Assembly (NCBI GenBank): GCA_030524715.1
Contig: JAUNGB010000053.1
Span: 1-36,836, forward strand
Length of the DNA stretch: 36,836 nucleotides
Source of the DNA: Eubacteriales bacterium
Lineage (GTDB): Bacteria > Bacillota > Clostridia > Lachnospirales > Lachnospiraceae
Direction of reading: 5' to 3'
Below are positions 1 to 36,836 of the stretch, piece by piece (the stretch's first letter is position 1; every line of letters begins with the position of its first letter). Under the pieces are notes generated by a model, which worked only from the letters and a program-made list of their open reading frames with translations, made no database searches and was not told the origin of the DNA. The translations under genes were made by a program, and so were the position numbers.

Positions 1-122
1 ATACCAATTTCCTTCAGAATATCATTGGTACTTGTGGCATCATAACCTTTTTCGCTAAACAATCTTCCTGCAACATCCAGTATTTCGTTTTTGCGTTCTT
101 CTGCTTCTTTTACTATACGCAT
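1..122 (-). CDS. TetR/AcrR family transcriptional regulator, N-terminal part only (window edge)
   Basis: Reading from an ATG at 120-122 on the minus strand gives about 40 residues beginning MRIVKEAEERKNEIL, followed by a segment containing FSEKGYDATSTNDI. This is the usual first helix and helix-turn-helix of a TetR repressor; the ligand-binding domain lies beyond the window. The gene is truncated by the window edge, not broken. A strong promoter and a perfect palindrome lie directly upstream, so it is probably autoregulated. The ligand and the target genes cannot be told from this fragment. Confidence 0.8.
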   Translation of the reverse strand, partial: MRIVKEAEERKNEILDVAGRLFSEKGYDATSTNDILKEIG

Positions 123-149
123 CTGTAACACGCTCCCAATACATTTCGG

Positions 150-200
150 AACCGACAAGTTGTCGGTTATTATTCTATCATGAAGCTTATTCATTGTCAA
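150..200 (-). promoter_or_regulatory. Promoter and palindromic operator of the TetR gene
   Basis: On the minus strand there is TTGACA (195-200), a 17-bp spacer and TAGAAT (172-177), a near-consensus sigma-A promoter pointing at the TetR gene. Just downstream of the -10 box, at 150-168, lies a perfect 9-1-9 palindrome, AACCGACAA-G-TTGTCGGTT on the plus strand. It resembles TetR-family operators and would cover the predicted start site, so autorepression is the simplest reading. Confidence 0.75.
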
Positions 201-203
201 GCA

Positions 204-382
204 TTCAAGACTCGCTCGCGAGTCTTGGTGCGGGATTCGGGTCAGCTATGCTGACATAATTCCAAACCGAATCCCTGCACATCCTCGCGGAGCGTATATC
301 AGATGGGGGATTGACTCCCGCCACTGATACGAGTTTGTTACTCCGCGCCTATAGAGGCGGAAGTCATCTCACATCTGATATA
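204..382. repeat. Structured dispersed repeat, copy 1
   Basis: This ~179-bp non-coding segment recurs at 28162-28382 with only two changes in the first ~110 bp. It folds into three blocks. The first is a hairpin AAGACTCGC-TC-GCGAGTCTT (207-226). The second is a 13-bp arm, GTGC + GGGATTCGG pairing with CCGAATCCC + GCAC with a one-base bulge, enclosing GTCAGC-TAT-GCTGAC. The third is a long arm closed by GTATATCAGATG (near 293) pairing perfectly with CATCTGATATAC (near 372). It abuts the TetR promoter on one side and a terminator (411-442) on the other. No open reading frame is supported. It could be a structured RNA or a REP-like repeat. Confidence 0.8.
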
Positions 383-410
383 CAACTCTCCACAATTGCT
401 CAATAAGGTT

Positions 411-442
411 AAAAAAGGCGCCCTGTCAGGACACCAGAAAAT
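411..442 (-). terminator. Rho-independent terminator after the DUF4143 ATPase
   Basis: On the minus strand a stem built on GGTGTCCTG / CAGGGCGCC is followed directly by six T residues. It lies 46 bp past the stop codon of the ATPase gene. The same 32-bp module is found at 2088-2119 with a single base difference. Confidence 0.75.
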
Positions 443-487
443 TTTAACTTTAATCAGCAAGAAGCCCCTCTTTCTCAGACAGATAAA

Positions 488-1699
488 TTAATATTCAGAA
501 CTAAGCAGAAAATCTGCTATGTGCATTGTCTTAATGCCCTCATAGTTTCCGCCCGCAAATTCATCTGTTGTAAGAACATATTTGGGATAATTATCGTGTA
601 TTTGCAGCAGACGGTCATACTCCCGTTTTTCCGTTTTTTCGGAACGGATTTCCTGCGTGACCTGAACATAGATTTTTTCGTTCCGTCTTACCGCCACAAA
701 ATCAATCTCTCCGTCGCTGGTTTTACCAATATTGACGGCATATCCCCGGCGGCAAAGCTCTAAATATACGATATTTTCAAGGCTTGAAGCTACGGTATCA
801 GCGTTATAGCCGAGAACGCTGTATCGCAGGGAAACATCTGCAAGGTAAAATTTTTCCTGTGTTTTCAGGATTTCCTTCCCCTGCAAATCATATCGGGAAC
901 ACCGGTGAAGCAGATACGCCTTTTCCAGTTTTTCTAAATAGCTGTAAACTGTTTCGTTATCAAGCGATCTTCGTTCTGATTTCAGATAATCCGAAATCGA
1001 CTTTGCGGAAAAGGTGTTTCCTACATTGTTAAAGGCGTATTTGACCACTCGCTCCAACTGGTCGATTTTTCTGATCTGATTGCGTTTTACAATGTCTGAA
1101 AAAATCGTTGAATTGTATATATCCCTGACAATCGTATAGATTTCGTCCTGAGAATACGCCTGTAAATGAGTTGCAGGAAAGCCTCCCAAACGGACATAGT
1201 TTTTAAGCTCTGCTTCTGGACTTTCCACAGCAGCATACTTTTCCTTAAACATCAGGTATTCACCGAAAGACAAAGTGAAAATCCGAAAGGAAACATATCT
1301 TCCGGTAAGATAAGTCGATATTTCAGAGGACATCATTCGGGAGTTGGAACCCGTTATATATATGTCAACATCAAAATCTGACGCCAATGAATTTACAACC
1401 TTTTCCCAACCCTTGATTTCCTGAACTTCGTCAAGAAACAAGTAAGTTTTGCCGTCAGGCGAAAGCCTTTCTTTTAGCTGGGCGTACATTTGTTTCGCCG
1501 TCATATCTTCATATTCCATAGAATCGTAACGGCAGCTTATAATACGATTTTCAGGGATATTGTGCTCCGTTTTCAGCTTTTCCATAATCATTTTGAGTAT
1601 TGTAGATTTTCCGCAGCGGCGAACTCCTGTAAGTATCTTCACAAACGGCGTGTTCACATAAGCCATTATCTTATCTACATACATAGGTCTGTAAATCAT
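488..1699 (-). CDS. AAA-family ATPase with C-terminal DUF4143 domain
   Basis: This 403-residue protein has an N-terminal P-loop ATPase domain, with Walker A GVRRCGKST at residues 25-33 and Walker B YLFLDEVQEI. A winged-helix-like middle follows, then a C-terminal DUF4143 domain with a GEIDF...YVQV pattern that resembles a PD-(D/E)xK-type core. The family is common as solitary genes in gut anaerobes and its role is unclear; some members are suspected of DNA-related or defence roles. The start is set at the ATG at 1699 because GGAGGT lies 7 bp upstream; an upstream extension to 1741 has no such site. It is monocistronic, with its own promoter (1724-1752) and terminator (411-442). Confidence 0.85.
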   Translation of the reverse strand: MIYRPMYVDKIMAYVNTPFVKILTGVRRCGKSTILKMIMEKLKTEHNIPENRIISCRYDSMEYEDMTAKQMYAQLKERLSPDGKTYLFLDEVQEIKGWEKVVNSLASDFDVDIYITGSNSRMMSSEISTYLTGRYVSFRIFTLSFGEYLMFKEKYAAVESPEAELKNYVRLGGFPATHLQAYSQDEIYTIVRDIYNSTIFSDIVKRNQIRKIDQLERVVKYAFNNVGNTFSAKSISDYLKSERRSLDNETVYSYLEKLEKAYLLHRCSRYDLQGKEILKTQEKFYLADVSLRYSVLGYNADTVASSLENIVYLELCRRGYAVNIGKTSDGEIDFVAVRRNEKIYVQVTQEIRSEKTEKREYDRLLQIHDNYPKYVLTTDEFAGGNYEGIKTMHIADFLLSSEY

Positions 1700-1723
1700 G
1701 ATAACCACCTCCATCTGTAAAGT

Positions 1724-1774
1724 ATTATATTCAAAAATCACAAAAAAATCAATCGATTTTACGGTTTAAAACCG
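1724..1774 (-). promoter_or_regulatory. Promoter of the DUF4143 ATPase gene, with an upstream palindrome
   Basis: The minus strand has TTGATT (1747-1752), a 17-bp spacer and TATAAT (1724-1729). A 13-bp palindrome, CGGTTT-A-AAACCG, sits 10 bp above the -35 box at 1762-1774. It could be a regulator site, but nothing else supports that. Confidence 0.6.
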
Positions 1775-2087
1775 CAAAACTTTTCTTAATGCTGATTTAT
1801 TACGGATTTATTTTTTTCCAGGAGTTACGCACTCTCGTCCGGTTTGGCTAATTCGCAAAGTATCCTTATTTCACAGGTTATTATTTTCCATATCTATATT
1901 GTAATACGTTCATGTTTACAATTTCTTTTTTCTTCGTTCTCCGTTTCCACGTCCCACACGGTTTCTTGAAATCCTGCGGCATGGTTCATCAAATGGATCA
2001 GGGTGATATCGGCGTGATGACCAGATACAGAACGGTCAAAATTGCAAAGAACCCTATATCTGCATCCAGAAATACATAAAGGATATT

Positions 2088-2119
2088 AAAAAAGGTGCCC
2101 TGTCAGGACACCAGAAAAT
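2088..2119 (-). terminator. Second terminator downstream of the histidine kinase (duplicate of 411-442)
   Basis: The minus strand reads GGTGTCCTG-A-CAGGGCACC followed by six T. It matches the module at 411-442 at 31 of 32 positions, while the flanks differ. It probably backs up the hairpin at 2134-2152. Confidence 0.7.
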
Positions 2120-2133
2120 AAAAAGAAGGAGGT

Positions 2134-2152
2134 GCCGGATCATTGATCCGGC
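2134..2152 (-). terminator. Rho-independent terminator after the histidine kinase
   Basis: A perfect 9-1-9 inverted repeat, GCCGGATCA / TGATCCGGC, is followed on the minus strand by a pyrimidine-rich tract with a run of five T. It lies about 240 bp past the histidine kinase stop codon, so it may act in tandem with 2088-2119. Confidence 0.6.
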
Positions 2153-2390
2153 GATGAAAAAGAAAAAATTATTTATGTAAAAGGGCTGTTCCCCTGTCTG
2201 ATTATTAATATACATGCATTCCATGAAGAAACTGTGATTGAAATTTGAAAAATCTGTGAAAGGATGCAGCAAATAATCAGTTCTCCTGTTTTCTTTAGAG
2301 GTTTTCCATTTTCTTATCATACTGCGGATTGGTCCCGAACTCACTTTTATACATTTGCAAAATCTTTTATCTCTCGGATAAAAATCTTCT

Positions 2391-3812
2391 TTATTCTCCG
2401 CTTACCCGAAGCTCCGCGTCATACCCGCCTTCTTTTCTCAGAAGAAGAACAAGCTCTCCGCCGTGGGCGCGGGCGATCTGGCTGGTAAGGCGAAGTCCCA
2501 TATTCCTCCCTTCTTCCGTGTCCCAGCGCTTCAGCGCCTCCGCGATTTCTTCCGGAATCCCCGGACCTGTATCAGCGACACGATACCGTACCTGAACGCC
2601 CTCCGTATAAAGAGAAATCATCACCCGCACGCCCTTCCCGTTGTGCCGGATGCTGTTTCCGATCAGATTGCGCAGTGCTCTTTTCAGCAGTCCCTCATCC
2701 GCCATGATAACGGCCTGTTCCGCAGTTCGGGGGATACGGATCTCTATTTCATACTCCTGATCCAGTCCCTCGTTGTATAAATCTGCTACGCATTCCCTCA
2801 AAAGTCCCGCCGGATGTATGCGCTTTTTCCGTAAGGGCTGCGCGCTGTAAGCCAGCTTTGACGTCAGATTCAGATCTTCGATCAACTGCCGGATCACCAG
2901 ACACTGCCTGCGAATCGCCGTGGAAAGTTCTCTCTGCTCCCCGGGCAGGCTGTCTGCCTTTTCTGATGTAAGTCCTTTCGCACCGCCTTCCGAAATTCGG
3001 TCGGCATATCCGATGATCAGCGCCAGAGGCGTCCGGATATCATGGGAAACGCCGGAAATCCACTCTGTCCGCGCACGATCCCGCTGCCGCAGTTTTTTTT
3101 GCTGCTGTTCCAGAATCCTCGAGGTCTGATTCAGTTTTTCGGCAAGCTCTCCTGCCACCCCTTTTTCCCGCAGGCAGACCGGCTCTCCGGCAGACAGCTT
3201 CTCGATGCCTGCCGCAACCGGCTGCAGGGAACGATAAAACCGGAACCCGTAGCACAGCGCAAACAGCGCAACGACCAGCAGATTCACACAGATCAGTATG
3301 CGAATATACACAAATATATTCTGAATAAAGGAGGTCGGATATTCAAGGCTGAACTTACTGGAGCTGCCCTCAGGCGCTCCGAATACCAGAAGAAGCTCTT
3401 CGGCGGACCAGACCCGCACCGGGTAGTCGTCCAGATACCATCTCGAAAAAGAAGCCACGTCGATGAGAGAATATTGTTTTTTCAAAGCTTCCGGGAGGTC
3501 ACGCTCCCAGACAATTTCACCTTCCCCTGACAGGGCCATCGCCCAGATAAATTCGCAGTCGTCCAAAAGCGCGTTTCCCTCTTCCGACAATGTATATCCT
3601 CCGCCGCCTTCCTCCCGGATAAGCTGCTTTCCTACGGCATCCATCCATTCCCGGAGAACCATTCCCGAACGGGTTGTCCCTGCTGTATTTGATTCCCGGA
3701 CCGTATCGAACATAAAATATCCCAAAACAAGAAAATTGCAGCACAGAATTACAAGCATGATTCCTCCCGCAGTCAGGGAATAACGGCGGATAATTCTAAA
3801 TAAGCTCTTCAT
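2391..3812 (-). CDS. Sensor histidine kinase, lantibiotic-resistance type (partner of the adjacent LanFEG-like transporter)
   Basis: This 473-residue membrane kinase has a first membrane helix at about 14-36, an extracellular domain of about 130 residues, and a second helix at about 168-190. A linker, an HisKA box SHDIRTPL with phospho-acceptor His257, and a HATPase domain follow (N box NLIGNSIRHN, G1 DTGPGIP, G2 near NMGLRLT). The start is the ATG at 3812: it has AAGGAG just upstream and overlaps the response regulator stop as ATGA. A longer open frame to 3968 runs into the regulator gene and is rejected. Divergence from a LanF-E-G operon suggests that it senses a cationic peptide antibiotic, as CprK does in Clostridioides difficile. 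That ligand is inferred. Confidence 0.88.
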   Translation of the reverse strand: MKSLFRIIRRYSLTAGGIMLVILCCNFLVLGYFMFDTVRESNTAGTTRSGMVLREWMDAVGKQLIREEGGGGYTLSEEGNALLDDCEFIWAMALSGEGEIVWERDLPEALKKQYSLIDVASFSRWYLDDYPVRVWSAEELLLVFGAPEGSSSKFSLEYPTSFIQNIFVYIRILICVNLLVVALFALCYGFRFYRSLQPVAAGIEKLSAGEPVCLREKGVAGELAEKLNQTSRILEQQQKKLRQRDRARTEWISGVSHDIRTPLALIIGYADRISEGGAKGLTSEKADSLPGEQRELSTAIRRQCLVIRQLIEDLNLTSKLAYSAQPLRKKRIHPAGLLRECVADLYNEGLDQEYEIEIRIPRTAEQAVIMADEGLLKRALRNLIGNSIRHNGKGVRVMISLYTEGVQVRYRVADTGPGIPEEIAEALKRWDTEEGRNMGLRLTSQIARAHGGELVLLLRKEGGYDAELRVSGE

Positions 3813-4521
3813 AAACGCTCCTTTTCCAGACGATATCCCAGGGATCTCACTGTCAAAAGCCATTGGGGATGGGACGGATCGTCTTCCAGCTTTTCCCGGA
3901 GATGCCGGATATGAACCATCAGCGTGTTTTCGTATCCGTAATAGGAATCTCCCCAGGCGGCGGCGCACAGGGCGTCAAAGGTTACGATATTTCCCCTGTT
4001 AGCGGCCAGCTTTTCCAGAAGCGCCAGCTCTTTGGCTGTGAGCATCACGTCCTTTTCCCCTCCGGCCACTAATGCGTTGTCCAGAAAGACTGTGCGCGAA
4101 CCGAGCCGTACGGTACGTTCCCTTGCGGCAACGTTCCCGGAGGCTTTCAGGGTCCGTTTTAAAATCGCGCCACCCGCAGCACCAGCTCTTCAGGCAAAAA
4201 CGGCTTTGTCACATAATCGTCCGCCCCCAATCCCAGTCCGAACAGGCGGTCATTGTCCTGATCTTTTGCGGACAAAAACAGAATCGGCGCCTCTTCCTCC
4301 TTCCGCATTCTGCGAAAAAGTGAGAATCCGTCCCCGTCCGGCAGCATAATATCCAGAATCACCAGCCGGGGCTTTTCTTTCATAAAGACTTCCATGGCTT
4401 CCCTGACCGTTCCGGCCGTACATACATGGAGATAACCGCTTCGTTCCAGCATTCCCTTCACCATCTCCGCCAGTTCTCTCTGATCGTCTACGATCAAAAT
4501 CGTACATTCGTAAATTGTCAT
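3809..4521 (-). pseudogene. OmpR-family response regulator with a one-base frameshift
   Basis: The first frame (4521 to 4159) gives a full receiver domain, with the acidic pocket at VDD, phospho-acceptor Asp57 in DIMLPDG and Lys106 in TKPF, and stops after RVARF. The -1 frame continues without a gap as ILKRTLKASGN and runs through a complete winged helix ending GYRLEKERL at 3809. Total length (713 nt) is one base short of 238 codons. The receiver-linker consensus (RVRAIL) fits loss of one C from a CGCGCG tract near 4166-4171. No slippery heptamer is evident, so programmed frameshifting is unlikely; a real mutation or a sequencing error are the options. The start ATG has GGAGG upstream. The stop overlaps the kinase start. 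Confidence 0.85.
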
Positions 4522-4538
4522 CCTCTTCCTCCGCGTCT

Positions 4539-4609
4539 TCTTTTATTCCAAAGCGTCTTTTATTATAAAGCTCCTTCTATATATAAAGATCCTTCTATTA
4601 TAAAGATTC
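4539..4609 (-). repeat. Four degenerate 17-19 bp tandem repeats in the response-regulator leader
   Basis: Read on the minus strand, the units are GAATCTTTATAATAGAA, GGATCTTTATATATAGAA, GGAGCTTTATAATAAAAGA and CGCTTTGGAATAAAAGA. Each of the first three carries a TATAAT-like core and an AGAAGGA-like stretch. They sit between the shared operator region and the regulator start. They may hold multiple -10 boxes or regulator contacts, and copy number could vary by slippage. Confidence 0.6.
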
Positions 4610-4640
4610 TTCTCTGCTTTTTCCATTCTTTCGGAAAAAT

Positions 4641-4678
4641 TTAAGGTAAAAATAAGGCTGGGTTAAGACACAGATAAT
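4641..4678 (+). promoter_or_regulatory. Predicted response-regulator operator and promoter of the LanFEG operon
   Basis: Three half-sites, TTAAGG (4641), ATAAGG (4652) and TTAAGA (4663), start exactly 11 bp apart in the same orientation. This is the spacing typical of OmpR/PhoB-family dimers binding on one helix face. A GATAAT -10 box follows at 4673-4678, and there is no good -35 box at the expected distance, as in activator-dependent promoters. The transporter start lies about 63 bp further on. The site assignment is inference from pattern and position. Confidence 0.6.
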
Positions 4679-4740
4679 GTCCGTGCGGTACACTTCTTTT
4701 TGTAAACAGCAAAATGCTTCAGAAGAAAGGAGATTCTCTC

Positions 4741-5655
4741 ATGAAATATGTGATACTCACCGACTCGCTTACCAAGCTTTACCGGAAAAAGCCCGCCGTA
4801 GACCATTTGGATCTGAAGGTTCCGGAGGGCAGTATCTACGGATTTTTAGGACCCAACGGAGCGGGAAAATCCACCACCATGAAAATGCTGCTGGGTCTTG
4901 TCCATCCCTCAGACGGGTTTATCCAGATCCTCGGAAAGGAAGTAAATGAAAAGAACCGGCTGGCGATTTTAAAGGATACCGGCTCACTCATTGAATCTCC
5001 CGCTTATTACGGACACTTAAGCGGCAGAGAAAATTTACAGATCATCTGTACCTTAAAGCAGGCGCCGGAACAAGAAATTGACCGGGTGCTCCGGATTGTC
5101 CGCATGGAAAACCAACAAAACAAAAAGGTCCGTCAGTATTCTCTGGGCATGAAGCAGCGTCTCGGGCTTGCCGCTTCCCTGATCGGAAATCCTAAAATCC
5201 TCCTTCTCGACGAGCCTACCAACGGTCTGGATCCCTCCGGAATCCAGGAAATGCGGGAGCTGATCTGCACCCTGCCGAAGGAATACGGCATCACCGTCCT
5301 GATTTCCAGTCACCTTCTCAGCGAAATCGACCAGATGGCAACCCATGTGGGAATCATCGACCGGGGACAGTTGATTTTTCAGGACAGTCTGTCCGCACTG
5401 CACGAACACAGCCGCCTTGGCCTGCTTTTAAAAACCGACAACGACACGGTGGCCTTTGAACTTCTGCAGCATTCCGGATTTTCTGTTATGCGCAAGAACG
5501 GGCGGATTTTCCTGAAAACCTCCGATGACGACGCCACGATCCGCGCTATACGGACGCTTGTACTGGCAAACGTGGGCATTCTCCGTCTCTTTGAACAGCA
5601 GATGAGCCTGGAAGAAATCTTCCTTCATCTCACGGGAAGGCAGGTGAGCCTATGA
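4741..5655 (+). CDS. ABC transporter ATPase, lantibiotic immunity LanF type
   Basis: This 304-residue ATPase has Walker A GPNGAGKST (37-45), signature SLGMKQR (134-140) and Walker B LLLDEPT (154-160). Instead of the usual Q-loop glutamine it has Glu85 in GSLIESPAYY, the E-loop typical of lantibiotic export/immunity ATPases. It should energise the two following permeases to expel antimicrobial peptides from the membrane. The start at 4741 is preceded by AAAGGAGATTCTCTC; an upstream in-frame ATG at 4714 lacks such a site. The stop overlaps the first permease as ATGA. No lanthipeptide precursor or modification gene is visible, so this is likely a resistance module rather than self-immunity. Confidence 0.88.
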   Translation: MKYVILTDSLTKLYRKKPAVDHLDLKVPEGSIYGFLGPNGAGKSTTMKMLLGLVHPSDGFIQILGKEVNEKNRLAILKDTGSLIESPAYYGHLSGRENLQIICTLKQAPEQEIDRVLRIVRMENQQNKKVRQYSLGMKQRLGLAASLIGNPKILLLDEPTNGLDPSGIQEMRELICTLPKEYGITVLISSHLLSEIDQMATHVGIIDRGQLIFQDSLSALHEHSRLGLLLKTDNDTVAFELLQHSGFSVMRKNGRIFLKTSDDDATIRAIRTLVLANVGILRLFEQQMSLEEIFLHLTGRQVSL

Positions 5656-6443
5656 ATACCGCAAATACAAAAAAAATATCCGCGCCCGGTCTGCTCCGTC
5701 AGATGAAAGCCGAAAAGCAAAAGCTTTCCGGACGGCATATGCTGCTGATTCCGCTGAGCTTTCTCTTTTTCCTGTTCGTCTATTCCTGGTGGTATCTGGG
5801 AAACGCAAAACCGGAAGAGCTTGCCAACGGATACCTGATGTCCGTTTACCAGCTTACCTTCCTGAACGAAATATTAGTACCTCTGATGGTTACGGTTCTG
5901 GCCAGCCGGATCTGCGACATGGAAATCAAAGGAGATACGCTCAAGCTGCTCTATACCCTGCAGCCCCGAAAGACGCTGTATCGCTGCAAATATCTGACCG
6001 GACTGTTTTATCTGCTGATTTTTTCTGCAGGAGAGTGTCTTTTGATGCTCTTCATGGGAAAGGTGTTTCATTTTGGCGCGGCTCCTCTGCTTAGGCAGTT
6101 TGTATATTTTTTTATTTCCACCTTTGCAGTCAGCAGCGCGCTTCTGGCCTTCCAGCAGATGCTGTCCATGCTGTCCTCCAATCAGGTGCTTCCCCTTGCG
6201 GCGGGCATTGCCGGATCTTTTCTTGGACTTTTCTCCATCTTTTTTCCGCCTGCCGTCACAAAACTGGTGCTTTGGGGATATTACAGTGTCCTGTGCACGG
6301 TCCGGTCGGACTGGGATAAAAACACGAGGATTTCGTATTTCTTTGAGAGGGACTTTTCCCTGTCTGTGTTCGCTGTCGTACTGATCGTCTGCGCGGCTCT
6401 TTATCTGGCCGGACAGACTCTGCTTGCCAAAAAGGAGGTCTGA
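5652..6443 (+). CDS. Lantibiotic immunity ABC transporter permease, MutE/EpiE (LanE) type
   Basis: A 263-residue membrane protein with about six hydrophobic helices; the first lies near residues 32-50 after a basic cytoplasmic start. Size, topology and position between a LanF-type ATPase and a second permease match the MutE/EpiE/LanE subunit. Its start overlaps the ATPase stop by 4 bp, which implies translational coupling. The family assignment rests on context and topology more than on fixed motifs. Confidence 0.8.
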   Translation: MNTANTKKISAPGLLRQMKAEKQKLSGRHMLLIPLSFLFFLFVYSWWYLGNAKPEELANGYLMSVYQLTFLNEILVPLMVTVLASRICDMEIKGDTLKLLYTLQPRKTLYRCKYLTGLFYLLIFSAGECLLMLFMGKVFHFGAAPLLRQFVYFFISTFAVSSALLAFQQMLSMLSSNQVLPLAAGIAGSFLGLFSIFFPPAVTKLVLWGYYSVLCTVRSDWDKNTRISYFFERDFSLSVFAVVLIVCAALYLAGQTLLAKKEV

Positions 6444-6446
6444 TTT

Positions 6447-7178
6447 ATGCTGCTTCGCTGTATTCATGCAGAAACCATCAAGCTGCGCCGCTCAATGATT
6501 TTTGCAATCTGTATCCTGATTCCCATCATCCCGGCCATTATGGGAACGTTTAATTATCTCCAGAATCTCGAAATTTTACAGAGCGAATGGTACTCTCTCT
6601 GGACACAGTTCACCCTGTTTTATGCCAGCCTTTTTTTCGCGCCGCTGATCGGTATTTACTGCTCCTACCTGTGGCGCATGGAGCATTTAAACCGAAACTG
6701 GAATATGCTGATGTCCGCCCCGGTATCTGTTTCCAGTATGTATCTGGGAAAGCTTGCGGTGATTCTTCGGGTCACAGTGGTGACTCAGATGTGGGTGGGG
6801 ATTCTCTTTTTTCTCTGCGGCAAGCTTGCGGGACTGCCCGGCGTTTTCACGCCGCGGATTCTGTTCTGGCTTTTCCGGGGCGCCCTTGCAGCCGTCGCCA
6901 TCGGAGCTCTGCAGCTTCTTCTCTCCATGGTCATCCGCAGCTTTTCTGTTCCCATCGCTGTTTCATTGGTGGGAAGCGTGGCCGGCCTTATGCTGTCCAA
7001 TCAGGGGCTCGGCCTGTATTTTCCTTATTCTCTGATGCTCATGGGAATGAACGCCAATAAAAGCACGGACGCCCTCTCCGGCAGCGGGCTTTCCTTTTTG
7101 GTTTCCGTATGCTTCTTCTTTTTCTTTTTTTACGGCGTCGCTATCTATATTTTAAAGCGCCGGGATGTGCGTGCATAA
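6447..7178 (+). CDS. Lantibiotic immunity ABC transporter permease, MutG (LanG) type
   Basis: A 243-residue, six-helix ABC-2-type permease starting with a short cytoplasmic segment (MLLRCIHAETIKLRRS). It begins 3 bp after the preceding permease, with AAAGGAGGT just upstream. Together with the LanE-like subunit it should form the membrane part of the LanFEG exporter. The last codons run into a long hairpin (7157-7194) that probably ends the operon. Confidence 0.8.
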   Translation: MLLRCIHAETIKLRRSMIFAICILIPIIPAIMGTFNYLQNLEILQSEWYSLWTQFTLFYASLFFAPLIGIYCSYLWRMEHLNRNWNMLMSAPVSVSSMYLGKLAVILRVTVVTQMWVGILFFLCGKLAGLPGVFTPRILFWLFRGALAAVAIGALQLLLSMVIRSFSVPIAVSLVGSVAGLMLSNQGLGLYFPYSLMLMGMNANKSTDALSGSGLSFLVSVCFFFFFFYGVAIYILKRRDVRA

Positions 7179-7194
7179 ACGCACGTCCCGGCGC
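7157..7194. terminator. Long GC-rich hairpin at the 3' end of the transporter operon, between convergent genes
   Basis: A 16-bp stem, GCGCCGGGATGTGCGT pairing with ACGCACGTCCCGGCGC with one G-T pair, spans the last codons and the stop of the LanG-like gene. The plus side lacks a clear T tract; the minus side continues TTTAAAATA. It probably serves both this operon and the convergent phosphoglucomutase gene. Confidence 0.6.
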
Positions 7195-7270
7195 ACGGCA
7201 AACATCCAGTTGTACCTTTTTCTTTTCCCCTGCTTTTTGCTGTCAGTTTCTCAAGTACGATATTATTTTC

Positions 7271-7915
7271 TCAAACAAGGATTTCCAGTAAGTCCCTGAA
7301 TTTGTTTAATGTATAAGTTGCTTTTCCAGACCTTACAGCATCGCCTATAGCTGCGGTCTGCATGCCGCCTGCAATGCCCGCAGTAATTCCTGCATCAGCA
7401 TCTTCCACAACAAGACATTTTTGCGGCTCTTTTCCCAAGAACCGGGCAGCCTTTTGGAATACCTCCGGGTCAGGCTTAGATTTTGTAATGTTAGTACCAT
7501 CAGAAATCTTGTCGAAAGCATCCATAAGACCCACCCTTTCCAAAATAAATCTCGCATTTTTGCTGGAAGAGCCAAGGGCAATACCGTATCCACGCCTGCG
7601 GATTTCTGCAAGGGTCTCCCTTACATCATCCTCCACGTCTGCAGGAGTCATGGTTTTTAACAGTTCTCTATATGCTTCATTTTTCTCTTCTGCAAGTTCT
7701 TCCTTTCTTTCTCTGGAAAGAGGCTCCCCTTCGTATTCCTCCAGAATAATTTCAAGGCTATCCATACGGCTGACACCCCTTAAACGGTTATTAATTTCCT
7801 CATCAAAATAAATTTCAAGCTTATCCGCTATCTTTTTCCATGCCTGAAAATGAAATTTATCCGTAAAAACAATCACACCATCCAAATCAAAAATAACCGC
7901 TTCCAAATTTTTCAT
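7271..7915 (-). CDS. pgmB: Beta-phosphoglucomutase (HAD superfamily)
   Basis: This 214-residue HAD phosphatase-fold enzyme has FDLDGVI at its start with the nucleophile Asp in motif I. A beta-phosphoglucomutase-like cap follows (FHFQAWKKIADK, then LRGVSRMDSLEIIL), then motif II SSSKN, a Lys in KSKPDP, and acidic motif VVEDADAG. Length and the cap match beta-phosphoglucomutase, which interconverts beta-glucose 1-phosphate and glucose 6-phosphate after disaccharide phosphorolysis. No phosphorylase gene is adjacent, so the source of the substrate is unknown. AAAGGAAAGG upstream supports the start. It diverges from the YesM-like kinase. Confidence 0.85.
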   Translation of the reverse strand: MKNLEAVIFDLDGVIVFTDKFHFQAWKKIADKLEIYFDEEINNRLRGVSRMDSLEIILEEYEGEPLSRERKEELAEEKNEAYRELLKTMTPADVEDDVRETLAEIRRRGYGIALGSSSKNARFILERVGLMDAFDKISDGTNITKSKPDPEVFQKAARFLGKEPQKCLVVEDADAGITAGIAGGMQTAAIGDAVRSGKATYTLNKFRDLLEILV

Positions 7916-7988
7916 AATTTGTACCTTTCCTTTCTAAATATAGCCCAACTATATGCCTTTTTCTCACTCAGGAATTTGAGGAAAATGC

Positions 7989-8017
7989 TTCACACTTTCC
8001 GATTTTTGTGATAAAAT
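7989..8017 (+). promoter_or_regulatory. Promoter of the YesM/YesN-like sensor operon
   Basis: TTCACA (7989-7994), a 17-bp spacer and TAAAAT (8012-8017) precede the kinase ATG at 8055, with AGGAGGG between them. Confidence 0.55.
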
Positions 8018-8054
8018 TATTTTTTGTAAAGAAGACATCAGGAGGGTATTATTC

Positions 8055-9758
8055 ATGTTTTCATTTGATTTTCACTCGCTAAAAACGCGCATACTTTTGC
8101 TTCTTTTTATTTTGGAACTGACATTTGCTTCCCTCATTGCATACGACAATTATTCGGCTTTATCCGTAATTCAGAAACGTATTTACGTCAATACCCACAA
8201 TACCCTGATTATGTATCAGAAACAGTTGGACAACCGTATAAAGCAGACAGAAACTTACCTGTATACTCTTGCCATTAACGACAATAACATTCAGGATCTT
8301 ATCTATATGGAAGAAGAAAATACTGACTGGTATAAGGCTCTCTATCATCTAAAAACAAACATGTTATCCAGCCTTCCCATATATACGGTAAACGGTATCT
8401 TCTGCTATTTTCCGTCCCATGACTGCTATTCTCCAGTTACCACGGATCCTCAGGCCTATAAGATACGGGATAAACTTCTGCCAAAGATTCAGAATGAGAC
8501 TGTCAATCTCTCAGACTGGCATGTTGTAGAATCTGACAAACAGTATTTTTTATGCCGTATCGTTCATCTTAACGACATTTACATAGGCGCCTGGATCAGT
8601 ATGGAGCAGTTGATTTCTTCACTCACAGACGACGCAGAGTTTTCTTCCAGACTTCATATTTCTTCATCAACTGAGACTGTGATTCTGGATGGTGAAGAGC
8701 CCTATACCCTCACACTCTCTCCAAGAAGGGGTTATGTATATACCACTCTGGATGATACGGAGATGCTCCTGGTATCCCAGCCGCTTTTGAACAGCCCCTT
8801 TATCCTGCAGATGTTTGTTCCCACATCAGAATTTCATGCAGACAACCATACATTAATCAGTGTCATTGTCTTTGTTTTTACGGGAGTCCTTCTTTTCTGG
8901 CTTTTAGCAGTTCTGCTTGTAAACCGATGGGTTTTAAAACCCATGAGCCTTTTAACAAACGCAATCCGTCAACTTCGCACCGGAGATTTTGACGTCCGGC
9001 TGCCTGTTACCTGTGGCATCCCGTCAGAGTTTCACATTGCCTATACTGCCTTTAATGATATGGTCGCACAAATTAAAAATCTTACAATTGACGTATACGA
9101 GAGGAAATTACAGAAACAACGTCTGGAAGCCCTGTATCTAAAACAGCAGATTTCCCCTCACTTTTTAATCAACTGCTTAAATACGGCCTATCAGCTCACA
9201 ACGCCAAATCGACTGGAGCTTGCAAGACGTATGTTAAAAACCTTTAGCCGACATTTGCGTTATACCCTGTCCTCAGGCTCTACGGTTTCTCTTGGCGAGG
9301 AAATAACCTTCGTAAACAACTACCTGGAACTTTCTAATATTCGGTATCCAGACAGGGTACGGCTTTTTACTCAATGTCCTGATGAATTGTATTCCGCTAC
9401 TGCCATCCCGCTGCTATTGCTGAATTTTATAGAGAATACCATCAAATACGAAGTTTCCATGGACAGGCTTTTGGAAGTTCACATATCTGCTGAAGCTTTT
9501 GTTAGAGAGAACGATCAGGTGATGCACTTATGCATCTGGGACAATGGCAGAGGTTTCTCCCCAGATATGTTGAAAAGGCTTGAAAACCCGAAAGAATATG
9601 CCATGACTGAAAATGAACACATTGGCATTGCCAATGTAATCCTACGTGCACAGCATATTTATCCATATAGCCATTTTTCTTTCCACAACCGTCCTGATGC
9701 AGGCGCGCAGATTGATATTATAATTTCTCTGCTGCCATACCAGCCCAACACTCCATAA
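8055..9758 (+). CDS. YesM-type sensor histidine kinase
   Basis: This 567-residue membrane kinase has helix 1 at about 13-32, a large extracellular sensor region, helix 2 at about 270-293, a HAMP linker, then a His_kinase domain whose histidine lies in QISPHFLINCLN. A HATPase domain follows (N box FIENTIKYEV, G1 DNGRGFS). This LytS/YesM layout is typical of kinases that sense saccharides or their binding proteins and control nearby uptake genes. It is followed after 25 bp by its YesN partner and faces the convergent ABC importer. AGGAGGG lies upstream of the ATG. The signal molecule is not known. Confidence 0.9.
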   Translation: MFSFDFHSLKTRILLLLFILELTFASLIAYDNYSALSVIQKRIYVNTHNTLIMYQKQLDNRIKQTETYLYTLAINDNNIQDLIYMEEENTDWYKALYHLKTNMLSSLPIYTVNGIFCYFPSHDCYSPVTTDPQAYKIRDKLLPKIQNETVNLSDWHVVESDKQYFLCRIVHLNDIYIGAWISMEQLISSLTDDAEFSSRLHISSSTETVILDGEEPYTLTLSPRRGYVYTTLDDTEMLLVSQPLLNSPFILQMFVPTSEFHADNHTLISVIVFVFTGVLLFWLLAVLLVNRWVLKPMSLLTNAIRQLRTGDFDVRLPVTCGIPSEFHIAYTAFNDMVAQIKNLTIDVYERKLQKQRLEALYLKQQISPHFLINCLNTAYQLTTPNRLELARRMLKTFSRHLRYTLSSGSTVSLGEEITFVNNYLELSNIRYPDRVRLFTQCPDELYSATAIPLLLLNFIENTIKYEVSMDRLLEVHISAEAFVRENDQVMHLCIWDNGRGFSPDMLKRLENPKEYAMTENEHIGIANVILRAQHIYPYSHFSFHNRPDAGAQIDIIISLLPYQPNTP

Positions 9759-9783
9759 ATGAATTTTTACCAGGAGGATTTTT

Positions 9784-11367
9784 ATGAATTTACTGATTGT
9801 TGATGACGAATATTACAATGTAGAAAATATCCGGGATATTATTTCCCAAATGAGACCGGAATTTGACAACATCTTCTGCGCTTATAACCTTCATCATGCC
9901 CTGGACTATTTTTCCAAATATGATATCTCTATTATGATCTGCGATATCGAAATGCCGGGAGGCAGCGGCCTTGACCTTCTGGAGCAGATACGAAATATGG
10001 GCAATGAAACTATTTGTATCTTTCTCACTGCCTTTGCAAAGTTTGAGTATATTTCTACAGCAATGAAGCTTTCCAGTAATGACTACCTGCTGAAGCCCGT
10101 TGATGATGATGAATTATTATCTGCCGTAGACAAAGCAATCCTTAAGTTTCATCGTAATCGACAGGATTCCATCAATACCCGGCATGCCCAATACTGGAAG
10201 GAAAGTGAACTTTACCTTACGGAAATCTTCTGGCAGGATCTTCTCTCCGGTTCTATCAATTCTTCTGAATCGGATATCAGTAATGAACTTAACTTCCGTA
10301 AGCTGAATACAGACCTTCTTTCTGTCTCTTATTATCTCCTGCTGATTGAAGGTCACCCTGATAGACAGACTCTTTTAAATCACAGCCTGTATGAATTTAT
10401 TCTTAAAAATATTGTGAGGGAATACTTTTATCATGAAGACGAGCTTCCAGTGGTTGTCCGCCTTACCAGGGATTTTTATCTTCTCCCTTTGCCGAATGAT
10501 GCTGCAAGAACCCGTGATGAGATTATCAGCCTATGCCACAGGGCATTCGACTGCTTTGTTTCTCATTTTCCCAATAATTTTAACTTTTACGTTTCCGCAA
10601 CGCCTTGCAGAATGACTGAATCAGAGCGCTGCTCCAGGGAGCTTTTATCAGCAACAGAAAAAAATGTTTCTCTGGAAAATCATGTATTTGATCTCTCACT
10701 GCCGATTTTTTCCAATTATAATATAAAGGAGCATCCCATACCGCTGGAGCAATGGGGTATTCTTCTATCCCAGGGAAAAACAGAACGACTCTGTGAAGAC
10801 TCTCAATGGTATTTAAAGACCCTTTTTCATTCCGGGCATGTTACGCGGGAATCTCTTACTGCCTTCTATTACGGATTTCTGCAAATGCTGCTTAATCAGC
10901 TCCAAAAGGAACAGCAACCTGAATCCTTGCAGTTGTTTTACGGTAATCTGGCTTACTGCTCTGTCAACCAGATATGTTCCTCCATCCACTCTCTAAATCA
11001 GTGGATTCCGGAAATCCTTAATATTTATACAATCTGCAGCACTCGTAAAGAAAACCCGGACTCTGTGGTAAACACTGTAATTTCCTATATCCAAAACCAC
11101 CTGGATGAGGATATGAACCGAAATACTCTGGCAGCCACAGTATTCTTAAACCCGGATTATCTGTCCCATATTTTCAAGAAAGAAACAGGGCAGTCTCTCA
11201 TCAACTTTATTATCAATGAACGTATTGCCAAATCGAAACAGCTTCTGTCAGAAACGAACTTAAGCATCCGGGATATTGCCATTACCTGCGGTTTTCAGAA
11301 TATTTCCTACTTTTCCAGACAATTCAAAAAGTCTGTAGGAATGACCCCAAGAGAATTTCGGGGCTGA
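9784..11367 (+). CDS. YesN-type response regulator (receiver plus AraC DNA-binding domain)
   Basis: This 527-residue regulator has an N-terminal receiver (acidic pair VDDE, phospho-acceptor Asp54 in CDIEMPGG, Thr82, Lys104 in LLKPVD). A long middle region of about 280 residues without recognised motifs follows, then a C-terminal pair of AraC helix-turn-helix motifs (LAATVFLNPDYLSHIFKKE and IRDIAITCGFQNISYFSRQF). It most likely activates the convergent importer/glycosidase operon and perhaps the divergent esterase genes. CAGGAGG precedes the ATG, and it is co-transcribed with the kinase. Its 3' end lies inside a perfect inverted repeat shared with the convergent permease gene. Confidence 0.9.
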   Translation: MNLLIVDDEYYNVENIRDIISQMRPEFDNIFCAYNLHHALDYFSKYDISIMICDIEMPGGSGLDLLEQIRNMGNETICIFLTAFAKFEYISTAMKLSSNDYLLKPVDDDELLSAVDKAILKFHRNRQDSINTRHAQYWKESELYLTEIFWQDLLSGSINSSESDISNELNFRKLNTDLLSVSYYLLLIEGHPDRQTLLNHSLYEFILKNIVREYFYHEDELPVVVRLTRDFYLLPLPNDAARTRDEIISLCHRAFDCFVSHFPNNFNFYVSATPCRMTESERCSRELLSATEKNVSLENHVFDLSLPIFSNYNIKEHPIPLEQWGILLSQGKTERLCEDSQWYLKTLFHSGHVTRESLTAFYYGFLQMLLNQLQKEQQPESLQLFYGNLAYCSVNQICSSIHSLNQWIPEILNIYTICSTRKENPDSVVNTVISYIQNHLDEDMNRNTLAATVFLNPDYLSHIFKKETGQSLINFIINERIAKSKQLLSETNLSIRDIAITCGFQNISYFSRQFKKSVGMTPREFRG

Positions 11368-11392
11368 CTTTTAAAAGCCAGCCCCGAAATTC
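11353..11392. terminator. Bidirectional hairpin between convergent operons
   Basis: A perfect 14-bp inverted repeat, GAATTTCGGGGCTG / CAGCCCCGAAATTC, has a 12-nt centre that is itself partly self-complementary. It overlaps the end of the response regulator and lies 11 bp from the end of the permease gene. Both exits are short on T, so it may act as a 3'-end stabiliser as well as a terminator. Confidence 0.6.
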
Positions 11393-11402
11393 TATCAGAC
11401 AG

Positions 11403-12302
11403 TCAGCCCTTCACGCCTCCAAGAGTAATTCCTTTCACAAAATTCTTCTGAATAAACGGATATATAATAATAATCGGCAAAATGCCTATGGCAGCCATGG
11501 CCATACGTACCGTACTGGATGGAATCTGCGCCAGCCCTTCCCCTGCATTGGAAATATTAGTTGCATTCTGTGTAAGCATTTGGATACCCTGCATTAAACG
11601 GTTCAGCAGGTTCTGGATACTATATAAATCTGTTCTTTTTACCAGATAAATATAGCCATTGTTCCAGTCATTCCAGTAACCGATTCCATAAAACATGGCA
11701 ACTGTGGTAATAATAGGTTTGGAAAGGGGAACTGCAATATTCCACATAGTACGGAACTCACTTGCGCCGTCAATCTGCGCAGCCTCAATGATTTCCCCCG
11801 GCACCCCTGTAACAAAATAGCTCTTCATCATCAGCACATTAAATGCATTCATCATAAGGTTGGGAACAAGAATACCCAAAAAAGTATCTTTTATATGAAA
11901 GACAGTCGTATAATTAATATATGTAGGGACAAGTCCGCCATTAAAAAGCATGGTGAAAAACACCAAAAAAGTAAGCACTCCACGCCCCGGTAATTTGGGT
12001 TTTGACAATCCGTATGCCAATCCTATAGTAATCAAAACAGCTAATATTGTTCCGATCACCGTTACCGCAATAGAAATTCCGTAAGCCTTCAAAATAGTAG
12101 CGCTATTGGAACTGAAAATCCACTCATATGCATAAGCGCTCCATTTTTCAGGAAAAAAGGAATAACCATTTTTCACAAGTGCATCATTATCCGTAAATGA
12201 TGAGATTACCATCAGCAATATAGGAATGATTGCAATCACTGATAATATCATCATAAAAGCATGACCGATACCTGAGTAAATTCTTTCCTCTCTCGTTTTC
12301 AT
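11403..12302 (-). CDS. Carbohydrate ABC transporter permease (LplC/YtcP type)
   Basis: A 299-residue permease with six predicted helices and the binding-protein-dependent EAA loop around GEIIEAAQIDGASEFRTMWNIAVPLSKP. It fits the CUT1 subgroup found with LplB-like partners and large lipoprotein binding proteins. TATAGGAGG precedes the ATG. It follows the LplB-like permease by 13 bp. No ATPase gene is present, as is usual for this subgroup, which often borrows a shared MsmK-type ATPase. The substrate is probably an oligosaccharide from the glycan handled by neighbouring enzymes. Confidence 0.9.
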   Translation of the reverse strand: MKTREERIYSGIGHAFMMILSVIAIIPILLMVISSFTDNDALVKNGYSFFPEKWSAYAYEWIFSSNSATILKAYGISIAVTVIGTILAVLITIGLAYGLSKPKLPGRGVLTFLVFFTMLFNGGLVPTYINYTTVFHIKDTFLGILVPNLMMNAFNVLMMKSYFVTGVPGEIIEAAQIDGASEFRTMWNIAVPLSKPIITTVAMFYGIGYWNDWNNGYIYLVKRTDLYSIQNLLNRLMQGIQMLTQNATNISNAGEGLAQIPSSTVRMAMAAIGILPIIIIYPFIQKNFVKGITLGGVKG

Positions 12303-12315
12303 ATTCTGACGCCTC

Positions 12316-13242
12316 CTATATCAATGCACTGTCTTTATCGATCTTACGTACTACCAGATTTGCCACAAGAACCAGAATAAATCCTACAACAGACTGGTAA
12401 ACGCCTGCAGCAGCGGACATAGATATATTCCCCATCTGTAGAAGTCCTCTGTATACGTAAGTATCAATAGTATTGGTTGTGGAATATAGCGCTCCTTGGT
12501 TCATCGGAACCTGATAAAACAGTCCGAAATCAGAATAAAAAATTCTTCCTACTGCCATCAAAGTCAGCATAATGATTGTTGGACGCAGAAGCGGCAATGT
12601 AATACATTTAATCTGCTGCCACTTTGTAGCACCGTCAATTTTTGCAGATTCATACAAAGATTTATCAAATCCCATCAAAGTGGCAAGATAAATAATACAG
12701 TTGTACCCTACGCTTTTCCATGCACTGACAAACACAAGAATAAACGGCCAATATTTGGGTTCTGCGTACCAGTTTACGGTTGCCGCTCCCAATGGTTTTA
12801 AGATAGTATTATTGATAAATCCGTTTTCCACACTGAAAAACGCATAAACAAGATAACCAATAATAACGGAAGAAATCAAGTTTGGCAGCAGGATCGCGCT
12901 TTGGTAAAACTTCTTGATCGCTCCGGTAAGCTCACTGAGCACAATTGCCACAACAATAGCCATTACCGTATTTACCACAATAAATGCCAGATTATAGAGA
13001 ATAGTGTTTCTGGTAATCACCCATGCATCACTTGTAGTAAATAAATACTCAAAATTCTTTAAGCCTACCCAGGGACTTCCATAAATTCCCTTTGCGGCCT
13101 GGAACTTTTTAAATGCGATCATCAATCCGGGCAGCGGCATATAGTTATTAATAAACAAATATATTAGCCCGGGAAGCATCATAATATAAATGGGGATATA
13201 TCTTTTAAAATACTGAAATGTCATTTTCTTTTTACCTGACAT
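12316..13242 (-). CDS. Carbohydrate ABC transporter permease (LplB/YtfT type)
   Basis: A 308-residue permease with six predicted helices and an EAA loop at LYESAKIDGATKWQQIKCITLPLLRP. The start is placed at the ATG opening MSGKKKMTFQYFKRY; a TTG 21 bp further upstream falls on the ribosome site GGAGGG itself and is rejected. The gene is the second in a binding-protein to permease to permease operon and forms a heterodimer with the product of 11403-12302. Confidence 0.9.
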   Translation of the reverse strand: MSGKKKMTFQYFKRYIPIYIMMLPGLIYLFINNYMPLPGLMIAFKKFQAAKGIYGSPWVGLKNFEYLFTTSDAWVITRNTILYNLAFIVVNTVMAIVVAIVLSELTGAIKKFYQSAILLPNLISSVIIGYLVYAFFSVENGFINNTILKPLGAATVNWYAEPKYWPFILVFVSAWKSVGYNCIIYLATLMGFDKSLYESAKIDGATKWQQIKCITLPLLRPTIIMLTLMAVGRIFYSDFGLFYQVPMNQGALYSTTNTIDTYVYRGLLQMGNISMSAAAGVYQSVVGFILVLVANLVVRKIDKDSALI

Positions 13243-13315
13243 AGACGTTGCATCTCCCTCCAAAATTATTTTTTAAGGCTGCCGCTTTTTCTTCGGCAGC
13301 CTTTCTTGCTATGTT

Positions 13316-14905
13316 CTATTTCGTTTCGCTCCATTCCTCAAACTGTTTTGTCTTTTCTTCGATAATTTTTTCCAGCCCGGCATTTTTCATCTTCTCGACC
13401 ATTTCCGGCACTGCTTCTTCCGGATTTAGGAAACCAAATTCCACACTAACGGAATATTCGCTGTAAACATTTGCTACCGCCGTCATTTCATTAGATACGT
13501 TAGTAGAATCAAAGGAAAAGCCGCTTGCAAGCGATTTTACAGCATTATCATTAAACTCCTGCATCTTCTTCCACACATCAGGATCGTCCCCTTCCCATAC
13601 ATAAGTCAGAAACTGGTTGGGCATCATCCAACCCATAGAATGATTCCAACCGGATGTAGATGCGTCAAGGCCTTCCGGATAATTAATCTGTCCGTTCTCC
13701 TGTACAACATAATGTTCTCCTTCAATTCCCCAGCCAAGAAGGTTTGCAAGATCCGCATTAATATAGAATTCATTCAAAAGAGTCATTGCCGCCTCTGCAT
13801 CTGCAGTAGAGATTGGAATACACCAGGGGTATGCAGACACGGATGTAGAAGAAATATAGTCATTCCCGGTCTGAAAAACAGTAACATCCCGTCCGCAAAG
13901 GCCGGATTCCTGCGCTTTGATTCCTGGTTTTCCGCCTGTGGGATAACTGATAAGCCTTCCTGCTTTTACAAGGTCACCCACTGCTGTAGAATCAGTTGCT
14001 GCATCCTTGCCAATATAACCTGCCTGGTTAAACTCATAAATCATTTTGCAATAATCCATATAAGTGTCACTTTCGTACAGGTCTACCACATCTGTATTCT
14101 GCCCTTCATCAAGAAGAACCCCAAAGGCATTTCCCCCAAGAGGATCATAGTTCATAAACTGGGAAGATGAGCCTGCCGTAGGACGGAATGTTTCTTTATC
14201 CGGATATTTTTCATGCAGTTCTGCAAGAAGTTCTTTCATCTCATCCAGTGTAATCTTATGGATTTCTTCATCTCCGTCTACTTCGTAACCAATACCGTCC
14301 AGGTATTCTGTTGCCACAACTAAGCAACCATGCCCTGCTGCAATATCTCTATTATTCGGCAGACCATAAAGCACACCGCCGTAACGGCATGCATCAATCA
14401 TTTCCATTCCCATAGTATCAATAATTCCCTGTCCGTAATTCTTCAGAAGATCATCTTCCTCCAGATCCATAAAATAGCCTTGCTGCACTCCTGTAGAATA
14501 TGCAAATCCTGTACAGGCAAGAATATCCACCTGTTCTCCTCCGGAAAGCGCCAGGGTTACACTCTGGTTGTAGGAGCCAAAATCGGTAATCTGGAATTCC
14601 ACTTCAATGCCAAGTTTTTCTCTGGTAATCTCATTTACTGCATCTTGTACTTTCTGTGTGTCAGCAGGAGCGCCCGTCCAGGTAGGAAAGGTCATAACCA
14701 GTTTCTTCACTTCCTCTGAAGTTTCTCCTTTACTCTCTTCCTCTTTCTCAGAGGTTTCCTTGTCTTCTGCATCTTTCTGCGTGCCGGAACTTGCAGTTTC
14801 GGTATTTTTCTCTGTTCCGCTCTCACTTCCCCCGCAGGCTGCCAGTGAAAAAATAAGACCAGAAGCCATCATTAATGCAGCTAATTTCCTTGCTCGAATT
14901 TTCAT
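13316..14905 (-). CDS. Extracellular solute-binding lipoprotein for the sugar ABC importer
   Basis: A 529-residue family-1-type binding protein with an N-terminal lipoprotein signal (KIRARKLAALMMASGLIFS, then lipobox LAAC with Cys24). A Ser/Glu/Lys-rich linker of about 45 residues precedes the mature domain, which starts near KKLVMTFPTWTGAP. The size matches the large LplA-like binding proteins that pair with LplB/LplC permeases. AGGAGG lies 7 bp upstream of the ATG. It should capture an oligosaccharide at the cell surface and may also inform the YesM-like kinase, as proposed for some related systems. Confidence 0.9.
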   Translation of the reverse strand: MKIRARKLAALMMASGLIFSLAACGGSESGTEKNTETASSGTQKDAEDKETSEKEEESKGETSEEVKKLVMTFPTWTGAPADTQKVQDAVNEITREKLGIEVEFQITDFGSYNQSVTLALSGGEQVDILACTGFAYSTGVQQGYFMDLEEDDLLKNYGQGIIDTMGMEMIDACRYGGVLYGLPNNRDIAAGHGCLVVATEYLDGIGYEVDGDEEIHKITLDEMKELLAELHEKYPDKETFRPTAGSSSQFMNYDPLGGNAFGVLLDEGQNTDVVDLYESDTYMDYCKMIYEFNQAGYIGKDAATDSTAVGDLVKAGRLISYPTGGKPGIKAQESGLCGRDVTVFQTGNDYISSTSVSAYPWCIPISTADAEAAMTLLNEFYINADLANLLGWGIEGEHYVVQENGQINYPEGLDASTSGWNHSMGWMMPNQFLTYVWEGDDPDVWKKMQEFNDNAVKSLASGFSFDSTNVSNEMTAVANVYSEYSVSVEFGFLNPEEAVPEMVEKMKNAGLEKIIEEKTKQFEEWSETK

Positions 14906-14999
14906 AGTTAGTCCTCCTAAAATATCTCTTTCTAACTGAATCTGCCTGGAAACATTGCGTATCCCTGCAGAAACGTTATCCGCTTCTTATACCCGGATA

Positions 15000-16505
15000 T
15001 CATACTCTTTTCATCCGAATAGCCATATACTGCCTGCCCGGCATTTCAATCCGAACTCTTCCTTCATATACCCCTGGAAGCTTATCAATCGACATATTCC
15101 ATGTATCAATCAACTCAATTTCATACCTGCACCCTTCCGGAAGTTCATAGGAACGGAAGGAAGGCTGGGAAAAACCAAAATAATAAAGGTAAAAGGATTT
15201 ATCCTGTTCCCTACAAAAACATGGCGCATCCCAATTGGCTTGATGATTCTCAGGCGTAAGCTTTAAGGGTGCTGAGCCAGAAGGCGCCTGTTCCATAATT
15301 TTTCTCAGAAATGCAATTCTTTCCGGACTGTTTCCATAGAGTCTGCCTCCGTGTGACCACCAGATATATGGATTCTGCACAAATACCTCTCCATGTGTGA
15401 GATACCCACCACGCATGCATCCTTCCCAAAAGCGTCGTGTCATCTCTTCTCCTGTGATATTTCCCCAACCATAATTAATATTTCCCTCATAGGCACATTC
15501 ATCCACCACAATAGGTTTCTGATACTTTGCTCTCCATTCTGTAATATTTTCTGCGGTTTTATAGACATCAATCCTCTGTATGCTTGCATGAGTAATCCAT
15601 GATCTGGTATAATCATACATTGAACTGCAATTATGAATGGAACGAAGATGTCCGTAAGGATCTCTCTTCATTACTGTTTCTCCGTAAGCTTCCCATGCCT
15701 CCACAGTCTTCCAGGGCAAAAGATCATACTCATTTGCTAAAGACCACCACACATTTTTGTAATGACAAAGGCGGTCAACTGCATATCTCAGGTAAGCCAG
15801 ATCCGTTTCTCTGTCCATTTTTGAAAATCCCCATTTGTCATAAGGATGAAACAGAATCAGGTCTGCCTCTATGCCAAGCTGATCAAGCTTTAGAATGCAT
15901 TCTTCCAGTTTCTCCCAAAACGCAGGATGAAAACAAGTTAAATCAAATCCCTCTTCCAAGCTGCCCATAAATGGATAATCCTTCGGATTTTTTTTGTTAT
16001 AGTCATAATATTTCGGAAAAACACACATTCTTACCTTATTAAAAGGTGTTTTTCGTAATGATTCTAAGGTCTGCTTTCTGATTTCTTCTGGCTGGTGAAT
16101 CCATGCATAGCATGTTGTACCAAATGGAAAAAATTCTGTGCCATCCTCATAAGAAAACCGAAACCTGTGTTCTTCCTCTTTTTCCAGACTGCAGTGCTGC
16201 ACCTGGCTCATAGGAAGTACGCGTCCATGATTTTCTGCTTTAGCTGCAGTACAGACACATTCGAGAGGAATTCCATTAAGCAGGAAGTCGTTTGATTTTG
16301 TTACCGCACTCCATTTTCCCGTTTTTCCAGGCATAAAGCGAATTTTATAGCTGCCATTTCCACAATAAAAGCCATTTACTCTTACTTTTTCTTCTCCATT
16401 GGCAAAATCTGCTTCCAGCCACACATCCGTATACGGATTTCCCTCTTCTGTTCCTTTCAGTTCAACCTCAAAAATTCTATACTGTTCTGTCATTTTCATA
16501 TACAT
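15000..16505 (-). CDS. DUF5060/DUF5605 glycoside hydrolase-like protein
   Basis: A 501-residue protein with no signal peptide, so probably cytoplasmic. The N-terminal beta domain (about 5-90) resembles DUF5060. A TIM-barrel region like DUF4038/GH-A enzymes follows, then a small C-terminal beta domain (from about 430) as in DUF5605 proteins. Candidate catalytic residues are Glu259 in WWSLANEYD (acid/base in the usual Asn-Glu pair) and Glu336 in PIVVDECAYEG (nucleophile). It lies 94 bp upstream of the binding-protein gene on the same strand and probably cleaves the imported saccharide. The start is uncertain among ATGs at 16505, 16499 and 16493. The substrate is unknown. Confidence 0.75.
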   Translation of the reverse strand: MYMKMTEQYRIFEVELKGTEEGNPYTDVWLEADFANGEEKVRVNGFYCGNGSYKIRFMPGKTGKWSAVTKSNDFLLNGIPLECVCTAAKAENHGRVLPMSQVQHCSLEKEEEHRFRFSYEDGTEFFPFGTTCYAWIHQPEEIRKQTLESLRKTPFNKVRMCVFPKYYDYNKKNPKDYPFMGSLEEGFDLTCFHPAFWEKLEECILKLDQLGIEADLILFHPYDKWGFSKMDRETDLAYLRYAVDRLCHYKNVWWSLANEYDLLPWKTVEAWEAYGETVMKRDPYGHLRSIHNCSSMYDYTRSWITHASIQRIDVYKTAENITEWRAKYQKPIVVDECAYEGNINYGWGNITGEEMTRRFWEGCMRGGYLTHGEVFVQNPYIWWSHGGRLYGNSPERIAFLRKIMEQAPSGSAPLKLTPENHQANWDAPCFCREQDKSFYLYYFGFSQPSFRSYELPEGCRYEIELIDTWNMSIDKLPGVYEGRVRIEMPGRQYMAIRMKRV

Positions 16506-16554
16506 CCTGTCCTTTTTTGTATTAAACCTTAACTCTGTCTTATTCAGTGCACTT

Positions 16555-16583
16555 ATTATATACTGTTCTGTTTCCTGTAAAAA
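16555..16583 (-). promoter_or_regulatory. Predicted promoter of the glycosidase/importer operon
   Basis: On the minus strand a perfect TATAAT (16555-16560) lies 17 bp from a weak -35 box TTTTTA (16578-16583), 50 bp ahead of the glycosidase start. A weak -35 box fits activation by the YesN-like regulator. Confidence 0.5.
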
Positions 16584-16664
16584 AGCACAATTCTGTCAAA
16601 TGATAACACAATCTTGCGAAAACCCATTCTCTGTATTGTGCAATATTACCTCAGAATAGTGCTT
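16583..16664 (+). promoter_or_regulatory. Long-range stem in the leader of the esterase-GH3 gene
   Basis: GCACAATTCTG (near 16585-16595) can pair at 10 of 11 positions with CAGAATAGTGC (16652-16662). The right arm runs into a T-rich tract. This looks like an attenuator or a bent operator arm between divergent genes. The function is unproven. Confidence 0.35.
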
Positions 16665-16727
16665 TTATTTTCCTTTTTTCAGTTTTATCATCAAAAGAAA
16701 TTTCATAAGATTGGGAGGTTTTCAGAA

Positions 16728-19727
16728 TTGAGTTTAACTTATTATACCATCACGGAGGTTCTTGATTACGGCCCCTACATTACAAAAGTTATTTTGGAGA
16801 CAGGGCATAGGCTCAAAGCAGCTAAGCTAACGCCACAGCACTTTTCTGTAACAGCAGAACGTACCTCAACCTGCGGAAAAAATTTCCAATGGCCTGCATT
16901 TATGGGAGCAAAGCCGGATGATTCTATGTACGGTACACGCACTATTCTACGTGCCTACATCTCAGACCAAACTAGCATCGAAAATCCGGACGGCACCTGT
17001 ATTACCCTTGAACTCGCATGCAGTCCTGATGACAGCATTGGATCCATCATTCGTTTTGACGGCAACTTTAATGTGTTTGTAAATGTTCATTATACAATTG
17101 TCCAGAACCTTCCTTTATATATCTGTGACAATACCTTAAAAGGGCTGGTTTTTGACTGTGACGGCGGCAACCGGATTATTTATGGAGAATGGCTTTTAAC
17201 AGACACATTTACCTTTTCTGATATATCCTTAAATTATTCCTATTATATTCCAGAGGATAATAAAAGCCGGAACAATACATCTCAGGACAAAATACCGCTG
17301 ATTATATGGCTTCACGGCGCTGGAGAAGGCGGCCGCCAACCCTTAATCGCTGCCATAGGGAATAAAGTAGTAAACCTAATATCACCTGAAATACAGAAAT
17401 ACTTCGGCGGCAAAGTAATGCTGCTGGCGCCCCAGACCCCCACCATGTGGATGAATGACGGAACAGGCAAATATACAGTCACCGGACATTCCATGTATAC
17501 AGAAGCGCTGGAACAGCTTATCCAAAATTTCATAGACCAGCATCCTGCTATAGATCTTAAACGCATTTATATTGGCGGCTGTTCCAACGGTGGATTTATG
17601 ACTATGAGAATGCTCCTGCGCAATCCGGATAGATATGCGGCTGCTTTTCCCGTATGCGAGGCTCTTGCAGATGCAGTTATTTCGGACGCAGAAATTCAGT
17701 GTCTTTCCCGCATACCTATATGGTTTACCCATGCTAAAAACGACCCTATAGTTCCTCCGGAACAATTTACAGTTCCTACCTACCATCGCCTTATAAAAGC
17801 AGGTGCCCGGGATGTGCATTTCTCCTACTTTGACAAGGTTGTGGATTCTTCCTACAAAAACCCGGACGGCACACCTTACGAATACCTTGGCCACTGGTCA
17901 TGGATCTACATGCTGAATAATGCTTGTACTCTGGATTTTCATGGACAACCTGTAAAAATCGAGGGAAAAGAAGTAACCATTGTAGAATGGATTGCTTCTC
18001 ATCAAAAAGGCGATAATAGCGTTGATTTAAAGGGCTGTCCATTCTTTCTAAGCGATGAGGACTGCCAGTGGGTTTATGAAACCCTCCATTCTATGACCAC
18101 GGAAGAAAAGGCAGGGCAGTTATTTTGTGTAAATTTTAAGGAAGGAATGGATGATGAAATTCAGTATGTCTATGACATTTTAAGCCCGGGTGGATGCATG
18201 TACAGGCCGATTCCAATAGAAAGAGCAATTGCTTTTACAAATAAGGTTCTCCAAAAATCACAGATACCCCTGCTGATAGCCGCCAATCTGGAAAAGGGTG
18301 GAAACGGAATCGTAACAGAGGGCACTCTTATGGGTTCTCCTATGGAGACTGCTGCCTGCCACTCTACAGATATGTGCCAAAAGCTTGCCCTGGTATGTGC
18401 GCGGGAAGGTCTGGCTGTAGGAGCTAACTGGGCTTTCGCACCTATTATTGACATTGATTCCAATTTCCGTAATCCTATTACTAATGTCCGTACCTTCGGC
18501 TCTGATTGGAAGCTTGTAAGGGATTACGGCGTAACCTATACAAAAACTGTTCAGTCCATGGGAATGGCTGCTTCTATTAAACATTTTCCGGGAGATGGCC
18601 AGGATGAACGGGATCAGCATCTCGTAACCAGTATCAACGATTTAAGTTGTGAAGACTGGGACGCCTCCTACGGTCAAATATACAAAGCGTGTATTGACGC
18701 CGGGGCGCTGACCTGCATGGTTGGACATATTATGCAGCCTGCCTATAGCCGCTATTACAACCCTGATATAAAAGATGAAGAAATCATGCCCGGAAGCCTT
18801 TCAAAAGAACTAATGCAGGGTCTTCTAAGAGACAAGCTTGGTTTTAACGGTCTCATTGTTACAGATGCAACTACCATGGCAGGATACACTATCCCTATGT
18901 CCAGGAAGCGTGCTGTGCCGGAAAGCATTGCCCGGGGTGCAGATATGTTCTTGTTTGCGAGGAATCTGAAAGAAGATTATGAATTTATGCTGCAGGGAAT
19001 CCAGGATGGCATTATTACACAGGAACGTCTTAATGAAGCTGTTACAAGAATCCTTGCTGTAAAAGCCTCCCTTGGTCTTCACAAGACGGAACGCCCTCTT
19101 TCTTTAGACTATGCCAAAAAGATCGTGGGATGCAGGGAGCATCAGGAATGGGCAAGGGAATGTGCAGACAAAGCCATCACACTTGTGAAAGAGGAAGCCG
19201 GAGTTCTGCCTTTAACTCCCCAAAAGTATAAGCGAATCCTTTACTATCCCATTGAATCCGAAGGAGGCTTTTCTATTTATAAATCCGTCTCCGGCGTGGG
19301 TGAAAAAGTAATGGATATGCTGCGCGCCAGAGGATTTAAGGTAGATACCTTTATTCCAAATACGGGATCCGAGGGAAGAACCTTACCTACAACAGCAGTG
19401 ACAAATAAATACGATTTGATCATTTATATTGCAAATCTGGCAACCAAGAGCAACCAGACTGCAGTAAGAATTGAATGGGCACAACCCATGGGTGCAAACT
19501 GTGCGCATTATATAAATGACATACCTACAATTTTTATTTCTTTGGAAAACCCTTATCATCTTCTGGATGTACCAAGAATCCGGACATTTATCAATACCTA
19601 TAATTCCAATCCTGTTTTATTGGAGGAACTTGTAAAAAAACTGACCGGGGAATCAAGCTTTAAAGGAATCAGTCCTATCGACCCGTTCTGCGGCAAGTGG
19701 GACGCAGGCATTGGATCAAAGAAATAA
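16728..19727 (+). CDS. Fusion enzyme: alpha/beta-hydrolase esterase domain plus GH3 glycosidase domain
   Basis: A 999-residue protein, with the start placed at TTG 16728 because GGGAGG lies 9-10 bp upstream; the open frame extends back to 16614 without a ribosome site. Residues 1-190 are a beta-rich leader domain. Residues about 190-435 form a serine hydrolase with triad Ser286 (GCSNGG), Asp339 (KNDPIV) and His389 (LGHWSW). The GH3 domain starts near 445: it has the NagZ-like KHFPGDG (618-624) with Asp629-x-His631 after it and probable nucleophile Asp713 (VTDAT). A C-terminal GH3 accessory domain follows. There is no signal peptide. It likely deacylates and hydrolyses the same glycan inside the cell. 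Substrate is inferred only. Confidence 0.85.
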   Translation: MSLTYYTITEVLDYGPYITKVILETGHRLKAAKLTPQHFSVTAERTSTCGKNFQWPAFMGAKPDDSMYGTRTILRAYISDQTSIENPDGTCITLELACSPDDSIGSIIRFDGNFNVFVNVHYTIVQNLPLYICDNTLKGLVFDCDGGNRIIYGEWLLTDTFTFSDISLNYSYYIPEDNKSRNNTSQDKIPLIIWLHGAGEGGRQPLIAAIGNKVVNLISPEIQKYFGGKVMLLAPQTPTMWMNDGTGKYTVTGHSMYTEALEQLIQNFIDQHPAIDLKRIYIGGCSNGGFMTMRMLLRNPDRYAAAFPVCEALADAVISDAEIQCLSRIPIWFTHAKNDPIVPPEQFTVPTYHRLIKAGARDVHFSYFDKVVDSSYKNPDGTPYEYLGHWSWIYMLNNACTLDFHGQPVKIEGKEVTIVEWIASHQKGDNSVDLKGCPFFLSDEDCQWVYETLHSMTTEEKAGQLFCVNFKEGMDDEIQYVYDILSPGGCMYRPIPIERAIAFTNKVLQKSQIPLLIAANLEKGGNGIVTEGTLMGSPMETAACHSTDMCQKLALVCAREGLAVGANWAFAPIIDIDSNFRNPITNVRTFGSDWKLVRDYGVTYTKTVQSMGMAASIKHFPGDGQDERDQHLVTSINDLSCEDWDASYGQIYKACIDAGALTCMVGHIMQPAYSRYYNPDIKDEEIMPGSLSKELMQGLLRDKLGFNGLIVTDATTMAGYTIPMSRKRAVPESIARGADMFLFARNLKEDYEFMLQGIQDGIITQERLNEAVTRILAVKASLGLHKTERPLSLDYAKKIVGCREHQEWARECADKAITLVKEEAGVLPLTPQKYKRILYYPIESEGGFSIYKSVSGVGEKVMDMLRARGFKVDTFIPNTGSEGRTLPTTAVTNKYDLIIYIANLATKSNQTAVRIEWAQPMGANCAHYINDIPTIFISLENPYHLLDVPRIRTFINTYNSNPVLLEELVKKLTGESSFKGISPIDPFCGKWDAGIGSKK

Positions 19728-19770
19728 TAGTGAAAAATTACCTGTAGCAAAAAAGAAAGGAGTCATTAAA

Positions 19771-20637
19771 ATGATACATGATATAATCCATGTTTCAGAA
19801 ACTTCAAACGCAGTAATAGAGGCTTATATATTAAGCCCGGAAGAATACGCAAGAAAAGGAATGCGCCATCCGGCAGTTCTCATCTGCCCGGGAGGCGGCT
19901 ACTCTCTCATTGCCCGGGATGAAGGGGAACCCATTGCCCACTTTTTTAACCGCCATGGCTATCACGCCTTTGTCCTGACCTATAGTGTAGGAATCGAAAA
20001 TCCTTTTCCCACAGCACTTCAAGAAGCAGCCAGGGCAATAAGCATTATCCGGTCCAAAGCAGCGGAATGGCTCATCAATGATGTATATGCCTGCGGTTTT
20101 TCTGCGGGAGGCAATCTTGCCCTTTCTCTTGGCATTTTTTGTGAGGATCCCGTGATTACCTCAGATATTGGGCTTACCACAAATCAGGTTCGCCCTGACA
20201 AACTCATCTTGGGATATCCGGTCGTTACCTTTTCCCCTACTGGCATGGATGACATCGTACCGGATGATATTATGGAAAAAATGGCAAATGGACAGCTTCC
20301 GGACTTCCGGAATGCTAATATTTTTGAATCTCTTCTCGGCCATAAAAATGTAACAGAAGCAGAGAAGCGTTCCCTGAATGTTCTTCCCAAAGTACACAAA
20401 CATATGCCGCCTACCTTTATCTGGGGCGGCTTTGAAGATATCTTGGTACCTGCATCAGATCTAACTGACCTTGCCAAAAGGCTGTATGAGCTTTCTATCC
20501 CCTGTGAGCTCCACGTATTCGGTCATGGTTCCCATGGTACAAGCCTTGCGGATCTTTCTGTTAAGGACAGCACAGAAGTACAGAATATCAGTATGGGAGA
20601 ATGGACAAAGCTTTGTATTCAATGGCTGCGTCAATAG
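19771..20637 (+). CDS. Acetyl-xylan-esterase-like alpha/beta hydrolase
   Basis: A 288-residue hydrolase of the BD-FAE/acetyl esterase type. It has an oxyanion-hole motif CPGGGYS, nucleophile Ser111 in GFSAGG, Asp223 in GGFEDILVP and His255 in HGSHG, giving a complete triad. There is no signal peptide. The ATG at 19771 has AAAGGAG 8 bp upstream; a start at 19711 would overlap the fusion gene and lacks a site. Only 43 bp separate it from the esterase-GH3 gene, so the two are co-transcribed. Two esterases in one locus suggest that the substrate carries acetyl or similar ester groups. Confidence 0.85.
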   Translation: MIHDIIHVSETSNAVIEAYILSPEEYARKGMRHPAVLICPGGGYSLIARDEGEPIAHFFNRHGYHAFVLTYSVGIENPFPTALQEAARAISIIRSKAAEWLINDVYACGFSAGGNLALSLGIFCEDPVITSDIGLTTNQVRPDKLILGYPVVTFSPTGMDDIVPDDIMEKMANGQLPDFRNANIFESLLGHKNVTEAEKRSLNVLPKVHKHMPPTFIWGGFEDILVPASDLTDLAKRLYELSIPCELHVFGHGSHGTSLADLSVKDSTEVQNISMGEWTKLCIQWLRQ

Positions 20638-21007
20638 TGTCGGACGGTAAATTACGGAAGACATAAACAGCAGATTGTATTTCCAACCATACCATTGACT
20701 GTACAGTGCCGTCTGAGAATGCATAATCCTGTCGAAAATGTAGCGCACTGTTGTTGATATGAATCTCATCCTGAGCCTTAAAAGACCATGGGTCCCGCCA
20801 TGAGACCCACGGTCCATATGAAACATTACAATTTTCAAACACGCTCTGCGTTATCGCTTTCCCGTTCCTTTCCATTCCGGCGGCTCTGCCGCTTCCTGTG
20901 GAAAGGGGTAAGAGGAAATACTGCAAAGTCTCCATGCAAGTCTGTGATTAGATTCCCTTGCATTGGAACTCGCAGGAATTGAACGGGATTCCGACCCAAT
21001 AAGTATA
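20638..21007. other. 370-bp intergenic region with possible gene remnant and a partial repeat end
   Basis: On the minus strand an open frame of up to 115 codons (20588-20935) overlaps the 3' end of the esterase gene. I cannot place it in a family. A short imperfect hairpin, GACCATGGGTC / GACCCACGGTC, lies near 20784-20816. AATTTTCAAACAC followed by GCTCT (near 20836-20855) matches the terminal repeat of the element at 30153-30367 with one change. A 15-bp palindrome, AAGTATA-T-TATACTT, marks 21001-21015. I read the stretch as decayed or repeat-derived DNA. Confidence 0.45.
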
Positions 21008-21304
21008 TTATACTTTTCCCCGCTTAACAATTTGCAACTCATATCCTAATGCGCTTAACATATTGCAAAAACTTCTTAATGATGGACTGTTTTCTTTTTT
21101 TTCAATCCTGGAAATAGCCTGTTGCTTACTGCCTGTCAATTCAGCCAGTTCCCCTTGTGTTACTTTTTCCGCTTTTCGCAATGAAACCATTTCACCAATT
21201 AAGCGGTATTCTTCACGGCTGTCATCCCATGCTCTTTTAAATTCAGGCTCATTTTTCCTTTTAGTCTCTATGACCTCATCAATACTCACATTTACAAATG
21301 GCAT
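21008..21304 (-). CDS. higA: XRE-family antitoxin, HigA type
   Basis: A 98-residue protein with a helix-turn-helix at about 50-85 (VTQGELAELTGSKQQAISRIEKKE), the classical Cro/C1-type fold of HigA antitoxins. The start is the ATG at 21304, with AGGAGG 7 bp upstream; the longer open frame to 21448 reads through the toxin gene in another frame and is rejected. It lies 13 bp after the toxin gene, the toxin-first order typical of HigBA. It should neutralise the toxin and repress the shared promoter. Confidence 0.85.
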   Translation of the reverse strand: MPFVNVSIDEVIETKRKNEPEFKRAWDDSREEYRLIGEMVSLRKAEKVTQGELAELTGSKQQAISRIEKKENSPSLRSFCNMLSALGYELQIVKRGKV

Positions 21305-21317
21305 AATCAGACCTCCT

Positions 21318-21656
21318 TTAAATGAACGATTTTCCAATCTCATTACCCAACTCTTTTGCTCTGGCCTCCACAATCTTCTTATCCTTCTTCTCCGTCTTGT
21401 TCTTCTGTTTCCGGCAAGCATGAAGAAGATACATATTATCAGCATCAATCGTTACATAAAATATGCGGTTGTGCTTGTAAAAATACACTTCATAGATTTT
21501 CTTTTCCCAACGTTTAAACCGTACCTGTTCCATTTTTCCATCTTCAAGGCACTTTAAAACAGAATATCCGTCAACCTGTTCATCCGTAGGAAGTGAATCT
21601 ATGTACTCAAATATTAAATTCTTTCCAGAATTGGATTGATAATAGTGTAGGTTCAT
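21318..21656 (-). CDS. higB: RelE/HigB-family toxin (mRNA interferase)
   Basis: A 112-residue protein of the phage-derived Gp49/HigB type. It begins with the short beta strand LHYYQSNSGKN and has the RFKRWEKKIYEVYFYKHNRIFYV core. The basic C-terminal helix (HACRKQKNKTEKKDKKIVEARAKE) is shared by RelE-fold toxins that cut mRNA at the ribosome. It is first in a two-gene operon with an XRE antitoxin. The activity is inferred from family and layout. Confidence 0.85.
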   Translation of the reverse strand: MNLHYYQSNSGKNLIFEYIDSLPTDEQVDGYSVLKCLEDGKMEQVRFKRWEKKIYEVYFYKHNRIFYVTIDADNMYLLHACRKQKNKTEKKDKKIVEARAKELGNEIGKSFI

Positions 21657-21679
21657 AATTTTACCCTTTCCTTGAAATT

Positions 21680-21708
21680 ATTTTACAACTTATTTGTTGT
21701 ATTGTCAA
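21680..21708 (-). promoter_or_regulatory. Promoter and palindromic operator of the HigBA operon
   Basis: The minus strand has consensus TTGACA (21703-21708), a 17-bp spacer and TAAAAT (21680-21685). An 18-bp perfect inverted repeat, TACAAC-N6-GTTGTA (21684-21701), fills the spacer and touches the -10 box. It is a natural site for HigA repression. Confidence 0.75.
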
Positions 21709-21729
21709 TCTAATTTGAAACATGCCAAT

Positions 21730-21764
21730 AAAAAATCGAAGAGGGTGAATATTGTTCATCCTCT
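21730..21764 (-). terminator. Rho-independent terminator of the aldolase gene
   Basis: A 10-bp stem, AGAGGATGAA / TTCACCCTCT with one G-T pair, is followed on the minus strand by TCGATTTTTT. It lies 41 bp past the aldolase stop codon. Confidence 0.75.
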
Positions 21765-21804
21765 CCGGTTTCTTAATTTTTGTTATTGTTTATTCCTATA
21801 GTCG

Positions 21805-22779
21805 TTAATCCTGCGTCACTACTTCCCTGTAAAACTCAAAGTAATCCTTACGTCCTTCTTTTGTAAACTGGATAGCGGTTCTCGGATGCTGGTTCAAAAG
21901 GCCTGTTATCAGGTACTGCAGATCATATCCCCACACAGTTCCCTCTTCCTTAAGCTTCATCATATACTTATCCACAAACTGGAACACCGGATATACGTTA
22001 TACTTGGGATTGCGGAGGAAGCCCAGCAAAAGCTCCATTGCACAATTGCCTGCTCCGCGGCCCATGCCTGCGTAGGTACCGTCAAGCCAGTCCACGCCAT
22101 CGCCGACTGCCTCAATCGTATTGGCAAACGCAAGCTGCTGGTTATTATGGGCATGCATTCCGATTTTCTTTCCGTATTTTTCCGCGGCATTTTTATAGAT
22201 ATCCACAATGCGGGCCACCTGCTCCGGATATAATGCACCGTAGCTGTCCACAATATAGAAAACATCCACAGGCGTCTGCCCCAGAATATCCAGCGCCACC
22301 TCCAGATCTCTTTCCTGTGTATTGGAAATAGCCATGATATTGCAGCTAACCTCATATCCTTTTTTAGAGGCATATTCAATCATATCCACAGCGGACGGAA
22401 TGGTATTCAGATAAGTAGCCACACGGATCAGGTCGACAGGACTTTCATTTCTGTCAACAATATCCTTTTTATAATCGCACCTTCCTACGTCCGCCATGAC
22501 TGCAATTTTTAAGTCGGAATCGTTATCTCCGACGATCGCGCGGATATCCTCGTCTTTACAGAATTTCCATTTGCCGAATTTAGTTTCATCAAACATTTCT
22601 GAGGATGCCTTATAACCAAACTCCATATAATCAACACCAGCCCTGATATTGGTAAAATACAGCGCCTTTACAAACTCATCGGTAAAATAAAAATCATTGA
22701 CCAGCCCGCCGTCACGTAATGTCGCATCTACCACACGCACATCTTTACGATAATTCATCAGTTTTGAAATTTCTTTCAT
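21805..22779 (-). CDS. HMGL-like aldolase (DRE-TIM metallolyase family, DmpG-like)
   Basis: A 324-residue protein with the family's signature motifs. The N-terminal DATLRDGG (18-25) carries the metal and substrate residues, and HAHNN near residue 200 supplies two metal-ligand histidines. A glycine-rich segment GTYAGMGRGAGNC follows. The family includes 4-hydroxy-2-oxovalerate aldolase, HMG-CoA lyase and homologues of unknown substrate found beside polysaccharide genes. Here it stands alone with its own promoter and terminator, so the substrate is unresolved. GAGAGGAG lies upstream of the ATG. Confidence 0.8.
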   Translation of the reverse strand: MKEISKLMNYRKDVRVVDATLRDGGLVNDFYFTDEFVKALYFTNIRAGVDYMEFGYKASSEMFDETKFGKWKFCKDEDIRAIVGDNDSDLKIAVMADVGRCDYKKDIVDRNESPVDLIRVATYLNTIPSAVDMIEYASKKGYEVSCNIMAISNTQERDLEVALDILGQTPVDVFYIVDSYGALYPEQVARIVDIYKNAAEKYGKKIGMHAHNNQQLAFANTIEAVGDGVDWLDGTYAGMGRGAGNCAMELLLGFLRNPKYNVYPVFQFVDKYMMKLKEEGTVWGYDLQYLITGLLNQHPRTAIQFTKEGRKDYFEFYREVVTQD

Positions 22780-22845
22780 TTCTCGTTTCTCCTCTCATTG
22801 CTGCTTTTACGCTTCAACGCTTTAAATCGTGTACGTACGTGTTAT

Positions 22846-22874
22846 ATTATAAACGATTCCCGATAATTTGTACA
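22846..22874 (-). promoter_or_regulatory. Promoter of the aldolase gene
   Basis: TGTACA (22869-22874), a 17-bp spacer and a perfect TATAAT (22846-22851) read toward the aldolase, 67 bp before its ATG. Confidence 0.6.
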
Positions 22875-22912
22875 GAACATAATTACACAGATTTTCATCT
22901 TCCGGAGCCAAA

Positions 22913-23149
22913 TTAAATCAGTACCTCCACTGCCTCGTCAAAGCGCAGCTCAAGGCTCTCTATCTGCGCCTTATAAAGGTCATATTCCTCCGGTTTCATC
23001 CTCCATGCCAGGCCGCAGCCTGCCGTAATCTCCCGGGGGACCGGAATCAGTCTTCCCGGTATCCGGCTGCTTAAGCATTTCTTCTCCATGGACATGGCGT
23101 CCGTAGTGGTTCGGAAGGTCAGAACCATATATTTTTTCTTTTCTCTCAT
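22913..23149 (-). CDS. DUF3343 protein, putative selenium/sulfur carrier
   Basis: A 78-residue protein with the DUF3343 pattern: an N-terminal strand (KKYMVLTFRTTTDAMSMEKKC), then PGRLIPVPREITAGCGLAWRM with a conserved cysteine (Cys45). DUF3343 genes are repeatedly found with YedF and cysteine desulfurase-like proteins, and are thought to act as small chalcogen relay proteins. It is the last gene of the operon, 6 bp after the desulfurase. The carrier role is inferred from context. Confidence 0.8.
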   Translation of the reverse strand: MREKKKYMVLTFRTTTDAMSMEKKCLSSRIPGRLIPVPREITAGCGLAWRMKPEEYDLYKAQIESLELRFDEAVEVLI

Positions 23150-23155
23150 ATCCTG

Positions 23156-24301
23156 CTATTCCAGACTGTCCTCTGCGATCTCCCGGACCGCCTCCACAGC
23201 CTGATCCACCTCTTTTTCTGTATTAAAATAAGAAAAGCTGAAACGGACCGCTCCCTGCTCCGCCGTTCCCAGCGCCTGATGCATCAAAGGCGCGCAGTGC
23301 GCTCCCGCACGAACGCAGATTTCGTAGTCCTCCCAAAGAATATCGCTGACTGCCGCAGAATCCATATCTCCGATGTTTAACGATACAATCGGCGCCCGGA
23401 GTTCCGCTTCCAGATCCCCGTAAACCACTACCTTGGGGATCTGGCTGACTCCTTCATAAAAATGTCTTGCCAAAGCCGCCTCTTTCTGATGGATGGTATC
23501 CACTCCCACCTCTTCCAGAAACTCAAGCGCTGCATGTAAGCCCGCAATCCCGTGTCCGTTCAGAGTTCCCGCTTCCAGAGTCGTCGGCATTTCCTGAGGA
23601 TGAACTTTATCAAAGCTGTGGACGCCGCTTCCGCCCACCTTAAAGGAAGCAAGCTCCAGCCCTTCCCTCACATAAATTCCACCGGTTCCCTGCGGCCCCA
23701 TCAGGCCCTTGTGTCCGGTAAAGCAAAGGACATCTATTCCCATCTCTTCCACATTGATGGGGAAATATCCCGCAGTCTGGGAAGCGTCCACCACCAGGGT
23801 CATCCCGTATTTCCCGGTAAATTCTGAAACTCTTTTCAAATCCGTCACATTTCCCGTCAGATTGGAAGCATGGGTGATAAAGACCGCCTTTGTATGATCC
23901 CTGAGACTTTTCTCCAAATCCTCATAACTGATCCTGCCCTTTGTATCAGCAGGGAGGATCGTCAGTTCCGCGCCCTGGGCTTCCTTCCTGTACAGCGGCC
24001 GCAAAACTGAATTATGCTCACACGCGGTCGTAATCACATGATCCCCGGGCTTCACCAGCCCGCAGGCCGCAATATTCAGCGCCTCCGTAGCGTTGCAGGT
24101 AAATGCGATCCTGGACGGATCTCCGACACCAAAAAGTCCGGCCAGCTTTTCTCTGGTATCATAGATCAGCCGGGATGCATTCAGCGTGGGTGCATGAGCG
24201 CCGCGCCCTGCATTCCCAATGGTATGGAATGCACGGCACACCGCCTCTTCCACCTGGGGAGGTTTTAAAAACGAGGTCGCTGAGGAATCCAGATAAATCA
24301 T
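23156..24301 (-). CDS. Cysteine desulfurase / selenocysteine lyase-like aminotransferase class V enzyme
   Basis: A 381-residue PLP enzyme. It has His96 in the stacking position (CEHNSV), Asp172 (VVDASQ), Schiff-base Lys198 in TGHKGLMGPQG and the catalytic-loop Cys336 in RAGAHCAPLMH. This matches the short-loop class V branch close to TIGR01977. It should release sulfur or selenium from cysteine or selenocysteine and pass it on as a persulfide, plausibly to YedF or the DUF3343 protein. Its start overlaps the yedF stop by 4 bp. Choice between sulfur and selenium cannot be made from sequence. Confidence 0.85.
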   Translation of the reverse strand: MIYLDSSATSFLKPPQVEEAVCRAFHTIGNAGRGAHAPTLNASRLIYDTREKLAGLFGVGDPSRIAFTCNATEALNIAACGLVKPGDHVITTACEHNSVLRPLYRKEAQGAELTILPADTKGRISYEDLEKSLRDHTKAVFITHASNLTGNVTDLKRVSEFTGKYGMTLVVDASQTAGYFPINVEEMGIDVLCFTGHKGLMGPQGTGGIYVREGLELASFKVGGSGVHSFDKVHPQEMPTTLEAGTLNGHGIAGLHAALEFLEEVGVDTIHQKEAALARHFYEGVSQIPKVVVYGDLEAELRAPIVSLNIGDMDSAAVSDILWEDYEICVRAGAHCAPLMHQALGTAEQGAVRFSFSYFNTEKEVDQAVEAVREIAEDSLE

Positions 24302-24918
24302 GGCTTCACGATCAGGCTGGCCCGGGTCATCTTTTCAGCGATGACATACATATTTGTTACGCCTCCTACCTGGAGTTTCTCGGTCAGTCCATAATGATTC
24401 AGGCAGGTACCGCAGGTAAGGATTTCCACCCCCTGCGCTTCCAGAGATTTTAAATCCTCCAAAGTCGGCGCTTCCTCGCAGGTCAGCTTCGCGCCTCCGT
24501 TGTAAAACAGGATCGTAGCCGGAAGCTCGTCCTGCTGTGTCAGTGCATAAATAAATCCCTTCATCAGAACAGCCCCCAGTTCGTCGCTTCCTTCTCCCAT
24601 TTTCGAAGAAGAGATCACGACTACCGTATTTTTCTTTCTTACATCCGGTGTGCAGGAAACCGCATCTTCCTGTGCATCCGTATTCTCTGTTTTTTCAACC
24701 TCTCCTACCGTAATCAATACCCGGTACTGCTTCTCCCCAAGCTTCTCGGATTTCACCTCATGGCCTTTCTGGCTTGCCATTTTTGTCAGATTCTGCACTG
24801 CGATTTCATTGTCTACCAGCACCTCGATCTCATCCGGACCCTGAAGGGCTTTGATCGTATTTAAAGTTTTTACTACAGGAATCGGGCACGCTTCGCCCAT
24901 CGCATCTACTCTTACCAT
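24298..24918 (-). CDS. yedF: YedF, sulfurtransferase-like selenium metabolism protein
   Basis: This 206-residue, two-domain protein has an N-terminal TusA-like domain (1-72) with the CPIP motif at Cys11. Its C-terminal DsrE/F-like domain (about 95-206) has a CGTCLNHYG motif (Cys169, Cys172). That combination defines the YedF family linked to selenium metabolism. It probably carries or transfers a persulfide or selenide. AAAGGA lies 7 bp upstream of the ATG. The preceding 177-bp gap holds a hairpin repeat, so yedF may have a separate leader or processing site. It overlaps the next gene by 4 bp. Confidence 0.87.
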   Translation of the reverse strand: MVRVDAMGEACPIPVVKTLNTIKALQGPDEIEVLVDNEIAVQNLTKMASQKGHEVKSEKLGEKQYRVLITVGEVEKTENTDAQEDAVSCTPDVRKKNTVVVISSSKMGEGSDELGAVLMKGFIYALTQQDELPATILFYNGGAKLTCEEAPTLEDLKSLEAQGVEILTCGTCLNHYGLTEKLQVGGVTNMYVIAEKMTRASLIVKP

Positions 24919-24950
24919 TTTTTTATCCTTTCCGGGAACTGTTTCCCTAT

Positions 24951-24995
24951 AAAGCGGACATTCACATTCCGCTTTGCTGCATGCTCATGAACGCA
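24951..24995. repeat. Hairpin repeat, copy A (yedF leader)
   Basis: An 8-bp stem, AAAGCGGA / TCCGCTTT, encloses a 9-nt loop and is followed by GCTGCATGCTCATG. The same unit occurs at 27965-28009 in the same orientation, with a third copy at 34821-34856 inverted. On the transcribed minus strand the loop is AUGUGAAUG. Confidence 0.7.
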
Positions 24996-25095
24996 GGTTG
25001 CTGCACACTAGAAGCAGGGGAATGCTTATCTGCGTTCAAAATTCTGCCTTTCATGCTTCTGTACATTACTGTTCACTCCGGCCATGCCGCCGCTG

Positions 25096-25881
25096 CTATG
25101 GCAGCTTTGCCGTACTCTTCCCTGCCGCGGTCAGCGCAGCGCCCAATGCGCCTGCATAACGGGCAAAGGGATGTGTTTCCACTGATCTTCCCATTTTTTC
25201 AGAAAGCACTTCCAAAAAATACGGACTGCCGCAAAGTCCGCCTGTCAGAACCACATCTCCTGCGATTCCGAACCGTGTGGCAAGATTTGCCACACGTACA
25301 GCCACGGAGCTTATCACTCCTGCGGCAATATCCTCGCGCTTCTCTCCCGCGCCGATGTGTCCGATGACCTCGGATTCTGCAAATACCGTACACATGGCGC
25401 TGATAGCCAGCGGCGTCCCTTCCTTTGCGATCCGGTACATTTCCTCAAGGGAAACTCCCAGTCTCGTTGCCATTACCTCGATAAACTTTCCGGTTCCGGC
25501 AGCGCATTTATCATTCATGAGAAAATCACGCACCTGACCGTCCTCAATTTTAATAATTTTGGTATCCTGGCCTCCCACGTCGATGACCGTGCAGTTTTTG
25601 CCAAACAGAGCCCATCCGCCTTTTCCATGGCAGGTAATCTCAGTCACTACCTTATCTGCGTAATCCACACAGACTCTTCCGTATCCGGTACCTACGCAGC
25701 GCATCTGCTCTGTATCCCCCTTTTCAGAAAGCTTCCGGCGGATATCCTCCGCAGTCTGCCTTCCGTTCCATCCGGTAGGAAGAGTGAAAAAATCCACCAC
25801 GCTCTCTCCGTCCAGTACAACGGTTTTAGAAGCGGTGGAGCCGATATCAATGCCTACAAAATATTTTTGTTCTCTATTCAT
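25096..25881 (-). CDS. ASKHA-family activase of the double-cubane-cluster reductase (HgdC/YjiL type)
   Basis: A 261-residue ATPase of the BadF/BadG/BcrA/HgdC family. It has the phosphate-1 motif GIDIGSTASKT, phosphate-2 motif VIDVGGQDTK and adenosine motif VVLTGG. Two cysteines, Cys126 (NDKCAAGTG) and Cys164 (SAMCTVFAESE), would bind the [4Fe-4S] cluster shared at the dimer interface. ATP-driven conformational change lets such proteins inject low-potential electrons into their partner, here the product of 25878-27029, whose gene overlaps by 4 bp. It acts in the cytoplasm. Confidence 0.88.
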   Translation of the reverse strand: MNREQKYFVGIDIGSTASKTVVLDGESVVDFFTLPTGWNGRQTAEDIRRKLSEKGDTEQMRCVGTGYGRVCVDYADKVVTEITCHGKGGWALFGKNCTVIDVGGQDTKIIKIEDGQVRDFLMNDKCAAGTGKFIEVMATRLGVSLEEMYRIAKEGTPLAISAMCTVFAESEVIGHIGAGEKREDIAAGVISSVAVRVANLATRFGIAGDVVLTGGLCGSPYFLEVLSEKMGRSVETHPFARYAGALGAALTAAGKSTAKLP

Positions 25882-27029
25882 CTTGTTTCGATCGTCTCCA
25901 TAAATGCTTCCAGACGGGTATTGATCTGTCCGCTGTCTGCCTTAGAATAATCCGTCTCAATCTTCAGATACGGAACTTCCTTATCCTCGGCTGTCTTTTT
26001 CACATAATAGGACTCGATGGCATACGTATGACAGGCCTGAAGGATCAGCTCGAGAACGCCGTCGATCTGATACTCGTCGATCATCTCGCTTATGTAGTCC
26101 AGACGGCCCTGATTGGGGCTCATAATAGAGCAGTTGATATTCAGATATTTTTTCGCCAGGGCCTTTGCAGGCGGGAGGCTTGTATCTACCTTTTCCAGCT
26201 TTTCTCTTGTACCGTTGCAGCAGTCAAAAGCAACCACATCCGCGCCCAGTTCTTCAATTGCTTTGATCGTCTTGTCTCTCATGCCGCTGTTCGGACATCC
26301 GGTGACAAGGATCCGCGGACGGCTTGAGGTTTTTCCTTCCAGATTTTCCTTCCAGTTCTTCAGTACCTCTTCCGTACGTTCTTCAATCAGTTTACAGCGT
26401 TCCTCAATATTCGGATTAAAGCCCAGCGCGTCCAGGCGGGTTCCAAGCTCATATCCGGAAAGAGGCGCCGGATTCAGCTTGCCAAGCTCCAGAAAACGAA
26501 GCATCACGTCTCTTTCCCTGTTTTTCAATTGGATTGCCTTTTTCACCTGTTCTTCTGTGATCGTAATGCCATAAAAATCCTCCAGCTTCTTCCAGAAACG
26601 GATAATTTCCTTTTCCCAGGCTTCAAGGGCTGTCTCATCACGATAGGACGGGAGCTGCATTACATAGGTTTCTTTGATGTCATTCATCAGCTCAAACATC
26701 TTTTTCTTGCCGTCGCAGGTTGTTTCACCTACGATAAAATCAGAAAAATAGAAATACGGACAGGTATCTGTCAATCCGAACCCATAGCTTGCCTTGATCA
26801 GCGGACAGAGATTTCTCGGCAAATCAGCTTCTGCAGCCGGAATCGGCTCTTCGCTGGTGGCGCAAAGGGGCACAGAAACACCGCCTGCAGCTTCGATCAG
26901 CTCTGTGGGAACAAAGGAACAATAAATTCCTACCATATGTCTGCCGGTTTCTTTCAGAGCCTTCATGCGGAGAAAGCCTGCCTTTCTTGCCTCTGCATAG
27001 GTTTCAAAATTTTCCGGTAGCTTCATCAT
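25878..27029 (-). CDS. Double-cubane-cluster reductase / 2-hydroxyacyl-CoA dehydratase D-like protein (YjiM type)
   Basis: A 383-residue protein of the HgdB/FldB/YjiM family. Cysteines suited to cluster binding are Cys37 (GIYCSFVP), Cys75 (NLCPLIK), Cys90 (DTCPYFYFSD) and Cys105 (TTCDGKKK), plus later ones in VTGCPNSG, FDCCNGT and QACHTYAIES. A single subunit next to a single activase, without a second dehydratase subunit or CoA transferase, fits the double-cubane-cluster protein better than a true dehydratase. It probably reduces a small substrate; the physiological one is unknown. The start is ATG 27029 or 27026, both overlapping the lysR stop, with GGAGG upstream. Confidence 0.85.
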   Translation of the reverse strand: MMKLPENFETYAEARKAGFLRMKALKETGRHMVGIYCSFVPTELIEAAGGVSVPLCATSEEPIPAAEADLPRNLCPLIKASYGFGLTDTCPYFYFSDFIVGETTCDGKKKMFELMNDIKETYVMQLPSYRDETALEAWEKEIIRFWKKLEDFYGITITEEQVKKAIQLKNRERDVMLRFLELGKLNPAPLSGYELGTRLDALGFNPNIEERCKLIEERTEEVLKNWKENLEGKTSSRPRILVTGCPNSGMRDKTIKAIEELGADVVAFDCCNGTREKLEKVDTSLPPAKALAKKYLNINCSIMSPNQGRLDYISEMIDEYQIDGVLELILQACHTYAIESYYVKKTAEDKEVPYLKIETDYSKADSGQINTRLEAFMETIETR

Positions 27030-27937
27030 ACGTTTTTTCCTCCTTGGTCATAAAAATTCAAAAGATAATCAATAAACTCTTTTACACAGGGCTTCAGGAT
27101 ATAATCCTTCTGATAGATAATGTAAAATTTCCGTCCCGCCGTTTCACAGGGAAGCTCGAATTTCAGCAGACGTCTGGCGGATAAATAATCCTTCACAGCC
27201 TTCTCTGACACGATAGAAACTCCAAGTCCTCCGGCGACCAGGTTTTTAATAGCTTCCTGATCGTTCATCCTGGCGGCCACATGCAGTTCATTCTCGGAAA
27301 TCCCCATTTTTTCAAAGAAGCGGTTCGCGCTTTTCCTGCTGCCGCTGCCTTCCTCCCGAAGGATCATCGGTTCCTGCAGCAGTTCCTGAATGGAAAGCCC
27401 CTCCCTGCTTTTCATTTCCAGATAGCGCTCGTTCACAGGCGCGATCAGCACCATCCTGTCCTGATAAAAGCACTTAAACTCCAAAAGCTCATCCTCTGTC
27501 CGCATCCCCACCAGACCGACGTCATAGGTTCCTTTGTGAACGGCCTCGATAATCCCCTGGCTGTCGCTCTGGGTAACTGCAAAATAAACATTGTCATACA
27601 GCTTTCCGAATTCCGGCAGAATCTCCGGCAGAATATACGCGGAAGGGATCGTGGAAACACCCAGTTGGATTACCCGGGATTCCTTTCCGTTCCAACGGTT
27701 CACCATATCGTCACGAAGCTTCAGGATATTTCTGGCGCACTCGTACATTTCCCAGCCTCTGGGAGTGATCTCAAAACTCTTTGACGTCCTGAGCACCAGC
27801 CGGGAATTAAATTCTTCTTCCAGACTACGGATATGGGTGCTGATAGTCGGCTGGGAGATTCCAAGCTTTTCTGCGGCAACAGTAAAGCTCTTATACTTTA
27901 CTACCGCGATATAAGACTGCAGTTGTTTAAAATCCAT
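27026..27937 (-). CDS. LysR-family regulator, selenium-metabolism-associated type
   Basis: A 303-residue LysR-type regulator. The winged helix-turn-helix (1-62, FTVAAEKLGISQPTISTHIRSLEEE) is followed by a two-lobe effector domain from about residue 90. Its position as first gene of a YedF/desulfurase/double-cubane operon matches the LysR subgroup linked to selenium metabolism. AGGAGGG lies directly upstream. The stop overlaps the reductase start. A palindrome on its own -35 box suggests autoregulation. Confidence 0.87.
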   Translation of the reverse strand: MDFKQLQSYIAVVKYKSFTVAAEKLGISQPTISTHIRSLEEEFNSRLVLRTSKSFEITPRGWEMYECARNILKLRDDMVNRWNGKESRVIQLGVSTIPSAYILPEILPEFGKLYDNVYFAVTQSDSQGIIEAVHKGTYDVGLVGMRTEDELLEFKCFYQDRMVLIAPVNERYLEMKSREGLSIQELLQEPMILREEGSGSRKSANRFFEKMGISENELHVAARMNDQEAIKNLVAGGLGVSIVSEKAVKDYLSARRLLKFELPCETAGRKFYIIYQKDYILKPCVKEFIDYLLNFYDQGGKNV

Positions 27938-27964
27938 AGCCCCCTCCTATCGTTTATTTTTAGT

Positions 27965-28009
27965 AAAGCGGACATTTTCATTCCGCTTTGCTGCATGCTC
28001 ATGTACGCA
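27965..28009. repeat. Hairpin repeat, copy B (lysR operon leader)
   Basis: This is the same unit as 24951-24995: identical 8-bp stem and GCTGCATGCTCATG tail, with loop AUGAAAAUG on the transcribed minus strand. It falls between the predicted start site and the lysR ribosome site, so it would form in the mRNA leader. Confidence 0.7.
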
Positions 28010-28042
28010 TTGTACCATGAATCATTACATTTTTCAATGTAA
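28009..28042 (-). promoter_or_regulatory. Promoter and palindromic site of the LysR / selenium-sulfur operon
   Basis: The minus strand has TTGAAA (28032-28037), a 17-bp spacer and TACAAT (28009-28014). A perfect inverted repeat, TTACATT-N4-AATGTAA (28025-28042), covers the -35 box. It includes the T-N11-A pattern of LysR sites, so the LysR product may bind here. Confidence 0.65.
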
Positions 28043-28104
28043 GTATTATTTTTTCTAATTCTTATATTCAAAAATTGTTACTGTTTACACCGTAGGTGTG
28101 AACA

Positions 28105-28142
28105 ATAACAAAAAAATTATGCCGGGATTACTCCCGGCATTT
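28105..28142 (-). terminator. Rho-independent terminator downstream of bioY-DUF1284
   Basis: The stem ATGCCGGGA / TCCCGGCAT is followed on the minus strand by AATTTTTTT. A second, weaker hairpin (about 28077-28108, GTTACTGTTTACACC pairing with GGTGTGAACAATAAC) lies beyond it. Confidence 0.65.
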
Positions 28143-28161
28143 TCACACTTTCCCGCCACTG

Positions 28162-28382
28162 TTCAAGACTCGCTCGCGAGTCTTGGTGCGGGATTCGGGT
28201 CAGCTACGCTGACATAATTCCAAACCGAATCCCTGCACATCCTCGCGGAGCGTATATCAGATGGGGGATTGAATCCCGCCACTGATATATATTTGTTACT
28301 CACCGCCTATAGAGGCGGGAGTCATCCCCATCTGATACAAATTTGTTACTCACCGCCTGTAGAGGCATCCCACATCTGATAT
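28162..28382. repeat. Structured dispersed repeat, copy 2
   Basis: It matches copy 1 (204-382) almost base for base over the first ~110 bp. The only two changes are a loop base (TAT to TAC inside the GTCAGC/GCTGAC hairpin) and one base near the start of the third arm. The third arm is longer here because a ~48-bp unit containing TTTGTTACTCACCGCCT is present twice in tandem. The closing stem survives, with its last two pairs changed to G-U and U-G wobbles. It lies in the untranslated region between DUF1284 and the terminator at 28105-28142. I see no gene in it. Confidence 0.8.
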
Positions 28383-28450
28383 GTAATTACTCTTTCCGTT
28401 CTGAGAAAAACATACTCTAATCGGCAAACACATTCTAATCCATCGCTGCA

Positions 28451-28855
28451 CTAATCTTCCCAGCGGCTCTTTTTCCGGCTGCAGATATCCTCCCACTGGC
28501 AGCCCCCGCAAATTTCCCCGCGGCGTCCCGGAGAAAGAATTTTCTCCTGCACCATATGGGCGAAATCCCGGAAATTCATTTCCTCATTCTCTGAGAGCCC
28601 GCACCGTTCCAGAACTTCCCTGTCAAATTTTTCAACCCGTCCGGCATCCCTGCAGACACCGTTTCTGTTATTCGGGCAGGCGGAACAGATTTCGTCGGCA
28701 GCGACCGTGAGCTTCACCCTGACATTCGTCTCGAAAAAATCCAGCATTTCCTGCATATGTCCGGTAAAGCCCTTGCTGTATCCGCTTCCCTGAAAATATG
28801 CCAGGCACATTCCATGATGGGGCCGGACAGGAACGGGGATATCATCAGGCAACAT
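28451..28855 (-). CDS. DUF1284 protein, cysteine-rich
   Basis: A 134-residue protein matching DUF1284: an N-terminal VRPHHGMCLAYFQGSGYS motif and two cysteine clusters, Cys57-x2-Cys60-x7-Cys68 and Cys116-x2-Cys119-x5-Cys125. These could bind zinc or an iron-sulfur cluster. Its function is unknown. The start overlaps the bioY stop by 11 bp, so expression is tied to BirA control. Linkage with a biotin importer is the only functional hint. Confidence 0.8.
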   Translation of the reverse strand: MLPDDIPVPVRPHHGMCLAYFQGSGYSKGFTGHMQEMLDFFETNVRVKLTVAADEICSACPNNRNGVCRDAGRVEKFDREVLERCGLSENEEMNFRDFAHMVQEKILSPGRRGEICGGCQWEDICSRKKSRWED

Positions 28856-29396
28856 ACTGACGCAGCTTTCTGGAAAGCCCGAATGCCAGCGCGATTTTTA
28901 TCAGATCAGGAATAATGAACGGAATCACGCACCAGCCAAGGACAGCTCCAAGCCCTACTGCTCCTACGGTTCTTCCGTAAACCACCATAAACCATACGGT
29001 TCCGAATGCATAGCATACCGCCAGTCCCACTACCATGGAAATGATCTGTACGGCCGGCTTTCTGCCGAACAGCTTCTCAATCGCCCACATAACAAGAGCG
29101 GAAAATAAAAATCCCACAATATATCCTCCCGTGGTTCCTGCGATGGCGCCGATTCCGCCCTGAAATCCTGCAAATACCGGTACGCCCACTGCTCCCAGAA
29201 GAATGTAAACCAGTACGGCAAGGGTTCCTCTTTTACCGCCGAGAATGCCCACCGCTATAAAAACGCCGAAGGTCTGCAAGGTAAAAGGCACGGTCGTAGG
29301 TATGGAAATCCAGGAACACACCGCCATTAAAACTGCAAAAATTGCAATATACACCATATCATAGGTTTTACTTTTCGTTGCTGCTATAGTACTCAT
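28845..29396 (-). CDS. bioY: BioY, biotin-specific S component of an ECF transporter
   Basis: A 183-residue, six-helix membrane protein with BioY features: TVPFTLQTFGVFIAVGILGGKRG in the first half, GAVGVPVFAGFQGG, and GTTGGYIVGF. It binds biotin outside the cell and delivers it together with a shared EcfAA'T module encoded elsewhere. The start is the ATG at 29396, preceded by GGAGGAG; an extension to 29414 lacks a site. A BirA-type box upstream predicts repression when biotin is plentiful. Confidence 0.9.
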   Translation of the reverse strand: MSTIAATKSKTYDMVYIAIFAVLMAVCSWISIPTTVPFTLQTFGVFIAVGILGGKRGTLAVLVYILLGAVGVPVFAGFQGGIGAIAGTTGGYIVGFLFSALVMWAIEKLFGRKPAVQIISMVVGLAVCYAFGTVWFMVVYGRTVGAVGLGAVLGWCVIPFIIPDLIKIALAFGLSRKLRQYVA

Positions 29397-29473
29397 CTTA
29401 AACTCCTCCTTCAAAATGCATGTTCAGCGCCCGGGCGCCGATTTCTTTTATAACCTACCACAACATGCAGCAA

Positions 29474-29528
29474 TTGTCAACCTAATTATGTTTTCAAGTT
29501 TACATTTGGCAATATTTTCAGGTTTACA
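29474..29528 (-). promoter_or_regulatory. BirA-type biotin operator upstream of bioY, with an extra half-site
   Basis: TTGTCAACC (29474-29482), a 14-bp spacer and AGTTTACAT (29497-29505) closely fit the BirA operator consensus of two inverted arms separated by 14-16 bp. The left arm overlaps a minus-strand TTGACA -35 box. A further GGTTTACA lies at 29521-29528, in a repeat of the right arm and its flank. Confidence 0.75.
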
Positions 29529-29575
29529 TTTATTCCTTCGTAAACCATTTCTCTTCCTCTCTTGCTTTAGAGCGT

Positions 29576-29638
29576 ATTTTTCTCATAGAAATCCGTTTGT
29601 ACCCCAAACAATACGGAGTACTTTCCTATGAAAAAAAT
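29576..29638. terminator. AT-rich imperfect hairpin downstream of mscL
   Basis: ATTTTTCTCATAGAAA pairs imperfectly with TTTCCTATGAAAAAAAT, with an inner CCGTTTGT / AAACAATACGG pairing. It lies between the mscL stop and the bioY promoter. It might end mscL transcription, but the stem is weak and the call is tentative. Confidence 0.35.
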
Positions 29639-29701
29639 GGATACCAGAACCTCTGTCCCGGCATCCATATCTTATAATCCGTAAAATTTCTTCCCCGTTC
29701 T

Positions 29702-30100
29702 TTATTCTGTAAGCTGTGAAGTACAATGAGGGCATCTGGTTGCCTCAATGGCGATCTCACTGCGGCAGAACGGACATACCTTTGTGGTCGGCGCTGCCGG
29801 TTCAGGTTCCTTGTGACCGATACTGGTCAGCTTGTTGACCGCCTTCATCAGGCAGAACAAAATAAATGCCATAATGAGAAAATTAATGACGGAGCCCACG
29901 AATGCGGAACCGAACTCAGCCACATCCTTAAGCGTGTAGCTTGCCTGTCCTGTCAGAAAATACAGGATAGGATTGATAAAATTTTCTGTCAGGGAGGTTA
30001 CGATTCCGGAAAATGCGCCGCCGATAATGACGCCCACCGCCAGATCCATCACATTGCCTCTGAGGGCAAAGGCCTTAAATTCTTCGATAAACTTTTTCAT
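29702..30100 (-). CDS. mscL: Large-conductance mechanosensitive channel with C-terminal zinc ribbon
   Basis: A 132-residue MscL. It has the N-terminal amphipathic helix (MKKFIEEFKAFALRGNVMDLAVG), first pore helix with VGVIIGGAFSGIV, and second helix FVGSVINFLIMAFILFCLMKAVNK. It releases solutes on osmotic downshock. The usual C-terminal helix is replaced or extended by a short zinc-ribbon-like tail with Cys109-x2-Cys112 and Cys123-x2-Cys126. AAGGAG lies upstream of the ATG. The upstream gap to mscS holds a long inverted-repeat element. Confidence 0.9.
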   Translation of the reverse strand: MKKFIEEFKAFALRGNVMDLAVGVIIGGAFSGIVTSLTENFINPILYFLTGQASYTLKDVAEFGSAFVGSVINFLIMAFILFCLMKAVNKLTSIGHKEPEPAAPTTKVCPFCRSEIAIEATRCPHCTSQLTE

Positions 30101-30441
30101 GATTTGCCGCTCCTTTTCTTATGTATTTTAATATTATCCGTGTTACTGCACCTAGAGTGTGTTTGAAAATTCATTCCCGCAATCTGCATCCCCCACTTTG
30201 CGGTATATTTGCCCCGCATTCGGTCGCCGGTCTCCGTTCCACTACGGTCGGCGCTTATCACTCGTCCACCGGACGAGCAGCGCCCCGCTACGCCTCCCTC
30301 ATTTGTGACAAATCTCCCACAAATTGTGGAATACATCTTGCAGAAAGCAATTTTCAAACACACTCTACGGTACAAACAGTAACAAATCGGCTCATTTAAA
30401 GTTCGACTTCGGCAAAGTGCCGAAGTTACTGCAGTTGTAGG
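30101..30441. other. Intergenic region between mscL and mscS
   Basis: This holds the inverted-repeat element at 30142-30383 and, to its right, a short hairpin (GTTCGACTTCGGC / GTGCCGAAGT area near 30400-30427) just past the mscS stop. The open frames crossing it on both strands follow the palindromic structure and lack ribosome sites. Confidence 0.6.
30153..30367. repeat. 215-bp element with 19-bp perfect terminal inverted repeats (MITE- or REP-like)
   Basis: TAGAGTGTGTTTGAAAATT at 30153-30171 is matched by its exact reverse complement at 30349-30367. Outside it GTTACTG (30142-30148) pairs with CAGTAAC (30377-30383). Internal hairpins include TCGTCC-ACC-GGACGA. No transposase and no clear target-site duplication are seen. 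The terminal sequence recurs with one change near 20836-20855. Confidence 0.7.
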
Positions 30442-31368
30442 TTACTGCTTACGGTTAACATGCACTTCAAGCTGATTATACGGAATCTCGATGCCCTGTG
30501 CGTCAAATTCCTCTTTAATACGTTCATTCAGGCGCCATTTCGCAGGCCAGTAGCGGTCTGTGGCCACCCATACCCGTAAGCCTACGATCACTGAACTTTG
30601 CGCCAGCTCATCCACAAAAACCATCATATCCTCATCCGCCTGCGTATCCGGATCCTCCATCAGCAGCCGCTCCAGAATCTTTTTGGCCTTACTGACATCG
30701 GAGCTGTAGGAAATCCCGATCTTGATCTCCAGCTTCCTCATATCCCTCGCAGTCACATTGATGATCGTACTGTTGGACAGTGTTCCGTTTGGAATGATAA
30801 TGTGCTTATTGTCCACAGAAAGCAGCGTGGTATAACAGGTTTCGATCTTAGCTACCGTCCCCTCACAGCCGTTCTGTGAATCCTGGATAATATAATCTCC
30901 CACCTGGAACGGTTTAAAGAGCAGGAGCATAATGCCTCCGGCCACGTTGGCAAGGCCTCCCTGCAGGGCAAGGCCGATGGTAACACCTGCGGTACCCAGA
31001 AGCGCCGCTACTGAGGATTCCTTTACCCCGAAGCTGGTGGAAATATTGAACACCAGCAGCGCATACAGCACAATTTTGGACAGGGAACAGGCAAACTGGA
31101 CAACGCCTTTATCAATATTTGCTTTCTCCAGAGAGGTCCGCAGCACCTTCAAAAGCCATTTGATCAGCTTACGCCCCACAAAAAATGCCAGAATAGCCAG
31201 CACTACCTTAAGGCCGAACCCCATCAGTGAAGGGAGCTGCTCCTTAAGATACTGTTTAAAATTCAGCACGCTGTACCCGATTTCCTTTACATTTTCGCCG
31301 ACGCCCTCGATTCCGATGCTTTGCAGATCAGAATCCACCGCCTCTACTGTTTCGGCAATCTTATCCAT
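30442..31368 (-). CDS. mscS: Small-conductance mechanosensitive channel
   Basis: A 308-residue MscS-family channel with an N-terminal segment, three predicted helices, and the pore helix SSVAALLGTAGVTIGLALQGGLANVAGGIMLLLFKPF. The cytoplasmic beta domain follows (FQVGDYI ... VDNKHIIIPNGTLSNSTIIN) and a C-terminal alpha/beta part. It opens on membrane tension. The start at 31368 has GGAGG 7 bp upstream and overlaps the end of the HAD gene by 8 bp, so the two are co-translated. It lies just upstream of mscL, giving two osmotic valves side by side. Confidence 0.9.
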   Translation of the reverse strand: MDKIAETVEAVDSDLQSIGIEGVGENVKEIGYSVLNFKQYLKEQLPSLMGFGLKVVLAILAFFVGRKLIKWLLKVLRTSLEKANIDKGVVQFACSLSKIVLYALLVFNISTSFGVKESSVAALLGTAGVTIGLALQGGLANVAGGIMLLLFKPFQVGDYIIQDSQNGCEGTVAKIETCYTTLLSVDNKHIIIPNGTLSNSTIINVTARDMRKLEIKIGISYSSDVSKAKKILERLLMEDPDTQADEDMMVFVDELAQSSVIVGLRVWVATDRYWPAKWRLNERIKEEFDAQGIEIPYNQLEVHVNRKQ

Positions 31369-32020
31369 AAAAGTTCCTCCGTTCAAAGTGTTTCTTTACC
31401 TCTGTTAAAGAAGGCAGAATACATTCCGCCAAACGCTCCATCTCTTCTGTAGGCGCTGCCAGATCCGGAACCATGATCGGCTTCAATCCTGCTCTGCAGG
31501 CGGATCGGATCCCATTGTAAGAATCCTCTATGGCATATGCGTTTTCCGGAGAAACCTCTAAAAGCTCGCAGGCCTTCAAAAAAATATCCGGCGCCGGCTT
31601 GCTTCTGGTTACCATATCTCCGCACACAATGACGTCAAAATATGATATCAGCCCACCATCCTTCAGTTCCCTGTGAACCACTTCTTTTCTGGTTGAAGAA
31701 GCGACAGCCACCTTTACCTTCCTGTCTTTGAGCCAGGTAAGCAGTTCTTTTACCCCCGGCTTCTGAGGCAGCCTCCCGCCGGAAGCCCTCTCGTGGAACA
31801 ATGCGGACATTTCTTTTTTATAAGCGTCATAGGGAAAATCATTTCCGTAGCGCTTCAGGAACGCTGTTTTTGTTTCTGAAGCGTTCACGCCAAGCACCTC
31901 CCGGCACATGGCTTCGATTCCCTCAATTCCGTACTTGTCCGCAACGGATTTCCAGGTTTCAATTACCAGCTTTTCCGAATCAAAAATAACGCCGTCCATA
32001 TCAAAAACCACCGCTTCCAT
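31361..32020 (-). CDS. HAD-superfamily subfamily IA phosphatase (phosphoglucomutase-like)
   Basis: A 219-residue enzyme with motif I FDMDGVIFDSE, helical cap, motif II VASSTRK, Lys in RSKPAPDIF and acidic motif AIEDSYNGI. It belongs to the PgmB/Gph-like group of HAD phosphatases; the substrate is uncertain because the cap lacks the beta-phosphoglucomutase signature seen at 7271-7915. The ATG at 32020 has GAGGAGG upstream. It overlaps mscS by 8 bp. Confidence 0.85.
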   Translation of the reverse strand: MEAVVFDMDGVIFDSEKLVIETWKSVADKYGIEGIEAMCREVLGVNASETKTAFLKRYGNDFPYDAYKKEMSALFHERASGGRLPQKPGVKELLTWLKDRKVKVAVASSTRKEVVHRELKDGGLISYFDVIVCGDMVTRSKPAPDIFLKACELLEVSPENAYAIEDSYNGIRSACRAGLKPIMVPDLAAPTEEMERLAECILPSLTEVKKHFERRNFYG

Positions 32021-32088
32021 ATCATCCCTCCTCAACCTGTACTGAAAATACTTTTTCGCAACGTACGAAGCATCTTAAGAATCACGAA

Positions 32089-32108
32089 GGCTATCCATGC
32101 GGACAGCC
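32089..32108 (-). terminator. Possible terminator of the YqeY gene
   Basis: The stem GGCTGTCC / GGATAGCC with a 4-nt loop lies 16 bp past the YqeY stop codon on the minus strand. The downstream sequence is only moderately T-rich. Confidence 0.45.
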
Positions 32109-32123
32109 CTCTTCCCGAATAAT

Positions 32124-32561
32124 TTACTTACATAATTCTCCGACAACCTGATTGATCACCTTGCCGTCAGCCTTTCCTTTCAGTTCTGCCATAACGGTTT
32201 TCATGATCATACCTTTGTTCTTTGTTGCCAGTACTTCTGCAAATTTTTCCTGCAGGCAGGCTTTTACCTCTTCTGCGGACATCAGCTTCGGTGCATAAGA
32301 AGAAATAACGTCATAGCGGAACTGGTATTCTGCTTTTAATTCTGTTCTGTCTGCGGGGCAGGTATCCAACTGCTCCTTCGCTGTTTTCATTTCCTTCAAA
32401 ATCACCTGGTCTACCATAGATTCCGGGATATCTTCTCTGCATCCTGCGTCGATCCCCGCCTTCTTCACAGCCGAAACCAGTGCGGAAACAGCTTCTTTTC
32501 TCGGCTTATCCTTTGCCTTCATAGCTGCGATCATGTCTTTCTGTAATGTTGCTAATTCCAT
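32124..32561 (-). CDS. yqeY: GatB/YqeY-domain protein
   Basis: A 145-residue all-helical protein close to the normal length of the YqeY family, with the conserved start LATLQKDMIAAMKAKDKPRKEAV and C-terminal NKGMIMKTVMAELKGKADGKVINQVV. The fold is shared with the tail of GatB, which binds tRNA, so a tRNA-related role is suspected but not established. It lies between the HAD gene and the phospholipid synthase fusion on the same strand, with gaps on both sides. Confidence 0.85.
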   Translation of the reverse strand: MELATLQKDMIAAMKAKDKPRKEAVSALVSAVKKAGIDAGCREDIPESMVDQVILKEMKTAKEQLDTCPADRTELKAEYQFRYDVISSYAPKLMSAEEVKACLQEKFAEVLATKNKGMIMKTVMAELKGKADGKVINQVVGELCK

Positions 32562-32718
32562 TTTTATTCCTCTTTTCTATCACATTATTCATATGCCAGA
32601 CGGCCTCTTCCTTTACAGGCAATAAGAAACAAAATTACTGCCTGGGGAGACAATCTCACTTAATTGTACTTATTTTACTACAGCCGATAGAAAAATGCAA
32701 CGGCGGCGGCCCTGTCTT

Positions 32719-34734
32719 CTACAGCAAAAATCTCAAATAGGGATCCAGAATTCTGATGATACGTCTTTGCAGGCGTTTCTTGAAAGGCAGCTCCCTGTTA
32801 AACAGGTTTTCCACCTCTCTGATATCCAAAGACGCCTCTCTGGCATCCTGCTGATAGCTTTCCAGATGTTCCCTTAGCTGTGCGTTCAGTTCCCGGCTGT
32901 TGGCTACAAGCATAAGCTCCGTATCCTGATAAACGCTCTTCATATCCATATTAAAGGAACCGACAATTGCAATGTCGTCATCAATGATCATGCTCTTTCC
33001 ATGGTAGGAAACACCGCCCTCGTATTCCAGTACGTGAAGTCCTGTATCCAGTATTTTTTCTTTATTTAAGGCATAGTCCACAGAGCCAAAGGGATTTCCG
33101 TTATTCTCCACTGAATTTGTCATAAGCGTAACAGGGATACCCGTCCCGCAGATATCTGCAAAAGCCTGATACATCATTTCATTACACATAATGTACGGAG
33201 TGTGGATCCATACTTCTTCTTTTGCCCGGGCTGCCAGTTGGGTCAGGCCATAAAACACATACGGCTCTTTGGAATATAAGCCTGTCGGATTGGACAACAG
33301 GGTGATTTTATTTACCTCTGCCGTCATGCCGGTATAATCCGTCTCTTCGAACCAATCCGGATGCTCCTTTTTCATCTCTGCATAAAGCTTTTCAAGCTCC
33401 GCGTCCGCACGGATCACTCCCGGAATATGGGAAATCCACTTTCCCTCCTGCCAACGGGTACAAAGGTCCAGCTTCCATATTTCATTAAAATAATCCGTCA
33501 CCTGATAAACAGAGCTTTGCGCCTCTTCTGAAGCGTGCTTCTCAGTTTCAGAGGTATTACCGGTTTCAGAAGCATTCTCAGCGCTGGTATTATAAACCAG
33601 CATGTCCCTGTCATAGTTTTTATGGCTTTTCTGGGAGCCGAGAAAATAATTAAAGGTATTCCTTCCTCCAAGAATATACATCTTTTCGTCAGCGATCAGA
33701 TACTTGTCATGCATCCTGCTCATTGCCTTCCAAGGTGTAAGCAGGTTTACCGGATTATATACTTTAATTTCCACATTTTCCTGAGATGCCAACGCATAAA
33801 AATACGGGTTCCCGGCCATCCGGAGCCAGGAATTAAAGCCGTCCACCAGAATTTTCACCTGTACGCCGCGGCCCGCGGCATCCTTCAGGGCGGCGATCAT
33901 CTGCATCCCCGCCGTATCGGAACGAAAATCAAAGGTACTCATGATCAGGCTTTCTTCCGCCTGGGAAATCGCCCGGATCCGTTCCTCAAGGGCCTCCCCG
34001 TTGTCCTCTAATATAGCCGCCCTGTCGCAGGAAGGTTTATCCGAATAAAAATCCTCCGTATGAAAATTCTGCTGATATTCCCGGCTCACTTCAGGCTGCC
34101 TGATATACGGAACCACAGCGCCTGTCAGAATATAAGCAGCCAGCGCCAGCAGGAGCCATCCAACGGGAACCTTGATTTTCTCAGGCTTACGGTTCTTTAA
34201 AATCTGATAATGAAACCGAAAATACCTGCATACCGTCACCAGCATCACACAAATGGCAGCCACTATAAGTAAATTTACCTTCAGCAGAGGCAGATCAGGC
34301 ATAAGTACCAGAATTATCATTACTCCATCCACAACCGCCGTGCAGACTTTCCCGAAAAACTGAGCTCCATGTATCTCATATCCCTTGCGGATCAGGTACA
34401 TTCCCATCAGAGACATATAGATTTCCTTGCAGAGAAAAACTCCCAGAAACCATACCATCGCCGGGTAACGCCAAAGCAGCGCGATCGCCAGCGAGCCCTG
34501 CGTCAGCTTATCCGCTATAGGATCCAGCATTTTTCCCCAGTCCGTAACCATATTGAATTTTCTTGCGATCTTTCCGTCAAAGAAATCCGTCAGACAGGAA
34601 AGCGCCAGCGCGCCAATGGCAATCCGATAGTCCGTCTGTGTCTCTCCACGGAAATAAAAATATAAAAAAACAGGTATTAAAAGAATCCGAAAATACCCCA
34701 TTAAATTGGGGATATTAAAATATTCCTTTTTCAC
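32719..34734 (-). CDS. Fusion: CDP-alcohol phosphatidyltransferase (PgsA-like) plus PLD-type cardiolipin synthase
   Basis: A 671-residue membrane protein. Residues 1-180 are a CDP-alcohol phosphatidyltransferase with the full motif Asp50-x2-Asp53-Gly-x2-Ala57-Arg58-x8-Gly67-x3-Asp71-x3-Asp75 and several helices, as in PgsA. A hydrophobic helix near 190-210 leads to a two-HKD phospholipase D domain, with His342/Lys344/Asp349 (MHDKYLIAD) and His578/Lys580/Asp585 (YHGKSMIID). A Ser/Glu/Asn-rich insert lies at about 382-410. Together the halves could make phosphatidylglycerophosphate and, after dephosphorylation by another enzyme, cardiolipin. Each half may instead have a different alcohol specificity. 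No stop or frameshift separates the halves. Confidence 0.87.
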   Translation of the reverse strand: MKKEYFNIPNLMGYFRILLIPVFLYFYFRGETQTDYRIAIGALALSCLTDFFDGKIARKFNMVTDWGKMLDPIADKLTQGSLAIALLWRYPAMVWFLGVFLCKEIYMSLMGMYLIRKGYEIHGAQFFGKVCTAVVDGVMIILVLMPDLPLLKVNLLIVAAICVMLVTVCRYFRFHYQILKNRKPEKIKVPVGWLLLALAAYILTGAVVPYIRQPEVSREYQQNFHTEDFYSDKPSCDRAAILEDNGEALEERIRAISQAEESLIMSTFDFRSDTAGMQMIAALKDAAGRGVQVKILVDGFNSWLRMAGNPYFYALASQENVEIKVYNPVNLLTPWKAMSRMHDKYLIADEKMYILGGRNTFNYFLGSQKSHKNYDRDMLVYNTSAENASETGNTSETEKHASEEAQSSVYQVTDYFNEIWKLDLCTRWQEGKWISHIPGVIRADAELEKLYAEMKKEHPDWFEETDYTGMTAEVNKITLLSNPTGLYSKEPYVFYGLTQLAARAKEEVWIHTPYIMCNEMMYQAFADICGTGIPVTLMTNSVENNGNPFGSVDYALNKEKILDTGLHVLEYEGGVSYHGKSMIIDDDIAIVGSFNMDMKSVYQDTELMLVANSRELNAQLREHLESYQQDAREASLDIREVENLFNRELPFKKRLQRRIIRILDPYLRFLL

Positions 34735-34820
34735 TTACAGCCTCCGTCTTCAAAAATCCTCCGTTGCATCTTCTGTATCGGCACCCGTATCTTCTTACAG
34801 ACTGCACTTTGAACACAAAT

Positions 34821-34856
34821 AAGTATACAGCAAAGCGGAATGCGAGTGTCCGCTTT
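34821..34856. repeat. Hairpin repeat, copy C (inverted relative to A and B)
   Basis: The stem CAAAGCGGA / TCCGCTTT has the plus-strand loop ATGCGAGTG and a degenerate tail AAGTATACAG. It lies between the anti-sigma gene and the phospholipid synthase gene, both on the minus strand, so here it would be transcribed in the opposite sense from copies A and B. Confidence 0.6.
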
Positions 34857-34903
34857 CCTCTATAGCCATAGACTCTGGTGAAAAACAGTCCTGTAGAAGA
34901 ACA

Positions 34904-34925
34904 GGCAGACCTTAAGCGGTCTGCC
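34904..34925 (-). terminator. Probable terminator of the sigma/anti-sigma operon
   Basis: A perfect 8-bp stem, GGCAGACC / GGTCTGCC with a 6-nt loop, lies 29 bp beyond the anti-sigma stop codon on the minus strand and is followed by TGTTCTTC. Confidence 0.6.
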
Positions 34926-34953
34926 CTCTGCCTTACATATTAATATAACACTT

Positions 34954-36189
34954 CTACCTCAAATCCTCAATATATATTTCGTAAACCTCTTCCTGGCTGC
35001 TGAGCGCCAACGCTGTTTCCTTATTCATGATCCCTGCGTAGCCGTAAACAGTAAGTCCGTTTTCCTCCACATAATCTGCCGCTTCCAGCAATGCCTTCTT
35101 ATCTATATCCTCTATTCCCATCATTTTCATAAATTTTTCCTGTTGGGACAGATAAGTGAGAAGGCTGATAAAATGGGTCTGCATGAATGACTCTTTTGTC
35201 ATATTTTTCATCAATTCATCATGAAGCCCCTTTTCTACCGTCTCTCTATCCCACAAGATCAGCTTCGGATATTTTTCCTGATCCCAGGTAAGTTCACCGC
35301 TGGATGAGGACAATCCGCACTCAAACCCAATATTATCGGCACGGAATATTCCTTCTCCATCACTGGTCTTTATTGCACACCATGGCGCAGTCACATTACC
35401 CTGTTCGTCCAGGTATTTTTTGAACTCTTCATAGGGCATCATCTGATTTAAGGATACATACCCGATATAATACTCGTGTTCATCTAACTCGTTAAGGGTT
35501 TCCAGGGAATCCTCTCTTGTGCCTGCGGCACACATATTATACTTATCTTCCATGGTTTCCGTCAGGGGCTTTGTAAGATCGCCCTGAGCCTGACACCAGG
35601 CAAAACAGTTCCCTGTGGGCTGAGTTAAAATATTATCGTCATAAAGCTTCAGCTTTCCTCTCGTCACTTCCCCTGATACGCTGGTAAATCTCCTGTTATA
35701 ACTGATATTCTGTATGATACGGATGTCGTATTTCCCATATCCTTTCGCATCTACAACCACATTTGTCCGCTTTTTCCCCGGAAGAAAAAGCTCCGTATAA
35801 ACCGCCATATCAAGACTCATCTGATTCTGGTCTTCCCCTGTTTTTCTGCCCGGGTTATAATAAAAGCACGACACCAGGGCCGGGATACAAAACTGAAGAA
35901 GCAGTGCGAGTACAACGGATACTGCCACCGCAAAAATACCAAGTTTGCAAAAAGCCCTGCGTATGGAGCGGTTTATCAGCTCCACAAACTGTACATCCTC
36001 CGCCGCAGGTTCCTGCTTCTGCACATCTCCGAAATCCTCAAAGGCAGCTTCCAGCTCCGGTATCTTTTCTTCCTCAAAAAGATAATCGCTGATCGCCTCA
36101 TACTTTTCAATTTCTTCCTCCACCTGCCTTGCCTCTTCTTCAGACAGGCGCCCTTCCTTATATTTTCTAAGTCTCTCCTTATACGTCAT
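34954..36189 (-). CDS. Membrane anti-sigma factor with sigma-regulator N- and C-terminal domains
   Basis: A 411-residue single-pass membrane protein. Residues 1-50 form a charged helical cytoplasmic segment (MTYKERLRKYKEGRLSEEEARQVEEEIEKY) typical of sigma-binding heads. A membrane helix spans about 82-106 and a large extracytoplasmic domain of about 300 residues follows. The layout matches the Firmicute family with Sigma_reg_N and Sigma_reg_C domains. It should hold the adjacent ECF sigma factor inactive until an envelope signal arrives. Its ATG overlaps the sigma stop by 11 bp. The signal is unknown. Confidence 0.8.
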   Translation of the reverse strand: MTYKERLRKYKEGRLSEEEARQVEEEIEKYEAISDYLFEEEKIPELEAAFEDFGDVQKQEPAAEDVQFVELINRSIRRAFCKLGIFAVAVSVVLALLLQFCIPALVSCFYYNPGRKTGEDQNQMSLDMAVYTELFLPGKKRTNVVVDAKGYGKYDIRIIQNISYNRRFTSVSGEVTRGKLKLYDDNILTQPTGNCFAWCQAQGDLTKPLTETMEDKYNMCAAGTREDSLETLNELDEHEYYIGYVSLNQMMPYEEFKKYLDEQGNVTAPWCAIKTSDGEGIFRADNIGFECGLSSSSGELTWDQEKYPKLILWDRETVEKGLHDELMKNMTKESFMQTHFISLLTYLSQQEKFMKMMGIEDIDKKALLEAADYVEENGLTVYGYAGIMNKETALALSSQEEVYEIYIEDLR

Positions 36190-36715
36190 AGCCCTTCACC
36201 TCCAGATATGTTTTCAGTTCCTTTTTGGCACGGTATGCCAGAACGCGGACATTTTCCGGCGTAAGTTTCAGCATGGCGGCGATCTCCTTCTGCCGGAAGC
36301 CGCCGAAATACTGAAGCACCAGAATCTCCCGCTTCTGCTCAGACAATTGCTCCAACGCCTCCCATAGTTCTCTGCGTTCCTCATTGCAGATAATCTTTTT
36401 CAGGATATCCTCATGTCCTGCCGGGATTCCCTCTCCCAATCCAACATGTTCGGAAAATATAAGGGATTTTTCCTTTTTCATCCAGTTATAGCAAAGGTTT
36501 CTGGCGACCATATAAAGCCATGCCCTCATATTCGTGTGGGAATCCTTCAATGCAGTAAATGCCTTTAAAAAGGTCTCCTGAAGAATATCCTCCGTCATAC
36601 TTTTTTGTCCGCAGAGGGAATATACATACAGATATAATTCCCGGAAATATTGCTGATACAGAGTTTCAAATAACCGTTTATCCAGATTCCTCACCTCCTT
36701 CTGCCTATATAACAA
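36179..36715 (-). CDS. ECF-type RNA polymerase sigma factor
   Basis: A group-4 sigma factor of 168-178 residues. Region 2 includes LYQQYFRELYLYVYSLCGQKSMTEDILQETFLKAF and NMRAWLYMVARNLCYNWMKK. Region 4 includes LSEQKREILVLQYFGGFRQKEIAAMLKLTPENVRVLAYRAKKEL. The start is ambiguous: TTG at 36715, GTG at 36694 or CTG at 36685. AAGGAGGTGAGG is best placed for the CTG (LDKRLFETLYQQ). It is followed by and overlaps its anti-sigma factor. Autoregulation is likely but no ECF promoter was convincingly found. Confidence 0.88.
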   Translation of the reverse strand: MLYRQKEVRNLDKRLFETLYQQYFRELYLYVYSLCGQKSMTEDILQETFLKAFTALKDSHTNMRAWLYMVARNLCYNWMKKEKSLIFSEHVGLGEGIPAGHEDILKKIICNEERRELWEALEQLSEQKREILVLQYFGGFRQKEIAAMLKLTPENVRVLAYRAKKELKTYLEVKGYDV

Positions 36716-36827
36716 TTCTAACGGGAAAATGTTACAAAATACAGGGATTTTTATATGAATATCACCAGTTTACAACTTTTTGATTGTAAGCGGAAAATAA
36801 TCGGCGTCTATAAAAGGAGCGCTACCT

Positions 36828-36836
36828 GTGATATCA
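36828..36836 (+). CDS. Possible start of a plus-strand gene cut by the window edge
   Basis: A GTG at 36828 is preceded by AAAAGGAG with 8-bp spacing, divergent from the sigma gene. Only three codons are visible, so no product can be named. Confidence 0.2.

Follow-up and report, generated by a model that had tools for sequence, protein, structure and literature searches.

Introduction

PATEs (palindrome-associated transposable elements) of the archaeon Haloquadratum walsbyi are described as generating no target duplications, as having palindromes near their termini and a terminal oligonucleotide that is the target, and as being accompanied by "terminal-only" copies from which the core has been deleted (PMC3119063). 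In the IS200/IS605 family, according to the accounts consulted, insertion takes place 3' of a short target with which an element-borne sequence can pair, and the orientation of the elements follows the lagging-strand template (PMC5934647, PMC5371812) and, more generally, replication (PMC5371812); the guides of IS608 are placed 5' of the hairpin foot (PMC5934647). The REPs and REPINs of the TnpA-REP (RAYT) proteins are reported as intergenic hairpins of high copy number, whose movement is believed to involve single-stranded DNA (PMC6006769, PMC8266576).

Here, we analysed a window of 36,836 nucleotides (the term denotes the whole stretch of DNA under study) from a Lachnospiraceae genome of 5.28 Mb in 210 contigs. 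The window holds two copies of a repeat that is almost certainly mobile, as a short DNA element without genes. Its kind is known, PATE-like, but we found no description of this variant in Rfam or in the literature searched on related repeats and transposons. The best explanation, and in our view a probable one, is a non-autonomous, PATE-type single-strand DNA transposon, about 174 nt long and ending in a palindrome on either side, which a Y1 transposase would move in trans.

Results

Self-comparison of the window aligns positions 204-368 with 28162-28326 over 165 nt, ungapped and at 95% identity. The sequence-only reading had reported here a nearly identical repeat made of three stacked structures (a 9-bp hairpin, an arm enclosing a second hairpin and a long arm closed by a 12-pair stem), with a tandem duplication of about 48 bp in the second copy. 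The repeat is real and both copies belong to a large dispersed family; the three structures were recovered in the fold of copy 1, and the duplication was confirmed with a period of 50 nt. The bounds first proposed, 204-382 and 28162-28382, needed refinement: empty sites (see below) place the bodies at 204-377 and at 28162-28378. Next to each body the flank holds a pentamer, at 378-382 (ATATA on the plus strand, TATAT on the minus) and 28379-28383 (ATATG on the plus strand), which we read as target and not as element. Both copies are oriented on the minus strand, the presumed transposing strand of copy 1 running from 377 to 204 with the left end (LE) at 377 and the right end (RE) at 204.

Read on the plus strand, the element starts with TTCAAG and continues with hairpin A (206-227 in copy 1; 9 bp, at RE), hairpin B (228-280; long, interrupted and enclosing a second hairpin), a small hairpin D (282-291; TCC/GGA, with a loop whose size varies in other genera), an internal TATAT (295-299) and palindrome C (300-377), which contains an inner hairpin, forms the LE region, is closed by 12 pairs in the fold and ends in CATCTG before the flanking ATATA or ATATG. 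The internal TATAT is complementary to the flanking pentamer and appears guide-like from the sequence and the empty sites. In copy 2, self-comparison and fold place the duplication within C (28282-28316 and 28332-28366). With RNA parameters, copy 1 folds at -86.4 kcal/mol (z = -8.3, none of 200 shuffles being as stable), and both of its strands are far above shuffles in stability (z about -8.3 and -8.4); the z-scores of copy 2 are -5.8 on the plus strand and -7.0 on the minus strand. No ORF in the 174-nt element reaches 80 aa, and it thus encodes no Y1 transposase. Some 80 nt from copy 1, an ATG at 122 on the minus strand may be the start of a TetR gene (Pfam TetR_N). Copy 2 is flanked by genes for DUF1284 (28451-28855) and LysR (27026-27937) proteins, both on the minus strand and named from Pfam, with an inverted repeat and T-run nearby at 28120-28143.

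Other repeats are present in the window. A MITE-like inverted repeat occupies 30153-30367 (TAGAGTGTGTTTGAAAATT ... CACACTCTA), and related sequences elsewhere (L019, L056) adjoin copies of the element or lie within them. A third repeat, AAAGCGGACATT with the near-complement CCGCTTT, is found at 24950-24995, 27964-28009 and 34819-34859, and again near element copies elsewhere (L003, L029, L215). Finally, positions 409-442 and 2086-2119 form a 34-nt direct repeat with 97% identity, ending in GGACACCAGAAAAT.

Many further copies of the element were found, both in the host genome and in related ones. A pattern for the terminal hairpin A with up to three mismatches hits 105 sites in the host genome, against a single site for the reversed-pattern control; a longer directional A pattern hits 64 sites and a module B pattern 68, with no control hit in either case. 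BLAST returned at least 70 matches in the same genome among the best 40 of 186 candidates, both strands of palindromic parts being counted. The copies are modular, being full length, internally deleted with both ends kept, or truncated. This recalls the BOX elements of Streptococcus pneumoniae, modular intergenic repeats whose inner module is optional or duplicated. Of 83 rows processed with a simple ORF caller, 79 fall outside ORFs of at least 90 aa, in both orientations to genes; these rows are fetched loci and no full census, and at least two pairs of them are one copy read on both strands.

Twenty of 150 Lachnospiraceae genomes, the host included, match at E <= 0.001, the identity ranging from 90% over the full length in G067, which has six full-length copies, down to 72% in G105. 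The distribution is patchy within the genus of the host, where at least three of 15 other genomes carry the element (G155, G158 and G159). A pattern scan of contigs from one genome per species gave at least 115 stretches. Named hosts include Agathobacter ruminis, Anaerobutyricum hallii, Blautia glucerasea, Hespellia stercorisuis, Eubacterium oxidoreducens and E. ramulus, and the titles among the matches listed are Lachnospiraceae, or else Eubacterium, Clostridium, Clostridia and unplaced MAG names. Outside the family, no match was listed in ten genomes of the same order; BLASTN (E <= 0.001) found none in phages or plasmids, and one exact pattern found none in viral contigs. In a divergent copy (L123 in G142, positions 1501-1631), a long stem capped by a TTCG loop is inserted into hairpin D.

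The 13 full copies of B. glucerasea (G178) are 97-100% identical, showing that the element multiplied recently in this species. Its sister species RUG154 (G179) has four matches, one of them at a shared site (L188/L203). B. glucerasea also harbours eight minimal copies of about 55-60 nt (L344-L348 and L350-L352), in which LE is joined to the last half of hairpin A at seven different junctions with both ends kept, L343 being an intermediate. These copies recall the terminal-only PATEs, and they could either have moved as such or have been deleted after insertion.

The clearest insertion is found in the host genome itself. Contig C7 carries tandem gene copies without a Pfam match (near-identical ORFs of about 325 aa, L322), one of which is interrupted by a full element while another provides a paralogous empty site: ATCA-ATATA becomes ATCA-element-ATATA, with nothing gained or lost. 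For B. glucerasea, we searched 12 joined flank pairs against RUG154; 11 aligned and L339 had no match. Seven of these 11 candidate empty sites are unreadable (other indels, missing flanks), and four are interpretable, two of them clearly at the right junction. At L336 and L332, the empty site of RUG154 has ATAAA at the right junction, but the left flanks show differences of 1-3 nt; C7 alone thus provides clean evidence that nothing is lost. Two further sites are alignment-dependent, L325, where the empty site reads ATATA and the filled one ATACA, and L333, which falls in an A-rich run. Neither C7 nor the four interpretable RUG154 sites show a target duplication. Candidate empty sites from the genus of the host are 66-78% alike, and those from the genus of G067 67-72%, too diverged to be of use.

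In B. glucerasea, the pentamer beside LE is TTTAT in 18 of 24 copies, with five single-base departures and one unrelated sequence, unlike the next 19 element positions, which are 96-100% conserved. The host genome has TATAT in 23 of 33 copies but lacks this contrast, because the adjoining element positions (70-100% conserved) vary as much. We read the pentamer as a pre-existing target that is no part of the element (ATATA here, ATAAA in Blautia). The element carries the complement of the pentamer across the base of palindrome C, as TATAT here and TTTAT in Blautia; the empty sites back these two and no other pentamers, the complements TTTAA (L117) and TTTTG (L124) being seen in sequence only.

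The orientation of the copies is biased with respect to replication. We took the G-rich strand as the leading strand, skew and gene strand agreeing in 40 of 40 and 18 of 18 strongly gene-biased rows; the G-rich strand is the lagging-strand template. The strand that reads pentamer, LE and RE is the G-rich one in 46 of 61 host copies (p = 9e-5), in 17 of 21 B. glucerasea copies (p = 0.007) and in 90 of 112 copies of other genomes (p = 6e-11), a set that leaves out loci under 3 kb and in which at least five loci are copies of B. glucerasea, from a genome also present in the 21-copy set. Gene direction is a partial confounder, since the split among the 82 host and B. glucerasea copies varies with the flanking genes: 36 to 5 when both run with the skew, 25 to 11 when they are mixed and 2 to 3 when both oppose it. 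Single-strand insertion at the pentamer, on the lagging-strand template, is likely.

Covariation was scored on an alignment (A1) of 32 diverse sequences from 37 extracted cores, leaving out L123 and L124 for their divergent length and L183, L266 and L273 as near-duplicates, under a structure named by hand from the single-sequence fold. In this structure, 96.1% of cells pair and 18 of 30 pairs show both-side change across genera, namely 5 of the 9 tested in hairpin A, 12 of 18 in B and 1 of 3 in D. Both-side-changed cells number 71, against 15.4 in shuffles (none of 500 reaches 71), and the paired share falls to 24-42% when partners are slid by 1-3 columns; related sequences can exceed shuffles, a caveat of the tool, and the slid controls carry the same relatedness. 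The hairpins are kept by selection through compensatory change, in excess of both the shuffled and the slid controls. Unaided, RNAalifold recovers B from A1 (25 pairs in all, 15 with both-side change) and pairs half of hairpin A with D, leaving A unformed. For palindrome C (alignment A2), it returns the inner hairpin only (7 pairs, 4 with both-side change), missing the outer arms because they are out of register; covariation of these arms was judged by eye.

Could the selected object be an RNA? A structured non-coding or cis-acting RNA (a riboregulator, terminator or mRNA-end stabiliser), multiplied through its use when transcribed, would fit the very stable fold, the strong covariation, the interior conserved in many genera and the intergenic position of 79 of the 83 rows. 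Where the gene neighbourhood is strongly one-sided, its genes moreover run with the minus strand in 31 of 40 host rows and 15 of 18 B. glucerasea rows, so that transcripts would mostly carry this strand. However, copies are found in either orientation relative to the genes around them, the gene at C7 is interrupted by a full copy, insertion takes place at a pentamer, and Rfam gives no match at gathering score and chance-level matches only up to E = 10. In addition, the alignment contains 17 G-U and 14 A-C cells, nearly the same number (17 G-T cells on the plus strand and 14 on the other), and this comparison, of modest power, gives no sign that one RNA strand is protected; the compensatory changes fit an RNA hairpin no better than one of single-stranded DNA. 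We thus regard a multiplied RNA as improbable. A cis-regulatory reading from the orientation to the next gene was also rejected, the orientations being mixed.

The loci examined contain no transposase gene beside the element ends. PF01797 (IS200-type) genes are present in the host genome and in 10 of 11 further genomes; G067 has no PF01797 match despite its six full-length copies. The Y1 genes of the host lie outside the element, and one Y1 gene in the host and one in B. glucerasea lie about 1 kb from a copy, with no shared ends seen. An IS605 of the same genome was rejected as the autonomous parent, as BLASTN finds no likeness of the element to IS605 ends. Two host loci (L136 on C116 and L139 on C6) are IS605-type elements whose left-end hairpin, GAAGTCTC..CCTCTTAGG, resembles the inner LE hairpin of the element; the likeness, to GAAGACTCCCACCTCTTTCAGG in the Blautia version, is by eye only. 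We likewise rejected a protein family recurring next to copies in other genomes: among the 25 largest clusters shown, the genes are ordinary ones.

Another candidate is encoded in A. ruminis (L377) and G010 (L385). The Y1 proteins of these two genomes measure 252-267 aa and combine a Y-x3-NP motif with long C-terminal extensions, in one of which weak HTH matches are found. In our reading these proteins may belong to TnpA-REP subclass 2.1; for subclasses 2.1 and 2.3, no REP partner is reported (PMC6006769). A domesticated class-2, HTH-bearing Y1 TnpA-REP might then move the element, which would be the REP-like partner of a partnerless group. Yet an HTH-bearing Y1 profile built from two element-bearing genomes shows no phyletic association, matching 10 of 34 genomes with the element and 5 of 27 without it (p = 0.38; "without" meaning no match among the candidates scored), neither the host nor B. 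glucerasea has such a match, and a motif scan finds no element beside the L377 and L385 genes. Like REPs, the element forms intergenic hairpins in high copy number; unlike them, it has no conserved GT[AG]G foot (by eye, in alignments of 32 and 23 sequences), measures about 174 nt against the 21-65 nt given for REPs in the sources consulted, and has no associated TnpA-REP gene that we could find. Such a partnership is hard to credit.

Discussion

The conditions under which the sequence-only reading would have been refuted do not hold, as many further copies exist and compensatory change exceeds that of the controls. That reading had offered a structured RNA, a REP-like element or a mobile palindrome. 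The last is borne out by the empty sites, the recent multiplication and the strand bias; the second holds by analogy only, given the missing GT[AG]G foot, and the first finds no support in the mixed gene orientations, the balance of G-U and A-C cells and Rfam.

The element shows most of the PATE features tested and lacks the defining features of IS200/IS605 proper and of REPs. Like PATEs, it (i) is gene-less and makes no target duplication (cleanly at C7, with 4 of 11 RUG154 pairs interpretable), (ii) has palindromes close to both ends, from the fold and covariation, (iii) abuts a conserved terminal oligonucleotide that is the target, with a variability contrast in B. glucerasea that is absent in the host genome, and (iv) has core-deleted copies that keep both ends. 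It differs from PATEs in an interior of several covarying hairpins kept across many genera, in ends without a BLASTN match to the IS605 of its own genome, and in its hosts, Lachnospiraceae instead of archaea. PATEs have no terminal inverted repeats; in the Blautia element, a near-terminal 7-nt inverted repeat (AGTCGAG/CTCGACT) can be made out by eye. With IS200/IS605 elements such as IS608 and ISDra2, it shares insertion 3' of a fixed short target without duplication, an internal sequence able to pair with that target, and an orientation that follows the lagging-strand template, confounded here with gene direction. However, it contains neither tnpA nor tnpB, its target is a pentamer where theirs is a tetramer, and, unlike in IS608, its complement is found beyond the LE hairpin, on the 3' side in the presumed transposing strand, where it extends the stem.

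We thus propose that the transposing strand would be the one reading TTTAT (or TATAT) and then LE to RE, that excision and insertion of the element may both involve single-stranded DNA and occur at replication forks, and that the target may be chosen through pairing with the internal complement of the pentamer. The enzyme would be a Y1 (HUH, IS200/IS605-type) transposase supplied in trans, which we infer from the likeness to PATEs and IS200/IS605. Counting against this proposal, a single-strand transposon model does not require B and D to be so strongly conserved.

Two other modes of movement deserve mention. A classical MITE moved by a DDE transposase would also be small, gene-less and present in many copies, and the host genome does contain another MITE-like repeat (30153-30367 in the window), but the interpretable empty sites show no target duplication and any inverted repetition between the two ends stops, by eye, at about 7 nt, making this origin very unlikely. 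Equally implausible is SINE-like retrotransposition of a transcript with the constant A-hairpin end as its 3' end, which would suit the many copies that keep the A end and lose parts of the other (in sets selected for A or B), since the A side itself is absent from some copies (L023, L025), the minimal ones retain both ends, no G-U excess is seen and the strand bias fits replication forks.

More tentatively, instead of a PATE-type variant, the element could represent a separate kind of single-strand transposon of the Lachnospiraceae, one that reads its target by extending its own terminal hairpin; we see this as a possibility, though one less favoured than not. The genomic pentamer and the element-borne complement would together close the base of the LE hairpin, and lineages would have been retargeted naturally by a change of pentamer, with TTTAT and TATAT and perhaps TTTAA and TTTTG, the latter two known from element sequences, as examples. 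The transposase might then be new as well, because G067 has six full-length copies and no detectable Y1 gene.

The covariation is so good that the element can mislead searches for structured RNAs. If the pairing model is true, the element amounts to a series of single-strand transposons that have been retargeted in nature, so that targets and complements from different genera can be set side by side; it also raises the question of which enzyme moves it. Blautia, Anaerobutyricum, Agathobacter and other hosts of the element are common gut commensals. About 100 mostly intergenic copies with very strong hairpins are likely to affect genome assembly, promoters, mRNA ends and recombination.
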